Assembly (NCBI RefSeq): GCF_902788255.1
Contig: NZ_CADAJR010000010.1
Span: 1 to 58,770, forward strand
Length of the DNA: 58,770 bases
Source: an uncultured Methanobrevibacter sp.
GTDB lineage: Archaea > Methanobacteriota > Methanobacteria > Methanobacteriales > Methanobacteriaceae
Direction: 5' to 3'
Part shown: piece by piece, positions 1 to 58,770 of the stretch
How positions within the stretch are numbered: the first letter of the stretch is position 1
How the letters are laid out: each line of letters starts with the position of its first letter
The notes under the pieces: model-generated
The model's database searches: none
What the model saw: only the letters and a program-made list of their open reading frames with translations
What the model was told of the DNA's origin: nothing
Translations under genes and position numbers: made by a program

Positions 1-156
1 GGATACTACCTCTCATACAAAGGACACTACCTTAAGGTTGACGGCAAGTTCCAAAGCTGCACTGAAAGATCCGTCAAGGAGTTCCAGCATGACAAAGGAT
101 TGAAAGTGACCGGTAAGGTTGATGAAAAGACTGCCAAAAAACTTGGAATAATTTAA
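1..156 (+). CDS. Peptidoglycan-binding-like domain protein, C-terminal end (partial)
   Basis: The open frame enters from the left edge and stops at TAA 154-156, leaving 51 residues. The pattern is that of a PG_binding_1 repeat: an FQ pair (VKEFQHDKG), a GLKVTGKVDEKT turn, and a C-terminal KKLGII. Such domains bind cell-wall polymers and usually end secreted or surface proteins. In Methanobacteriales the wall is pseudomurein, so the ligand is unknown. The catalytic or main part lies outside the window. A perfect hairpin and T-tract follow the stop. Confidence 0.7.
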   Translation, partial: GYYLSYKGHYLKVDGKFQSCTERSVKEFQHDKGLKVTGKVDEKTAKKLGII

Positions 157-191
157 ATAAGGATTTTAATTCCTTATATTTATTTTTTTTT
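157..191 (+). terminator. Hairpin plus T-tract terminator
   Basis: ATAAGGA (157-163) pairs perfectly with TCCTTAT (171-177) over a 7-nt loop and is followed by a T-rich run to about 191. It lies directly after the stop of the partial gene and before the promoter region of the glycosyltransferase. Confidence 0.6.
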
Positions 192-305
192 AAAACTAGT
201 CTGTTGATTGTTATCTGTTAACCTCTTATTTTTAATTAATTTGATTAATTATTTAAACAATAATTTAATTAAATATTAACATAATAATTTTGGAGTTTTA
301 TTTTT

Positions 306-1391
306 ATGAAAATCGCTATGGTAGGTCAGTTTCCACCGCATTTCGGAGGAGTGGGGGTTCATATTCACACCCTGTCAAAAAAATTAGTTGAAGAGGGTCA
401 TGAAGTCTATGTAATAACATATCCCCACAAGGAACTCAAGGATATTGACGGAATACATGTAATTGGAACCCGAGGGATTAATGTTCCCGGCGTAAGGGGA
501 CTGATGTTTAAAAAGAATGCAAAAAAGGCATTGGAAAATCTCCTGGAAAAGGAAGACATTGACATCATTCACGGACATTATCTCTTTCCTGCAGGAGCCG
601 CTGCGGTAGAGGTTGGAAATAAGCATAACATAAAAACCTATGTGACCGCCCACGGTTCCGACATGTTTGAGCTATACAAGTCACAGCCTTTGATCCGTTC
701 AACAATCAGGGACGTATTGAAGAATGCTGACGGGGTTTTTGCAGTAAGCAATGCGCTGATGCATGAAATCGTTGCAACAGGTGTTGTGGGTATTGCGGAT
801 AAAATCAAGCTTTCATGGAATTCCGTTGACATCGATAAGTTTTCTCCAAAAAATGACAGTTCCTTTAAAGAGGAATATGGCCTGCTGGACAAGCCGATTG
901 TAATGTTTGTCGGCAACCTGATTAAAAGGAAAAATGTGGATTCCCTTTTGGAAGCCAAAAAAGCTACAAAAAGCGATTATTATCTTGTTGTTGTCGGGGA
1001 CGGACCTTTATACAAGAAACTTACAAAAAAGGTTGAGGAGGAAAACATTCCTGATGTGATATTTACAGGCTCAAGAACCGATGTCGAAAAAATCATTCCG
1101 AGCTGTGACGTTCTGGTTCTTCCGTCATTTTCAGAAAGTTTCGGACTGGTTTTGATAGAGGCATTGGCCTGCGGAAAGCCTGTCATCGGAAGTGATGTCG
1201 GAGGAATAACAGAAATCATCAATGATGATGTGGGTTTGCTTGTAGATCCGAATAACGTAACTTCCATTGCCAATGCGATTGACAAAATGATTCTTGATGA
1301 GAATTTCAGAGTGGTCCTGTCCATGAATGCAAGAAACAGGGCTTTGGACTTTTCAACAGTCGATATTCCATATGATGAGGTTAAACAATGA
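306..1391 (+). CDS. Family 4-type glycosyltransferase (GT-B)
   Basis: A 361-residue GT-B glycosyltransferase that transfers a sugar from a nucleotide-activated donor. Seen: an N-terminal Rossmann half opening MKIAMVGQFPPHFGGVG, an acceptor-side HGHYLFP segment near residue 90, AVSNA at 146-150, VVGDGPL near 230, and the donor-site EX7E motif (E278 and E286) in SESFGLVLIEALACGKP. The stop overlaps the start of shikimate kinase by 4 nt, so the two are co-transcribed. No membrane segment or signal peptide is visible, so it probably works at the inner face of the membrane. Donor and acceptor (lipid, glycan or wall precursor) cannot be read from the sequence. Confidence 0.85.
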   Translation: MKIAMVGQFPPHFGGVGVHIHTLSKKLVEEGHEVYVITYPHKELKDIDGIHVIGTRGINVPGVRGLMFKKNAKKALENLLEKEDIDIIHGHYLFPAGAAAVEVGNKHNIKTYVTAHGSDMFELYKSQPLIRSTIRDVLKNADGVFAVSNALMHEIVATGVVGIADKIKLSWNSVDIDKFSPKNDSSFKEEYGLLDKPIVMFVGNLIKRKNVDSLLEAKKATKSDYYLVVVGDGPLYKKLTKKVEEENIPDVIFTGSRTDVEKIIPSCDVLVLPSFSESFGLVLIEALACGKPVIGSDVGGITEIINDDVGLLVDPNNVTSIANAIDKMILDENFRVVLSMNARNRALDFSTVDIPYDEVKQ

Positions 1392-2254
1392 AAAAAAGTG
1401 TAAGGTCACCGGGTTCTGCAACCATAATCAATGCAATCGCAACAGGCTTCGGATCCGCTTTCGGCATAGGTTTGGATATTGAATGTGATGCCAAAACCAT
1501 TTCTGAAGGCATTGAATGCAGCAATGACGTTGGTGCAGATACCGGATTGATGGAACTGTGTGTTAAGAAGGTTTTCAGCTATTATGATATTAATCAGGAT
1601 GATTTTGGAGTCAGTTTGAAGACAACATCAAGTCTGCCTATGGCTTCAGGCCTTTCAAGCAGCAGCGCTTCATCCAATGCAATCGTTAAGGTAGTCTCTG
1701 AAATGTTTGCCGAGGAATTTGATTTGGAAAGGCTAAGTGATTTGGAAGTTGTGAATTTGGCGATTGATGCATCACTTGAAGCGGGCGTTACAATAACCGG
1801 ATCATTTGATGATGCAACTGCATCCTATTTCGGAGGGGTTGTCGTAACAGATAACGGGAACCGGGAATTTGTCATAAAGGAAAGGATGGATGATTATGAC
1901 CTCTTGATTTACATGCCGGATTTCCATTCAAAATCCGGGGATTCGGATGTTGGGCGCATGAAGGTAATGGCGCCCTTGGTTGAAACCGCATATGAGTTTG
2001 CATGCAAAAAGGATTATTTCAGGGCAATCAATTTAAACGGTCTTATTTATTCATCAGCTCTGGGCTTCAATACATCCATTGCCATTGATGCTCTCTCCTG
2101 TGGGGCATTGGCTTCAGGATTGTCCGGAACAGGCTCCGCATTTTTTGCGGTTGTTGATGAAAATTCAATTGATGAGGTTAAGGACGCCTGGATGAAATAT
2201 GAAGGTCGTGTAATTAAAACAGAAGTGGATAATGTGGGATGCAGGATACTATAA
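1388..2254 (+). CDS. aroK: Archaeal shikimate kinase (GHMP family)
   Basis: Phosphorylates shikimate to shikimate 3-phosphate with ATP in aromatic amino acid synthesis. The 288 residues match the archaeal GHMP-fold enzyme, which is unrelated to bacterial AroK. Seen: an N-terminal SPGSATIINAIATGFGSAFG block, the ATP-binding glycine/serine loop LPMASGLSSSSASSNA at about 84-99, and a C-terminal GLSGTGSAFFAVV GHMP motif. Other GHMP enzymes such as pantoate kinase are alternatives, but the IINAIATG block and the chorismate mutase gene next door favour shikimate kinase. It overlaps the upstream glycosyltransferase by 4 nt (ATGA). Confidence 0.85.
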   Translation: MKKSVRSPGSATIINAIATGFGSAFGIGLDIECDAKTISEGIECSNDVGADTGLMELCVKKVFSYYDINQDDFGVSLKTTSSLPMASGLSSSSASSNAIVKVVSEMFAEEFDLERLSDLEVVNLAIDASLEAGVTITGSFDDATASYFGGVVVTDNGNREFVIKERMDDYDLLIYMPDFHSKSGDSDVGRMKVMAPLVETAYEFACKKDYFRAINLNGLIYSSALGFNTSIAIDALSCGALASGLSGTGSAFFAVVDENSIDEVKDAWMKYEGRVIKTEVDNVGCRIL

Positions 2255-2401
2255 TTCTGGTCTTGTTTCACTCGACATTTTTCAAAGATTATCTTGTTAA
2301 AAAATTTTCTAAAAAACCATTCATGTAATTATATCTTGATTAAGCAATAGTTTATATACTATGATTTTAATAAATTATATTATTATCAATTTGGTGATTT
2401 T

Positions 2402-2743
2402 TTGAAAAGTAATGACAAAATAATATCTTTTAATAATAAAGAAGAGGCGGAAATACTTCTCGAAGAATCTAGAAAACGTATTGATGAAATTGATAACGCA
2501 TTGTTTGATTTGATTTCCGAGAGAACTTCTCTTGCAATGGGCATTGTACTTTCTAAAGATTATCTTGGAAAACCAGTTTATGATAAAAGCAGGGAAGATG
2601 CAATCCACGAAAAAATAAGGAGAATGGCTGAGGAAAACAATCTTGACGTTGATATTATTGATCAAATAGTAAGTATGCTGACTATTTTAAGTAAAAATGC
2701 GCAAAAAGAAATTTTAAGGAGGAATGATGATGGGCAATATTAG
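2402..2743 (+). CDS. Chorismate mutase, AroQ type
   Basis: Converts chorismate to prephenate for phenylalanine and tyrosine synthesis. This is a free-standing 113-residue all-helical AroQ protein. R24, R41, K52, R64, E65 and Q101 have exactly the spacing of the E. coli active-site residues R11, R28, K39, R51, E52 and Q88, so the active site looks intact. The start is TTG 2402, preceded by a GGTGAT ribosome binding site; no ATG in frame would keep the first helix. A TATA box (TTTATATA) lies near 2350. The 3' end overlaps the beginning of the S17e gene, so the two are translationally coupled. Confidence 0.88.
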
Positions 2744-2913
2744 AACTTCATTTGTTAAACGTTTAGCAAAAGAACTTATTGAAACTCACAAAGGTGTTTT
2801 CACTACTGATTTTGAAGAAAACAAAAAATTAGTATGTAAGTACTAAACATTTAAGAAATAAAATTGCTGGATATGTTACAAGGCTTGTAAGGTTAGAACA
2901 AACCCAAGACTAA
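2724..2913 (+). pseudogene. rps17e: Ribosomal protein S17e, split by a frameshift
   Basis: From ATG 2730 (ATG 2724 and 2727 are also in frame, after GGAGG) the frame gives 38 residues, [20 protein letters not shown] onward to NKKLVCKY, then TAA 2844-2846. The next frame, from 2836, gives [20 protein letters not shown] and ends at TAA 2911-2913. Joined, they cover the roughly 62-residue archaeal S17e, with about five residues missing at the junction. This fits a deletion of about 14 nt around 2835. S17e is a small-subunit ribosomal protein. The position between chorismate mutase and lysC matches the Methanobacteriales order I recall. A sequencing or assembly error is a serious alternative. Confidence 0.82.
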
Positions 2914-3102
2914 GCTTTCTACATATTTTTTTTACTCTTTTTTTATAACTTTTTTTTTTGATTTAATATTTTTTTGAAAATACTATAGATTTTTTAATTA
3001 AAGTATATTAATACGGTTAAATAAAAATATATATGAATATTTTGTTTAGTTAATACTTAAAACAAAATTTCAATTAATACTTTATAGAAATAGGTGAACT
3101 TA
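2914..3102 (+). promoter_or_regulatory. Terminator tracts and lysC promoter/leader with direct repeats
   Basis: After the S17e remnant come three T-runs (about 2925-2963) typical of archaeal termination. An AT-rich TATA-like stretch (AAATATATATG, about 3025-3034) precedes lysC. In the presumed leader TTAATACTT occurs twice, at 3050-3058 and 3074-3082, 24 bp apart. AAGTATATTAATAC lies at 3001-3014. The repeats could be regulator sites for the lysine operon; no regulator is identified. Confidence 0.4.
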
Positions 3103-4323
3103 ATGGATTTGATAGTAGCAAAATTTGGTGGAACCTCGGTAGGTAATGGTTCCAGGATTAAAAAAGCGGCGCAGGCCGTTGTAAATGAGTATATGAAAGG
3201 TAATCAGGTTGTAGTTGTTGTTTCAGCTGTAAACAAGACTACTGATGAACTTATTGGATTATCTGATGAAGCTATTGGCTCTAGTTTAACTGACAAACAG
3301 AAGGCAGAGATTATGGCTATGGGTGAGTTAACTAGTGTTAGATTATTCTCAGCAACTATTGAAGCATTAGGTGTTAAGTCTGAATATATCGACCCTTATA
3401 ATGAATTGTGGCCAATAGTGACCGATTCCCATTCCCTTGAAGCGAACATTGATTTCAACACAACCAAAAAGAAAGTCGATGGAATCAGAAATTTAGTTAA
3501 CCAGGGCATCATACCTGTTGTTTGCGGATTTTTAGGACAGGGTCCAAGCGGGGAGGTCACCACTCTTGGAAGAGGTGGAAGTGATATCACCGCATTCCTT
3601 TTAGGTCATTGTCTCGATGCAAATGAGGTTGTAATAGTTACAGATGTGGAAGGTGTAATGTCAACTGATCCAAATAAAATTGAAGAGGCCGAATTGCTGG
3701 AACAGATATCAGTTGAGGAAATGAGGGATTTGGCCACTCATGGAGCACAGGTTCTGCACCCTCATGCATTAAAATATAAAGATCCATCCATTTCTGCAAA
3801 GATTATCAATTTCGCTCACGGAGACTTGTCCGTAAATGGTACTCGTATTGTAGGTCCATTTGAGGGAGATATGATGAAATGCGTAACAAAGTATAAGAAT
3901 CCTATTTCACTTATAGCAATCGTTGGAGAAGCAATGCTTAAAAAAACCGGTTTGATAGCTAACCTGTCCGGAAAACTTGCAGATTCAGATATCAATATCT
4001 TCGGTATTTCTGCAGGTCAGAATTCAATCACAGCATTCGTTGAAAAATCCGACTCCAACAAGGCATATCACTTATTGCATCAAGTAGTAATTGAAACTGA
4101 TGTATTAAGCTCTCTATCCTTAGGTAGAGACACAGCAATGATTACATTTGTAAGCCCTGATATTATTGACACTCCAGGTATAATTTCAGATATTACAGAA
4201 CCACTCAGAAAAAATGAAATCAATATTGTCGAAATTATTTCATCACAAACAGCAGTTGTATTATTCGTTAACTGGGAAGATGGTGAAAAAGCACGTGAAT
4301 TAATTAAAGAGGTTTTAGAATGA
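3103..4323 (+). CDS. lysC: Aspartate kinase
   Basis: Phosphorylates aspartate, the first step to lysine, threonine and methionine. I place the start at ATG 3103 (406 residues) because GGTG at 3093-3096 is its ribosome binding site and the KFGGTSVG motif then falls at residues 7-14, as usual; the GTG at 3094 lies inside that site. A kinase domain with [11 protein letters not shown] is followed by two C-terminal ACT domains ([10 protein letters not shown] onward and [10 protein letters not shown] onward), the usual place for feedback inhibition by end-product amino acids. It overlaps dapA by 4 nt and heads a four-gene operon. Confidence 0.93.
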
Positions 4324-5213
4324 ATTTTGAAGGAACTTACGTTGCAATGGTAACTCCATTCACTAAAGATTTGGAGATTGATGAGGAAGGATTTAGATCA
4401 AACATTAATTATTTGATCGACAAAGGCGTTACCGGACTGGTCGGTGCGGGCACAACTGGTGAATCAGCCACCGTTTCCCATGAGGAACACCAAAGAATAA
4501 TTGATATTTTGGTTGATGAGGTTGACGGCAGGGTTGAAACCGTTGCCGGAACAGGAAGTAACGCTACCTCTGAAGCTTTATCATTAACAAAGTATGCAGA
4601 TGATGCAGGTGCAGATTCAGCATTATTAATCACTCCTTACTATAATAAACCGCAACAGCATGCGGTAATTGAACATTACAGAACTATTGCAGATGAAACC
4701 GACATTCCGCTCATAGCTTATAACGTGCCTTCCCGTACAGGACTCAACATGGATGTTGACACAATTGTGGAATTGGCTAAAATTGACGGTATTGACGCTG
4801 TAAAAGAAGCCAGCGGTAGTGTTGATAAAGTATCAGACATCTACAGAGCATTGACTCATGAAGGACTTGAAGATGATTTCAATATCCTTTCCGGTGAAGA
4901 TTCCCTTACTTTACCTCTCATGGCAGTCGGTGCGACAGGTGTTATTTCAGCTTCAGCTAATGTTGACGCCAAAAGAATGGTTTTAATGGTTGACAGTATT
5001 TTGAATGATGATTATACAAGGGCAATGGAACTTCACTATGAAATGGTTGAATTGATCAGAGCATTATTCATTGAAACCAATCCGGTCCCTGTTAAAACTG
5101 CAATGAGATTAATGGGACTGCCTTCAGGACCATTCAGACAACCTTTGGCTGACATGAAAGAGGAAAATTTGGAAGTGCTTAAAAAAGCTTTAAAAGATTC
5201 AGGATTAATTTAA
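4320..5213 (+). CDS. dapA: 4-hydroxy-tetrahydrodipicolinate synthase
   Basis: Condenses pyruvate with aspartate semialdehyde at the entry to the lysine branch. The 297-residue TIM barrel shows the GTTGE motif (T45, T46), the catalytic Y134, R139 in the NVPSRTG loop, and the Schiff-base lysine K162 in AVKEASGS. These match E. coli T44/T45, Y133, R138 and K161 by one-residue offset. ATGA overlap with lysC and a 13-nt gap to dapB show an operon. Full length and intact. Confidence 0.94.
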
Positions 5214-5226
5214 AGTTGGTATTATA

Positions 5227-6048
5227 ATGATTAGAGTAGCAGTAACCGGAGCTGCAGGAAGAATGGGCTCCGGCATTATTAGAAAAGTCACAGAACAAGA
5301 GGACATGGAAGTTGTTGCAGCTATTGAAATGCCAAACACTCCATTGGCAGGTAAAGATGCAGGACTTCAAGCAGGTATTGATGAATTGGGTGTTGAAATC
5401 ACCGGTTCTGAAAAACTGGAAGAAACCCTCAAGGCTTCCAAACCTGATGTGCTGGTTGATTTTACCATTGCACATGCTGCAGTTGAAACTATTAAAACAG
5501 CTACCTCCTGTGGTGTTGGAGTTGTAGTTGGAACTACAGGATTCAGTGAAGAACAAATGGAATCCAACATTCAGAATGTTAAGGAAAATAACGTTCCGGC
5601 AGTCATCTCTTCAAACATGGCTATTGGGGTAAACGTTTTCTTCAACACATTGAAGAAATTGGCTCCATTATTATATGATTTTGACATTGAAATTATTGAA
5701 GCTCACCACAATCAGAAAAAGGACGCTCCATCCGGAACAGCAATGACCGCTTTTGAAGTTATTGCCAAAGAATTGGAACGTGACCCTGAAGAAGTTGGAG
5801 TCTATGGAAGACAAGGTCTTGTTGGAAAAAGAACTCCTGAAGAAATAGGTATTCATGCAATTCGTGGTGGAGACATTGTTGGAGACCACACCGTAATGTT
5901 TGTGGGTGACGGTGAAAGAATAGAGCTTAAACACCAGGCTCATACTAGAGAAGTATTTATTGCAGGTGTAATTAGAGCTATCAGATACATTCCAAATGCT
6001 GAAAAAGGAATCGTCAGCAGTATGAATGATGTTTTAGGATTAGAATAG
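5227..6048 (+). CDS. dapB: 4-hydroxy-tetrahydrodipicolinate reductase
   Basis: Reduces the DapA product with NAD(P)H to tetrahydrodipicolinate. The 273 residues contain the nucleotide-binding GAAGRMG loop at 8-14 and the signature EAHHNQKKDAPSGTA, with H160 and K164 in the places of the E. coli catalytic H159 and K163. GTTGF (102-106) closes the cofactor site. The next start, asd, lies 9 nt past the stop, with its ribosome binding site across the dapB stop codon. Intact and of normal length. Confidence 0.94.
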   Translation: MIRVAVTGAAGRMGSGIIRKVTEQEDMEVVAAIEMPNTPLAGKDAGLQAGIDELGVEITGSEKLEETLKASKPDVLVDFTIAHAAVETIKTATSCGVGVVVGTTGFSEEQMESNIQNVKENNVPAVISSNMAIGVNVFFNTLKKLAPLLYDFDIEIIEAHHNQKKDAPSGTAMTAFEVIAKELERDPEEVGVYGRQGLVGKRTPEEIGIHAIRGGDIVGDHTVMFVGDGERIELKHQAHTREVFIAGVIRAIRYIPNAEKGIVSSMNDVLGLE

Positions 6049-6057
6049 GTGTTTAAT

Positions 6058-7107
6058 ATGGTAAATGTAGGTGTATTGGGCGCAACCGGAATGGTTGGTC
6101 AGAGATTTATTCAATTGCTTGAAAATCATCCGGATTTCGAGGTTACTGCTTTAGCGGCTTCTTCAAGATCTGCAGGAAAAAGATATGAGGATGCAACAAC
6201 CTGGTATATGGATACTGACATGCCTGAATCAGTTAAGGACATTGAAGTTATTGAAACCAATCCTGAAGCAATGGACAATGATGTTGATATTGTATTTTCA
6301 TCTCTTCCGGCTGATTTTGCATTGACTGTTGAAAAGGAATTTGCAAAGGATTATGTTGTTGCAAGTAATGCCAGTGCACACAGGATGAAGAAAAATATTC
6401 CATTAGTCATTCCGGAAGTCAATCCAGAATGTTTAGACATGATTGATGCCCAGCAAAAGGAAAATGACTGGGACGGATTCATTGTAACCAATCCTAACTG
6501 TTCAACTATCGCATTGGCTTTAACATTAAAGCCTGTTGTTGATAACTTTGATGTAAAATCCGTTAGGGTGTCAACCATGCAGGCAGTGTCCGGTGCAGGT
6601 TATAATGGGGTTCCATCAATGGCTATTGTCGATAATCTTGTTCCTTACATTGGTGGGGAAGAGGAAAAAATGGAAAGTGAATCATTATATCTGCTGGGTA
6701 AATTCGATGGAACCGATGTGGTAAATGCAGATTTCAAATTGAGTGCATCATGTCATAGGGTAGCTGTTATTGATGGTCATACCGAAGCCGTATTTATTGA
6801 GTTGGCGGATAATTTTGACATTGCTGATGTAAGTGAAAAAATGTCAAACTTTAAGGGTTTGCCACAAAAATTAAATTTATTCTCCGCTCCTGAAAATCCG
6901 GTAATCGTCAAAGAGGAATCCGACAGGCCACAACCTAGAATGGACAGAAATGCCGGTAATGGTATGGCAGTTTCTGTTGGAAGACTTAGGAAAGATGCAG
7001 TATTTGATAATAGTTTTAAATATGTATTAGTTGGACATAACACTATTCGTGGTGCAGCTGGTGCTTCTATATTGAATGCTGAATTGATTAATGATAAAAT
7101 ACTCTAA
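6058..7107 (+). CDS. asd: Aspartate-semialdehyde dehydrogenase
   Basis: Reduces aspartyl phosphate to aspartate semialdehyde, the branch point between the lysine and threonine/methionine routes. I choose ATG 6058 (349 residues) because AGGTG at 6046-6050 is then a well-spaced ribosome binding site and the GATGMVG NADP loop starts near residue 8; the GTG at 6049 is part of that site. The nucleophile is C148 in TNPNCST, and SASCHRVAVIDGH carries the substrate-side histidine. Last gene of the lysC-dapA-dapB-asd operon, followed by T-tracts from 7110. Confidence 0.93.
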   Translation: MVNVGVLGATGMVGQRFIQLLENHPDFEVTALAASSRSAGKRYEDATTWYMDTDMPESVKDIEVIETNPEAMDNDVDIVFSSLPADFALTVEKEFAKDYVVASNASAHRMKKNIPLVIPEVNPECLDMIDAQQKENDWDGFIVTNPNCSTIALALTLKPVVDNFDVKSVRVSTMQAVSGAGYNGVPSMAIVDNLVPYIGGEEEKMESESLYLLGKFDGTDVVNADFKLSASCHRVAVIDGHTEAVFIELADNFDIADVSEKMSNFKGLPQKLNLFSAPENPVIVKEESDRPQPRMDRNAGNGMAVSVGRLRKDAVFDNSFKYVLVGHNTIRGAAGASILNAELINDKIL

Positions 7108-7337
7108 TTTTATCCTTTTATTTTTTCTATTTTTTTTAATTTTTTCTAATTTTTCTTATTGTTTTCTGTATGTTTTTAGTTTTATTTTTTGGTTAGTTTA
7201 AGGGTTTAATTTAAATAGTATAAAATTAATATTTTATATCAAGGAATTATATTGTACAATATATCGGAGTTTCCAAATTCATAAAAATTTAAGAATTTGA
7301 ATTCGATATTGGGATAAAATGTTAACTAAGGGATAAA
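7108..7337 (+). promoter_or_regulatory. Terminator tracts, nested dyad and duplicated RBS/start before the coiled-coil gene
   Basis: T-rich termination sequence fills 7110-7190. At 7261-7309 there is a nested inverted repeat: ATATCG (7261-7266) with CGATAT (7304-7309) outside, CAAATTC (7274-7280) with GAATTTG (7293-7299) inside. GGGATAAAATG then occurs twice, at 7311-7321 and 7328-7338. The first copy opens a five-codon reading frame (MLTKG, 7319-7336) that stops just before the real start at 7338. Confidence 0.55.
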
Positions 7338-8495
7338 ATGGAAATAGGAATTGATGCTGAAAAAGATACACTACAATCTTTAATTCGGTCTTGCCTATTA
7401 GAGCTCAATCAGTTAAAATTTGAACTAACTGAGCTTGAAGTTGCACGTGCTAATGATACCACTCCTCAACGGATTAAAGAGCTCGAGCAAGACATTATTG
7501 ACAAGGAAAAAGAAGTTTCTGTTATTAAATTCAAAGCTGAAGACGAAATTAATCTTTTGAAAAAACAGATGGAAGAAAAGGATATTTTAATCAAGAATCA
7601 GGAAGATAGGATCTATGAACTTGATTATGTAAACAACTCTCTCGATGAAATTAAGGAATATTTCGCTGAACAATTGAGGGATTATAAGAAAAAAGAACTT
7701 TCTGAAGTTAATGAAAGATTAAACGAATCTTATAAAAGCATTGCAGAAAAAGAAGCTCAAATTAATACTCTTTCTAGAACAATCGACGATTATAAAATCA
7801 AAGTTATCAAGCTGGAGAACAATGTTGAATCTCAGGCTCAAATTTTGGAACTTGAAAAACAAATCGAGCTTAAGGACAATGAAATCCGCATTAAAGAAAG
7901 TGAAATCGAGCAGATTAAAAGTGAGTTAAACATTTTAAAACAGCAAACAATTCCTAAAGATGAATATATATCCCTTCAAACTCAATTCGAATCTGAAATT
8001 AATGCAATGAATAATGAGATTTCCACATTAAAACAAGACACTATCCCAAAACAAGATTATGATGACCTTCAATCAAGATTTGATTCTGAAATCAAGACTT
8101 TGGATGGTCAAATTGCAAATCTTCAGCAAAGTACTGTTCCTAAAGATGATTATGTTTCCCTTAAAACTCGTTTCGACACTGAACTTGATGCAAGGGACAG
8201 TGAAATTAAATATCTAAAAGAAAGGACAATTCCTAAAGAGGATTATGTAAACCTCGAAAACCAATTGCAAAATGAAATCAATGCCCGTGAAAATGAACTT
8301 CGCTATATCAAGGAGCAAACAGTTTCACGTGAGGATTATTTAAGACTTCAAAGTGAGCTTCAAAGAAAAGAGGATAAAATCAAAAGATTGGAAGAAATCA
8401 ATGCATTCTTCAATGAATTGCAGGAAGAACAGGAAGCTTACGAAACTCAAGAGGTCACTCCTCCTTTCAGGCTTGAGAAAAAACAGGGTAGATAG
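7338..8495 (+). CDS. Long coiled-coil protein with 31-residue repeats
   Basis: A 385-residue, highly charged protein predicted to be nearly all coiled coil. No enzyme domain, signal peptide or membrane segment is visible. The C-terminal half is built from five units of exactly 31 residues beginning at 204, 235, 266, 297 and 328. Each starts (T)(I/V)PK-x-(D/E)Y followed by a LQ-x-x-F/L and EI pattern; the last unit is degenerate. The rigid period suggests a rod or spacer, in a structural, cytoskeletal or chromosome-related role, but no function can be assigned. The start ATG 7338 has GGGATAAA upstream. Monocistronic between T-tracts. Confidence 0.75.
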   Translation: MEIGIDAEKDTLQSLIRSCLLELNQLKFELTELEVARANDTTPQRIKELEQDIIDKEKEVSVIKFKAEDEINLLKKQMEEKDILIKNQEDRIYELDYVNNSLDEIKEYFAEQLRDYKKKELSEVNERLNESYKSIAEKEAQINTLSRTIDDYKIKVIKLENNVESQAQILELEKQIELKDNEIRIKESEIEQIKSELNILKQQTIPKDEYISLQTQFESEINAMNNEISTLKQDTIPKQDYDDLQSRFDSEIKTLDGQIANLQQSTVPKDDYVSLKTRFDTELDARDSEIKYLKERTIPKEDYVNLENQLQNEINARENELRYIKEQTVSREDYLRLQSELQRKEDKIKRLEEINAFFNELQEEQEAYETQEVTPPFRLEKKQGR

Positions 8496-8847
8496 ATTCT
8501 ACCTCAACTTCTTATTTTTTTTACAGCACAATCTATCTGTCAGTTTAGTTATGCTATTTTTTCAAGACACTTTTTCATTTAATTAGTTTTAGAATTAATA
8601 ATATTGGTAGTTGATAGGATACTATTAAAATTATTCATCGCTCCTTCAATATTTATGCATGGAATTTTCAGGTGAATTGTTGCTTTTTTCTTTTTCTTAC
8701 TTTTATTTACTTTATACCATAAAGTATTTATATAACCTTAAACTCATTAATTATGTAGAAAGGTTTTGTCAACACTATAACTTATTTTCTCATGTTGATT
8801 ATTAAACTGATCTAAATTATTTAAAAATTAAAAAAAGGTGATTATTA
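8496..8847 (+). other. Non-coding gap with the thermosome promoter
   Basis: This 352-bp stretch has no convincing gene. T-runs near 8510-8580 serve as the terminator of the coiled-coil gene. A TATA box TTTATATA at 8728-8735 is flanked downstream by AACCTT (8734-8739) and AAGGTT (8760-8765), a 6-bp dyad over the likely transcription start. The ribosome binding site AAAGGTG lies just before the thermosome ATG at 8848. The inferred leader is about 90 nt. Confidence 0.5.
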
Positions 8848-10458
8848 ATGGCACAAGGACAACCAATTTTTATTTTACCTGAAGGTACTAACAGGTCTGT
8901 CGGCAGAGATGCTCAAAGAAATAACATTTTAGCTGGTAAAGTATTAGCTGAAACTGTAAGAACCACATTAGGTCCAAAAGGAATGGACAAAATGTTAGTT
9001 GACGGACTTGGTGATATTGTAGTTACCAATGATGGTGTAACTATCTTAAAAGAAATGGATATTGAACATCCAGCAGCAAAAATGCTCGTAGAAGTAGCAA
9101 AAACCCAAGAAGATGAAGTTGGAGACGGAACTACTACTGCAGTTATCATTGCTGGTGAATTACTCAAAAAATCCGAAAACTTACTTGACTCTGACATTCA
9201 CCCAACTATCATAGCTATGGGATACAGAAAAGCAGCTGAAAAAGCACAAGAAATCTTAGATGAAATCGCAATTGAAGATGTTGATTCTGAAACCTTAATG
9301 AAAGTAGCTATGACTGCTATGACTGGTAAAGGAACCGAAGCAGCACGTGAACCATTAGCAAAATTAATCGTAGAAGCTGTAGAAGCTGTTGCAGAAGACG
9401 GTAATGTTGACATTGACAATATTAAAATCGAGAAAAAAGATGGTGCTGTTGTCGAAGAATCCAACTTAGTTGAAGGTGTAATTGTAGACAAAGAAAGAGT
9501 ACACCCAGGTATGCCATCTGAAATCAAAGATGCAAAAATCGCATTAGTAAACACTCCATTAGAAGTTAAAGAAACTGAAATGGACGCTGAAATCAAAATC
9601 ACTGACCCTGCTCAAATGCAAGCTTTCATCGAACAAGAAGAAAAAATGGTTAAAGACATGGTTGATAAAGTTGTTGCAGCAGGAGCTAATGTATTATTCG
9701 CACAAAAAGGTATCGATGACTTAGCACAACACTACTTATCCAAAGCTGGTGTATTAGCTGTAAGAAGGGTTAAAAAATCCGACATCGAAAAATTATCCAG
9801 AGCAACCGGTGCAAGCGTCATCACCAACTTAGATGACTTAACCGAAGACGACTTAGGTATTGCTGGAACCGTAGAAGAAAGAAAAATCTCCGGTGACGAC
9901 ATGATCTTCGTAGAAGAATGCTCAGGTGCAAAATCCGTAACCTTATTCGTAAGAGGATCCACCAAACACATCGTAGATGAAATCGTAAGAGCAATCGAAG
10001 ACGCAATCGGTGTAGTAGCAGCAACCGTAGAAGACGACAAAGTAGTTGCTGGTGGAGGAGCTCCAGAAATCGCAATGGCTAAAAAGCTCAAAGACTATGC
10101 TGAATCCATTTCCGGAAGAGAACAATTAGCTGTAAACGCATTTGCTGAAGCTTTAGAAATCGTACCAAAAACCTTAGCTGAAAACGCAGGTTTAGACAGC
10201 ATCGACTCCTTAGTAGACTTAAGAGCAGCACAAGAAGACTCCTACTACATGGGATTAGATGTATTCACTGGTGAAGTAGCAGACATGAAAGAAGCTGGCG
10301 TAATCGAACCTAAACGTGTTAAAAAACAAGCTATTCAATCTGCATCCGAAGCAGCTGAAATGATTTTAAGAATCGACGATGTAATTGCATCAACAAAAGG
10401 CCCTGAAGATATGGGTATGGATCCTTCCGCAATGGGCGGAATGCCTCCAATGATGTAA
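8848..10458 (+). CDS. thsA: Thermosome subunit (group II chaperonin)
   Basis: ATP-driven protein-folding chaperonin that forms a double-ring complex in the cytoplasm. The 536 residues include NDGVTIL (61-67), the nucleotide-binding GDGTT (92-96), GGGAPE in the second half of the equatorial domain, and the methionine/glycine-rich tail [14 protein letters not shown] typical of archaeal subunits. Codon choice shifts toward C-ending codons compared with neighbours, a sign of high expression. Whether it is the alpha or beta type cannot be decided here, so the symbol is approximate. A T-tract follows at 10470-10487. Confidence 0.94.
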
Positions 10459-10488
10459 ATTCTTACATCTTCTTTTTTTTCTTTTTTT

Positions 10489-11502
10489 ATGTATTCAAAC
10501 AGACTTATTTTTAAAACATCACTTGATGATGAAATATTTTACCTTAAAGATACCATTCTAATTAATTTTACCCTAAACCGTAATGGGGTTTCCACTTCAC
10601 AATTGAACAGCGGAACAAACGGCCTGTACAAATCAGTTTTTAACCAGCATCTTTCACAGGAAAAGATTGATTATCTTGTCGACCATGATGTATGCGAATA
10701 TCTAATCAATGAATGTAACAATCTAGACATTGATTCTGAATTTGCCACCGGCCTGGTCACTTTGGCGGAGATGAAAAATGTAAGCATTGTCACAAAAGCT
10801 TTCAAGGGTACTGAAGTCACTGCCGTTGTCACAGCAGGTGTCAGGACAAATGCCACAAGGGCAGGCGATCCCTCATCCTACTGGGAGGAAAACGGCGAGT
10901 TTCATTTCGGTACAATAAACATCATTTTACTCACTAATGTCTGTCTTGACAAATCAACATTGCTTGAGGCATTCATGACCGCTACCGAAGCCAAAACCGT
11001 TGCATTGAATAACTTAAGAATTCCTTCTCAGTATTCCAATGGATTTGCTACAGGCACCGGAACTGACGGATTGGCCATTTTTTCAAATACTGATTCTGAA
11101 AATAAGCTTACAAATGCCGGAAAACACTCAAAGTTGGGTGAGCTGATTGCCGCCACAATCATTGAAGCGATACCGAAAGCTATTTCAAAACAGGTTTGGA
11201 TTACAAAAAAATCACAATCAAATGCTTTAGTCCGATTAAATAGGTTTAAATTAGATATTAATGAGTTTTATAAAGAGTTGGATTGTGACAAGTTTGAATT
11301 TATTAAGCAGTTAAGGATTGATGCACGCAAACAGGATAATGTCGCAATAACAACATCCATCCTGAATTTAATAGATGAATATGAAAACGGTTTGATTCAA
11401 AAGCATGAAGCTTATGAATTGGCCTTAAAAATAAAAGAAGAGAGTAATAGCAATCCAATAAAGAAAATATTGGAATATTGGATTAACTATTTCATTCGTT
11501 AG
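10489..11502 (+). CDS. cbiZ: CbiZ-like adenosylcobinamide amidohydrolase
   Basis: CbiZ removes the aminopropanol side chain of adenosylcobinamide to give cobyric acid, letting cells salvage corrinoids. Residues about 75-220 match the family: LVTLAEMKN, a TAGVRTNATRAGDP block, GTINIILL, and the TEAKTVAL region. The remaining C-terminal 110 residues are helical and unassigned. Methanogens need B12 for methyl transfer, so salvage fits. The start ATG 10489 has only a T-tract before it, with no ribosome binding site, 30 nt after the thermosome stop; a leaderless or downstream start is possible. Confidence 0.72.
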   Translation: MYSNRLIFKTSLDDEIFYLKDTILINFTLNRNGVSTSQLNSGTNGLYKSVFNQHLSQEKIDYLVDHDVCEYLINECNNLDIDSEFATGLVTLAEMKNVSIVTKAFKGTEVTAVVTAGVRTNATRAGDPSSYWEENGEFHFGTINIILLTNVCLDKSTLLEAFMTATEAKTVALNNLRIPSQYSNGFATGTGTDGLAIFSNTDSENKLTNAGKHSKLGELIAATIIEAIPKAISKQVWITKKSQSNALVRLNRFKLDINEFYKELDCDKFEFIKQLRIDARKQDNVAITTSILNLIDEYENGLIQKHEAYELALKIKEESNSNPIKKILEYWINYFIR

Positions 11503-11710
11503 TGTTGAATTCGATGAGTTCTCCATTGTCTTGGACAATTTTGGCAATTGCCTCTTCGGCGGAATTCAATTTTTCATTGCAGACTTTCACCAAATCCATT
11601 GCATTTTTGAATTCTTCAATTGCATCGTCCAATGGCACTTCACCGGTTTCTAATTTTTTCACGATTTCCTCTAATTTTTCAAGACTTTCTTCAAAACTTA
11701 AATCCTGCAT
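11492..11710 (-). CDS. xseB: Exodeoxyribonuclease VII small subunit
   Basis: Small subunit of the single-strand-specific DNA exonuclease VII; several copies bind the large subunit. The 72 residues have the family pattern SFEESLEKLEEIVKKLETGE, then LDDAIEEFKNAMDLV, then CNEKLNSAEEAI, two amphipathic helices. The start codon overlaps the xseA stop by 1 nt (TAATG). Its 3' end overlaps the 3' end of the convergent cbiZ gene by 11 nt. The enzyme is mainly bacterial, so the pair was probably acquired. Confidence 0.92.
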   Translation of the reverse strand: MQDLSFEESLEKLEEIVKKLETGEVPLDDAIEEFKNAMDLVKVCNEKLNSAEEAIAKIVQDNGELIEFNTNE

Positions 11711-12969
11711 TATATCACCTTTGTATTAATTGTTCCATCATCTAGTTCAATATCAACTTTATCTCCAACTTTCACATCTTTAACGGAAGATATTACTTTT
11801 CCTTCACTTTTTGCTATTGAATATCCTCTTTTCAATGTTAAAAGTGGATTTAAAACTTCAAGTTTATTTAAATTTTTATTGTATTTTTCCTTTTTACTTT
11901 TCAACATTTCACTAGGATTTTTTAAAATAGGGGCATTTTCCACTCTGAATAGCTTATTTCTGTTTTCCGCAATCAGACTGTTTGATGCATAGTTTAGTTT
12001 GTTTATCAGATTGTCCAATTGCATGGCTTTTATTTCATAAACCTCTTCAGGATTTTTCAGCACCTGCTTTTCTGAAATGTTGTTTAATATGCTTCTGTTT
12101 TCTTCTATCTTATTTCGAATGTTTTTATGTAATTTTTCTTCAAGAGTATTTACCCTGAATTTCACTTCACTTAATTGGGGAACTGCCAGTTCCGCTGCGG
12201 CTGTTGGAGTGGGGGCCCGTTTATCGGCAACAAAGTCGGATATTGTGAAATCTATTTCATGGCCCACTGCACTGATTACAGGTATTTTACAGTCAAATAT
12301 TTCACGTGCAACAATCTCTTCATTGAATGGCCATAAATCCTCAATGCTTCCTCCACCACGACCAACAATCAATGTGTCGATATCATAGTTTTGAGCAGTT
12401 TTAATCTGTCTTACAATCTGTTCTTTTGCATGGTTTCCCTGAACAAGTGTTGGAAAAACCAGTATCTTACATACGGGATATCTTCTTTTGACTGTTGTGA
12501 TGATGTCTTTTACTGCCGCTCCTGTTGAAGCTGTAACAACACCAATGCGTTTGGGATATACAGGGATTTGCTTTTTATGTTTATCGTCAAACAATCCTTC
12601 TTTTTCAAGTTTCTTTTTGAGCTGTTCAAAGGCTATATATAAATTTCCGATTCCGTCTTCAGTCATTTTGTTGGCAACCAATTGATATTTTCCATGAGGG
12701 GCATAAACATCAATTTTGCCCTTAACAATTACTTGCATACCGTCTTTCGGTTCGAATTTCAGGAATCTGTCTTTCATGCCCTTAAACATCACTGCATCAA
12801 TTTGAGACCCGTCGTCCTTCAGTGTAAAGTAGCTGTGTCCACTAAATCGGTTTGTTGAAAAGTTGGAGATTTCACCCTTTACAAGAATGTTTTTCAGTTT
12901 CGGATCCATCTTCAATTTCTTTTCGATTAATCCATTAATCTCTGAAACAGTGAAAGTTTTCTTTTCCAT
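11710..12969 (-). CDS. xseA: Exodeoxyribonuclease VII large subunit
   Basis: Catalytic subunit of exonuclease VII, which trims single-stranded DNA to oligonucleotides. The 419 residues start with an OB-fold (FTVSEINGLIEKKL to about residue 100). The catalytic core contains RIGVVTASTGAA, the strongly conserved VGRGGGSIEDLWPFN, and AVGHEIDFTISDFVADKRAPTPTAAAELA-type sequence at about 235-262. A coiled-coil stretch and a C-terminal LKRGYSIA/VGDKVDIEL segment end it. Transcribed ahead of xseB, with RBS AAGGTG-like sequence before the ATG. Full length. Confidence 0.93.
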   Translation of the reverse strand: MEKKTFTVSEINGLIEKKLKMDPKLKNILVKGEISNFSTNRFSGHSYFTLKDDGSQIDAVMFKGMKDRFLKFEPKDGMQVIVKGKIDVYAPHGKYQLVANKMTEDGIGNLYIAFEQLKKKLEKEGLFDDKHKKQIPVYPKRIGVVTASTGAAVKDIITTVKRRYPVCKILVFPTLVQGNHAKEQIVRQIKTAQNYDIDTLIVGRGGGSIEDLWPFNEEIVAREIFDCKIPVISAVGHEIDFTISDFVADKRAPTPTAAAELAVPQLSEVKFRVNTLEEKLHKNIRNKIEENRSILNNISEKQVLKNPEEVYEIKAMQLDNLINKLNYASNSLIAENRNKLFRVENAPILKNPSEMLKSKKEKYNKNLNKLEVLNPLLTLKRGYSIAKSEGKVISSVKDVKVGDKVDIELDDGTINTKVI

Positions 12970-13215
12970 ACATTCACCTTGATTTAATTGTTACTATGTT
13001 GTTTATATTTAATGTTATAGTATTTAAAATCTACAAAACTGTCAATTTAAAAAATTAGTTGGGAGTTTTATATTTAATATTGTCTTGAACTATCTGACCT
13101 TGAAGAAGTCGATGTATTCTTGCACCATTTAGATAAAAAAATATTTAACTTAACACAAAAAAACATATTAAAAAAGAATAATTAAAAATTAAAACTTATT
13201 TAAACGGTGTTTTTT

Positions 13216-13446
13216 ATGAGAGTAAAAGATGAATTATTTGGTAAGGAAGTCCTTGATGCTGATGTTCAAATTGTCGGAAGAGTTTCTGATGTTGTTATGG
13301 ATAAGGACACCTATGAAATCACTGATTTGGTACTTAAGAAAACTGGATTTTCAGAACAGATCAAAGCTAGTGAAAACATGGTTCCAATGGAACTTGTAAA
13401 GGTTATCGGGGATAAAATTCTACTTAAAGGCGAAGATGATTTATAA
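13216..13446 (+). CDS. PRC-barrel domain protein
   Basis: A 76-residue single PRC-barrel protein: [20 protein letters not shown], then [20 protein letters not shown], and a closing [15 protein letters not shown]. Archaeal single-barrel proteins of this kind are small beta proteins linked to RNA processing, cell division (CdpB-like) or photosynthetic complexes. None of these roles is shown here. I use ATG 13216 because GGTG (13206-13209) is the ribosome binding site; the in-frame GTG at 13207 is inside it. Its stop overlaps the pyrE start by 1 nt, so they are coupled. Confidence 0.8.
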
Positions 13447-13973
13447 TGGCTTCAAAAGAATATTTGATTGAGTTATTAAAGGAAAACGAAGTTTTTCTTG
13501 AAGGGGATTTCACCCTATCTTCCGGTAAAAAGAGTAATTATTACATCAACATGAAAAAGGCAATAACCGAACCTAAGATATTGTCAACAATCTCAAAGCT
13601 GATCACTGAAAAGATTGGGGATGATGATGTCGATAAGGTTGCGGGCCCTGCTTTAGGCGCTGTTCCTATTGCCACAGCCGTTTCTCTGGAATCAGGATTG
13701 CCGTTGTTGATGATCCGTAAGGAAAAGAAAGGTTACGGTACTTCAAAACTCATTGAAGGGGAACTCAACGATGATGATAATGTTATTGTGGTTGAGGATG
13801 TTTCCACTACAGGAGGCTCACTTCTAAAGGCTATTAAAGCTATTCAGGACAACGGGGGTAATGTTGTAAGGGCATTTGTTGTTGTGGATAGACAGGAAGG
13901 TGCCATCGAAGAGTTTGAAAAAGAAGGTATAATTCTGGAACCTCTAATTACAGTCAATGAATTTTTCGATTAA
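13446..13973 (+). CDS. pyrE: Orotate phosphoribosyltransferase
   Basis: Joins orotate to PRPP in pyrimidine synthesis. The 175 residues show the substrate loop [19 protein letters not shown] at 22-40, the [11 protein letters not shown] segment at about 63-75, the mobile-loop [11 protein letters not shown], and the PRPP-binding motif [14 protein letters not shown] near 117-130. Translationally coupled to the PRC-barrel gene by a TAATG overlap. Followed by an A/T-rich stretch that separates it from the convergent moaB. Confidence 0.93.
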
Positions 13974-14000
13974 AAAAATAAAAAAAGAAAAAAAATAATT

Positions 14001-14507
14001 TTATCTTTTAACGTGATGGACGAAATGCGGAAGTTCATCAATTATTAAATTGAGAGCTGTTTTTACAGCATTTGGAGATCCGGGCATGGAAAATATAATT
14101 GTTTTTTTATATATTCCGGCGGTTGCTCTTGAAAGAAGGGCTGCAGAACCAATTTCCTCATAGGATTTGGCTCTGAAAAGTTCTCCAAATCCATCAATTC
14201 TTTTTTCAAAAAGTGATTCAACCGCTTCAACAGTGATGTCACGGGTATCAAGACCGGTTCCACCATTTGTTAATATAACATCAATGTCATCGTCAATCAT
14301 GTTTTCAATTGCATTGAACAAATCTTCTTTTTCATCAGGGATTAAAACCTTTGATTTTAATTCATATCTTGATTTAATTTCATCAGCAATATATTTTCCA
14401 GATAAATCTAGTTTTTCAGACTTTCTACTGTCACTTAAGGTGATTAAACCACAGGTTATGTCAGTAGATGACTCTTTTTGATGTTTTTTTGCAGTTTCAC
14501 TTTTCAT
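14001..14507 (-). CDS. moaB: MoaB/MogA-type molybdopterin biosynthesis protein
   Basis: Adenylylates molybdopterin during molybdenum/tungsten cofactor synthesis, needed by formylmethanofuran dehydrogenase. The 168 residues contain TCGLITLSDSR, the active-site NGGTGLDTRDITVEAVESLF and a C-terminal FSMPGSPNAVKTAL motif, all typical of the MoCF-binding fold. It is the last gene of a reverse-strand operon behind three winged-helix genes, only 2 nt after the nearest one. This suggests the regulators respond to a molybdate, tungstate or redox cue, but that link is inferred from position alone. Confidence 0.88.
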   Translation of the reverse strand: MKSETAKKHQKESSTDITCGLITLSDSRKSEKLDLSGKYIADEIKSRYELKSKVLIPDEKEDLFNAIENMIDDDIDVILTNGGTGLDTRDITVEAVESLFEKRIDGFGELFRAKSYEEIGSAALLSRATAGIYKKTIIFSMPGSPNAVKTALNLIIDELPHFVHHVKR

Positions 14508-14509
14508 GT

Positions 14510-14857
14510 TTATTCATTCCTTTCTGTGTTCATGATTTTGCACATTTCTTTAGTTATTTTATATTCTTTTAAAGCATTAAATAATTTTTGAGTTGGAAAT
14601 ATATAGGTGACATTTTCGAATCTTTCTGACTTGGTGTATTTATGGACTTCTAATAGATTGATGTGATATTGAACGGTTTTGTAATCAAGATTTAATGTTT
14701 TTGCAATCTGATTTTTGTTCAGAGGCTTTTGCAGTATTAAATCTATAATTCTAGATGTTGTTATTCCGCCACTTCTTCCCAATATAAGGCTTACAAGTTC
14801 CTTGTCTTGTATATTCCACAAATTCCAGTTTTCCAATGTTCCTTGAAATGTACTCAT
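14510..14857 (-). CDS. Winged-helix (ArsR-like) transcriptional regulator
   Basis: A 115-residue DNA-binding protein. The segment TSRIIDLILQKPLNKNQIAK, then TLNLDYKTVQYHINLLEVHK is a winged helix-turn-helix of the ArsR/MarR-like archaeal type, with the wing in TKSERFENVTYIFPT. No ligand domain or metal-binding cysteine pair is visible, so the signal is unknown. It sits 16 nt after the regulator at 14874-15665 and 2 nt before moaB. Confidence 0.78.
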   Translation of the reverse strand: MSTFQGTLENWNLWNIQDKELVSLILGRSGGITTSRIIDLILQKPLNKNQIAKTLNLDYKTVQYHINLLEVHKYTKSERFENVTYIFPTQKLFNALKEYKITKEMCKIMNTERNE

Positions 14858-14873
14858 ATAATCCTCCTCTTTT

Positions 14874-15665
14874 TTAATAGTATTTTTTTAAATTTTTTGC
14901 CCATTTCAGGGCGTTTTGATCTTTTGCAATCAAAATTTGAGAATCGTCGTAATGACCATCCTTAAAAAACAGCGTCAGTGACATAAATTCTTCACTTTGT
15001 GTCAAAAAGATTTTCAGTCTTCCTTTCACGCTGTGAATTTTGACCTTTTTGTTGTTTAGCAGTTCCCTGTTAAACAGTTCATTTTCAGCCATTGAATTTA
15101 TGATTTCTTCACTAACTATTAACTCCAAACTTTTCAGTTTATCGCCATTTAAAAGTTTTATCAGATGCTTAAAATGGTTTTCTGAATAGATAGGGAGTAT
15201 AATCTTTAATCTTTTCGCTTTTGAAATTAATCGGATATATGTATTGAATGCGTTTGACAAATCGCTGGTTGTTGAAGTGATGTATTCGGCATTTTTCAAA
15301 AGATAAATGTCTTTTAATATCTCATCGGGGATTCCGGATAAGTCATGGCTGTTCCAGAATAGCTTGCCACGGTTAATTGAATACCAGTTTTCAATCAATT
15401 TGACCATATTTGTGGTTAACAGAAATCCGTTTGATGTAAGTTCATAATATTTCTGGACCTTTTTTATCAGATTGATTGTTTCAAGTTCTTTCAGCCCATG
15501 CAATATTGTTGCTGAAGGTTTTTTCAGTTCTGTTCGCAACTCATCAAGGTTTTTTGGGTTTTCATACATTGCCAGAAGCAGTTTTGATCTCATGCCTGAA
15601 GTTAGGATGTACTTCACTCCGCCGAATTCTTTGGCTATGTCCTTTTTTGTTTCGACGCCAGTCAT
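14874..15665 (-). CDS. FilR1-domain (DUF1724) winged-helix regulator B
   Basis: A 263-residue methanogen-type regulator. An N-terminal winged helix (KYILTSGMRSKLLLAMYENP, then LDELRTELKKPSATILHGLKE) is followed by the middle domain found in FilR1, ending with the recurrent IFLTQSEEFMSLTLFFKDG and a closing ALKWAKNLKKYY. In FilR1 this domain precedes a role in controlling methanogenesis genes. It is a paralogue of the gene before it, overlaps that gene by 4 nt, and probably arose by tandem duplication. The signal and targets are unknown. Confidence 0.8.
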   Translation of the reverse strand: MTGVETKKDIAKEFGGVKYILTSGMRSKLLLAMYENPKNLDELRTELKKPSATILHGLKELETINLIKKVQKYYELTSNGFLLTTNMVKLIENWYSINRGKLFWNSHDLSGIPDEILKDIYLLKNAEYITSTTSDLSNAFNTYIRLISKAKRLKIILPIYSENHFKHLIKLLNGDKLKSLELIVSEEIINSMAENELFNRELLNNKKVKIHSVKGRLKIFLTQSEEFMSLTLFFKDGHYDDSQILIAKDQNALKWAKNLKKYY

Positions 15666-16453
15666 TCTTTCACCTGCTTTTTAACATGTTCAAACAATTC
15701 TTCAGCCCAGGTGTGGGATTTCAAATCATCTGAAATCAGGATCCTATTTTGATCAAAACTTCCGTCATTTTTAAACAGTCCCAAACTCATTGTTTCATCA
15801 CAGATTGACAGATACAGGTTCAGGTCTTTTTTAAATGAGTAGATTTTTAGCTTGCCATTTTTAATGGCTTTCTTTCTGACTTTCTCATTTATGCGAAATA
15901 CAAGTTCTTTAAATATGCTTTTTGGAAGAATCAGTTCCACAGTTCCTTCATTGCTTAAAATTTTTCCAATCAATTCAGGATATTCCGGGTGCAGGTAAGG
16001 GAATATTGCTTTGACATTTATAGAGTTTAACATATGCCTTTTGATGGTGTTGTGTGTTTTGAAAATGTCGACAGGTGTTGTCTCAACCAGTCTTGAATTT
16101 TTCAAATCGGTAATCCTTTTGATTGATGTGAGGCTTAACTGGTTTAGGTTGTGCTTGTACCAGAATGCCTCATACTCATTTACCAAATCAACACTCACCT
16201 TAAAGTCCATCAGTGTTTTGAAGTAAACTTCGGTCATTGGATTTACATGGTATTTGTTTTCAACCTTGGAAATGTAGTTGTTCTTCTCTAACTTGCCTAT
16301 ATTATTTGATATGGAACTATAAGCCATATTGGTTTTTTTAACAAGCCCACGCACGTTATTTGGTTCGTCATTCAGCTCACTTAGAATTTTCAATCTTATT
16401 TCGGATTTAGCAAGAAATTGTATATCATTGTTGATGTCATTGTTGATATTCAT
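15662..16453 (-). CDS. FilR1-domain (DUF1724) winged-helix regulator A
   Basis: First gene of the four-gene reverse operon, 263 residues, the same length as its downstream paralogue. The N-terminal winged helix is seen in IQFLAKSEIRLKILSELNDE and VRGLVKKTNMAYSSISNNIGKL. The C-terminal domain repeats the LYLSICDETMSLGLFKNDGSFD and HTWAEELFEHV pattern of the FilR1/DUF1724 family. A strong ribosome binding site (GGAGG) lies about 8 nt before ATG 16453. Its promoter region borders the 11-bp repeat array at 16555-16642, a good candidate for its own binding site. Confidence 0.8.
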   Translation of the reverse strand: MNINNDINNDIQFLAKSEIRLKILSELNDEPNNVRGLVKKTNMAYSSISNNIGKLEKNNYISKVENKYHVNPMTEVYFKTLMDFKVSVDLVNEYEAFWYKHNLNQLSLTSIKRITDLKNSRLVETTPVDIFKTHNTIKRHMLNSINVKAIFPYLHPEYPELIGKILSNEGTVELILPKSIFKELVFRINEKVRKKAIKNGKLKIYSFKKDLNLYLSICDETMSLGLFKNDGSFDQNRILISDDLKSHTWAEELFEHVKKQVKE

Positions 16454-16554
16454 TTTTAATCCTCCATATTATGCAAAGATTTATTAAAATCTTCACGAAT
16501 TGTTGTATAATTTAAGTTTGCTTAATTGAATTTAAATATATTTTCACAAAACCG

Positions 16555-16642
16555 TCCCAAATCTCTCCCATACCTATTCCAAAGGTTTCCCAAAGTTATC
16601 CCAAATCTTTCCCAAACTTATCCCAAATCTATCCCAAATGTT
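16555..16642. repeat. Eight tandem 11-bp repeats, consensus TCCCAAATCTA
   Basis: Units start at 16555, 16566, 16577, 16588, 16599, 16610, 16621 and 16632, every one exactly 11 bp after the last. Six of the eight begin TCCCAAA; unit 2 begins TCCCATA and unit 3 TTCCAAA. The last four bases vary. The C-rich strand stands out in AT-rich surroundings. The array lies between the divergent starts of regulator A (16453) and nob1 (16685), upstream of TATA-like sequence on both sides. An 11-bp period is close to one helical turn, so each unit would face the same side of DNA. Confidence 0.9.
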
Positions 16643-16684
16643 TTTGGTTAAGTTTAATAAATTTGTAAATCTAAATATTATAAC

Positions 16685-17191
16685 ATGGAAATTTCTTATG
16701 TTTTAGATGCATCAGCATTCATAAATGGATTTAAACTTAATTCAGATAAAAATTTCACAGTTCCTGAAATTTCTGCTGAAATCAAGGATTTCAAATCCAA
16801 ATTGACATTTGATATGGCTATTGAAGAAGGCAAGTTGCATATACAAGATGTGCCTTCAGAGTATTTATCAAGTATCAATGATATTATATCTGTTTCAGGG
16901 GATATTTTAAGGTTATCATTTGCTGATAAAAAATTAATCTCACTTGCGTATATGTTGCATGAAAACGGGCATAATGTAAAGGTGATTACCGATGACTATA
17001 CTATTCAGAACACTTTGAAAATTATTGACATTCCCTATGAGAGTGTAATGACCGAGGGAATAAAAGGAGTATACAATTGGAAAAAGGTTTGTGAAGGCTG
17101 TAAAAAGGAATATGATGAGGATTATCCTTTTGAGGATTGTGAAATATGCGGATCTAGAATATTTAAAAAAAGAATTAAGGTGGATAAATGA
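16685..17191 (+). CDS. nob1: rRNA maturation endonuclease Nob1
   Basis: Cleaves precursor 16S rRNA at its 3' end. The 168 residues combine a PIN nuclease domain (acidic residues D8, E32, D81 and D103/D104 in the expected order) with a C-terminal zinc ribbon, C136, C139, C152 and C155. The start at 16685 lies only a short way after a TTTAATAAA TATA-like box with no ribosome binding site, so the transcript is probably leaderless. It overlaps the DUF2117 gene by 4 nt and heads a + strand operon that includes mmp2. Confidence 0.9.
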   Translation: MEISYVLDASAFINGFKLNSDKNFTVPEISAEIKDFKSKLTFDMAIEEGKLHIQDVPSEYLSSINDIISVSGDILRLSFADKKLISLAYMLHENGHNVKVITDDYTIQNTLKIIDIPYESVMTEGIKGVYNWKKVCEGCKKEYDEDYPFEDCEICGSRIFKKRIKVDK

Positions 17192-18303
17192 GAATTGGGG
17201 TTGTTGTTCATGGTCCGAACATAATAGATTCAGGCTATGCTTTAAAGTTGATTGAACTGCTTGAAAATTATGGTGATGTTTCAGCAAGACTTGGAGGAAC
17301 TATGGGAAGAACTGCAGTCATCGATGCGAGTTTGGAGCGGATAATTGACATTTCCCGTAAATTGGTACCAAGTGATTCCCTGAAGATATTTCATGACGAT
17401 AATGTTGATGTGATATTCTTGCTTAACTATGGAAAATCGGATGTGACTGGTCAGGTTTTCGGATATAAAGTGTATAACCATTATGCAGATAAGATTTCTG
17501 AAAACAATATTCCTGTTGTTCAGATAGAACGTCCAGGTGAGGCTGACGGCAGCATTATTGCCTGGAATAATGATTTGGATATTGTCGAGGAGTTGTCTGA
17601 GAAACTGGAACTGGATATTGTAACTCCCGAGCAGGTTTATGAAAGCCATATTAGACAGGATGATGCAGGATTTAATCAGAGAATAGTTCACGGTGTCAGT
17701 CCCGGTGAAAACATTATGGTCAACAGTGTTGTAATCGGAAGGACAAACTCCGATAAGCTGACACTGATTGCAAAGGACAATCATATTGTCGATATAATCG
17801 GAGGGGAACTCAAAAGCCATGGCCTTGAAAAGTTAGGCGAGGTGGATTTGGATTCGGCCATTATCAAAACCGGACTTTTAAGACATGCCAAGGTTACTCC
17901 AAGAATCATTTCAAATGACAAGCCTGATGAGTTTATCGTAACATTTCTGGATCATGCAGGTGAGGATGTCTATAAGTTTAGGGATTCAAGCCTTGTTATA
18001 ACTGTTGGTGACGATACAACTTTGATATCTTCAGACATTCTGTACAGATTTGATATACCTGTAATCGGAATAACTGATGGGGATTTGGATAAGGTTGTGG
18101 AAGATGGATTCAAGGTTAAAAATTCTATAATCTTTGAGGTTGAAAGTGGTTTTGATGACATCATTGGTCAAGATATTCAAAGCAAAATCTTTTGCGGTAA
18201 ACAGAAATCACATGATTTTACAGATATCGAAGAAGTTAAGCTAAAAATTGAAGAAATAATAAAAGATATTAACTGTAAATATAAAATTAATTATATAAAT
18301 TAA
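17188..18303 (+). CDS. DUF2117-family methanogen protein
   Basis: A 371-residue protein of a methanogen-restricted family (DUF2117, by recognition). The opening MRIGVVVHGPNIIDSGYALK and GDVSARLGGTMGRTAVIDA suggest a Rossmann-like nucleotide-binding half. The middle holds GSIIAWNNDLDIVE and a conserved IVHGVSPGENIMVNSVVIGR. No catalytic residue set can be named. It sits between nob1 (4-nt overlap) and mmp2 (15-nt gap), which suggests a cytoplasmic role in methanogenesis or RNA-linked housekeeping, unproven. Confidence 0.65.
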   Translation: MRIGVVVHGPNIIDSGYALKLIELLENYGDVSARLGGTMGRTAVIDASLERIIDISRKLVPSDSLKIFHDDNVDVIFLLNYGKSDVTGQVFGYKVYNHYADKISENNIPVVQIERPGEADGSIIAWNNDLDIVEELSEKLELDIVTPEQVYESHIRQDDAGFNQRIVHGVSPGENIMVNSVVIGRTNSDKLTLIAKDNHIVDIIGGELKSHGLEKLGEVDLDSAIIKTGLLRHAKVTPRIISNDKPDEFIVTFLDHAGEDVYKFRDSSLVITVGDDTTLISSDILYRFDIPVIGITDGDLDKVVEDGFKVKNSIIFEVESGFDDIIGQDIQSKIFCGKQKSHDFTDIEEVKLKIEEIIKDINCKYKINYIN

Positions 18304-18318
18304 ACTGGATGTGAAATT

Positions 18319-19293
18319 TTGGATTTTAAAAATCTTGTAAGGGAAATTCAGGAATTCAAGGGAGTGTCACGTAAAAGCTCAATAGATAATGTAATATCTC
18401 TTTTAAAGGAATCATATAATGTTTCCGGAGATGTTGTAATAGACATTGGTGATGATGCTTCAGCTATTGACATTGGAAACGGTCAGGTGATGCTTATTGC
18501 GGCCGATGGAATATGGGGCGACATAATGAACGTTAACCCATATTGGGCAGGATACTGCTCTGTACTTGTAAATGTTAATGACATTGCGGCAATGGGTGGA
18601 AAACCTCTTGCAATGGTTAACATAATGTCAATAAGCAATGATGAAATCTATGAGGATTTATTGAATGGAATAAAGGACGGATGTTTAAAATTCAAAGTTC
18701 CTATGGTTGGAGGACACCTCCATCCTGACGGGGAGGTTGACTCCCTTGGAGTTGCCATTGTGGGAATCGCCCAAAAGGATAAGATTATCACAAGTTTCGG
18801 TGCAGAGGCAGGAGATAAGGTAATTGTTGCAATCGACCTTGACGGAAAGCCTCATGAAATGTTTAGTCTGAACTGGGACACCACATACGATAAGGATGCG
18901 CAGCTCGTTCAGGACCAGATTACCGCAGTTCAGTACCTTGCTGAACATGACTATATCAAGTCCGGAAAGGACATTTCCAATCCGGGAATTTTGGGAACCC
19001 TGGAAATGCTTTTGGAAACTTCCAAAAAGGGTGCAACAGTTAATCTTGAAGACATTCCTAGAAATGAAAGTGTCGAATGGGTTGATTGGCTCAGGTCGTA
19101 TCCCGGTTCCGGTTTTGTATTCACAGCCACTGAGGACAAGTGCGATTATATCAAGGAGTATCTGGCTAAATATTCAATTGAAGCCAATGTTGTTGGTGAG
19201 GTCAATGATTCAAACTCCCTTATATTGCATTACGGCAATGAGGAAGCGGAAGTTTTCAATCAGGAAAAAAATCCGGTTTTCATATTTAGATGA
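18319..19293 (+). CDS. Methanogenesis marker protein 2 (AIR synthase-like)
   Basis: A 324-residue member of the AIR synthase/selenophosphate synthetase fold found almost only in methanogens. Seen: [14 protein letters not shown] (an ATP/metal loop near 49-62), [16 protein letters not shown], and [14 protein letters not shown], which match PurM-like signatures. Its substrate is unknown. The start is TTG 18319 with GGATGTGA just upstream; no in-frame ATG keeps the N-terminal helix. It lies 15 nt after the DUF2117 gene and 8 nt before the DUF4013 gene. Confidence 0.78.
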
Positions 19294-19301
19294 GGTAGAG
19301 T

Positions 19302-20090
19302 ATGGATCTATCAAAAATTGTTGTTAATTCGGTTAAGTATCCCTTCAAAAATCTTATCAAATTGCCGATTATTTTCATTCTTTTCATTTTAATCGCTATT
19401 GTTCCTTTCGGATGGATATTTAACAACCGATATGTTGTAGCGATTGGAGTAATCTCATTCTTTTTGTTTATTCTGATTGTTCCGGGGTACATGCTGGGAA
19501 TAGTTAGAAAGGGTTCGATAGAGTCTTCTGTTTTTCCATCGTTTAATGTGGTGAATACGATTTATGATGCTATAAGAGTCCTTGTTTTAAGGATTGTGTA
19601 TATGATTGTGCCTGCAGTAATGTTTTTCATTGCTTTGTCCACTTTGGGCGTTTCAGGCATTGATTCATTGTCTCATTTTCAGGTTTCCGGTTTAGCATCT
19701 ATAGGTTTGGCTTTAATTCTGATTTTGGTTACTTATCTCATATTTGAGTTTTTATTCGTCTTTGCAAAGGCCAGATTGGCATACCTGAACAGTTTGTCTG
19801 AATCATTAAAGGTTCATAAGGTGATTGTTGACATTAAAAACATCGGTTTTGTGAATATAGTTAAATGGCTTGTTGTCATGGTGCTATTGATGATTGCCGC
19901 TTCAGTAATTTCTTCAATCGTGACATTGATTCCTTATGTTGGCTTTTTAATATATGTATGTATCATAATTCCAATTCTTGAAAGTATAGGCAATTATTCA
20001 CTGGGACTGCTGTATTCAAATATTATAAAAAATGATGATGATTTGGGTAAGCTTCAAAGGGAAATAGAATTGATAAAATATTCCAATTAG
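19302..20090 (+). CDS. DUF4013-family membrane protein
   Basis: A 262-residue integral membrane protein with about six hydrophobic segments (for instance LPIIFILFILIAIVPFGWIF, YVVAIGVISFFLFILIVPGY and MIVPAVMFFIAL). The PGYMLGIVRKG segment after the second helix and the overall plan match DUF4013, a family expanded in Methanobacteriales. Function unknown. Last gene of the nob1 operon; its stop overlaps the stop of the convergent nuclease gene by a few bases. Confidence 0.75.
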   Translation: MDLSKIVVNSVKYPFKNLIKLPIIFILFILIAIVPFGWIFNNRYVVAIGVISFFLFILIVPGYMLGIVRKGSIESSVFPSFNVVNTIYDAIRVLVLRIVYMIVPAVMFFIALSTLGVSGIDSLSHFQVSGLASIGLALILILVTYLIFEFLFVFAKARLAYLNSLSESLKVHKVIVDIKNIGFVNIVKWLVVMVLLMIAASVISSIVTLIPYVGFLIYVCIIIPILESIGNYSLGLLYSNIIKNDDDLGKLQREIELIKYSN

Positions 20091-20833
20091 GGATTGCATA
20101 TCTTGCAGGGCACATATCCCTGACTTACGGCATCGTCCCTGCTTGAGAAGAATATCTTGTTTCCCTCAGCCATCTTGCTGACGCTGTTGCATGAGGCAAC
20201 ATGGAATTTTCCGGTGTTTGCATTGCCGACATAATTCGCTGAATCAGAGGAACTTGTTGACTCGGCACTTGTCGGTTGGGAGTTAGAGGAAGATGAACTG
20301 TGTGAACTTGCAACATGTGTGTCTCCATCTGCCCAATCATAGGGATAAAATTCGCTTGGAGGCATATACATGATTTCTGCAAGACCTTCCTTTAAAAGCA
20401 TTTCATTGACATTTTTTCCATCAACAATGACGACTCCCAGTGTTCTGCCGTACCTGTCGGAGTGTTTTGAATCGTCAACGTCAATTCCCACTTTTTTGTT
20501 CAGGCATAATTTCTGGACAAAGTTTTTGGAAGTGATGTATCCCTCAACACCACGTTCGGGAGTATTGACTCCTACAAAACGGATCTTTTCGCCATTGTCA
20601 AGATATATTGTATCTCCGTCAACCACCTGTGTACAGACTCCGCTTTCCTCAACATGGCAGTCTGTTTTTGAATACTTGCTTAAGATATCTGATGCGGACA
20701 TATCATGATATTTTGAGGTAGGAACGTTATGTGAAAATCCTGTTCCGGTATATGCGCTTGCAACGGATATCGCTCCGGCAAAAATGATTAAGATTATCAG
20801 TAAAGAAATTATGTGTTTTCTAGTGACGTTCAT
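20087..20833 (-). CDS. Secreted thermonuclease-like protein with Ada-like cysteine tail
   Basis: A 248-residue exported nuclease. Residues 1-27 form a signal peptide (LLIILIIFAGAISVASAY). The staphylococcal-nuclease domain has the calcium/catalytic set: VVDGDTI (D72, D74), R85, E93 in VNTPE, and R130 in SDRYGR; R85 and E93 keep the R35-E43 spacing of the classic enzyme. A serine-rich linker (about 178-200) leads to a C-terminal module, GKFHVASCNSVSKM and YVPCKICNP, like the metal-binding fold of Ada. It may digest external DNA or RNA. The start is set by the signal peptide. Confidence 0.85.
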   Translation of the reverse strand: MNVTRKHIISLLIILIIFAGAISVASAYTGTGFSHNVPTSKYHDMSASDILSKYSKTDCHVEESGVCTQVVDGDTIYLDNGEKIRFVGVNTPERGVEGYITSKNFVQKLCLNKKVGIDVDDSKHSDRYGRTLGVVIVDGKNVNEMLLKEGLAEIMYMPPSEFYPYDWADGDTHVASSHSSSSSNSQPTSAESTSSSDSANYVGNANTGKFHVASCNSVSKMAEGNKIFFSSRDDAVSQGYVPCKICNP

Positions 20834-20959
20834 AAATTTCCCTCCATAATATACTTGTTATAATTTTGTGTTATTATAATTTTCCAATATCAAATAAATA
20901 ATTATTTTATACTATAACATCAAATATATATAATATTAAAAATTCTTATTGGAGATTGT

Positions 20960-22507
20960 ATGTTAATTAAAATTAATGGAGAAGAGGTAAATGTTGATGA
21001 TGGCTCAACTATTCAAGATGTCATCTCTCAAACAAATGCACCTTATACTCCGGGAAGTATTATTTGCTTAATAAAAGGTAAAAAAGAACTGGAAAAGAAT
21101 ATTAGCAAGTATAAAATTAAAACAAACAAGGGTTCAATAATTATTCAATTAGACGAGTCAGACGAAGCAAAGCCTCTCGTTGACTTGTGGAAAGACCAAT
21201 ACGATGACTTTGTTGATTTGAACATTCGCTGGTCAACATCAACAGAAGTGGCTATTGGTCCGATTGTTACTGATTTGGAACCTACTCACGATGAATTCAA
21301 GTATTTTGAGGGAGATGTTGTTTTAAGTTTATCTGGTTTTAGTAATGAGTCCACTCATTTAATCATGCTTAAGGAAAATACTACAAATGTATATGGTGTG
21401 CCTAATCACAATAAAGGTATCTTTGCCCGTGTCATTGGTGGTAAAAAGACTTTGGAAAGTCTCACAGATGATGATGTTGTAACCGGAATAGAACCTATTG
21501 TTGAAAGGAGTACCACAACTGATACTGCATCAGTATCAGATTTAAGCACTGTATTGGAAGAGGGAAATGAATTATTCACATATATTTCATTCGACATTGA
21601 TGAGGATTCCCCAATATGTGTTGAACACTTGTTTTCACTTATTAAGGATGGCAGAATCAAGGTTTCATATGACAGCGAATCATTCATTGGATTTTATGAT
21701 TTGGCAGGCATTATCAAACCTAAAGAAGACACTACTCTGAGAAACAGGGGAACAATCACCGTTAGGAATAATGGTGTAGGTGTTGGAAAGTTATACATCT
21801 ATCGTGAAAACAGGGTATTGACTCCAAACCACACCACAGTAGGTCATATCGTCAATGGTATGGAAATCATCGACATTGCAAAGGAAAACGATTTCATTAC
21901 AGTCAAATCTGAAAAACAAAGGTTGATGCTATTGAATAAGACACAAAGTGAGGCTACAGAGATATTGTCTGAAGCCGGTGTTGAACATATGATCGACGGT
22001 TTGATTGATGATGATGCAATAATTGTCGAGCAAACTCCAAAGCATACAATCGATATATTGAAAGAGGGTAGGGTAATAACCAAAGCGATTAATAAGGAAG
22101 ATTTATGTTCAATTAAATTTGTTGACAATGCACCAAGATCTGTCAAATACTTCAAGTTCCTCTCCGGACTTTTAGAAAACCCTATAGGTAAGATTAAGGT
22201 TCATTTTGCAGTTCCTGGAATGCACATTGTCATGTTTGAAGGAGATAAAAAACTTGCAAAAGGATTGGTTCCTGAAAACACTCCTGTCGATAAGGTAATC
22301 AGGGGTCAAATCGGTATAACAAACATGGCATCAAAAAGTGCCGGTTTGATAGGTATCAGATTTGAGGATAACGTTGAGTTCGGTCCTACTGCTGAAAGTT
22401 TTGAAGCAACAAATATAATTGGAGATATCACCTCTGATTATGATCAACTTGAAAAATTAAAAGAAGGAGTTGAAGTTTATGTCACAGAATCTAACCATGA
22501 GTCCTGA
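20960..22507 (+). CDS. Methanogenesis marker protein 3
   Basis: A 515-residue methanogen-specific protein (UPF0288/Mmp3 type). It begins with a ubiquitin/ThiS-like fold (MLIKINGEEVNVDDGSTIQD) and has cyclophilin-like pieces in its C-terminal half (GIRFEDNVEFGPTAESF). Mmp3 is known from the ATP-dependent activation fraction of methyl-coenzyme M reductase. First gene of the cluster with mmp6, mmp5, mmp15 and mmp17, behind an AT-rich promoter with a TATATATAA box near 20930. Its 3' end overlaps mmp6 by 29 nt. Confidence 0.85.
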   Translation: MLIKINGEEVNVDDGSTIQDVISQTNAPYTPGSIICLIKGKKELEKNISKYKIKTNKGSIIIQLDESDEAKPLVDLWKDQYDDFVDLNIRWSTSTEVAIGPIVTDLEPTHDEFKYFEGDVVLSLSGFSNESTHLIMLKENTTNVYGVPNHNKGIFARVIGGKKTLESLTDDDVVTGIEPIVERSTTTDTASVSDLSTVLEEGNELFTYISFDIDEDSPICVEHLFSLIKDGRIKVSYDSESFIGFYDLAGIIKPKEDTTLRNRGTITVRNNGVGVGKLYIYRENRVLTPNHTTVGHIVNGMEIIDIAKENDFITVKSEKQRLMLLNKTQSEATEILSEAGVEHMIDGLIDDDAIIVEQTPKHTIDILKEGRVITKAINKEDLCSIKFVDNAPRSVKYFKFLSGLLENPIGKIKVHFAVPGMHIVMFEGDKKLAKGLVPENTPVDKVIRGQIGITNMASKSAGLIGIRFEDNVEFGPTAESFEATNIIGDITSDYDQLEKLKEGVEVYVTESNHES

Positions 22508-22949
22508 TTTGGGAACAGAAGATTGGGATCCTGATGTAATTACTCGTATGATTTTTATCGGGCCAGGAGCTCACGTGAGTGAACAGGAAATAGTTACAGC
22601 ATTTCACATGCTTGATTTGCCGCTCACTATTAAAAATACCTGTTATGGGTCTATGATTAGTGGAAAAAGTGAAGATGTGTATGAGGCTATTAAAGAGATA
22701 AGAAAACTTGATCCAAATCATATTTTCACAAAGGAAAGAGGATTTGCTCCAGGTGACCCTAGACGTTGCAGAGGTCATAGATTCGGTCCTAGGGAAGGTT
22801 TCCACCAAATGGAAAAAGAGTACAGAATACTTGGTTTTGTTGCCAATGCTTTAGAAGAGCGTAAAGATGTTAAAATTGAGCCTAAAAAACCAGTTGATGT
22901 TGATGAATTTGAAAAAATCATGAATGAATGTTTAGATAAAAAAGAATAG
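22479..22949 (+). CDS. Methanogenesis marker protein 6
   Basis: A 156-residue conserved methanogen protein. I place the start at ATG 22479, since the GGAG ribosome binding site at about 22465-22468 is properly spaced from it and too close to the TTG at 22470. Conserved pieces include [35 protein letters not shown], and [20 protein letters not shown], a likely ligand- or protein-binding surface. No catalytic domain is recognised. Its reading frame overlaps the end of mmp3 and it runs 8 nt ahead of mmp5. Confidence 0.82.
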
Positions 22950-22957
22950 GTGAAAAT

Positions 22958-23416
22958 ATGGTTAAAGTAGCTATTTATCCTCCAAACTCATTAATCTTAG
23001 CAGATTTAATTGAAAGGAAAGGTCACACTCCTTTAGTTTTACAAAAACAAATTAGACAAAAAATTAAAGATCCGGAGATTGATTCTCCGCCAATGAATAT
23101 TACAGAAGAAGATCCAATTCAAGGACTTAAATACGCAGCTATTGAAGTTCCTTCAGGTGTTCGTGGAAGAATGTCAATTATAGGACCTCTTATAGATGAG
23201 GCTGAAGCTGCAATTATTGTTGACAATGCCCCATATGGATTCGGTTGTATAGGCTGTGCCAGAACCAATGAACTGTCCATATTTTTACTTAGAAACAAGG
23301 ACATTCCTGTTTTGGAAGTAACTTATCCTACAGACCAGGATGAAACATATGTCATGGTAAACGACATTAACGACTTTATTGACTCACTTGAAGAAAATGT
23401 TAAGGAGGAAGAATAA
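22958..23416 (+). CDS. Methanogenesis marker protein 5
   Basis: A 152-residue methanogen-specific protein. The core has [20 protein letters not shown], an [20 protein letters not shown] segment and [16 protein letters not shown], whose CIGC pair is the only cysteine cluster and could bind metal. Function is unknown beyond its constant place with other Mmp genes. It overlaps the mmp15 start by 1 nt (TAATG) and has a GGTG ribosome binding site before ATG 22958. Confidence 0.82.
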
Positions 23417-24657
23417 TGGTTAAAATTGCATTAGTTTCATGCGGAACAGAATACAGTGGAATTCAAAAAGAAATTGAAAAGGCAGCAAACAAGTTTGGTG
23501 CTGAAATAATTCTTCCTGAAATTGATTTGGATTATATTGATGAATCTTATGAAAAATTCGGATTTTCCGCTCAAAGTTCAAGTTTAAAATTAATGATTGC
23601 AAGAGCAATGGCTATTGTTGAAGGCAGATGCAGGCCTGATGCTGTATTTATTGCAACATGTTTCAGATGTGCTGAAGCGGCCTTGGTGAGAAACGAAGTA
23701 AGAAGATTTATACAGAACAATACCCGTATCCCTGTAGTTACCTACTCATTCACTGAAAGGACAAAAGCGGATGAACTCTTTATCCGTATGGAAGCATTGG
23801 CCACTACCGTAACACGCAGAAACATTCTTGCTCGTGAAAAGCAAGAAGGACTTACCCTTGGTCTTGACTCCGGTTCAACAACTACAAAAGCAGTATTGAT
23901 GGAAAACAACAAGGTTATCGGAACCGGTTGGACATCCACAAAGGACATTATTGAATCAGCTAAAACCGCTGCTGCAGAAGCATTCGGCGAAACTGATTAC
24001 GGATGGGATGACCTTGACGGTATCGGAACCACAGGTTATGGTAGGTTTACAATGGGTCAGGAATTTGGAGCTGAACTTATCCAGGAAGAACTTTCAGTTA
24101 ATGCAAAAGGTGCAGTATACCTTGCAGATTGTCAGAAAGGTGAAGCTACCGTACTGGATATCGGTGGTATGGACAACAAGGTTATTACCGTAAACAACGG
24201 TATTCCTGACAACTTCACTATGGGTGGTATCTGTGCAGGTGCATCCGGAAGATTTTTGGATATGACTTCCCGTAGGTTGGATGTGGACATCACCGAACTC
24301 GGTCCATTGGCTGTACAGGGAGACTGGAGAAAAGCAATGTTGAACTCTTACTGTATCGTATTCGGTATTCAGGACCTTGTTACTACACTTGCTGCAGGCG
24401 GTTCAAAGGCTGATGTTGCAGCCGCTGCATGTCACTCTGTTTCCGAACAAGTTTACGAACAGCAACTTCAGGAAATTGATATTCGTGAACCTTTAATTCA
24501 GGTAGGTGGAACCAGTTTGATTTCAGGTCTTGTTGAAGCAGTAAGTGAAACATTAGGTGGAATCAATGTTATCGTTCCTGAATATTCACAACATATCGGT
24601 GCTGTAGGAGCAGCTCTATTGGTTTCTGGAATGGGACACAGACAAGATAATAAATAA
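23416..24657 (+). CDS. Methanogenesis marker protein 15 (BadF/BcrA-type ATPase)
   Basis: A 413-residue ASKHA-fold ATPase of the activase family that drives electrons into difficult reductions, as in benzoyl-CoA and hydroxyacyl-CoA dehydratase systems. Seen: phosphate loop 1 [17 protein letters not shown] near 153, IGTTGYGRF near 206, [10 protein letters not shown], and the cluster-binding [10 protein letters not shown] with its cysteine. The N-terminal 145 residues are an extra domain with [13 protein letters not shown]. It probably couples ATP hydrolysis to metallocluster reduction during reductase activation. Overlaps mmp5 by 1 nt. Confidence 0.86.
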
Positions 24658-24676
24658 TATTTAAAGGGTTGATTCG

Positions 24677-25237
24677 ATGTTAGTTGAATGCTATGATGAA
24701 CGTGGTGCAGAAGTTTATGATATCATCATTAAACAGGTCTTCCAGGATTTGGTTTTGGGAGCATCTGTTGATGATTTAAAGGCTTATGTCAATCCTGATG
24801 ATCCGGTATTTGTTTTAGCTATCAAAATGAGAAAAACTTCAAATGTTATTTTATTTGAGGATGTCGCTAACTTAACTTATGATAAACCGAATGATATCAC
24901 TAGAATACTAATCGACAATGAAAACTATCTTCCGCATATTTTAAAACAGCTTTGGAAGCAGTTTTCCAGAGATGAGATTTATCAGCCAAACAGGTATCAG
25001 CTGGAAATTGAAGGTGATTACACAGAATTGAAATCTATTGTTGTTGACGACCCTCATTCCAATTTACAAAGACGTATTTACGATGCAATCTTTAGGATAT
25101 TGCCTGAAGGTTTTAAAAACATTAAAGATTTGTCTTCTGGAGATATTGTTGCAGTTGTAGCTACTGATGAGTTAATTAAGGATGCATGGATTGAAAAATG
25201 TCATGAATATATTGATGAATTAAACAAAGGCATGTAG
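24677..25237 (+). CDS. Methanogenesis marker protein 17
   Basis: A 186-residue methanogen-specific protein opening MLVECYDERGAEVYDIIIKQ. Conserved stretches are VFVLAIKMRKTSNVILFEDV and RIYDAIFRILPEGFKN. Mmp17 is one of the proteins reported in the ATP-dependent methyl-coenzyme M reductase activation complex. It lies 19 nt after mmp15 and closes the mmp3-6-5-15-17 run; the NifB-like gene follows with its own TATA box (CTTTATATAT near 25243). Confidence 0.82.
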   Translation: MLVECYDERGAEVYDIIIKQVFQDLVLGASVDDLKAYVNPDDPVFVLAIKMRKTSNVILFEDVANLTYDKPNDITRILIDNENYLPHILKQLWKQFSRDEIYQPNRYQLEIEGDYTELKSIVVDDPHSNLQRRIYDAIFRILPEGFKNIKDLSSGDIVAVVATDELIKDAWIEKCHEYIDELNKGM

Positions 25238-25302
25238 AAAGCTTTATATATTTGTTCGTATTAATACAAATTAACAGTAGTTATATGAGGAGGGAGTAGT
25301 AT

Positions 25303-26169
25303 ATGAACGAACATAACGGTTCAAGATTTGCACACATAACAAAAGCACATCCATGCTTTAATGAAAAAATGCATGATAAAGTCGGAAGAGCACATGTACC
25401 CGTGGCACCAAAATGTAATATATTCTGTAACTTCTGTACAAGGGACATTAACAATGAAGAAGACAGGCCTGGTGTTGCAGGATGCATTATGAAACCAGAT
25501 GATGCGATTACTCACATTAATGATGTAACTTCAGAAGGCCCAATATCAGTGGTTGGTGTTGCTGGACCTGGGGATTCACTTGCAAATGAAGAGACATTTG
25601 AATTCTTTGAGAAATTGGCAACTGAACAGTCTGACTTGATTAAATGTATGAGTACTAATGGGCTTTTGCTTCCAAAATATGCTGATAAATTGGCAGAACT
25701 TGGAGTAAACTCCGTTACAGTCACAATTAATGCAATCGATCCTGACATTGCAGTGGACATTTATTCATTCATCAAATACGAAGGAAAAATCTATAAAGGA
25801 TATGAGGCTGTTGAAATCCTGATTAAAAATCAGTTGGATGGTGTCGAAAAGGCGGCAGCCAACGGTTTGGTTGTTAAAGTCAATTCAGTATTGATTCCTG
25901 GTTTGAATGATGAACACATTGTTGAAATTGCAAAAGAGGTTAAAAAACGTGGTGCTGCATTGATGAATGTTTTACCATTAATACCACTTGCAAAAATGAA
26001 ACATTATTCACGTCCGGACTGTTCAATGATGGAAAGTGTCAGGGAACAAGTGGAAGAAGTAATACCTGTATTCAGGGCATGTACCCAATGTAGGGCGGAT
26101 GCATACGGAATACCTGGTAAGAAAAGCGAAGACCATCATTTAGGAATGACTCCACAAAGTCATTACTAA
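25303..26169 (+). CDS. nifB: NifB-like radical SAM protein
   Basis: A 288-residue radical SAM enzyme with the NifB signature: HPCF (16-19), GRAHVPVAPKCNIFCNFC with the CX3CX2C cluster ligands C38, C42 and C45, then RPGVAGCIM, and a C-terminal ACTQCRADA. NifB fuses iron-sulphur clusters and inserts carbide to make the nitrogenase cofactor precursor (NifB-co). It lacks the NifX domain, as methanogen NifB does. No nitrogenase gene lies in the window; the partners are mmp genes. A strong GAGGAGGG ribosome binding site and a TATA box are present. A diverged NifB paralogue with another product is possible. Confidence 0.78.
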   Translation: MNEHNGSRFAHITKAHPCFNEKMHDKVGRAHVPVAPKCNIFCNFCTRDINNEEDRPGVAGCIMKPDDAITHINDVTSEGPISVVGVAGPGDSLANEETFEFFEKLATEQSDLIKCMSTNGLLLPKYADKLAELGVNSVTVTINAIDPDIAVDIYSFIKYEGKIYKGYEAVEILIKNQLDGVEKAAANGLVVKVNSVLIPGLNDEHIVEIAKEVKKRGAALMNVLPLIPLAKMKHYSRPDCSMMESVREQVEEVIPVFRACTQCRADAYGIPGKKSEDHHLGMTPQSHY

Positions 26170-26270
26170 ATTCTTTTTTTTAATTTTTTCAATCTTTTTT
26201 GTACAAGTTTAATAATTATAAAAAAGATATATTAATATGTTATTTTTATTGACTTTTTAGGATAGATAAT

Positions 26271-27191
26271 ATGGTTAAAACTTATGTTTTTGGACATAAA
26301 AGTCCGGATAGTGATACAATCACTTCAAGTATTGTAATGGCAAATTTAGAAAACGAATTAGGAAACAGCGAAGCTAAAGCTTACAGATTAGGAAATGTAA
26401 ACAAGGAAACCGAATTTATTTTAAACTATTTGGATATGGACGCTCCTGAACTTTTAGAAAATGTTGAAGATGGGGCAAATGTTATTTTGGTTGACCACAA
26501 CTCTCCTGCTGAATCCGTTGACAATCTGGAAAATGCGAATATCTTAAAAGTTGTTGACCACCATAAATTGGCTTTGGAAACTTCCTATCCGTTATTCTTA
26601 AGATTTGAACCTGTTGGATGTACTGAAACTATTTTATGCAAGTTATATGAGGAAAACGGTGTTGAAATTACAAAAGAAATAGCAACACTGATGCTTTCTG
26701 CAATCATTTCAGACACTCTTCTTTTAAAATCTCCAACTACAACCGAAGACGATAAGCTGGCTGTTGAAAAGCTTGCAAAAATTGCTGAAGTTGATGCTGA
26801 AGAGTATGGTCTTGAAATGCTTAAGGCAGGAACTGACCTGAGCAGTTTCACCATCGATGAAATTTTGGCACTGGATGCTAAACAGATTGATTTCAAAGAC
26901 GTTAAATCAATTGTAAATCAGGTCAATACCGCAGACATTTCAGATGTGATGGCTATGAAAGATGATTTGGAAGCTGGAATCAACAAGATTATTGAAGCTG
27001 AAGACCTTGACTTGTTCATGCTTTTAATCACCGATATCGTTAACAGCAATTCCCAGGTCATTGCATTGGGTAAGGATGCTGCTTTGGTTGAAAAGGCATA
27101 TGGTGTTAAACTTGAGGACAATACAGTTTTACTCGAAGGTGTTGTCTCACGTAAAAAACAAGTCGTGCCTATCATGACAGAAAATGCATAA
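26271..27191 (+). CDS. ppaC: Manganese-dependent inorganic pyrophosphatase (family II)
   Basis: Hydrolyses pyrophosphate to phosphate in the cytoplasm. The 306 residues show the DHH-family metal ligands H9, D13 and D15 in FGHKSPDSDT, D75 in VDHNSP, H97 in DHHK, and D148 in IISDT, matching the classical B. subtilis set within one residue. A C-terminal DHHA2 domain ends with the substrate-binding SRKKQVVP. Monocistronic, flanked by T-tracts at 26170-26205 and after 27191. Confidence 0.94.
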   Translation: MVKTYVFGHKSPDSDTITSSIVMANLENELGNSEAKAYRLGNVNKETEFILNYLDMDAPELLENVEDGANVILVDHNSPAESVDNLENANILKVVDHHKLALETSYPLFLRFEPVGCTETILCKLYEENGVEITKEIATLMLSAIISDTLLLKSPTTTEDDKLAVEKLAKIAEVDAEEYGLEMLKAGTDLSSFTIDEILALDAKQIDFKDVKSIVNQVNTADISDVMAMKDDLEAGINKIIEAEDLDLFMLLITDIVNSNSQVIALGKDAALVEKAYGVKLEDNTVLLEGVVSRKKQVVPIMTENA

Positions 27192-27243
27192 TTATTTTTT
27201 GGTTACCCTAAAATTTTGTATTTTTCAATCTTTTTCATAAAAA

Positions 27244-27252
27244 TTTATAAAT
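27244..27252 (+). promoter_or_regulatory. TATA box before the mtnA leader
   Basis: TTTATAAAT at about 27244-27252 would place transcription start about 25 nt downstream, near 27275. That is exactly where the first stem of the leader begins. The distance from there to the mtnA ATG (27441) is about 165 nt, unusually long for this window. Confidence 0.45.
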
Positions 27253-27274
27253 GATAATTGAAAAATTATTATTT

Positions 27275-27425
27275 AGATGTATTTTAGATACATCTCTAAT
27301 CAATCCATTTTTGGATATTAAATTAGACGGGAAGCATAATTATAAATACTCTATGCATTTTTGCATAACAAAAATTAGGAACTAACATTTAATTATGCTT
27401 TCAATTTTTTAAACTTTTTTTTTAA
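27275..27425 (+). ncRNA. Candidate structured leader or small RNA upstream of mtnA
   Basis: Three abutting stem elements are visible. Stem 1: AGATGTAT (27275-27282) with ATACATCT (27288-27295). Stem 2: CTAAT (27296-27300) with ATTAG (27322-27326), enclosing ATCCA-TTTT-TGGAT (27303-27316). Stem 3: AAGCATAATTA (27332-27342) with TAATTATGCTT (27390-27400), an 11-bp perfect pairing that encloses TATGCA-TTTT-TGCATA (27352-27367). Two T-runs (27405-27425) follow stem 3, just before the RBS (GGGTG) and mtnA ATG. The layout suits a riboswitch-like leader with terminator, or a separate small RNA with its own end. No known class was recognised. Confidence 0.55.
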
Positions 27426-27440
27426 AAACTGGGTGTTAAA

Positions 27441-28370
27441 ATGAAAACACTTGAATGGGAAGATAATAAATTAAAACTTATTGATCAAAGAAAACTTCCT
27501 GATGAGTTAACTTATGTCTACTGTGATAATTATCAGGATGTTATTGTTGCAATTAAAAATATGACTGTACGTGGAGCTCCGGCCATTGGAGTTTCAGCCG
27601 CTTTTGGAATGGCACTGGCTGATATTCAGGGTGTTGATTTGGATAAGGCTGCAGATGAAATTAAGGCTGCAAGACCTACTGCAGTAAATCTGTTTTGGGC
27701 AGTTGATAGGGTTTTAAACAGTGATAATCCACTCGCAGAAGCACTTAAGATGTATGAGGAGGATATGGCTACAAACAGGGCCATAGGTAAATTCGGTGCA
27801 GAAGTCATTGATGACGGTGATACCGTATTGACCCATTGTAATGCCGGCGCCCTTGCATGTGTTGACTATGGAACCGCATTGGGGGTATTTAGGGCTGCAC
27901 GTGATGCCGGAAAAAACATCAATGTCATATGTGATGAAACAAGACCTCGCGGACAGGGTGCAAGCCTAAGCGTCTGGGAAATGCAGCAGGAAAACATTCC
28001 AGTCAAACTGATCCCTGATGTGGCATCAGGATATCTCATGTCTCAAGGAAGGATTGACAAGGTAGTAATCGGTGCAGACAGGATTGCAAAAGGCGGTGTG
28101 GTTAACAAGGTAGGTTCATTCATGGTGGCACTGGCCGCAAAGCATCACAACATTCCGTTTTATGTTGCAGCACCATATTCCACTTTTGACAATGAAATAA
28201 ATATCTACGACACTGTCATCGAAGAAAGAGACGGTGATGAGGTAAGGTATTATGGTGGAGCAAGAATCTGTCCTGAGGGAACCGAGGTGATAAACCCGGC
28301 ATTTGACATAACTCCAAAGGAACTTATAACCGGAATAATAACCGAAAAGGGCATTATTGACCCAATTTAG
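27441..28370 (+). CDS. mtnA: Methylthioribose-1-phosphate isomerase family protein
   Basis: Isomerises 5-methylthioribose 1-phosphate to the ribulose form in methylthioadenosine salvage. The 309 residues include VRGAPAIGVSAAFG, RPTAVNLFWA, the catalytic C133 in THCNAGALA and D213 in IGADRIAKGG; the 80-residue spacing equals that of B. subtilis C160 and D240. A C-terminal IPFYVAAPYSTFD follows. Archaeal relatives include ribose-1,5-bisphosphate isomerase, but the residues favour MtnA. Preceded by GGGTG and by the structured leader at 27275-27425. Confidence 0.88.
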   Translation: MKTLEWEDNKLKLIDQRKLPDELTYVYCDNYQDVIVAIKNMTVRGAPAIGVSAAFGMALADIQGVDLDKAADEIKAARPTAVNLFWAVDRVLNSDNPLAEALKMYEEDMATNRAIGKFGAEVIDDGDTVLTHCNAGALACVDYGTALGVFRAARDAGKNINVICDETRPRGQGASLSVWEMQQENIPVKLIPDVASGYLMSQGRIDKVVIGADRIAKGGVVNKVGSFMVALAAKHHNIPFYVAAPYSTFDNEINIYDTVIEERDGDEVRYYGGARICPEGTEVINPAFDITPKELITGIITEKGIIDPI

Positions 28371-28541
28371 AAAATGTTGTTTTGAAGTATAAAATATTTA
28401 AACAATAAAATTTAAAAATAAAAATAACATTTGAGATAATTTCTACACAAATCAATCAAATACTGTTATTTTGGTTAAGATTTACAAATTCTGTAATACT
28501 TAGAAATTTGCAAATTGTTAAAAAGAGTGTAGGTAGATACT

Positions 28542-28868
28542 ATGGAAATAAAAAGTAATAAAAGTGCAGATTATCCTCTTTTAATTAAAGATTTGGTTAA
28601 AGAATTATTAAAAGATGATTTTGTCCATTTTAAGATATTATGTGGAAATGAAGTTCATCATTTCAATAAGGAAGAAGACACCGTCATTGAGTTTGAAGAA
28701 ACTTACATGAAGGAGACTAGGGATAATGGAGATATGCTGTATATTCCTTATCCGGACATTTTTAGAGTAAAACTATACCGTGACATGGATCAGTATCTTG
28801 AAGATGAAAAGAAATACAATGCATTCAATGATGATGATTTGTGGACAGGTAACAGAATCCAATTCTAA
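28542..28868 (+). CDS. Hypothetical protein, 108 residues
   Basis: I do not recognise a family. It is an acidic protein with a mixed helix/strand plan: an amphipathic helix in YPLLIKDLVKELLKDD, a VHHFNKEEDTVIEFEETYM strand region, then MLYIPYPDIFRVKLY and a polar tail. One cysteine, no signal peptide and no membrane segment. The start ATG 28542 is preceded by GTAGGTAG. It stands alone in the + strand with 170 nt of AT-rich sequence before it and a T-tract after it. Confidence 0.65.
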   Translation: MEIKSNKSADYPLLIKDLVKELLKDDFVHFKILCGNEVHHFNKEEDTVIEFEETYMKETRDNGDMLYIPYPDIFRVKLYRDMDQYLEDEKKYNAFNDDDLWTGNRIQF

Positions 28869-28908
28869 ATAAGATTATTTTAATCTTATTTTAACTTTTT
28901 TTTTTAAT

Positions 28909-29916
28909 TTATAAATTGTATAATATTTTCCCGTCAATTGCCACATGCCATTCTCCGGGGGAGGTTGATTTGACTTTACGGCAGTTGATTATTTCCACTT
29001 TTTTTCCAGCCTGCAAACATGCGTCAGTCAAGCGTTTTATTCCCTGTTCATATGAGTCTGAAAACTCATAATAATTGATTGTTCCACCATCTTCAATCAA
29101 ATCGACCGCAACATCAAGGAATGTATAGGCAAGACCTGGAAGGTTCATTATTATTCTATCAAATTTTGTTTTAAAGCCTTTGCTGACTTCACGAACATCG
29201 CCGCAGTAGGTTGTGATGGAACCTTTCAGTTTATTTAAGCTAATGTTCTCATCCAAATATCTTATTGCTGATTCATTGATATCCACTGCGGTTATATCTA
29301 CATTTTTATTTCTAGCAATGACGATTGGAAATGGACCAATTCCGCAGAACATATCCAAAATCCTTTCACCCTCCTTGACGCTTTCCATAACACGTTTTCT
29401 TTCGGTTGCAAGTCTTGGTGAAAAGTAAACTTCCCTAACGTCCAGCTTCAGACGTGCACCATGTTCCTTGTGGATTGTCACTGAATCATCAATTCCTGAA
29501 AGAAATTCCAAATCCCTCACTCGGGTTGTTCCTTTGATGGCACTTTTTTTCATGTAAATTGATCTTCTTTTGGTGAATTTGTGTGCTGCATCCCCGATTA
29601 TCTGTTTTTTGTCTTCCAGATTTTCGGGAATTTCCAGAATGACAATGTCTCCTATAGTGTCAAATGAGGTTCTTAATGTGTCGATTTCATCATGGCTCAA
29701 TTCATCTTCAAGCAGTTCTGAAAAGTTGTGCGGAACTTTTTTCATAGGCTCCAGTTCCATGTTTGCTATCTCATAGCCTGTGACGTCTTCATTTATGGGA
29801 ATATATCCGAATCCCTCTTCGGTTTTTATTCTATATTCCATATTCATTTGACCGTTTTCCATTAATTTTATACGGGTATCATTTAATTGTTTTAATGGAA
29901 CTTTTACACATTTCAT
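28909..29916 (-). CDS. trm5: tRNA (guanine-37-N1)-methyltransferase Trm5
   Basis: Adds the N1-methyl group to G37 next to the anticodon, preventing frameshifts. The 335 residues have an N-terminal half ending in the RRSIYMKKSAIKG, then TRVRDLEFLSG segments, and a SAM-binding domain with motif I DMFCGIGPFPI, motif II AVDINESA, and NLPGLAYTFLD, the NLP/NPP active-site loop. YFSPRLATERKRV before motif I is typical of Trm5. Its ATG is only 36 bp from the divergent dphB start. Confidence 0.88.
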   Translation of the reverse strand: MKCVKVPLKQLNDTRIKLMENGQMNMEYRIKTEEGFGYIPINEDVTGYEIANMELEPMKKVPHNFSELLEDELSHDEIDTLRTSFDTIGDIVILEIPENLEDKKQIIGDAAHKFTKRRSIYMKKSAIKGTTRVRDLEFLSGIDDSVTIHKEHGARLKLDVREVYFSPRLATERKRVMESVKEGERILDMFCGIGPFPIVIARNKNVDITAVDINESAIRYLDENISLNKLKGSITTYCGDVREVSKGFKTKFDRIIMNLPGLAYTFLDVAVDLIEDGGTINYYEFSDSYEQGIKRLTDACLQAGKKVEIINCRKVKSTSPGEWHVAIDGKILYNL

Positions 29917-29952
29917 AAAGTTTTTTATGTTTAAATTATTATAAATAGTATT

Positions 29953-30744
29953 ATGTTTTATTTAGTTGGATTAGGATTATTTGATGAGAAGGATATTTCC
30001 CTTAAGGGTTTGGAATGTCTAAAAAATGTAGATAAGATTTATGCTGAATTTTTCACATCACGTTTATTTGGGTCAAGCTTTGAAGCTATTGAAGAGTTGG
30101 TTGGCCAGAAAATTGAAGTATTGGTCAGGGGTGAGGTTGAAGAGGAACACAAGTTCATTGATGAGGCTGAAACTTCCGATGTTGCTTTGATTACTGGAGG
30201 GGATCCTCTGATTGCAACAACCCACAGCGACTTTCTGGTTCAGTGTTCCAAAAGGGGAATAGATTTTGAGGTCATTCATGGATCATCAATTCTCTCATCA
30301 GCACCAGCCATTTCAGGTCTTCAGGGCTACAAGTTTGGTAAGGTCACTACCATTCCATTTCCGGATTATAACTTCTATCCTAAATCCCCTTATGAGGCCA
30401 TTGAAGAGAATCTCAAAAGTGACTTGCATACCCTGGTTCTTTTGGATATTCAGGCTCACAAGGACCGTTATATGACTGTCAATCAGGGTTTGGAATATCT
30501 GATGAACATTAAAAATGATTTGGACCGTGAGGGTCTGATTGATGAGGACACATTGGCAATGGGCATTGCACGCGTCGGTTCAAAGGATGTTGTTGTCCGT
30601 GCGGGCAAAATCAGTGAACTTATCGATTTTGATTTTGGAGGTCCTCTCCATTGCATTGTAATTCCTTCAAAGCTCCATATTGTTGAAGCCGAATATCTGG
30701 TTGAAATTGCCGGAGCGGATTCAAAAATACTTGATGATGTTTAA
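29953..30744 (+). CDS. dphB: Diphthine synthase
   Basis: Methylates the modified histidine of elongation factor 2 during diphthamide synthesis. The 263 residues fit the tetrapyrrole-methylase fold: MFYLVGLGLFDEKDISLKGLE, SDVALITGGDPLIATTHSDF (SAM-binding glycine loop), VIHGSSILSSAPAISGLQGY, and a C-terminal IARVGSKDVVVRAG. No ribosome binding site precedes ATG 29953, and a TTTAAATTATTATAAATA stretch lies 10-20 nt upstream, so the message may be leaderless. Confidence 0.93.
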   Translation: MFYLVGLGLFDEKDISLKGLECLKNVDKIYAEFFTSRLFGSSFEAIEELVGQKIEVLVRGEVEEEHKFIDEAETSDVALITGGDPLIATTHSDFLVQCSKRGIDFEVIHGSSILSSAPAISGLQGYKFGKVTTIPFPDYNFYPKSPYEAIEENLKSDLHTLVLLDIQAHKDRYMTVNQGLEYLMNIKNDLDREGLIDEDTLAMGIARVGSKDVVVRAGKISELIDFDFGGPLHCIVIPSKLHIVEAEYLVEIAGADSKILDDV

Positions 30745-31078
30745 TTTTTTTAAAAAGTAAGGGGGAGCGGAAGTAGTGGTTGACCTACTTCCTGTAAACA
30801 TATTATAAGATTTTGGAGATTATAAAATGTTTGACTGATGTTCACTTTAGATATGAAATTTAGTTCACATCGTATATTACTTATATTTTTATAATATATA
30901 AATCTTTTTGTTTGATTTTTTAATTTTTTTTGATTATTGGTGTTTAATTGTTCAGTTCTTTTTTTTCAAAAAAATTCTATCTGATAATAAAAACGAGTCT
31001 GTTGGTTATTTTTTAAAGGATTTTTCGCTAAAATTAAACTATTGTGCAAAAAAGTAATAAAAAAAGAAAAAAAGGGAT
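30745..31078 (+). other. Non-coding gap with a GC-richer perfect hairpin
   Basis: No gene is visible in these 334 bp. GGAAGTAG (30769-30776) and CTACTTCC (30785-30792) form a perfect 8-bp stem with loop TGGTTGAC, preceded by GGGGGAGC. This block is far richer in G and C than the flanking AT-rich sequence. T-runs near 30905-30965 may terminate dphB. The convergent hydroxyacyl-CoA dehydrogenase gene ends at 31079. Confidence 0.5.
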
Positions 31079-32017
31079 TTATGAATAATCATAAAATCCT
31101 TTGCCTGCATTAATACCGGTTTCACCTTTATCAATTTTATCCTTAAGCATTTTTGCGATTTTACCCGGTGTTGTTTCAGGGTCTTGCGCTTCAGGATTCA
31201 TGATAACGATATTGTATGCGGTGGTGAGACCAACAATGTCTAAAATGTGGAATGGTCCTGCAGGTGCTCCTGTGGCCAGCATCCATGTTTTATCGATTGT
31301 TTCATGGTCTGCAACATCATTTGCAAGCAATGCCTGACCGGCGTTAAGGAACGGAACCAAAAGTGAGTTCAGGATGTAACCCGGCTGTTCCTTTTTGAGC
31401 TTTAACGGAATCATGTTGATGTCTTCTGCAAATTGAACGACAGTGTCATAATATTCCTGTTCGGTTCCAGGGTGTCCCATTACCTCTGCGGTATTGTTCG
31501 CCCAAATTGTGTTTGCAAAGTGAAGGGAAAGGTATTTTTCAGGTCTTCCTGTGTGTTCTGCAAACATTGATGGAAGTAATGTTGAGGAGTTAGTGACTAA
31601 AATGGTTTTCTCTTCCATATATTTGGCGAGTTCTGTATAAAATGCAATTTTCTGTTCTGGATTTTCTGCAATTGCTTCAATGATTAAGTCAGCATCTGCA
31701 GCTGCTTCTTCATAGCTTGTAGTTAATGTCAAACTGTCGTATGCATCCTGTGCTTGTTGTTTTAGTTTGTCGAGCTCTTCGGCAGGTGTTTCAGGTGACT
31801 TTGCCAAACCTCTGCAGTAGGCACTTTTGTCGGTTTTCATTGCCTCTAAAGTGTCAACATATATGTTTTTGAATCTTTCAAGTTTTGGTTTGGCTCTTTC
31901 AATGGATCCTTCACTTCTAAGCCATATTGTAACATCGAATCCGCAGTATGCAGATTGAAGTGCAATTTGACTTCCCAGCACGCCTCCTCCGGCGACAACA
32001 ACTTTTTTGATACTCAT
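31079..32017 (-). CDS. 3-hydroxyacyl-CoA dehydrogenase family protein
   Basis: An NAD-dependent dehydrogenase of 312 residues. The Rossmann half opens with VVVAGGGVLGSQIALQSAYC; the middle holds ADLIIEAIAENPEQKIAFY and the active-site LSLHFANTIWANNTAEVMGH, with H and N in the usual places. A C-terminal helical domain ends GKGFYDYS. In bacteria these enzymes oxidise 3-hydroxybutyryl-CoA, but no fatty-acid or CoA genes are nearby, so the substrate is unknown. It resembles bacterial proteins and may have been acquired. RBS AGGTG precedes ATG 32017; three spaced half-sites lie at 32032-32059. Confidence 0.8.
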   Translation of the reverse strand: MSIKKVVVAGGGVLGSQIALQSAYCGFDVTIWLRSEGSIERAKPKLERFKNIYVDTLEAMKTDKSAYCRGLAKSPETPAEELDKLKQQAQDAYDSLTLTTSYEEAAADADLIIEAIAENPEQKIAFYTELAKYMEEKTILVTNSSTLLPSMFAEHTGRPEKYLSLHFANTIWANNTAEVMGHPGTEQEYYDTVVQFAEDINMIPLKLKKEQPGYILNSLLVPFLNAGQALLANDVADHETIDKTWMLATGAPAGPFHILDIVGLTTAYNIVIMNPEAQDPETTPGKIAKMLKDKIDKGETGINAGKGFYDYS

Positions 32018-32031
32018 TTTAATACACCTCT

Positions 32032-32059
32032 GTAAACGCTATGTTTACTGTATGTAAAA
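32032..32059. promoter_or_regulatory. Three alternating half-sites with 11-bp spacing
   Basis: GTAAAC (32032-32037), GTTTAC (32043-32048) and GTAAAA (32054-32059) follow each other at exactly 11 bp. The first two form a perfect 6-bp dyad with spacer GCTAT. They sit just upstream of the hydroxyacyl-CoA dehydrogenase start (32017, minus strand) and near the TATA box of the divergent gene. A repressor or activator site is likely. Confidence 0.45.
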
Positions 32060-32122
32060 TTAAGATTTTTATTATTTAAATAATTGTTAGATTTATATGC
32101 TCCAAAATCTAAAATACTTTTG

Positions 32123-32617
32123 ATGAACGGTCGAAATGCACTAAATAGTTTACAAATTAGGAATAATTCTTTAAAATCTAAATTGTTTCATGAACAGTTG
32201 AAATTAGGTCAATATTCATTTGAATTTCAAAGAAAGTATATGGGTTTAATTTTAAATGAATATAAAAAGACCGGTTCACTTGTCAAATCCTCTGAGATTG
32301 TAGGAATTGATTATGAGATTGTTTTTAAATGGTATTTTCAGGGTTTGTCTGAAAATCCCAATTATAGGAATTTTTATCTGACGGTTAGGGGTATTGGTGA
32401 TTTATCAACTGAAAGTTCTCCTATCGAGACTAATGTTGAAACCCTTGAAAGTTCTCCAATCAGTAATGCACTTGAGGATGGGGAATATGTCATCTCAAAG
32501 TACGGTGACGGATGGAGCTATAAGACATATGTCGATGGCGAAAAGATTTTCATCATCTCGAATGAACTTGAAACATTAGAAAAGAAAGTTAAAGACAAAC
32601 GCTTGCCGATTGATTGA
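32123..32617 (+). CDS. Hypothetical protein with a possible helix-turn-helix
   Basis: No family recognised. Start ATG 32123 gives 164 residues; a TTTATATG box at about 32092-32099 lies 25-30 bp upstream, so the message is probably leaderless. The first half is basic and contains KKTGSLVKSSEIVGIDYEIV and FKWYFQGLSENP, which look like a helix-turn-helix as in psq or terminase-small-subunit proteins. The acidic C-terminal half has a duplicated ESSPI phrase. A TTG start at 32084 would add 13 residues. The next gene starts immediately after. Confidence 0.6.
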   Translation: MNGRNALNSLQIRNNSLKSKLFHEQLKLGQYSFEFQRKYMGLILNEYKKTGSLVKSSEIVGIDYEIVFKWYFQGLSENPNYRNFYLTVRGIGDLSTESSPIETNVETLESSPISNALEDGEYVISKYGDGWSYKTYVDGEKIFIISNELETLEKKVKDKRLPID

Positions 32618-32618
32618 T

Positions 32619-33062
32619 ATGGAATGGAAACTGAAGAAATTTGATGAACTGACAACAGAGGAACTCTATGAAATCTTGAAGTTGAGGGTTGAGATCTTTG
32701 TTGTCGAACAGGACTGTGCCTATCAGGACCTTGATGATAAGGACCAGTGTGCATATCATCTGTTTTTGGAGGATGGGGATGAAATTATTGCGGTTTTAAG
32801 GATTCTTCCGGAAAATGTTGCATTTGAGGATATGGCTATCGGCAGGATTGTGGTCAGGAAGTCCCATAGGGGTCAGGGAATAGCAAGGGCCATGATGAAA
32901 AGGGCAATGGAGTTCATTGTCAAAGATTTGGGAAAAAGAAGCATTAGACTTTCAGGTCAGGCTTATCTGGTTGATTTTTATGAGGGCTTGGGTTTCGAAA
33001 GAGTATCTGATGAATATCTGGAAGATGGAATACCACATTTCGAGTTCCTTTTTGAATGTTAG
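32619..33062 (+). CDS. ElaA-like GNAT acetyltransferase
   Basis: A 147-residue acetyl-CoA-dependent N-acetyltransferase. LYEILKLRVEIFVVEQDCAY and LDDKDQCAYHLF are hallmark ElaA-family pieces. The acetyl-CoA loop is VVRKSHRGQGIARAMM (motif A, R/Q-x-x-G-x-G/A) near 83-98. YLVDFYEGLGFE closes the fold. I use ATG 32619, two bases past the upstream stop; the TTG at 32610 overlaps it. Substrate unknown. Translationally linked to the preceding hypothetical gene. Confidence 0.83.
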   Translation: MEWKLKKFDELTTEELYEILKLRVEIFVVEQDCAYQDLDDKDQCAYHLFLEDGDEIIAVLRILPENVAFEDMAIGRIVVRKSHRGQGIARAMMKRAMEFIVKDLGKRSIRLSGQAYLVDFYEGLGFERVSDEYLEDGIPHFEFLFEC

Positions 33063-33429
33063 TTATTTTTTACAGCATGATGATTATTTATTATTTATTT
33101 AATGGATTTTCTTTTTTTTAATTTATTTTTACAATATTATAATAGTTTATTATTAATTTATTTAATTTTATCGTTTTTTTTAAACATTGTTTATTATTTA
33201 TACATGTGGTCATGATATCTGTTTTTTTATTTGATTATATTGCATATCCAAACGATTATTAACATGTTTATATATATGTCCGGAAATTAATTTTGGAAAA
33301 TTGATTTTACATCTTTTGAGGTGTAAAATGGATTTGATGATAAAAATAAGAATTTCAAAAAATATGAAGCGAAGCTTAAGCTGAAAAGCGGAATTAAATA
33401 AAAGGTCAAAGAATAACTTGGGTGATAAT
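33063..33429 (+). other. Non-coding gap with a 10-bp hairpin
   Basis: AT-rich sequence with T-runs at 33063-33190, then ATTTTACATC (33304-33313) pairing with GGTGTAAAAT (33320-33329), a 10-bp stem with one G-T pair and loop TTTTGA. After it comes AGCTTAAGCT, a short palindrome near 33374. An open stretch reading FDDKNKNFKKYEAKLKLKSG at about 33332-33400 has a stop directly before it and no start codon. It could be a gene remnant or chance. Confidence 0.4.
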
Positions 33430-33906
33430 ATGAAAAAGAGATACATTGCGTTAATTTTGATAATTTTCATGTTTAGCATTTCCAGTGCAAGTGCTGGAAT
33501 ATTCAACAGTCTGCTTGGGGACAACTCCCCTGTGGATGAAGAAAACGATATCGTGTTGGATAACGTGACATTCATGACATATTCCATAGGTGCTTTTGAT
33601 ACTGATGAATACCTGTCATCCTTCAAGTCAGAGCCTGAAACCTACAACAATAACGATACCATTAACTGGATGGAGAATTTGGATGGTTATGTCATGTTAC
33701 CTTCAAAAGAGGGGGATTTCCTCGTAATGAATGCAAGCTATGCGTCAGACCTTCCTATTTCTTTGGATGATGTGGAGGGAATCACATTCAATAAGATTTC
33801 CTGCAAGGTGACAGAGGCACATTCCCTTGGAAACGGTTTAGTCGATTTGCTTTTGGTTGAGGATGTTAAGTTTCTCGGCACTGAAACCACATATTATCAG
33901 AGCTGA
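33430..33906 (+). CDS. Secreted hypothetical protein
   Basis: A 158-residue protein with a clear signal peptide (MKKRYIALILIIFMFSISSA, cleavage near ASA-G). The mature part is acidic (LGDNSPVDEENDIVLDN, then a MTYSIGAFDTDEYL segment and C-terminal VEDVKFLGTETTYYQS). No domain recognised; short secreted proteins of this plan are common in Methanobrevibacter. ATG 33430 follows GGGTGAT. Function unknown. Confidence 0.65.
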   Translation: MKKRYIALILIIFMFSISSASAGIFNSLLGDNSPVDEENDIVLDNVTFMTYSIGAFDTDEYLSSFKSEPETYNNNDTINWMENLDGYVMLPSKEGDFLVMNASYASDLPISLDDVEGITFNKISCKVTEAHSLGNGLVDLLLVEDVKFLGTETTYYQS

Positions 33907-34174
33907 TTAAAAAAATTTTCAATTATGGCAAATTAAAATTTAATTGGATTAATAAGTTGCCTGTATTCAAGATAGTTCTGTATATCTTTTTAAATATTGG
34001 TAGAAAATCCTCAATGGATAAAAAATCATGCTGTTCATTTCATGCAATTTTTTCCTTTAACTTGTTGCAATAACTATTAATGTTTTTATAAAAGAACAAT
34101 AGTGCTTTTATTGCGTTAAAATGACTTTATAGAATACTAATACATTTATTAACTAGTAAGAACAATCTATATCT

Positions 34175-34330
34175 ATGACTCAAAACAGACGTGTTACAAT
34201 TAGCATCAATAATGACATTGACTTGAATTTTCGTAAAATTGCTTCGAATAAGATGTTATTTAAAACAGGCTGGTACTCAAAAGCAATTGAAGAGGCAATG
34301 TTATTGTGGATTGAAAAAGAAGACAGGTAA
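34175..34330 (+). CDS. Small ribbon-helix-helix-like protein
   Basis: A 51-residue open frame of good coding character. RRVTISINNDIDLNFRKIAS is a beta strand leading to a helix, followed by WYSKAIEEAMLLWIEKE, the second helix; together they resemble a ribbon-helix-helix (CopG/MetJ) DNA-binding fold. It stands alone between the secreted protein and the coiled-coil gene. TATA-like TTATTAACTA lies upstream and a ribosome binding site is not obvious, so a leaderless message is possible. T-tracts follow its stop. Confidence 0.6.
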   Translation: MTQNRRVTISINNDIDLNFRKIASNKMLFKTGWYSKAIEEAMLLWIEKEDR

Positions 34331-34415
34331 ACTTTTTTTCTTCTTTTTTTCTTTTTTTTACATTAACTATTTAAATCAAGACTTTTTAACTTATTAATAT
34401 AGAGTGGTGTAAATA

Positions 34416-35333
34416 ATGGAAAGTGACGAATTTAGAACAGTGCGGGTGTATACAAAAAAGTACACCAGTAAGGATAAGGATGGCAATTCCGTTGAAAAGG
34501 AATCCAAACAAAAGCAAGTTAGTCTTAAAAAAGAAGATCCATTTGAAGATGATGAATTGGTAAAAGTATTGTCTCAGGAGGACTATCAGAAATTAATTGA
34601 CAATCAGTTTTCCGATGAGCGATTGGATGAGTTTTATCATACAATTGAGGCTAAGGATGCTGAAATTGAAGAGCTGCAAAAACAGATTCAGACATTGAAG
34701 TCTTCCTTTTTCGAGGATGTCGATTCCCTTAAGGATGAGGTTAACTATAAGGATGAGCTTCTCAAGGCCAAAGATGAGATTCATGAGCTGAACAAGGAAA
34801 ACAAACAGATCAACGATGAAAGGGTTGCAATTTTCAAGGAATTGGATTACAAGAATAGGATGATTCTTGCATATAATGTGGAATTGAACAAGTCCATCTT
34901 AAATGCAATCAACGTTGTCATTGACGAGGCAAGGGAAAACATCAACAGGAGAAATGCTTTGCTTGTGGCCGATTTAAACAAGTCTGTTGAAAAGGCTAAA
35001 CATGATGTAAATGAGAAGAATAAAGCTATAGCATATGATATAAAAAGCACTGTTGAAGATATGAATGAGCAGATTAGAAATACAAGCACTCTTAAAATGA
35101 TACTTAACAAAAAGAAAATTAATTTAAGGGTACCTACTGATGATTTGCTTAAACCTTTTGATTTTGACTTTGATGTCAATCAGTTGCTTTCAGGCCAGGC
35201 CCTTGAATTGGATGCCGCTGAAATCCTAAAAGAGGTAATGCCTAAACTTCCTGAACCATTCTCAAAATACATTGACACTCTTGAAGAAGGCCCAGAAACC
35301 ATTGATGTTTCTCACAAGGAAGAGGATGAATGA
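34416..35333 (+). CDS. Coiled-coil protein with a short C-terminal domain
   Basis: A 305-residue protein. Residues about 1-60 are charged and disordered-looking. Two long coiled-coil stretches follow (about 68-150 and 165-215). The C-terminus, NLRVPTDDLLKPFDFDFDVN to the end, looks globular or extended. The segment LSQEDYQKLIDNQFSDERL resembles one unit of the 31-residue repeat in the protein at 7338-8495. RBS GTGGTG precedes ATG 34416. It is coupled to the next gene by ATGATG overlap. Confidence 0.7.
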   Translation: MESDEFRTVRVYTKKYTSKDKDGNSVEKESKQKQVSLKKEDPFEDDELVKVLSQEDYQKLIDNQFSDERLDEFYHTIEAKDAEIEELQKQIQTLKSSFFEDVDSLKDEVNYKDELLKAKDEIHELNKENKQINDERVAIFKELDYKNRMILAYNVELNKSILNAINVVIDEARENINRRNALLVADLNKSVEKAKHDVNEKNKAIAYDIKSTVEDMNEQIRNTSTLKMILNKKKINLRVPTDDLLKPFDFDFDVNQLLSGQALELDAAEILKEVMPKLPEPFSKYIDTLEEGPETIDVSHKEEDE

Positions 35334-35755
35334 TGAGAACATTCAACACTGGAAAAATCACATTCCAATATCCTGATAGCTGGGAAGCTGAAAAGGCAGA
35401 TATACTTTCCAATCCAGACTGCATAGCCACTCTCTCAAAAGGTAATGATAATTTGATCAATGCAGTCATGTTTCCAACCGCCACCGACCTGGACAGCTAT
35501 AAGATTTTCATGGAGGATGCATTAAGTGATGATGGTGGGGTAATTCTCGCGTCTGATTTTGTTAGAATTGCCGATTTCGATGCAATCAAGCTTCATGCCA
35601 ATATGGACACCCCCGAAATCAACTTTGATATTCACACATATGTTTTCATTGAAGATGGAAATATCTATATCTTCGAGATGAGAACACTTGATGTCTCCGG
35701 AGAGTCAGAAAGTGAATTTAAGGAAATGATTGAATCATTTGAAATCTTAAAATAA
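35330..35755 (+). CDS. PsbP-like domain protein
   Basis: A 141-residue protein (140 if the second ATG, 35333, is used). The sequence TFNTGKITFQYPDSWEAEKA, followed by INAVMFPTATDLDSYKIFME and a final FIEDGNIYIFEMR, matches PsbP-like/DUF1795 domains. In archaea these usually are lipoprotein-type or membrane-anchored and here no signal peptide is seen. Function unknown. Directly coupled to the coiled-coil gene (stop TGA within ATGATG) and convergent with the TGT-like gene, which ends at 35747. Confidence 0.6.
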   Translation: MMRTFNTGKITFQYPDSWEAEKADILSNPDCIATLSKGNDNLINAVMFPTATDLDSYKIFMEDALSDDGGVILASDFVRIADFDAIKLHANMDTPEINFDIHTYVFIEDGNIYIFEMRTLDVSGESESEFKEMIESFEILK

Positions 35756-36490
35756 TTGTGTGTATTCAAGAAGATAGTCCATGCAGGTTCTGTCGAGAAT
35801 CTTTAATGTGGAAATGTTTTGAGGGGTTGTTCCGGATCTTTCCTCAACAAGATTTCTCAATGACTTGTTTTTCATGTGTGCATGGATTTCACGGATAACA
35901 AATTCCATATTTTCAATATTTTTATTTTCTAAATCATTTTGGGAAATGTCTTCATAAATGGGATATGCATTTAAATCATATGCCTTGGTTGGTGTTTGAA
36001 GCACATTCAGGTGACTGTAGTAATTTGCCGCATCAGCTAAAAATCCGTCAATCCCCATATATGTCAGAATAGGCATGAATGATAGTTCTGCAAATGGGAA
36101 AATGAAATAACTGCTTTTTTGTGCTTGTCTTTTCAGGGATACGATAACTTCCACAAGCTCCTTTGGATTTGTCAAAAGTGCATCCCCATTTGCAATAATA
36201 AAACCGTTGTAACCAATTTCCTCAAGTTTTTTCATACAGTCAATTCTTAAATCAATATATTTTGATCCCTGAATGACTGCTATGTCACATTCTTCAACAT
36301 TTTCCTTTGCAAGACGTAATGTTTCATTTACATTGAACTCGGCTATTTCTCGGTCTACATTATGTGCAGAGCCCTGATAGGGTGCAATTTTCAAATCATT
36401 TTTGTAAAATAATTTTGGAGTCAACTCATCTTCGATTTTTCCGATTCTTCCTGGTCCGTCATGGGATTTGATTTCAAATTTCTTTTTCAT
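35747..36490 (-). CDS. Archaeosine tRNA-ribosyltransferase-like (TGT family) protein, short form
   Basis: A 247-residue protein whose N-terminus, FEIKSHDGPGRIGKIEDELTPK, is the start of the tRNA-guanine transglycosylase fold. The later IQGSKYIDLRIDCMKKLEEI and GYNGFIIANG pieces also fit the barrel, and the C-terminus LRNLVEERSG, ISTLKILDRTCMDYL matches archaeosine synthase-like proteins. It lacks a PUA RNA-binding domain. It may be a partner or degenerate paralogue acting in archaeosine modification of tRNA. Overlaps the 3' end of the PsbP-like gene by 9 nt. Confidence 0.55.
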   Translation of the reverse strand: MKKKFEIKSHDGPGRIGKIEDELTPKLFYKNDLKIAPYQGSAHNVDREIAEFNVNETLRLAKENVEECDIAVIQGSKYIDLRIDCMKKLEEIGYNGFIIANGDALLTNPKELVEVIVSLKRQAQKSSYFIFPFAELSFMPILTYMGIDGFLADAANYYSHLNVLQTPTKAYDLNAYPIYEDISQNDLENKNIENMEFVIREIHAHMKNKSLRNLVEERSGTTPQNISTLKILDRTCMDYLLEYTQLF

Positions 36491-36555
36491 TTCAATCTTG
36501 CCTATTTGTTCTTATTTAATTATAGGATTTTTAGGTTTATATAAATTTTTCATTT

Positions 36556-36578
36556 AGTGTAATCATTTAGGTTACACT
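36556..36578. promoter_or_regulatory. Perfect 7-bp dyad upstream of hdrCB
   Basis: AGTGTAA (36556-36562) and TTACACT (36572-36578) form a 23-bp dyad with a 9-bp spacer. The hdrC TATA box (CTTTATATAT, about 36597-36606) is about 20 bp downstream, so a bound protein would sit upstream of the preinitiation complex, in the place of an activator or repressor. Confidence 0.5.
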
Positions 36579-36674
36579 GCTCAAATTTTTAGTAAGCTTT
36601 ATATATGGTCTTTTAAAGAATATTATTTAAGGATTTGAGGATATAATCCGATGATTATCCGAGGTGTGTTTTCA

Positions 36675-37601
36675 ATGTCTATAATAAATCGTCTTAAAAC
36701 CTTATTTAAAGGTGACAAAGAAGAAAGTGGCATCAATAATGATGTATCAAACACATCTGATGATGTCCAAGTTACATCTTCAAAAAAAGAAACAGTAACT
36801 GTTGTTTCTGAGCCTGAACCAGTTGTTGAGGCAGAAAAAGCAGCTGTTGAAGAATCAGAAAACAGTGCTGAGGATTTAACTTCCGCTGACGTCGATCCTA
36901 TAGATGAAAAAGTTGAAGCTTTCAAGGAAGAAATTCACGAGAAAGTTGAAGCTAAAAAACAAGAAATTCATGAAAAAGTAGAAGCTATAGAAGATGCAGA
37001 AGAAGTTGAAGATTCTAAAAATAAAACTACAGAGAGAGATAAAATGACTTTATTGACTGATAAAGAATTATTAAATGATAGTAACCGTGACCCAGATTTC
37101 ACTGCTGAATTTATTGACGCAGGTATCGAAACTGTTAAACACTGTTTCCAATGTGGTACCTGTAGTGGTAGCTGTCCATCTGGAAGAAGAACTCCTTACA
37201 AAGTAAGACAAATCGTCAGAAAATGTTTACTTGGTTTAAAAGAAGAAGTTATCACTGATGATGCTTTATGGATGTGTACTACCTGTTACACTTGCCAAGA
37301 AAGATGTCTCAGAAGTGTTAAAATTGTAGAAATTATCAAAAAAGCACGTAACATCGCTGCACACGCAGGTTACATGGCAAAACCTCACAAAATGACTGGT
37401 GTATTCGTAATCAATACTGGTCACGCTGTACCTATCAACGATGCTGCAAAAGCTTTAAGAGCTAAAATTGGACTTTCTGAATTGCCACCAACAACTCACA
37501 GTTATCCAGATGCATTAGAAGAAGTTCAAAAATTATGTAAACTTACCGGATTTGACGAATTAATCGGTTACGATGAAGCAACCGGCGGATTAAAAGAATA
37601 A
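36675..37601 (+). CDS. hdrC: CoB-CoM heterodisulfide reductase subunit C with N-terminal extension
   Basis: HdrC is the two-[4Fe-4S] ferredoxin-like subunit that passes electrons from HdrA to HdrB for CoM-S-S-CoB reduction. The catalytic part starts at residue 124 (MTLLTDKELLNDSNR) and has CFQCGTCSGSCP and CTTCYTCQERC motifs; length about 185 is normal. The preceding 123 residues are acidic. They include three 11-residue repeats with an EKVEA-start at residues 78-110. I use ATG 36675 (AGGTG upstream). An alternative start at 37044 gives the ordinary protein. Operon with hdrB, 22 nt later. Confidence 0.85.
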   Translation: MSIINRLKTLFKGDKEESGINNDVSNTSDDVQVTSSKKETVTVVSEPEPVVEAEKAAVEESENSAEDLTSADVDPIDEKVEAFKEEIHEKVEAKKQEIHEKVEAIEDAEEVEDSKNKTTERDKMTLLTDKELLNDSNRDPDFTAEFIDAGIETVKHCFQCGTCSGSCPSGRRTPYKVRQIVRKCLLGLKEEVITDDALWMCTTCYTCQERCLRSVKIVEIIKKARNIAAHAGYMAKPHKMTGVFVINTGHAVPINDAAKALRAKIGLSELPPTTHSYPDALEEVQKLCKLTGFDELIGYDEATGGLKE

Positions 37602-37623
37602 ATGAATTGAGGAGAGTTATAAT

Positions 37624-38520
37624 ATGGAAATCGCATACTTCTTAGGTTGTATCATGAACAACCGTTATCCTGGTGTAGAAAAAGCTACCAGAAAATTATT
37701 CGAAGCATTAGATATTAAATTAACTGACATGGAAGGAGCATCTTGTTGTCCTGCACCTGGTGTATTCGGATCTTTCGACGAAGAAACCTGGGCTACTATC
37801 GCAGCACGTAACTTAACCATTGCTGAAGACATGGGCGCAGACATCATGACCGAATGTAACGGATGTTTCGGTTCATTATTCGAATGTAACCACATGTTAA
37901 AAGAAAACGATGAAAAAAGAGAAAAAATTAATGCTAACTTAGCTGAAATCGGTAGAGAATTCAAAGGAACTACTAACGTTAAACACTTTGCTCAAATCTT
38001 AAGAGACGATGTAGGATTTGAAAAATTAGCTTCCTTAATCGAAAAACCTTTAGACTTAAATGTAGCTGTACACTACGGTTGCCACTTCTTAAAACCTACT
38101 GATGAAATCGGTATCGAAGATCAAGCTGAAAACCCATCTATCTTAGATGACCTTGTAGAAATTACCGGTGCTAAATCTGTAGACTACAAAGACAAAATGA
38201 TGTGCTGTGGTGCAGGTGGAGGTTTAAGAGCAAGAGATTTAGATGTTACTACCAGTTTCACTAAAGAAAAACTCGACCACATGACTGAAGCAGGCGTAGA
38301 TGCAATTGTTAACGTATGTCCTTTCTGTCACATGCAATTTGACCAAGGTCAAACTGAAGTAAACGAAAGATACGGAACTGACTTCGCATTACCAGTATTC
38401 CACTTAGCTCAATTATACGGATTAGCTATGGGATTATCTGCTGAAGAATTAACTTTCGATGCTCAAAAAATCGACGCAACTCCAGCTATTAAAAAAGCTT
38501 TAGGAGAAAACGCTAAATAA
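37624..38520 (+). CDS. hdrB: CoB-CoM heterodisulfide reductase subunit B
   Basis: Catalytic subunit of heterodisulfide reductase, holding the noncubane iron-sulphur clusters that bind CoM-S-S-CoB. The 298 residues have two CCG domains: GCIMNNRYPGVEKA, EGASCCPAPGVFG and ECNGCFGSL in the first; HYGCHFLKP, MMCCGAGGGLRA and NVCPFCHMQFD in the second. Codon choice is C-biased like the chaperonin, so it is likely highly expressed. GAGGAG ribosome binding site before ATG 37624. Final gene of the hdrCB unit. Confidence 0.95.
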   Translation: MEIAYFLGCIMNNRYPGVEKATRKLFEALDIKLTDMEGASCCPAPGVFGSFDEETWATIAARNLTIAEDMGADIMTECNGCFGSLFECNHMLKENDEKREKINANLAEIGREFKGTTNVKHFAQILRDDVGFEKLASLIEKPLDLNVAVHYGCHFLKPTDEIGIEDQAENPSILDDLVEITGAKSVDYKDKMMCCGAGGGLRARDLDVTTSFTKEKLDHMTEAGVDAIVNVCPFCHMQFDQGQTEVNERYGTDFALPVFHLAQLYGLAMGLSAEELTFDAQKIDATPAIKKALGENAK

Positions 38521-38609
38521 GTTTAAGGATTTTTATCCTTATCTTTTTTATTTTTTAGGCACTGAAAACACATTTCGGTAGTTATCTTTTAGGATAACTA
38601 TTTTTTTTT
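38521..38609 (+). terminator. Double hairpin terminator after hdrB
   Basis: AAGGAT-TTTT-ATCCTT (38525-38540) is followed by a T-run. A second stem, AGTTATC (38580-38586) with GATAACT (38593-38599), is followed by nine Ts (38601-38609). Two hairpin-plus-T units in series suggest tight termination of the strongly expressed hdrCB message. Confidence 0.6.
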
Positions 38610-38712
38610 ATTTAAAATTTTTTTTGTTTGTATAAATACGAATAATTCGTAATCATGTTTATATACTATTAATTAAATAAGAATAACTAATAGTAAATAA
38701 TGAGGTGTAATT

Positions 38713-38979
38713 ATGTTTGTAGCAACATTAGATGGTATATTTAAATACTCAGACCTTCCAGAAGAATATGAACCTTATGTTCAATTTAAAGCGGCTATTG
38801 ATAAAAGAGAACTTAAACCTAGCGATGAAATGGCAATTCTAAACATTACCGGAACTTCCACTCATCACGTATTATTCTTAGATTCATATAATAATGTTAG
38901 TGAAATTGAACAAGAACTAAAAGAAGCTGATGCTAAAATCAATCATACAACTTTAAAAATTATAGGTGGACATTTATGA
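38713..38979 (+). CDS. Small methanogen-conserved protein (DUF749-like)
   Basis: An 88-residue protein opening MFVATLDGIFKYSDLPEEYE and closing in ALIG-like KIIGGHL. It seems to belong to a methanogen-only family (DUF749 from memory), found beside hdrB in M. thermautotrophicus (MTH1880, also from memory). Function unknown. No cysteine and no membrane segment. RBS GAGGTG before ATG 38713. It overlaps the next gene by 4 nt. Confidence 0.55.
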   Translation: MFVATLDGIFKYSDLPEEYEPYVQFKAAIDKRELKPSDEMAILNITGTSTHHVLFLDSYNNVSEIEQELKEADAKINHTTLKIIGGHL

Positions 38980-39503
38980 GCTTACCTTCCGAACAGAATT
39001 GGTTAGTTCTCAACAATCTTATTAAGGATTTGACAAAAAAAGGATATAAAATCCCTGATGGAATTAACCCGGAGATGGGGCTGATAAGGTCTTCAATCAG
39101 TTCATACAAAAGAGACCCTTCCCATCCAGATTTGATCAACGGTTTGGCAAAAGCTGAAATGTCTTTAAATAATATTCAAGCAAGTCTCATAACTTTGGCT
39201 GAAGAAGAGGGAGAAGAATACGTTGACCACTGGCTTGATTTATTAAAACAAGCTATGCAGGGCAAAGAAGTATTCAAATTTGCAGACTCTAGGTCTAAAT
39301 TTTTAGTTAACACTCCTCCGGGAATGACAACCGGAAGAATCAATTTAAGGGTTCCTTTGGCTGAAGAAAGAGTTCAGGAAATTGCAGAATGGAATGGACT
39401 TATCATTGAATATGATGATGATGTAACTATTCAACTGCATGGAGATAAAAAAGATCTTCAATTTGGTTTAAAAGAAATGGGATCTTTCTTTTTAGAAGAT
39501 TAA
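38976..39503 (+). CDS. DUF2096-like methanogen protein
   Basis: A 175-residue, helix-rich protein of probable DUF2096 type: EQNWLVLNNLIKDLTKKGYK at the start, MSLNNIQASLITLAEEEGEE in the middle, then FLVNTPPGMTTGRINLRVPL and a short C-terminal domain. Function unknown. It overlaps the previous gene by 4 nt (ATGA) and sits 10 nt before the phosphoesterase, so these three genes form an operon. Confidence 0.55.
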   Translation: MSLPSEQNWLVLNNLIKDLTKKGYKIPDGINPEMGLIRSSISSYKRDPSHPDLINGLAKAEMSLNNIQASLITLAEEEGEEYVDHWLDLLKQAMQGKEVFKFADSRSKFLVNTPPGMTTGRINLRVPLAEERVQEIAEWNGLIIEYDDDVTIQLHGDKKDLQFGLKEMGSFFLED

Positions 39504-39513
39504 TGGTGATTTT

Positions 39514-40203
39514 ATGGTTAAAATATTGGCTATTAGTGATGTTCATGGCGAAGAAAATGAAAATTTGTACACTTATTTAAATAATAATGAAATAGATTTG
39601 GTTTTAATTTTAGGGGATATCACTGACTTTGGACCACTTGACTTTGTTGAAACTTTTATTAACAAGGTTGCCGATTGTGGAGTGGATGTTATAGCGATTC
39701 CGGGAAACTGTGACCCTAATGGAATCTGTAACGCTATTAATGATGTTTCATTCTGCCTTCACAACAATATCATTGCTTATGGTGATGCTATTTTATTCGG
39801 TTTCGGTGGATCTAATCCTACTCCTTTCGACACTCCTGGAGAAATGGATGATGATAAAATCTACAGGCAAGTCTATGATTTATTAGCTAATTATGATTAT
39901 GTTTACAATTCAGAAGTTCCAAAAGTTAAGATTTTGGCTACTCATGCTCCACCTTTCAATACTGAAGCGGACAGGGTTGCAGACGGTGAACATGTAGGCA
40001 GTCCAGGTATCTTAAAATCCATTCATGAATTTGAACCTCAAATTAACATATGTGGACACATTCACGAAGCAAAATCTCTTAGTAAAATTGGAACTACCAC
40101 TGATGTAGCAAATCCTGGTATGCTTAAGGATAATGGTGCTGTTTTAATTGATGTTAAAGACGGCTCCAATTATGACATAAGCATTATTTCATTAGAAGAA
40201 TAG
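39514..40203 (+). CDS. Metallophosphoesterase (calcineurin-like)
   Basis: A 229-residue calcineurin-fold phosphoesterase with all five metal motifs in order: ISDVHGEEN (D8, H10), LILGDITDFG, IPGNCDPNG, ILATHAPPF, and NICGHIHEAK. It hydrolyses a phosphomonoester or phosphodiester using two metal ions; no substrate can be told from sequence. RBS GGTGAT before ATG 39514. Last gene of the DUF749-DUF2096-phosphoesterase operon. Confidence 0.88.
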   Translation: MVKILAISDVHGEENENLYTYLNNNEIDLVLILGDITDFGPLDFVETFINKVADCGVDVIAIPGNCDPNGICNAINDVSFCLHNNIIAYGDAILFGFGGSNPTPFDTPGEMDDDKIYRQVYDLLANYDYVYNSEVPKVKILATHAPPFNTEADRVADGEHVGSPGILKSIHEFEPQINICGHIHEAKSLSKIGTTTDVANPGMLKDNGAVLIDVKDGSNYDISIISLEE

Positions 40204-40314
40204 TTTCCTATTCTTTTCTTTTTTCTATTTTTTTTAATCTTTTCTTCAAAAATCAAATAACAAATTTTATTTAACATTAATTTTAGATAATTATTTAGAT
40301 ATTTAGGTGATATT

Positions 40315-41226
40315 ATGATTTGGGTAACCGGTGATGTTGATGGGAAAAAATATAAAGAACCCTTCTCCAAAGGCATTATGTCTCGTTCTCTTAATGTAGC
40401 TGATATTGGTATAGAAAGAGCTCATAAAATGGCGAGTGACATTGAATCATATCTGATTCAGAACAATATAACTGAAATTTCCAGTTTGGAGTTGGCCGGT
40501 GTTGTTTTCGAACATTTAAACTCAGTCAATCCTAAAATTGCCGTTAAATATGAGCAGTGGAGATCTTTGAGAACTTCACAGAAACCTCTGATTATATTGA
40601 TTGGGGGAGCATCAGGTGTCGGAACCTCATCCATGGCATTTGAACTTGCAAACAGGCTACGTTTGAAAAACCTTATCAGTACTGATATGATTCGTGAGGT
40701 TATGCGTAAAATTGTCTCTAAGGAGTTAAGTCCTGTTATTCACAAATCCAGTTTTGATGCTTATGAAGCTATTAGAACTCCGTCCATCAGAATAGATTCT
40801 GTTATTGAGGGATTCATTAGCCATGTCGATGTTGTTAACGTTGGTATTGAGGCAATTATTGAAAGATCTGTTAAAGAAGGTATAAGTACCATTATTGAAG
40901 GAGTTCATATAGTTCCAGGTTTCATTAATAAAGATTTAATTGAGAAAAACAATATAATCTGCTTTACTTTAACAGTGGATGATGAGGAAGCTCATAAACA
41001 AAGGTTTTATTCAAGATGTAGGCAGCCTTGGGTTAAAAGATCACTTGAAAGATATATGGAAAATTTTGAGACAATAAGGAAAACCCAAAGGTTTTTGGTT
41101 GAACAGGCAAAAATTCATGATACACGTATAATTAATAATGTGGATATTAACGAAACTATTGAAATTATGGTGGATGATATTCTCGAAAAATTTGGTGGTG
41201 TAAATAATGTTGGACAAAAAGGTTAA
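40315..41226 (+). CDS. pgk2: 2-phosphoglycerate kinase
   Basis: Makes 2,3-diphosphoglycerate, the precursor of the methanogen osmolyte and reserve cyclic 2,3-diphosphoglycerate. The 303 residues hold an N-terminal ATP-cone-like segment (FSKGIMSRSLNVADIGIERA), and a kinase domain with P-loop GGASGVGTSS at about 97-106, STDMIREVMR and TIIEGVHIVPG. These match the methanogen enzyme closely. It overlaps the downstream CBS gene by 20 nt. RBS AGGTGAT before ATG 40315. Confidence 0.87.
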   Translation: MIWVTGDVDGKKYKEPFSKGIMSRSLNVADIGIERAHKMASDIESYLIQNNITEISSLELAGVVFEHLNSVNPKIAVKYEQWRSLRTSQKPLIILIGGASGVGTSSMAFELANRLRLKNLISTDMIREVMRKIVSKELSPVIHKSSFDAYEAIRTPSIRIDSVIEGFISHVDVVNVGIEAIIERSVKEGISTIIEGVHIVPGFINKDLIEKNNIICFTLTVDDEEAHKQRFYSRCRQPWVKRSLERYMENFETIRKTQRFLVEQAKIHDTRIINNVDINETIEIMVDDILEKFGGVNNVGQKG

Positions 41227-41596
41227 AGAGGTCATGACTACGGATGTAATAACAACAACCTCTGATATTGATGTCGTATATGCATTCGAAAAGTTAATGG
41301 AACATAAAATCAGTTCTCTTCCGGTAGTGGAAGATGAAAAGTTAATTGGGTTTATATCTGCAACTGATGTTGGACATAACCTGATTTTAGATAAGTATGA
41401 ACTTGGTACCAGTGTTGGAGAAATAATGATTACTTCAATTGTTACAATTTCTCCGGAGGATACTCTTGAAACAGCTGTCAAAATCATGACAGAGGGTACA
41501 CAGGCATCTGGTATATTGAATCAGCTTCCAGTAGTTGAAGGGGATAAATTAGTCGGAATTATTTCTGATGGAGATATCATTCAGGAAATATTTTAA
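41207..41596 (+). CDS. Paired CBS-domain protein
   Basis: A 129-residue protein made of two CBS repeats and little else: VKEVMTTDVITTTSD / SSLPVVEDEKLIGFISATD and VGEIMITSIVTISPED / NQLPVVEGDKLVGIISDGD. Pairs of CBS domains bind adenine nucleotides or similar small molecules and signal energy state. Its ATG lies inside the 2-phosphoglycerate kinase gene (20-nt overlap), so it may regulate that enzyme or respond to the same pool. Target unknown. Confidence 0.85.
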   Translation: MLDKKVKEVMTTDVITTTSDIDVVYAFEKLMEHKISSLPVVEDEKLIGFISATDVGHNLILDKYELGTSVGEIMITSIVTISPEDTLETAVKIMTEGTQASGILNQLPVVEGDKLVGIISDGDIIQEIF

Positions 41597-41735
41597 AAAT
41601 TCCCTTAATTTTTTATTTTTTCTTATTTTTACCAATTTTAAATCAGTTACTGGAAATATTTATTTTTTCTAGAATTAGATTTTTTTCTTTTTTCTAGTAA
41701 TTTTTTCATTTCTATTGAGGTATTTTTTGCTAACA

Positions 41736-41744
41736 TTTATATAA
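41736..41744 (+). promoter_or_regulatory. TATA box of the SRP RNA
   Basis: TTTATATAA, about 25-28 bp upstream of the first SRP RNA bases. The same motif occurs before tRNA-Ser at 42074-42082. Confidence 0.6.
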
Positions 41745-41762
41745 TATTAGTATCATATATAA

Positions 41763-42025
41763 TGTTGGCTAGACTGGAGGGTTAGGGGTCCTCTGTAAGC
41801 ACATACCCCCTTTGGTGCAGTTGAAGTTCAAAAGGCGGCTTTTTAAGAGAATATGAGCCTAGAAAAAACAACATAGAAACCTCGTCCTGCAGGATTGGTG
41901 GTGGTGAAGTTTTTACTGGAGGGTAAAAATTAGTCATCTCTAATATGGGAACGGGTCAGGCCCGGAAGGGAGCAGCTCTACTGTTAACATTCAATGCTTG
42001 TAGAATCCCGGGGTGGAGTTGGATT
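41763..42025 (+). ncRNA. ffs: Signal recognition particle RNA (7S)
   Basis: The SRP54-binding hallmark, GGGTCAGGCCCGGAAGGGAG then CAGC, is present near 41955-41979, in a loop flanked by complementary arms, as in helix 8. The RNA scaffolds SRP54 and SRP19 for membrane targeting. Ends are estimated: the 5' end GTTGGCTAGACTGG lies about 25 bp after the TATA box and the 3' part ends GGGGTGGAGTTGG before TTTTTT at 42024-42029. Length near 260 nt is slightly short of the 300-nt archaeal norm. Confidence 0.88.
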
Positions 42026-42140
42026 TTTTAGATCACTTATATTTTTGAGATTAGTCCACTTTTGAACATGCCATTTATATAATAAGGATTAACTTTATTA
42101 ATGAGTTTTCACATATAACTTATTATACTGTTTTTAATAT

Positions 42141-42224
42141 GTCGAGATGGCCCAGCCTGGTACGGCGTTGGACTGCTAATCCAATGTTCTTATGAACTCG
42201 GGGGTTCAAATCCCCCTCTCGGCG
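42141..42224 (+). tRNA. tRNA-Ser (GCT anticodon)
   Basis: Acceptor stem GTCGAGA (42141-42147) pairs with TCTCGGC (42217-42223), with one G-T pair. Anticodon arm TTGGA-CTGCTAA-TCCAA (42168-42184) has anticodon GCT at 42175-42177. A long variable arm (TGTTCTTATGAACT) marks serine class II. T-arm GGGGGTTCAAATCCCCC is present. The 3' CCA is not encoded. TATA box at 42074-42082 gives a leader near 35 nt. The gene ends 2 bp from the stop of the convergent transporter. Confidence 0.95.
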
Positions 42225-42226
42225 CT

Positions 42227-43132
42227 TTACTTATCTATTTGTTGTTCATGATTATATTCTAGTCCTATTGGACATGTGTGTACTGTTGCTGATTTTACTA
42301 TAGGTACTTTTTCAACAATTGCTTCCTGAACAGTATGGGCCAATTCATGAGATTCAGTCAAACTCATGTCTCCATCAAGTTCGATGTGCAATGTTACTGT
42401 GGCATATGATCCCAAATAATCAACTTTTATGTTATGTGCAGTGTTTATATTGATTGATTCATTTGCAATGTCTCTGATTTCATTAATCAATTCTTCAGAT
42501 GGTACCTTTCCCATGATGTTGTTGATATTGTCTTTGGCTATTTCAAATGCAGTCTTGATAATCAGTCCACCGATTATCAGTCCGACAATCGGATCCAATA
42601 TTGGAAATCCCATATTTGAAACGATTACTCCAACAAGCACCGCAACTGATGAGAAAATATCTGTTTTTTGATGCTGTCCGTCTGCAACGATTGCTGGACT
42701 GTTGATTTGCTTTCCAATGGAAATGATATATTCACTAATTCTTAAATTGACAATTATCCCAACAACCGCCATTATTGCAGCTAATGTGCTTGGTATGACT
42801 ATCAATTCAGGATGCAGTATTTTTTCGATTGCACCGGTTATAATCTCATAGCTGACCACGGCCAAAAATATTACAATTACAAGTCCGCTTATTGCTTCCG
42901 CACGCCCATGGCCAATTGGATGTTCCTTGTCGGCAGGTTTTTGTCCGATTTCAAATCCGATATACGCAATTATTGATGTGGCAACATCGGATAATGTATG
43001 TGCCCCTTCTGAAACCAATGCGTAACTTCCAGACAATAAACCTACAGCAATGTTTAAGATGGTTAAAATAATGTTTCCTATTATGGCCACTTTTGCAGCC
43101 TTTTTTCCACCTTTGCTTCTGAATTCATCCAT
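42227..43132 (-). CDS. Cation diffusion facilitator transporter
   Basis: A 301-residue metal/proton antiporter of the CDF family. The first helix contains AIIGNIILTILNIAVGLLSG, TM2 has SEGAHTLSDVATS with the H/D metal ligands, and HPIGHGRAEAISGL leads to TM3. TM5 holds VADGQHQKTDIFSS, the second HxxxD. A cytoplasmic C-terminal domain (about 205-300) has the dimer beta-alpha-beta plan. Substrate (zinc, iron or manganese) is not predictable. Its start overlaps the stop of the aminotransferase by 8 nt. Confidence 0.92.
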   Translation of the reverse strand: MDEFRSKGGKKAAKVAIIGNIILTILNIAVGLLSGSYALVSEGAHTLSDVATSIIAYIGFEIGQKPADKEHPIGHGRAEAISGLVIVIFLAVVSYEIITGAIEKILHPELIVIPSTLAAIMAVVGIIVNLRISEYIISIGKQINSPAIVADGQHQKTDIFSSVAVLVGVIVSNMGFPILDPIVGLIIGGLIIKTAFEIAKDNINNIMGKVPSEELINEIRDIANESININTAHNIKVDYLGSYATVTLHIELDGDMSLTESHELAHTVQEAIVEKVPIVKSATVHTCPIGLEYNHEQQIDK

Positions 43133-44243
43133 TAACTACACGCTCTTCTAAGATATCCATTGCCTTTTCGATGTTTTCGTAGGAATTTGCATATGACATT
43201 CTTACATGGCCCTGGCCGTTTGATCCAAATGCTGCACCATTGACTGTAACTACGCCTGCATCTGCAGCCTTTTTAACGAAATCTTCATCCTCAATTTTAG
43301 GGAATACGTAAAATGCTCCTTCGGTATTAACGGTTTCGTATCCCATTTCATTCAATCTTTTAACAATTAAATCCCGTCTGTTTTTAAACTCGGCAACCAT
43401 GTTGTTAACTTCATCCTGTGGTCCGGTCAAAGCTTCATACGCTCCCCTTTGTGCGGTGGAATTTGCACATGCGATGCTGTTTTGATGTATCTTGAATATC
43501 TCTTCTGTATGTTCGTCATTTGCTGTTAGATATCCGACTCTCAATCCTGTCATTGCATATGTTTTTGAAAATCCGTTGATTGTAATTACATTATCACTGT
43601 ATTTTGCGGCGGAGTAGTGTTTTTTATCATAAATGATCTTTTCATAGATTTCGTCTGAAATTATTAGGAAATTCTTGTCCATTGATAAATCAGCAATTGC
43701 TTTTATATCTTCCTTATCCATTACCGCTCCGGTTGGATTTGATGGGGAATTCAATATTATGGCTTTTGTTTTATCAGTTATTTTTTCTGCAACGTCATCC
43801 GCTTTTAGTTTAAATTCGTTTTCCATTTTGCAGTCAACAGGCACAATTTTTCCACCTGATAAATTAATCACTGCTTCATATAATAAAAAGCTAGGATTTG
43901 GAAGGAGAACTTCATCACCAGGTTCAACAAATGCCTGAGTACTTGCAAATAATGCTTCACTGGCTCCTACGGTAACGATAACATTCTCAGGATTTGTTTT
44001 GATGCCATTGTCATTCTTGAATTTTTTGACGATTTCTTCCCTTAAATCCAAATCACCCTTATTTGGAGTGTAATGGGTTTCATTGTTATCAATGGATTTT
44101 TTCATTGCTTCCTTAATGTTTTGCGGAACATCAAAATCAGGTTCGCCTATTCCAAGGTTTATTGCGCCTGGTTTTGTTGCTTCAAACATTTTTCTTATTT
44201 GTGATAATTCAATTAGTTTTGTTCTGCTTGCGGGATTTATCAT
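43125..44243 (-). CDS. PLP-dependent class I aminotransferase
   Basis: A 372-residue fold-type I aminotransferase of the aspartate/aromatic group. Seen: LGIGEPDFDVPQ near 31-42, HYTPNKGDLDLREEI, VGASEALFASTQ, the ILNSPSNPTGAVM loop, DEIYEKIIY, and the PLP lysine in NGFSKTYAMTGLRVGY. Substrate likely aspartate, tyrosine or similar; precise identity cannot be read. It leads into the CDF gene, overlapping by 8 nt. A promoter lies in the 60-bp gap to the radical SAM gene. Confidence 0.88.
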   Translation of the reverse strand: MINPASRTKLIELSQIRKMFEATKPGAINLGIGEPDFDVPQNIKEAMKKSIDNNETHYTPNKGDLDLREEIVKKFKNDNGIKTNPENVIVTVGASEALFASTQAFVEPGDEVLLPNPSFLLYEAVINLSGGKIVPVDCKMENEFKLKADDVAEKITDKTKAIILNSPSNPTGAVMDKEDIKAIADLSMDKNFLIISDEIYEKIIYDKKHYSAAKYSDNVITINGFSKTYAMTGLRVGYLTANDEHTEEIFKIHQNSIACANSTAQRGAYEALTGPQDEVNNMVAEFKNRRDLIVKRLNEMGYETVNTEGAFYVFPKIEDEDFVKKAADAGVVTVNGAAFGSNGQGHVRMSYANSYENIEKAMDILEERVVNG

Positions 44244-44303
44244 ATTTTTTACCTCACTTATTATAATATATATTATTATAGTAAATTTAATTTTTTCCAG
44301 TAA

Positions 44304-45857
44304 TTATTTTTCACATGCACCACAGTTGTAGCAAGGTGATGTCTGACACCATGGAGTTTGCTTTAGGTTTCTCAGTCTTCTGTGTTCAATTTTCAGAAAT
44401 CTTTCATTAACTCCCACATCAATATTGTTCCATGGCAGCCGATCATCAATATCATATTCGGGAGTCATTTCCCTCCACTCTTTAAGTGTGGGCTGTTTTG
44501 TCAATGATTTCTCAATAAGTTCTCCAATGCCCCTATTTCCACAGGATAATATATACTGAATCAATCCTTTTTTAGGACTTTCGCATTTTATATTGTAATT
44601 TTTCATTTCTTTTTTAATGTATCTGGTTTTCTTTTTTATATCCTTAAAATCATAACCTTCCCATTGAAGTGGTGTGTGGGGTTTTGGGATGACTGGATTT
44701 ACACTGAATTTTACTCTTTTAGGATTTTTATGAATATTTGCGATTTTTTTCATGTACTCGCATAGCTCTTCAATGTCATCCATACTTTCTCCAGGTATTC
44801 CAATCAGGAAATATAATTTTATGTTGAAGTCCAGTTCAACGGCATTTTCTATTACTGTAAAAATTTTGTTTTCCAGTATGTCCTTGTTTATCACTTTTCT
44901 AAGTTTTGGAATTGATTCGGGTGCAAGAGTTATTGTTTTAAGTCCGCTCTTTTTTAAGGTTTTCAGAGTCTCTTGTGTAATTGACTCTATTCTGAGTGAT
45001 GGGGTTGATATCTGAAATCCTTCACTTTCAAGACCTGAAATGAGTTTGTCTAAATTGCTGTAATCAGAAACTGCCGCTCCTATTAAGGTTATCTTGTTCA
45101 ATCCTGTGTTTTTCCTGTTTTCCAATGCGATGTCAATCAGCTTTTTCCAGTCTGTTTCACGTGTGGGTCTGTAGATATAGCCCGCCATACAAAATCTGCA
45201 GCCTCTTGTGCATCCTCTTGAAACATTCAACATTATGGAATTGTTGAACACGCTTTCGAATTCATCATCATCGCTTTTGCTTACAATAGGCTGTGTTATG
45301 TGGTAGCTTTCGTCCATATCATGGATTAGGGATATTTTTGTTTCATTGTCAAATTCAGGAATGTAAAGACCATCAATTTCTAGAAATTTTTTCATGTTTT
45401 TGGATTTGGAATCTTTATAAACATCAATCAATTCGTTAATTGTCTCTTCTCCTTCTCCTATTATGAATATATCAATATAATCTGCCAGAGGCATCGGATT
45501 TGCTGTGGCGCATGGGCCTCCTGCAATAATCAGAGGATCATTTTCACTTCTATTTTCACTTTTTAGTGGAATTCTAGAATCACTTAAAATTTCCAAGACA
45601 TGAAAATAGTCCTCTTCAAACTGGAGGGAAAAGCTTAAAATGTCATAATGCCTGCTGGGAGTATTTGATTCAAGTGAATTGCTATCAGGATATATTATCC
45701 TTTCACACCAGGTGTCCTCACGTTCGTTGATTAAATTATATAAAATATTGTATCCTAGTGAAGACATTGCAGTTCTATAAATGTTTGGATAGCATAACCC
45801 AAACCGTATGTCTACTTTCCGGTAGTCTTTTTTGAAAATGTTTTTTTCATATAACAT
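44304..45857 (-). CDS. Radical SAM protein with B12-binding-like N-terminus
   Basis: A 517-residue radical SAM enzyme. The N-terminal 200 residues resemble a cobalamin-binding module (FGLCYPNIYRTAMSSLGYNI, then DILSFSLQFEEDYF and AGGPCATANPMPLADY, DIFIIGEGE). The CX3CX2C motif is C-TRG-C-RF-C in SRGCTRGCRFCMAGYIYRP. The C-terminus carries a second cysteine group, CQTSPCYNCGACEK. These features suggest an MTTase- or B12-radical-SAM methylase relative. Substrate unknown. Starts at 45857 with an AT-rich promoter upstream. Confidence 0.82.
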   Translation of the reverse strand: MLYEKNIFKKDYRKVDIRFGLCYPNIYRTAMSSLGYNILYNLINEREDTWCERIIYPDSNSLESNTPSRHYDILSFSLQFEEDYFHVLEILSDSRIPLKSENRSENDPLIIAGGPCATANPMPLADYIDIFIIGEGEETINELIDVYKDSKSKNMKKFLEIDGLYIPEFDNETKISLIHDMDESYHITQPIVSKSDDDEFESVFNNSIMLNVSRGCTRGCRFCMAGYIYRPTRETDWKKLIDIALENRKNTGLNKITLIGAAVSDYSNLDKLISGLESEGFQISTPSLRIESITQETLKTLKKSGLKTITLAPESIPKLRKVINKDILENKIFTVIENAVELDFNIKLYFLIGIPGESMDDIEELCEYMKKIANIHKNPKRVKFSVNPVIPKPHTPLQWEGYDFKDIKKKTRYIKKEMKNYNIKCESPKKGLIQYILSCGNRGIGELIEKSLTKQPTLKEWREMTPEYDIDDRLPWNNIDVGVNERFLKIEHRRLRNLKQTPWCQTSPCYNCGACEK

Positions 45858-46310
45858 TTAATCAACTTTTTTCTTTTTTATTAAAATCAACTTATTTGAT
45901 GTTCTTTTTCAATGTAATTTTTTAAATTCATGTTAATTTTACTCATTGACACAATTTTTCTGTTAATTTTTATGTACTTATTGAATTTATTTTAATTTTA
46001 TTTCTAAAAAATTATCATTTTATAATTTTGCTTTTTGGGAGTTTATAAAAATTTTATTCAAATTTTACGATATTTGATGTTATCCGATTTTATATTACTA
46101 GTTTTTTTCCCAAATTCTTAAATTATACTTACTTTTATCCTTTTTTAGTTAATTTGAGCAATTAAACTTGGATTTTTCCATATTGGAGTTTTAAAAACAT
46201 TTATATAAGATAAACTTATAAAGTTTTATCCACTCATTATGAACTACTATAAATTAGTATAATCATATTTTACTATAAAATTTTCGTAATGAGAACCAAG
46301 AGGTGGAAAA
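45858..46310 (+). other. Non-coding gap with surface-protein promoter and leader
   Basis: The first 300 bp are AT-rich T-runs with no gene seen. TTTATATAAG at about 46199-46208 is the TATA box for the surface protein. GATAAACTT (46209-46217) nearly pairs with AAGTTTTATC (46221-46230). In the leader CTCATTA (46233-46239) pairs with TAATGAG (46287-46293), enclosing TACTA-TAAAT-TAGTA (46245-46259). The RBS AGAGGTGG lies at 46300-46306. Confidence 0.5.
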
Positions 46311-49301
46311 ATTTCGATAAAAAATAGAGCATTAATTATATCTATTGCATTAATGATTTTCCTTGTTATGGGAGCAGTTAGTGCAGCGGAATCAATTAAT
46401 GGTTCATATACAGAAGATTCAAATAATATTATTGGAGATAATGATGATTCATTGTCTGCAAATAATAAATTAGAAATTTCTAACGAGGATTCTATCTCAG
46501 AAACTAATATAGTTAATTCTCATGATGATAATTTGGGAGGTTACCCTGATGATGAGGTATTGAACAGTATCGATTTATATTATGAGGGTAATGATCAAAA
46601 ACAATCTTTCATTGATCTAGGAGCAGACGGGGAAAATACTTTATGCGCAACTGATTCAAGTTCTGATAGTGTCATTGCTGATATTTCAAGTAGTGATATC
46701 GTTGGTGCTGACAGTTCAGCTCAGTCAGGTATTATTGCTGCTAGTCCTGTATCTACAAAAATAAATGTTGTTGATACTCACTACACCAAATCATCAACAT
46801 ATTTTGATGTTACTTTAACTGATGTAAACGGTAAAGCCATAGCCAATCAGAAGGTTTCATTGGTTATCAATAAAAAGACATTTTCAGCTATTACTGATTC
46901 CAAGGGTAAAGCTGTAATCAAAACTAATTGTTTGGCAGTCGGAACATACACCGTTTCTTTAAGCTATGGGGGTAATGAAAATTATTCCTCAAGTTCCGCT
47001 TCAAAGAAAGTTAAAGTATTGTCATCTGTAGTTGGAAAAGATTTAACAAAATATTGTGGTGATACATCAAAGTATAAGGTTACACTTTGGAATGGAAATT
47101 CCGTATTGAAAAATACAAAAGTCACATTCAAGTATGATGGAAAATCTTATACTGGTAAAACTAACAATAAAGGTCAAGTTAGTTTAAATAAATTTTTAGC
47201 TGCTGGAAAGTATACTGTTAGTGTAACTAATCCGGTAACTGGTGAGAAAGTTTCACATAATATTGTGGTCAAAAAGGATCAATCCAAATTTGAAGCAAAA
47301 TCCAAAATATATGTGCACCCTAACAAAAAAGGTTCACTTACTGTAGTTTTAAAAACCAAACATGATGTTGAACTCAAGAATAAGAAAATCACCTTTACTT
47401 ACAATGGTAAAAAAGTAACCAATAGGACTAATGTGAATGGGAAAGCAACTTTGACTATTCCTGTTCTTGCTAAAGGTACTTATAATGTCAACTTTAAGTA
47501 TGGTGGTAATGACGATTTCTATTCAACATCAGGCAGTGCAAAAGTTGTGGTTGCAGAACCTACTACAAAACTGTCTTCTCAAATAGTGGTACAGTACTAT
47601 GGGGAAAGTTCTAAATTCAAAGTCAAGTTAACCAATTCAACTGGTCATGCACTTGCAAATAAAAATGTTAAAATTAAACTTGATGGTAAAACTACTGTTT
47701 GTAAAACCAATAAAAATGGTGTGGCACAAATTTCTTTAAAAAATATTAATCCTGGAACTTATTCCGCTAAATATTCATTTTCAACCAAAGGATTGAAAGA
47801 TTACAGTTACGGTTCTAAAAATGTAATCATTTTGAAATTGGTTGGTGTGATTACAGCTAAAGATTTGACCATGAAAGTAAACGATAATTCAAATTATCAG
47901 GTAACCGTTAAGGACAAATCTGGAAAGGTTCTTAAGAATGTTAAAGTTAAATCCACTATCGGTAATAAAAATTATTATTATATAACCGATTCAAATGGAA
48001 AAGCTAAATTCGAAGTAACCCAAACCACTGGAAAGTATAATATCAAGACTATTCTCGCAGATCCATACTATAAATCTGCTCCAGTAACTAAACAGATTAT
48101 AATTAAGGGGACCAAATTCGTTGCAAGTAATACTAATGTTCCTGAAGGGGCTAAGGCTACCTATTCTGTAAAAGTGGTTAATGAAAACAATAAAGTTGTT
48201 AAAAACAGGAATGTTAAATTTACTATAAACGGTAAAGAATATAGCGATAAATCCGATTCAAACGGTATAGCTAAAGTTAGTTTAGGTGTATTACCTAAAG
48301 GAAATCATGTAATCAAATTTAATGACGGATCTGCATACGGCTCCGCAAAGATTACTGTTATGAGCAAGGTAACTGTTAAGAATTTAGTGGCCGCTTCAAA
48401 AAGCGTCAATAGCTATATTTCAAAACATTCAAAGTTACCTTCATCTGTTAAAATAGGTGGTGTCTCTTTTAAGACTGCTGATTATTTATATTTAATTTCA
48501 AAAGCTATTGTAAATTTGAAAAATGGTAAAAAAAGCGATATCCCTATTAAAGTTATAAAAAATCCAAGTAACCCTAAAAAAGCAACATCTTTGGGTTATT
48601 TGAAAGATTATCTTAGTGTAGCACAGAAAATTGTTAAGACTGCAGAATCCAAAGGCAAAATGCCTAATTCTGTTAGTTCTAAAGTAGGAGCAATAGGTTA
48701 CGATGGTGTTGTTGCAATATTGGCCAAAGTAATGGTTTCATATGGTAAGAATAACAAGATGCCATCATCTTACATACATGTAACAGCTTTTTCAGATTCT
48801 TCCTCTACTAAGGCTGGAGGGATAAACATGAAGAATACTATAAGTAATTTGGCAGCATATCTTGCGGCTTCTACTAACTGTCAAGTTAATGATGCTAAAA
48901 TCAAGAAGTTAGTCTCCAAACTTATTAAGGATTGTAAGACCGAAAAGGAAAAAGCCACTAAACTTTTCAATTATGTAAGGGATACAATATCCTATAGTTT
49001 TTACTATAACACAAGATTCGGAGCTGTCGGAACATTGAACGCAGGAACAGGTAACTGTGTTGATCATGCACATTTAGTTGTTGCAATGTGTAGGGCAGCC
49101 GGTTTGGCAACTAGATATGTTCACGCTACATGTCATTTCAGTAGTGGAAATACATATGGACACGTATTTGCTCAAGTATTGATTGGTAATACTTGGACTG
49201 TTGCCGATGCTACAAGTTCTAGGAACTCGTTAGGTAATGTAGCTAATTGGAATACAAATAGTTATAGTCTTCATGCTATAACTTCAAGTATCTCATTCTA
49301 A
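46311..49301 (+). CDS. Large surface protein: Ig-like repeats, pseudomurein-binding-like repeats, transglutaminase-like peptidase
   Basis: Probably secreted. Using ATT 46311, 5 nt after AGGTGG, a 996-residue protein has a normal signal peptide (KNRALIISIALMIFLVMGAV, SA cleavage). The first ATG, 46353, leaves half a signal peptide. Numbered from ATG 46353: low-complexity 20-130; about six Ig-like repeats to residue 670 (e.g. ANQKVSLVINKKTFSA, KNTKVTFKYDGKSYTG); two pseudomurein-binding-like repeats near 680-740 and 760-830; then a transglutaminase-like domain with C902, H937 and D952. This resembles C71 pseudomurein endoisopeptidases, so it may trim or cross wall peptides. Confidence 0.78.
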   Translation: MSIKNRALIISIALMIFLVMGAVSAAESINGSYTEDSNNIIGDNDDSLSANNKLEISNEDSISETNIVNSHDDNLGGYPDDEVLNSIDLYYEGNDQKQSFIDLGADGENTLCATDSSSDSVIADISSSDIVGADSSAQSGIIAASPVSTKINVVDTHYTKSSTYFDVTLTDVNGKAIANQKVSLVINKKTFSAITDSKGKAVIKTNCLAVGTYTVSLSYGGNENYSSSSASKKVKVLSSVVGKDLTKYCGDTSKYKVTLWNGNSVLKNTKVTFKYDGKSYTGKTNNKGQVSLNKFLAAGKYTVSVTNPVTGEKVSHNIVVKKDQSKFEAKSKIYVHPNKKGSLTVVLKTKHDVELKNKKITFTYNGKKVTNRTNVNGKATLTIPVLAKGTYNVNFKYGGNDDFYSTSGSAKVVVAEPTTKLSSQIVVQYYGESSKFKVKLTNSTGHALANKNVKIKLDGKTTVCKTNKNGVAQISLKNINPGTYSAKYSFSTKGLKDYSYGSKNVIILKLVGVITAKDLTMKVNDNSNYQVTVKDKSGKVLKNVKVKSTIGNKNYYYITDSNGKAKFEVTQTTGKYNIKTILADPYYKSAPVTKQIIIKGTKFVASNTNVPEGAKATYSVKVVNENNKVVKNRNVKFTINGKEYSDKSDSNGIAKVSLGVLPKGNHVIKFNDGSAYGSAKITVMSKVTVKNLVAASKSVNSYISKHSKLPSSVKIGGVSFKTADYLYLISKAIVNLKNGKKSDIPIKVIKNPSNPKKATSLGYLKDYLSVAQKIVKTAESKGKMPNSVSSKVGAIGYDGVVAILAKVMVSYGKNNKMPSSYIHVTAFSDSSSTKAGGINMKNTISNLAAYLAASTNCQVNDAKIKKLVSKLIKDCKTEKEKATKLFNYVRDTISYSFYYNTRFGAVGTLNAGTGNCVDHAHLVVAMCRAAGLATRYVHATCHFSSGNTYGHVFAQVLIGNTWTVADATSSRNSLGNVANWNTNSYSLHAITSSISF

Positions 49302-49414
49302 TTAGCTATTTTTTATTTTTTTTTTAAAATTTTTTTATTTCTCTTTTTTAATAGCTATGATTTTATACCAGTTTTAATAAATGTTATAATTAACAAGCTA
49401 ATTAGGACAATATT

Positions 49415-49873
49415 ATGAATTCTAAACGGTATAATAAAGTGGCTGTTGGGGGAACCTTTGACAAATTTCATGACGGACATAAGAAATTGCTGTCCACTGC
49501 CTTTGAAATTGGCGATGAAATTGAAATTGGAGTAACATCTGATGCTTTTGGAGGTTTAAAAGGAGATATAGATTCTTGTAAGGAGAGAATGAGTAATCTT
49601 AAATCTTTTTTTTCTGATAAATATAATTTTGTAGTTGTTCCATTGGAAGATCCTTACGGCACTACAATTTATGATGCTGATTTTGAAGCTATCGTTGTAA
49701 CTGAGGAGACCGAACCCACTGCCGTTGAAATTAATGAGATTAGAGTTTCTAAAGGTATGAAACCTTTGGATATTGTTGTTGTTAGTTTTGTTTTGGCCTA
49801 TGATGGAAATCCCATATCTTCCACACGTATTCGAAGTGGTGAGATTAATCAAAAGGGGAATTTCATTCAATAA
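49415..49873 (+). CDS. coaD: Archaeal phosphopantetheine adenylyltransferase
   Basis: Converts 4'-phosphopantetheine to dephospho-CoA in coenzyme A synthesis. The 152-residue nucleotidyltransferase fold shows GGTFDKFHDGHKKLL (the T/HxGH site) near 12-26, KERMSNLKSFF, and the C-terminal ISSTRIRSG ATP-binding motif. Archaeal PPAT shares this layout but differs from bacterial CoaD outside the motifs. A T-rich region separates it from the surface protein. Confidence 0.9.
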   Translation: MNSKRYNKVAVGGTFDKFHDGHKKLLSTAFEIGDEIEIGVTSDAFGGLKGDIDSCKERMSNLKSFFSDKYNFVVVPLEDPYGTTIYDADFEAIVVTEETEPTAVEINEIRVSKGMKPLDIVVVSFVLAYDGNPISSTRIRSGEINQKGNFIQ

Positions 49874-49963
49874 TCAAAAATATTATCGATATGTTTATAT
49901 GTGCAGTTCGATAAAAATATAATTGACATAAAATTAATTTTTTATGTAAAGAGAGGTGGTTAT

Positions 49964-50155
49964 ATGGCAGTAAAAATTAACTCAGATGTATGTGGACACA
50001 TCGAAAACTGTCCTGTACAAGGGTTATGTATTAAACTTTGTGAACAAGGAGCAATCATAGAGGAAAACGGGGATGTAAAAATCGTTCCTGAAAATTGTGA
50101 TGATTGTGATCTTTGTATACAAAATTGTCCAAATCAAGCTATCTCCAAAGCGTGA
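49964..50155 (+). CDS. Small 4Fe-4S ferredoxin
   Basis: A 63-residue ferredoxin opening MAVKINSDVCGHIENCPVQG. Cysteines CDDCDLCIQNCPNQA bind one 4Fe-4S cluster; the N-terminal C...C...CIKLC arrangement may bind a second. I use ATG 49964 with GAGGTGG upstream rather than an earlier in-frame start. It abuts the polyferredoxin gene by 8 nt and resembles FwdH/FmdH-type ferredoxin, an assignment by position, not sequence. Confidence 0.7.
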   Translation: MAVKINSDVCGHIENCPVQGLCIKLCEQGAIIEENGDVKIVPENCDDCDLCIQNCPNQAISKA

Positions 50156-50163
50156 GGGATAAT

Positions 50164-51174
50164 ATGTTTAATATAGAAAGAAGTGGTGAAGAACACCGTA
50201 AATTGACTTATAAAGATGAAAATTGTGTTGGTTGTGGCATATGTACTGATGTATGTCCGACTGAATCTTTAAGGTTAGGTCCGATTGTGCCGATAGCAAG
50301 AGGGCTGATTGAAATGGATTTGATATCCGTCAATAAGGATTCATGTGTATTTTGTGGTTTATGTTCTGTTGCATGTCCATTTGATGCGTTGACATTGGCA
50401 ATTGATGGAATCGATGTTAAACAAACAGAATCTTATCCTAAATGGGATGTCAATTCTGAAATAGATGAGGAAGAATGTATTTATTGCGGCAGATGTGATG
50501 CTGTTTGTCCGCAGGATTCTATTATTTTTAAAAGAAATCTCCCGAAACCTGTTGATTTGGTGAGGGGTGAAATAGATATTGATAAGGAACAATGTATTTA
50601 CTGTTCTTTTTGTGCGGAGTTATGTCCTGCCCAAGCTATTACAATTAAGAACATTCCTACATCCAGTGCTGATTTGGTTTATAACTCAATTGATGTTGAT
50701 TTGTCAAAATGTATTTTCTGTGGCGTTTGTAAGAGAGTTTGTCCTGAAGATGCAATAAAACAAATCTGCTCATCATGTATGTATCATGATGAAATTCCTG
50801 AAGTTGAAATTACCGGTGAGGCATTTATTTTGGAGTCTTCATGTGTAAACTGTTCATGGTGTTCTGAGATTTGTCCTGTTGATGCAATTTCAATAACAAA
50901 ACCGTTTGAAGGTGCTTTGGAATTGGTTGAAACCGATGAAAAAGTATGTAAAGGAACTTCCTGTCATGCTTGTCAGGATGTCTGTCCATGTAATGCGGTT
51001 GAAATTGTTGATGGAAAATCACAAACTAATCTGGACTTCTGTAATCTTTGTGGGGCCTGTATAACAGCATGTCCGCAGGATATTAGGGTTCTTTCTAGAA
51101 CCGCTATGAAATTGAATAATATTAATTCAGAATCTTGGAATGAAATATTAAATACTTTATTGGTAGGAAAATAG
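50164..51174 (+). CDS. fwdF: FwdF-type polyferredoxin
   Basis: A 336-residue electron-wire protein of formylmethanofuran dehydrogenase type. Eight CX2CX2CX3CP-like motifs occur in order (CVGCGICTDVCP, CVFCGLCSVACP, CIYCGRCDAVCP, CIYCSFCAELCP, CIFCGVCKRVCP, CVNCSWCSEICP, CKGTSCHACQDVCP, CNLCGACITACP), one of them irregular. The opening MFNIERSGEEHRKLTYKDEN resembles FwdF of M. wolfei from memory. The rest of the fwd operon is absent here. GAGGGA ribosome binding site before ATG 50164. Confidence 0.75.
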   Translation: MFNIERSGEEHRKLTYKDENCVGCGICTDVCPTESLRLGPIVPIARGLIEMDLISVNKDSCVFCGLCSVACPFDALTLAIDGIDVKQTESYPKWDVNSEIDEEECIYCGRCDAVCPQDSIIFKRNLPKPVDLVRGEIDIDKEQCIYCSFCAELCPAQAITIKNIPTSSADLVYNSIDVDLSKCIFCGVCKRVCPEDAIKQICSSCMYHDEIPEVEITGEAFILESSCVNCSWCSEICPVDAISITKPFEGALELVETDEKVCKGTSCHACQDVCPCNAVEIVDGKSQTNLDFCNLCGACITACPQDIRVLSRTAMKLNNINSESWNEILNTLLVGK

Positions 51175-51193
51175 AGAGTAAAACTCTCCATTT

Positions 51194-51376
51194 TCATATT
51201 TTATTTATTAAAAAATCTCTTTCTTCATTTAACAAATTTTTGATATTTGTTTGCATTTGGTCAGTTATATGGGACATATAACCGCCGACAAGGAGTACGA
51301 TTATTATTAATCCTCCGACAAGCAAGATTAATTCAGCGCTTCCCTGTCCTTTGTTGTCAAGTTTTCGTCTATACAT
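51194..51376 (-). CDS. Class III signal-peptide protein (pilin-like) 2
   Basis: A 60-residue protein with an archaeal class III signal motif: basic [20 protein letters not shown], where cleavage precedes QGSAE. A hydrophobic helix follows, then a short charged tail, the plan of DUF361 pilins processed by EppA-type peptidase. ATG 51376 overlaps the end of its neighbour by 8 nt (ATGTATAG), so I prefer it to the TTG at 51391. Probably a minor pilin. Confidence 0.75.
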
Positions 51377-51575
51377 GGGTGCGGTTGTCAAGTATGGTGT
51401 TTCTCACATCTATGATGTCGTCTTTTGCTTTTAGACTGACATCACTGGTGTTCATATATGATCTGTATATTGTTAAAGCGAGTAGGGCAATAACAATAAC
51501 TCCTCCAAACAGTAGAATGTATTCTGCTGCGCCTTGACCAGAATTTTCTTTGAAGAATTTTTTCATTTTTCTCAT
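51369..51575 (-). CDS. Class III signal-peptide protein (pilin-like) 1
   Basis: A 68-residue protein with [20 protein letters not shown], the class III signal motif with cleavage before QGAAE, followed by a hydrophobic helix and a charged 25-residue tail. It is first in a two-gene operon with the pilin at 51194, which it overlaps by 8 nt. GGTGAG ribosome binding site upstream of ATG 51575. Probably builds a type IV-like pilus. Confidence 0.78.
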
Positions 51576-51761
51576 TTTTTCTCACCAATATAGTAGTAGT
51601 TTCTTTTACTATATTAATATTACTATTTTATAAAAAAGTATTACTTAAAACTTTTTTTTCAGGCTATTTTTCTTTTTTTATCCATTAACTTTATAAATGG
51701 TTTTTAATATATTAAATAATAGTTAAATAATAGAGTGATATTAACTGATACGGGTGAAAAC

Positions 51762-52934
51762 GTGGGAAATACAATAAAATTAGTTTCAGGATTTATTTTA
51801 TTTGTCATTGGTGTCCTCATAGCATATGAGACAACTGTCTATAATTTACTAGATATCCTGTTAATAGTTGGTTTAATTATTTCAATTGTTGGAATAATAA
51901 TTTTAATCAGCTATTTTGTTGATTCAAATGCGGATAGGACTACTAATAAGATTAAAGAATTTATAGAGTCTCGTGAAGGCCAACCTTCCTTTAGAGGACT
52001 TGAAAGAAAATCTGAAAAAGAGACTTCCAATGGTCCTTTAAAAGTTAGAAGAGAATTTAATGATGAATATAACAGAGAATTCAATGAAGAAATGGTTACT
52101 GGGGATTATCCAAATTCCGATGGTAGCTATTTCAATGATGATTATGAATATGATGATTCAAAAGCGGTTTTGAATGTTGTTCCACAAGATGAAACTGAAG
52201 TTACTTTTGACAATCAATTGGAGTTTACTCCTTATTATGGAAAACCGTTAAAGGTCACACGTGCTCCAAAAAGAAGGGATGCAGATTATTTTGCTGAAGA
52301 CCCATCTGATTTCATAGTGGAGACTGCCAATAATTCCAATGATATTCAACGTGCATTGGCAGAAGAGGAACCTGTTGTTGAACCGGTTAGGGAGATTCCA
52401 TCATTGGCTCCTGAAAATCCTGCAAGGGATATAAAAATCGATGTTAACAATCCGGAAAGTTTGCCGATTCCAAAATCTCTGAACAGTTATGTACTTTCAG
52501 ATGATGGGGTTTTAACATCAAAAGAAGCATTCGATAATCTTGCTGTTAATGTTAACAAGGAAATCATGCTTGAAATTCCTTCACTCAACGATTTGTCAGA
52601 CAGATTCCTTTCACATGTTCCTACAATATATTCCAGAGTAATCATTGATGAGTTTGACGTTTCAGACATGTCCTACATGTTCTTGATTTCTTCTCTCTTA
52701 AAACAGGGAGTACATATCAAAACAGTTCCTAAGGTTCATTCAATTAACTTAATTACCGATGATTCATATGCAATGATTATTTCAGAAGGTAAAAATGATA
52801 TGGAATACGGTGCCATATACAATGACAGAAATTCCATTTCAAACATTCGTGCCGATTTTGAAAGAACATGGAACATCGCATCCAATCTCGATGAAAACAT
52901 ATTGATGAATGCGGCTAACAGTGGTGTTGCATAA
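51762..52934 (+). CDS. Membrane protein with two TM helices and a cytosolic domain
   Basis: I place the start at GTG 51762, directly behind CGGGTGAAAAC, giving 390 residues; the earlier GTG at 51735 has no RBS. Two hydrophobic helices (LVSGFILFVIGVLIAYETT, then LLIVGLIISIVGIIILISYF) anchor a long, acidic, probably disordered segment (70-230) and a C-terminal region with YSRVIIDEFDVSDMSYMFLI and YGAIYNDRNSISNIRADFER. That end resembles TrmB/PLD-like domains, without certainty. Overlaps the UPF0173 gene by 1 nt. Confidence 0.65.
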   Translation: MGNTIKLVSGFILFVIGVLIAYETTVYNLLDILLIVGLIISIVGIIILISYFVDSNADRTTNKIKEFIESREGQPSFRGLERKSEKETSNGPLKVRREFNDEYNREFNEEMVTGDYPNSDGSYFNDDYEYDDSKAVLNVVPQDETEVTFDNQLEFTPYYGKPLKVTRAPKRRDADYFAEDPSDFIVETANNSNDIQRALAEEEPVVEPVREIPSLAPENPARDIKIDVNNPESLPIPKSLNSYVLSDDGVLTSKEAFDNLAVNVNKEIMLEIPSLNDLSDRFLSHVPTIYSRVIIDEFDVSDMSYMFLISSLLKQGVHIKTVPKVHSINLITDDSYAMIISEGKNDMEYGAIYNDRNSISNIRADFERTWNIASNLDENILMNAANSGVA

Positions 52935-53653
52935 TGGAGATTCGTTGGCTTGGACATTCAGCATTTGAAATCATTAGTGATGACGATGTCAGAATTTTGA
53001 TTGATCCTTTTATCAGCAATAATCCAGCTTGTGAAGTACCTGTTGAAGAATTAAACCCAGATATTATTTTAATTACTCATGGACATTCAGACCATTTGGG
53101 TGATGCATTGGAAATTTCAAACAGAACCAATGCTCCAATTGCTTGTGTCCATGAAATTTCACTCTTTTTAGCAAAACAAGGTATTAGAAACATCAGTGTC
53201 AATATCGGCGGTTCATTTATATTTAGAAACATTAAATTTACCATGCTCGATGCAAAACACTCTTCAGACATTGACATTGTTGAGGAAATAGTGCCTGGAG
53301 GTACTGCAGGAAGCTTTTTAATTACCTTTGAAGACGGCACTAAAATATTCCATACCGGCGATACTGGACTGTTTGGTGATATGAAAGATGTTATTGGTGC
53401 AATTTACAAGCCTGATGTGGTAATGGTTCCTATTGGTGACAAGTTTACTATGGGTCCGTTTGAAGCTGCTTTGGCTACCATGTGGATGAATCCTAAGGTG
53501 GTTATTCCAATGCATTACAATACATTCCCGCCTATAGAACAAGATCCGGCAATTTTTGCTAACTTCGTAAGTCAGTTCAACCCTAACATTGATGTTGTGG
53601 TTATGAACCCTGACGAATATTTTGAATTTAATCCTGAAGACTATCAGGATTAA
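52934..53653 (+). CDS. UPF0173 metal-dependent hydrolase
   Basis: A 239-residue metallo-beta-lactamase-fold hydrolase of UPF0173 type: MEIRWLGHSAFEI, ILIDPFISNNP, the metal-binding ITHGHSDHLGDA (HxHxDH), a HTGDTGLF motif and VVIPMHYNTFPP. These residues should bind two metals. Substrate unknown. ATG is coupled to the membrane protein stop (TAATG). Its 3' end overlaps the stop of the convergent rqcH gene by 4 nt. Confidence 0.88.
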   Translation: MEIRWLGHSAFEIISDDDVRILIDPFISNNPACEVPVEELNPDIILITHGHSDHLGDALEISNRTNAPIACVHEISLFLAKQGIRNISVNIGGSFIFRNIKFTMLDAKHSSDIDIVEEIVPGGTAGSFLITFEDGTKIFHTGDTGLFGDMKDVIGAIYKPDVVMVPIGDKFTMGPFEAALATMWMNPKVVIPMHYNTFPPIEQDPAIFANFVSQFNPNIDVVVMNPDEYFEFNPEDYQD

Positions 53654-55656
53654 TAATTTTCATATTTTTTTTGCAAGTGATATTCCTCGTCGATGTCACA
53701 TTTTCCGGATGGCAGTACTCTGATTATATCATCCAGTGTCAACAGGTCATCCTCGTTTATTTTATGTATTATTTTTTTGGCTATTGCCTCTTTTTTCATA
53801 AATCCAGGTTTCACTACAACAAAATTGTCGCAGTGTGCTTCGAGTGCATCTATAGGACCTGCCATAATTCGTTTTCCCTCATAGTCAACAATACCGATTG
53901 CCAGTTTTACCCTTGCACCTCTTATATAATTTCTGTGGCCCCTTATCACAAATGATCCTTTTGCCAAAAATTCCCCCGCTTCAGGTGTTTTTGAAACTTG
54001 GTCCGGGTGAACCCAAAATACGTCTTGAGATGTGTAACCAAGTGACCAAGCAGATGAAAATGATGCGGCAAACTCCCCGGATTCTTTAAGGAGATTATCA
54101 TTTACTTTATCTCCATTTAATTTTATGGCAGTTGATGATGCACCATGTATATCCGCATGAAGGTAAATGTCATTTGGGTCCAGATATTTTTTGACAACGC
54201 TCTCATTGCTGTTGGCGTCACGTCCTCCGATGACCAAGTGGTTATCGGAACTTATGAACCATCTCAATTTTTCATACCACTTGAGATTCTTTTTCACCCT
54301 CTTTTTTGGAACCGCAATGTTTTCCATCGCTATGTCCTTTTTGGCCTTGATGTCTTCAAGCTGTTTTTTGGTATTTTCAATAGCTATTTCAGCACCTTTT
54401 GTTTTTCTTTTTGCCTTTTTAGCCTTTTCATAATAATTTTCAGCATTTTCAGGTATGGTAAGTTTTGGGTCAATGGTTAAACTGGTATCGTCTATTCTCA
54501 GGGTCAATACTCCGAGCTTATCGATTGACTCATAAATCTGGGCTTCTGCCATGCCTTCCTTTTTGGCGTTTTTCAAAGTTTTGCCAATATCCTTGAAAGA
54601 GTAGTCCTTACTCCTTGCTTGGTTGACAACATTAACTATGTTTTCGATGGCAGGGTAATTAGAATAGATAACCTCTCCTTTATGTTGACTGTCTTCGATT
54701 GTTTTATGAAAATTATTGAGTGTCTCTTGTTGTAAACGTAACCTTTTTTCGAACTTGTTTACTTTCTTGTTCCATGCTGATTCCTTGACACTTACTATGT
54801 CAACATTTACCTTTTTGGAGTAGAACTCATCGCATGCCTCATTGAATGAGTCGAAGTATGTCTTTTCAAAGTCATCGTAATTAACCAGATCCAGTGCAAC
54901 AACATCCTCTTTTGAATCGCTTTTGACAATCTGTGGCTTGATGTTTTCATCGTTGAGGCTGTCAAAGAGATTCTTGAATCCCTGGTATAGTCCTTCCAGT
55001 TGATTGTCTGTTAATTCGTTGTTTGGGGTGTTTTTATCAATTTCAGTTATGTCATTTGCCCTTTTGATGATCTCTTCAGCGTACAGGCTTCCAAGGCCGT
55101 TTCTTGCAAGGGTCCTTACCGCATCACTTTCCTCATCATCAAATATGCTTTTGAATTCGTCCTCTGTGGTGCTTATAGGGTTAATTCCACGTTCTTCCGG
55201 AAAGACGTATTGCTGTTTTGAGCTGATGTCCCTGGTGCTCCAATGTTTTCTTTTAAGTGGGAGAATGATATTGTCCTCGTCATCAAGAAGGATGATGTTT
55301 CCCTTGTCGAAGAGTTCCACAATGATTGTGTAGTACTTGTCCTTTTTCACCCTTATTTCAACTACACGGTCAAAATTGTGCTGCTTGATGCTTTCGACAT
55401 GGGCGCCCTTGATTTTTTTTCTCAAAAGCATAGGAAATCTTGGTGGTGTGGTAGGATTTTCAAGCGGATATTGGCTTGTATGTATTCTTGAGCCACATTG
55501 CATGACCAAATCCACTCTTCCGGTTCCAGGAACGTGAAATCTCATGACTACGATATCCTTGGTTGGCTGGAATGATTTATCTACTCTGGCACCACTTAAC
55601 AGGTTATTCAATTCATTACTTATTGTGAAAATATCAACATTGGACATTGATTTCAT
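53650..55656 (-). CDS. rqcH: Rqc2/NEMF homologue RqcH (NFACT family)
   Basis: Ribosome-associated quality control protein that binds obstructed 50S subunits and recruits tRNA to add C-terminal tails. The 668 residues are NFACT-N (MSNVDIFTISNELNNLLSG to about 200), a helical region, a coiled coil near 290-440, and NFACT-R with KWYEKLRWFISSDNHLVIGG, then DIYLHADIHGASSTAIKL. The C-terminal GHRNYIRGARVKLAIG segment matches archaeal members. Ribosome binding site AAAGGTG upstream of ATG 55656. Full length. Confidence 0.9.
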   Translation of the reverse strand: MKSMSNVDIFTISNELNNLLSGARVDKSFQPTKDIVVMRFHVPGTGRVDLVMQCGSRIHTSQYPLENPTTPPRFPMLLRKKIKGAHVESIKQHNFDRVVEIRVKKDKYYTIIVELFDKGNIILLDDEDNIILPLKRKHWSTRDISSKQQYVFPEERGINPISTTEDEFKSIFDDEESDAVRTLARNGLGSLYAEEIIKRANDITEIDKNTPNNELTDNQLEGLYQGFKNLFDSLNDENIKPQIVKSDSKEDVVALDLVNYDDFEKTYFDSFNEACDEFYSKKVNVDIVSVKESAWNKKVNKFEKRLRLQQETLNNFHKTIEDSQHKGEVIYSNYPAIENIVNVVNQARSKDYSFKDIGKTLKNAKKEGMAEAQIYESIDKLGVLTLRIDDTSLTIDPKLTIPENAENYYEKAKKAKRKTKGAEIAIENTKKQLEDIKAKKDIAMENIAVPKKRVKKNLKWYEKLRWFISSDNHLVIGGRDANSNESVVKKYLDPNDIYLHADIHGASSTAIKLNGDKVNDNLLKESGEFAASFSSAWSLGYTSQDVFWVHPDQVSKTPEAGEFLAKGSFVIRGHRNYIRGARVKLAIGIVDYEGKRIMAGPIDALEAHCDNFVVVKPGFMKKEAIAKKIIHKINEDDLLTLDDIIRVLPSGKCDIDEEYHLQKKYENY

Positions 55657-55743
55657 TATAAAACACCTTTAATTTAAACAATACTTTAATATATTATAAT
55701 CACTAAAATTATATTAATATATTTAATTTAATGGAGGATATAA

Positions 55744-56016
55744 ATGGACGCTACTGTAAAAGTTACTAGTATTCACATAGTCGCAGGTCTTATTGCAGCG
55801 TTACTTTCCGCAGGTCTGACTGCAGGCTGGTTCGGATTTAAAAATGATGTATTTGCATTCTTTGTTGCTGTAATAATATTATATTTTGTCGGTCAATTTT
55901 CTCAAAAAATTGCTGGAGATGAAATCTCCGGATTCAGCCAATGGCTTTGGGATGGAATTTCACCATTCTTCTTTACCTGGGTTATTTCATACACATTATT
56001 TGTAATGTACTTATAA
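55744..56016 (+). CDS. Small methanogen membrane protein
   Basis: A 90-residue protein with three membrane helices (IHIVAGLIAALLSAGLTAGW, AFFVAVIILYFVGQFS, and SPFFFTWVISYTLFVMYL), polar loops GFKNDV and KIAGDEISGF, and no signal peptide. It looks like a family I have seen in methanogens (DUF5379-like, from memory). Function unknown. GGAGG upstream of ATG 55744. It overlaps the convergent DUF2070 gene by 6 nt. Confidence 0.6.
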   Translation: MDATVKVTSIHIVAGLIAALLSAGLTAGWFGFKNDVFAFFVAVIILYFVGQFSQKIAGDEISGFSQWLWDGISPFFFTWVISYTLFVMYL

Positions 56017-57831
56017 TCCCCCAAAGAAAATCCATATTAAAACAATTAATAATGCTGTGATGAGTAAAACTGGAGCTATAATCTTACTGACGGCCACTAC
56101 TGAACTTATTGTTGAAATCAACTCTGTTGAATTTTTAGGTCCGAATGTATTAAGATTTGTTATTTTTTCGGTTCCAGTTCCAACTTCTACTTTTTCCAAA
56201 TCTTCAATAGCTTCTTTTATACTGATTTTTACATATTCAATAATTTCGGCTCTTTTTGCAATGCCTATCGGATTGTATCCCCTTGAGAGGGTGTTGACTG
56301 TATGGGTATCGGTTGTCATGACTTCGATTTCATCGATGTCCATATCACTGACAGCATCGATTATCTCCTGCCTGAATCCGATTTCCATATTGTTGGAGTC
56401 AAACAGAACATAAGCTGTTCTCTGGCCTGCAACCTCAACAATCATTGTCTTAATTCCGCTTTCTCCGATTCCTTCATTCTTGTCAAGGTCATCCATGTTG
56501 TTTTCAAAGCATCCTACTTTTATATCGAATTTTTCCTGATTTGGATCTATTTTGTCAATAACGTCTATCAATTGGAAAACTTCAGGATTTCCCGGAAGAA
56601 CCTCCCCGCTTTCAGCGGTAAATGAGTTGTGACAATCCACAATGATGGAGTCTTTAACTTTACAGTGGCTTCTGCTTTGTGCCATCATTGTAAGGCCCAC
56701 TCCGAATTCTATATCGTCAACCGCTTCGGGAGCAAATGTGGAAAGTATTACCATACCCTCATTGAAGAACTGCACTCCGATATTTGCCTTTTCGCTGACG
56801 TATCTTATGAATCTGCTCGCATTTTGGGAATATTTCACTTTGTTCAATCCTCTTTTCACTGATTCCTCAACCTTGTCTATTTCAGAAACTGCAATCGGAT
56901 TGAAGTCATGTGTTGATGGACCATGTGCCACCATGGTAAAATGGTCGAACCTGTTTGCAAGGATTGTTGGCATGTTTGAACCTCCCAAATCACCTAAAGG
57001 TCCCGGGTGGACGGATGGGGATATGAAAAGTGCCTTTATACCGTTTTCTGTTTTGAAGCTGACAAATGTGACGATTGTATCGATTGCCTCGCTCATGTTT
57101 TCAAAGAGGCCCTCAAGTGAATTGGATCCCTCATTCATATGTGCGATGAATAGGCTTAGCAAATCCAGAACACCAATTCCCAAATTCTTCTTGAATGGGG
57201 AGGCGATTACTGTAATGAATGCATAGATTGCCAAAACAAAGATTATTGAAGCAATGAATGCCTTCAATATTACCTGTATGAGTATAGGACCTATAAAACT
57301 TGTATCAATAAACAGGAATGAAATCAGGACATACATTGTCAGGATGAGGATAGGCTGGATGAATCCTGTAATGGCAGCTACTGTAAACCTCACCTTTGAT
57401 GTTGCCCAGAAAACAAGGGTATTGAATCCATAGATTATTACACAACCGAAGAGTGCGGATTCAATGAAAATGTCAATATTGAGTATTCTTGATATTATGC
57501 ATCCCAAAATGATAAATCCTCCCAGGATGAACATGGAAAGTCCTGATAGAAACATTGAATGTTTTATTTTTAAGTTTATACCATGAAGCGATTTGATCAC
57601 CTGCTGGTTCAATGCTCCGCTCATGATTGATGACACTCCCAGCACCATCAGTCCGAACAATCCTCCGTAAATGAAATCCAATAGTGGATTCTGATTTGGA
57701 GTCAAATCAATTAGATAAAAAACACTTCCGATTAGAAAACTTATAACTAATATTCCTAGAATGGAAAATTTAGTTTTTGGTAGGGTTTTAATGTATTTTG
57801 ATAACCCTGCGACACTACTCATACTTGACAT
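56011..57831 (-). CDS. DUF2070-family multi-pass membrane protein
   Basis: A 606-residue archaeal membrane protein. Seven or so membrane helices occupy the first 230 residues (FSILGILVISFLIGSVFYL, LLDFIYGGLFGLMVLGVSSI, MFLSGLSMFILGGFIILGCI, and so on); a large soluble domain (about 230-580) contains ALFISPSVHPGPLGDLGGSN, VAHGPSTHDFNP and IGESGIKTMIVEVAGQ. A last TM helix closes it. Function unknown; the family is found in methanogens and thermococci. Its 3' end overlaps the small membrane protein by 6 nt. Confidence 0.8.
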   Translation of the reverse strand: MSSMSSVAGLSKYIKTLPKTKFSILGILVISFLIGSVFYLIDLTPNQNPLLDFIYGGLFGLMVLGVSSIMSGALNQQVIKSLHGINLKIKHSMFLSGLSMFILGGFIILGCIISRILNIDIFIESALFGCVIIYGFNTLVFWATSKVRFTVAAITGFIQPILILTMYVLISFLFIDTSFIGPILIQVILKAFIASIIFVLAIYAFITVIASPFKKNLGIGVLDLLSLFIAHMNEGSNSLEGLFENMSEAIDTIVTFVSFKTENGIKALFISPSVHPGPLGDLGGSNMPTILANRFDHFTMVAHGPSTHDFNPIAVSEIDKVEESVKRGLNKVKYSQNASRFIRYVSEKANIGVQFFNEGMVILSTFAPEAVDDIEFGVGLTMMAQSRSHCKVKDSIIVDCHNSFTAESGEVLPGNPEVFQLIDVIDKIDPNQEKFDIKVGCFENNMDDLDKNEGIGESGIKTMIVEVAGQRTAYVLFDSNNMEIGFRQEIIDAVSDMDIDEIEVMTTDTHTVNTLSRGYNPIGIAKRAEIIEYVKISIKEAIEDLEKVEVGTGTEKITNLNTFGPKNSTELISTISSVVAVSKIIAPVLLITALLIVLIWIFFGGL

Positions 57832-58050
57832 GATATTTTGTCCTATACCTTTTGCTTAATGTTATATTATAAAATTGGTCATAACTATATATTAAATTTG
57901 TCTAAATGAAAAATAATTATCTCAATAGTCTAGAGAGTATATATTTTTGTATCATTCAAAATGATTAAATCACTGCTTTTGTATCATAGGGCACTGTTTG
58001 TCTTTTTTTGATTTGAAAATCACATTATAATGTCTTATCGAAGTTTAAAT

Positions 58051-58168
58051 TATGCAAGTAAGCACTTACTTTCGAAAATATTTATATACTGTTCAATTCT
58101 TAAATAATGCTAAGTGAAATTTTAATTACATTATTTTAAATATGTAAGTAAGTGCTTGCATTCAAAAG
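58051..58168. promoter_or_regulatory. Pair of related operator-like sites around a TATA box
   Basis: Two 27-nt segments, 58051-58077 and 58141-58167, match at about 20 of 27 positions and are exactly 90 bp apart. Each contains AAGTAAG-NN-CTT. The first is a perfect 16-bp dyad; the second has lost perfect symmetry in its right arm. They flank a TTTATATA box. The shape is typical of a dimeric repressor such as a TetR relative, whose gene is not in this window. Confidence 0.5.
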
Positions 58169-58230
58169 GGTATAATGGATTTTTCATCGATTAAACTAAG
58201 TAAAAGTTTAATTGCATTTTATCTTAAAAA

Positions 58231-58272
58231 TGCGAGAATACCTCGAATTCTATAAGTCGAGAATGACTCGCA
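58231..58272. repeat. Imperfect long hairpin, 42 bp
   Basis: TGCGAG (58231-58236) pairs with CTCGCA (58267-58272). Inside, CTCGA (58242-58246) pairs with TCGAG (58257-58261), with a symmetrical 5-by-5 internal loop AATAC/AATGA and a 10-nt apical loop. It could also fold as two small hairpins CGAG-N5-CTCG. It lies 300 bp upstream of tnpB, overlapping the stop of the 26-codon frame. Confidence 0.5.
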
Positions 58273-58572
58273 AATTGGATGTACTTTTGTTAACTATCTA
58301 ATTTAAATACTTATTTTTTTTAAAAGAAGCTTATTTTATAATAACTGATGTGTATTAATATTCAGTATAAACTTTTTTGGGATTGTTTTCCTTATTATAA
58401 TTATTTTTTTTATATGGAATTTTTTTTGATTATCATTTGCTCTCTTACTGTTTCTTTATATATGTAGGATGTTGTTAATTTAATATTAGTGAGTCTTTAA
58501 TTTGTGTATGTTTGAGATTAAAGAATCATGATTAAATTTAATTCAAAAAAAATAATATATGGTTGATTTTTA

Positions 58573-58770
58573 ATGGTTGAGAGGATTATAGGCATTAAGG
58601 TTAGAATTAAACCTACACTGGAACAGATTGAAGAGTTTCATAAGAATTTCGGTTGTGTCAGGAAAGTTTACAATCTAACCTTAGCTGAATACAACAAATT
58701 ATACAAGAAAGATAAGACTCTAAAACCTACCTATACTTTTTTAAATAGTTTGATGATGAAATTTAAAAAA
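58573..58770 (+). CDS. tnpB: TnpB/IS605 OrfB-like RNA-guided nuclease, N-terminus (partial)
   Basis: The first 66 codons of a TnpB-like protein, cut by the window edge. The N-terminal helix-turn-helix pattern is clear: IGIKVRIKPTLEQIEEFHKN, FGCVRKVYNLTLAEYNKLYK, then KKDKTLKPTYTFLNSLMMK. TnpB is the reRNA-guided nuclease of IS200/IS605-type elements and the ancestor of Cas12. The RuvC domain, zinc finger and guide RNA lie to the right of 58770, so its integrity is unknown. No TnpA transposase is visible upstream. No ribosome binding site is evident before ATG 58573. Confidence 0.8.
   Translation, partial: MVERIIGIKVRIKPTLEQIEEFHKNFGCVRKVYNLTLAEYNKLYKKDKTLKPTYTFLNSLMMKFKK

Follow-up and report, generated by a model that had tools for sequence, protein, structure and literature searches.

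An uncultured Methanobrevibacter sp. carries a run of short repeats between a winged-helix regulator gene (regA) and nob1, and the locus raises two questions: which of the two genes the repeats serve, and what reads them. The window analyzed is the 58,770 nt stretch of contig NZ_CADAJR010000010.1. Read directly from the sequence, positions 16555–16642 hold eight 11-bp units in steps of exactly 11 bp, with the consensus TCCCAAANNTN. The units are, in order, TCCCAAATCTC, TCCCATACCTA, TTCCAAAGGTT, TCCCAAAGTTA, TCCCAAATCTT, TCCCAAACTTA, TCCCAAATCTA and TCCCAAATGTT. Unit position 10 is T in all eight, hence the T at this position of the consensus. The features of the locus are as follows.

16555–16642, minus strand: array of eight 11-bp units, TCCCAAANNTN on the plus and NANNTTTGGGA on the minus strand, pointing to the regA TATA element (eight tandem copies in all)
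16544–16554, minus strand: degenerate ninth unit TCACAAAACCG, in register and adjoining the regA TATA element (1 mismatch in the two-unit pattern search)
16531–16537, minus strand: putative TATA element of the regA operon, TTTAAAT; the first unit begins 13 nt beyond it, a spacing kept genus-wide
16653–16660, plus strand: putative nob1 TATA element TTTAATAA, out of phase with the array
15662–16453, minus strand: regA, winged-helix regulator of the HVO_A0261/FilR1-like type, which opens the operon (PF08350, 1.6e-24)
14874–15665, minus strand: regB, second FilR1-like regulator, whose recognition helix shows almost no variation in the genus
14510–14857, minus strand: hth, 115-aa winged-helix protein and favoured candidate binder, with D58 and K60 where the recognition helix begins
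14001–14507, minus strand: mog/moaB-like molybdopterin-binding protein, which closes the operon

Register and conservation of the array

Tandem Repeats Finder reports periods of 11, 22 and 33 at positions 16555–16642. When the whole window is scanned by likelihood, the array scores 82 bits at period 11 and the second-best period-11 site 24, and no site at periods 9, 10, 12 or 13 exceeds about 30 bits. The eight exactly phased repeats described in the initial annotation are confirmed by all three approaches, and its gene calls (a FilR1_middle regulator, PF08350; PIN/Nob1; DUF2117; methanogenesis marker 2) agree with those made here. An exact 18-base two-unit pattern is found in the same genome at the array and at one related site on contig 14, and nowhere else; the reversed pattern, used as a control, has no match in that genome. 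Exact two-unit matches are present in five other genomes, every one before nob1/regA.

The comparison set is Methanobrevibacter in the broad sense, with 67 genomes searched for nob1 (present in 64) and 60 regA-upstream regions scored. A search of other genomes of the genus, as the initial annotation proposed, finds the 11-bp phased array upstream of regA in 56 of 60, where period 11 is preferred over periods 8–14. The arrays nearly always lie about 50–110 bp before the regA start in the 60 regions, and copy number ranges from 3 to 18 units between species; one congeneric genome, possibly of the main human gut methanogen, has five. Reading of the upstream regions reveals that the unit bases have drifted with the 11-bp period kept, giving TCCCAAA, TTCCAAA, TTCAAAA, TTCAATA, TCATAAA, ATGAAA, TTGAA and ACCAAA. 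Unit positions 1–4 are the ones that drift between lineages. No array is seen by eye upstream of the closest regA relatives in other genera or of other FilR1 paralogues (contig 19 of the same genome; other genera), and none was found with hth relatives in other genera.

Three genomes display unusual arrays. The region upstream of regA in G016 (L072) has four identical CTTAAACTTCC units within an otherwise TGAA-type array, possibly a recent local expansion or a motif switch. In G052 (L094, L075) two contigs end within a long TTTGAANNTTC array, one with more than 25 units. Long arrays such as these break short-read assemblies, so that copy numbers from metagenome-assembled genomes can be lower bounds. 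Contig 24 of G064 has a giant array of about 43 TTCCAAA/TCCCAAA units (positions 215658–216126; L125 2659–3130), in part with higher-order repeats, which ends with no obvious TATA element or target gene.

The promoter served and the unlinked sites

Genomes in which regA and nob1 have been separated show which promoter the array accompanies. In G005, where 17 kb lie between the two, and in G017, G023 and G036 the array is located at regA and is absent at nob1. Its phase to the regA TATA element is fixed in 41 of 54 genomes, and most of the exceptions are mis-picked TATA boxes. Relative to the nob1 TATA element, the phase is uniformly distributed; some arrays overlap the element, others lie up to 325 bp away, and in one case the gap is 1.1 kb. 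Since the array follows regA on separation and is phased to the regA TATA element only, it is assigned on positional grounds to regA, with nob1 merely a neighbour. The initial annotation had proposed a helix-phased operator in the service of both genes. This holds for regA, where the operator is kept in congeners; a control element of nob1 was rejected, as the array is missing at separated nob1 genes and neither its distance nor its phase to the nob1 TATA element is fixed.

The array is also found away from this locus. In the main search a three-unit in-register pattern has many matches in 27 of 29 genomes and the reversed control has 0; in two further searches for unlinked arrays the reversed control gives at most one match per genome. 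About 10 of 13 unlinked arrays, of 2–5 units before target genes, stand before genes of two families. One encodes a protein of about 51 aa that matches no known family (in the same genome with arrays at contig 12:20435 and contig 14:9663; also in G021, G026 twice, G043, G060 and G064), the other a DUF6932 protein (G020, G037, G045 and G056). In the TGAA lineage, arrays with the lineage's own motif precede a shared gene of no assigned family in G003 and G052. Weak matches on contig 13 of G005, inside a gene, and on contig 18 of G036 were judged to be chance.

The promoters of homologues found in the genus, 25 of the 51-aa family and 13 of DUF6932, were scored for three oriented units. The floor of p = 0.005 (200 shuffles) is reached by 13 of the 25 and by 12 of the 13; the sole DUF6932 exception is a member of the TGAA lineage. 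Passing promoters score 17–39 bits, compared with 8.5 bits for the 99th percentile of random windows. Wrong-strand three-unit scores are negative or near zero, and the signal is present only in the orientation that points to the TATA element. The proximal unit is 13–15 nt from the TATA element in all three gene families, and none of the three shows units on the downstream side of TATA. A motif that drifts by lineage and is common to unlinked sites points to a trans-acting binding protein. The array is thus very probably the operator of a small regulon read by such a protein, as judged from sequence.

Two explanations that dispense with a specific protein were considered. Phased A-tracts could curve the DNA or place archaeal histones: AAA occurs once per turn, and the period of 11 is kept as the outer bases drift. 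However, the non-A positions 2–4 are the most conserved distinguishing bases, they change by lineage and do so homogeneously at linked and unlinked sites, and the orientation toward TATA is fixed, which makes this explanation highly improbable. A neutral minisatellite arising by slippage would suit the variable copy number (3–18, and about 43 on contig 24 of G064) and the near-identical units in G016 and G052. In the window, however, 8 of 11 unit positions are kept while the spacer bases vary from unit to unit, which argues against a recent slippage product, and the motif recurs at unlinked promoters with its frame unchanged. There is hardly any likelihood that the array is of this kind. A specific protein that reads the units is the preferred explanation.

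Several features of the unlinked loci may be recorded here. On contig 12 of the same genome (L109 1001–2600) the array and a frameshifted 51-aa gene lie directly behind a phage-type large terminase gene, in a provirus. An intact copy of the 51-aa gene (L119 2603–2758) is beside genes that look phage-like and match no family. The DUF6932 leaders contain a perfect or near-perfect palindrome (CAGGCGCCTG, CAGACGTCTG, CAGGTACCTG) followed by TTAAATTTT, just upstream of the start (L222, L223, L225, L227, L228, L230, L231 and L233); the palindrome is possibly a second operator.

The candidate binding protein

The order regA-regB-hth-mog is kept in all 20 genomes first examined. RegA has both a FilR1_middle domain and a winged helix. 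The AlphaFold model of hth is a confident winged helix (pLDDT 89) with a recognition helix at residues 59–71 and a C-terminal helix at 96–114, so that residues 58 and 60 are placed at the tip of the recognition helix. Its fold neighbours are ArsR/MarR proteins and AspA (TMt 0.74), and its profile matches are 5duk, an ArsR protein, and AspA (E 4e-4). In G029 (L205 981–2072) regB and hth form a single 363-aa reading frame, either a real fusion or a stop lost by assembly error. In G066 (L061) regA is frameshifted right after the winged helix, which may be a sequencing error, and a four-unit array persists (TTCGAAATTCC, ATCGAATTTCC, ATGGAATTTCT, ATTGAAATTCT).

Comparison of protein alignment columns with the drifting unit bases singles out the hth helix tip. 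Residue 60 (K/N/S/H) is the best of 554 columns for unit position 2 (adjusted R2 0.66) and the fourth for position 4 (0.61), and residue 58 (D/N/S/Y) is the second for position 3 (0.79). For positions 3 and 4, similar scores come from other columns of the three proteins that hold many residue types, and for position 3 RegA residues 57 and 61, located where the RegA recognition helix ends, give 0.71–0.73. The hth tip in the genome of the window is D58-Y-K60-T. The tips and the base frequencies of the accompanying units are:

DYK, 24 genomes: C3 0.97, C4 0.83
DYN, 9 genomes: C3 0.93, C4 0.37, A4 0.50
SYN, 8 genomes: G3 0.79, A4 0.98
YYN, 1 genome: G3, A4
NYS, 2 genomes: C3 0.92, A4 0.92
NYK, 4 genomes: mixed

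The sister genomes G034 and G047 differ in the same manner, with N versus K in hth and C4 at 0.0 versus 0.79. Three genomes are misfits: G054, and G059 and G058, in which an NYK tip goes with C at position 3. Contacts of Asp with cytosine, Lys with guanine and Asn with adenine would fit the pairs. When the covariation is corrected for ancestry, only 5–6 independent changes remain and the sign test is not significant, binary independent-pair tests being of low power. With too few independent changes, the covariation is a strong lead and not proof.

Genome G049 provides a second line of evidence. Among about 41 congeners that are at least 90% complete it is the only one without hth (best remaining match 7.6e-4). 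It has no array, and it retains regA, regB and mog.

The initial annotation had named regulator A as a possible binder. In its favour, the array lies immediately before regA and moves with it, FilR1 of Methanosaeta is reported by ChIP and EMSA at its own promoter (PMC3991700), and RegA residues N50/S, K57 and I61/V also vary between the main lineages. Against this, the RegA recognition helix shows little variation and does not change in parallel with the motif; G024 and G034 share the helix tip ITYSSVSSN, yet have TTCC and TTCA motifs; G048 pairs a C-type RegA helix with a TGAA motif; regA is retained in the array-less G049; and the array is kept beside the frameshifted, though perhaps missequenced, regA of G066. 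RegA is therefore possible as the binder but not favoured, as its helix explains the drift less well, and we regard this assignment as unlikely. Binding by RegB, or by a complex of RegA, RegB and hth that draws its specificity from hth, would agree with the three genes sharing one conserved operon and with the single regB-hth frame of G029. The recognition helix of RegB (KPSATILHGLKELE) is near constant in every lineage, however, while the motif is not, and regB too is retained in G049; this assignment is very unlikely.

The 115-aa hth protein, rather than the FilR1-like RegA, is probably the array binder as far as sequence comparison can tell, because motif drift tracks its residues 58 and 60 and because G049 is without both hth and the array. 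It counts against hth that related winged-helix proteins which carry a dimer helix at the C terminus usually target palindromes and not direct repeats, that the joint absence is seen in a single genome, and that hth relatives in other genera have no array.

Proposed mode of action and related systems

In the proposed mechanism a small sequence-specific protein would occupy an 11-bp unit at each helical turn, always on the same DNA face. Binding would proceed head-to-tail, outward from the TATA-proximal unit that abuts the BRE/TATA of the controlled promoter, on the model of CarH (PMC9304148) and BldC (PMC5859096). Encoded by regA-regB-hth-mog, hth would bind the operator of its own operon, and since the favoured binder is encoded within it, the operon would be autoregulated. 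The unlinked 51-aa gene, the DUF6932 gene and a few others would be controlled by the same operator. Copy number would set cooperativity or output, and RegA and RegB may supply the sensed signal.

The bound protein would activate through contact with TFB/TBP. Archaeal activators have sites upstream of the BRE (PMC5512572, PMC4158304), and the array has this layout, upstream of BRE/TATA at a fixed distance. As the units lie solely on the upstream side of BRE/TATA and keep a fixed helical phase to it, activation is slightly favoured over repression. The same operator might instead repress, the proximal unit overlapping or crowding the BRE and blocking TFB in negative autoregulation. That unit ends beside the BRE, and the majority of archaeal regulators are repressors (PMC4158304). 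The lack of units downstream of TATA in three gene families speaks against it, and a steric block needs neither a fixed phase nor a long upstream extension; repression is a possibility of lesser probability. The whole reading of a polar multi-site operator that is bound by hth, self-regulating and activating is considered rather likely.

The literature search found no description of a phased 11-bp methanogen array. The array itself is new, but its kind is already known from the operators of CarH, BldC and EarA. CarH/CarA operators are also tandem 11-bp direct repeats, three to five on one DNA face, with the unit nnnnTnnACAn (PMC9304148), which is unrelated to TCCCAAANNTN. They are bacterial and placed over the -35 element, whereas the methanogen array is upstream of an archaeal BRE/TATA and has up to 18 units. 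The CarH protein has a MerR-type winged helix and a B12 domain, whereas the operon proteins are FilR1-like or ArsR/AspA-like and have no B12 domain. BldC of Streptomyces binds direct repeats in variable number as a cooperative head-to-tail filament (PMC5859096). It resembles the present case in being a small, nearly winged-helix-only protein, with sites that combine an AT-rich part and a C-G pair recognized through a side chain; it differs as a MerR-like protein of 68 residues on 9-bp repeats, compared with an ArsR-like hth of 115 aa on 11-bp units. No homology to BldC was found in this analysis.

At the Methanococcus fla promoter EarA uses four 6-bp sites needed for activation (PMC5512572). 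These are likewise several short sites directly upstream of the BRE in a methanogen, but the regulator is different, the sites are of 6 bp, and the available text describes no 11-bp phasing. AspA of pNOB8 (PMC5120986; PDB 4rs8, 5k1y), which spreads along DNA starting at its own promoter, is a solved archaeal relative of hth by both profile and fold. It nucleates at a 23-bp palindrome and acts with ParB/ParA partners in segregation, whereas the hth array consists of direct repeats; no ParAB genes are near hth, its neighbours being regA, regB and mog. FilR1 of Methanosaeta harundinacea has its domain in common with RegA and RegB and is reported to bind its own promoter, but it belongs to a two-component system, and no repeat array is reported in the available text (PMC3991700).

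Tentatively, the genus may possess an 11-bp head-to-tail operator lattice whose reader is a small winged-helix protein under autoregulation; two helix-tip residues of this protein and the operator bases would have co-changed repeatedly, copy number would serve as gain control and the regulon would reach proviral DNA. If this is true, the lineages amount to a natural set of protein-operator pairs that match each other (D/K, D/N, S/N, Y/N and N/S with CC, CA, GA and others). The series of operators and helix tips would be a natural experiment on the joint change of specificity in a regulator and the numerous sites it reads. The control of genes in gut methanogens has received little study, and here there is a clear operator with a small, defined regulon and a single short protein as the candidate binder.
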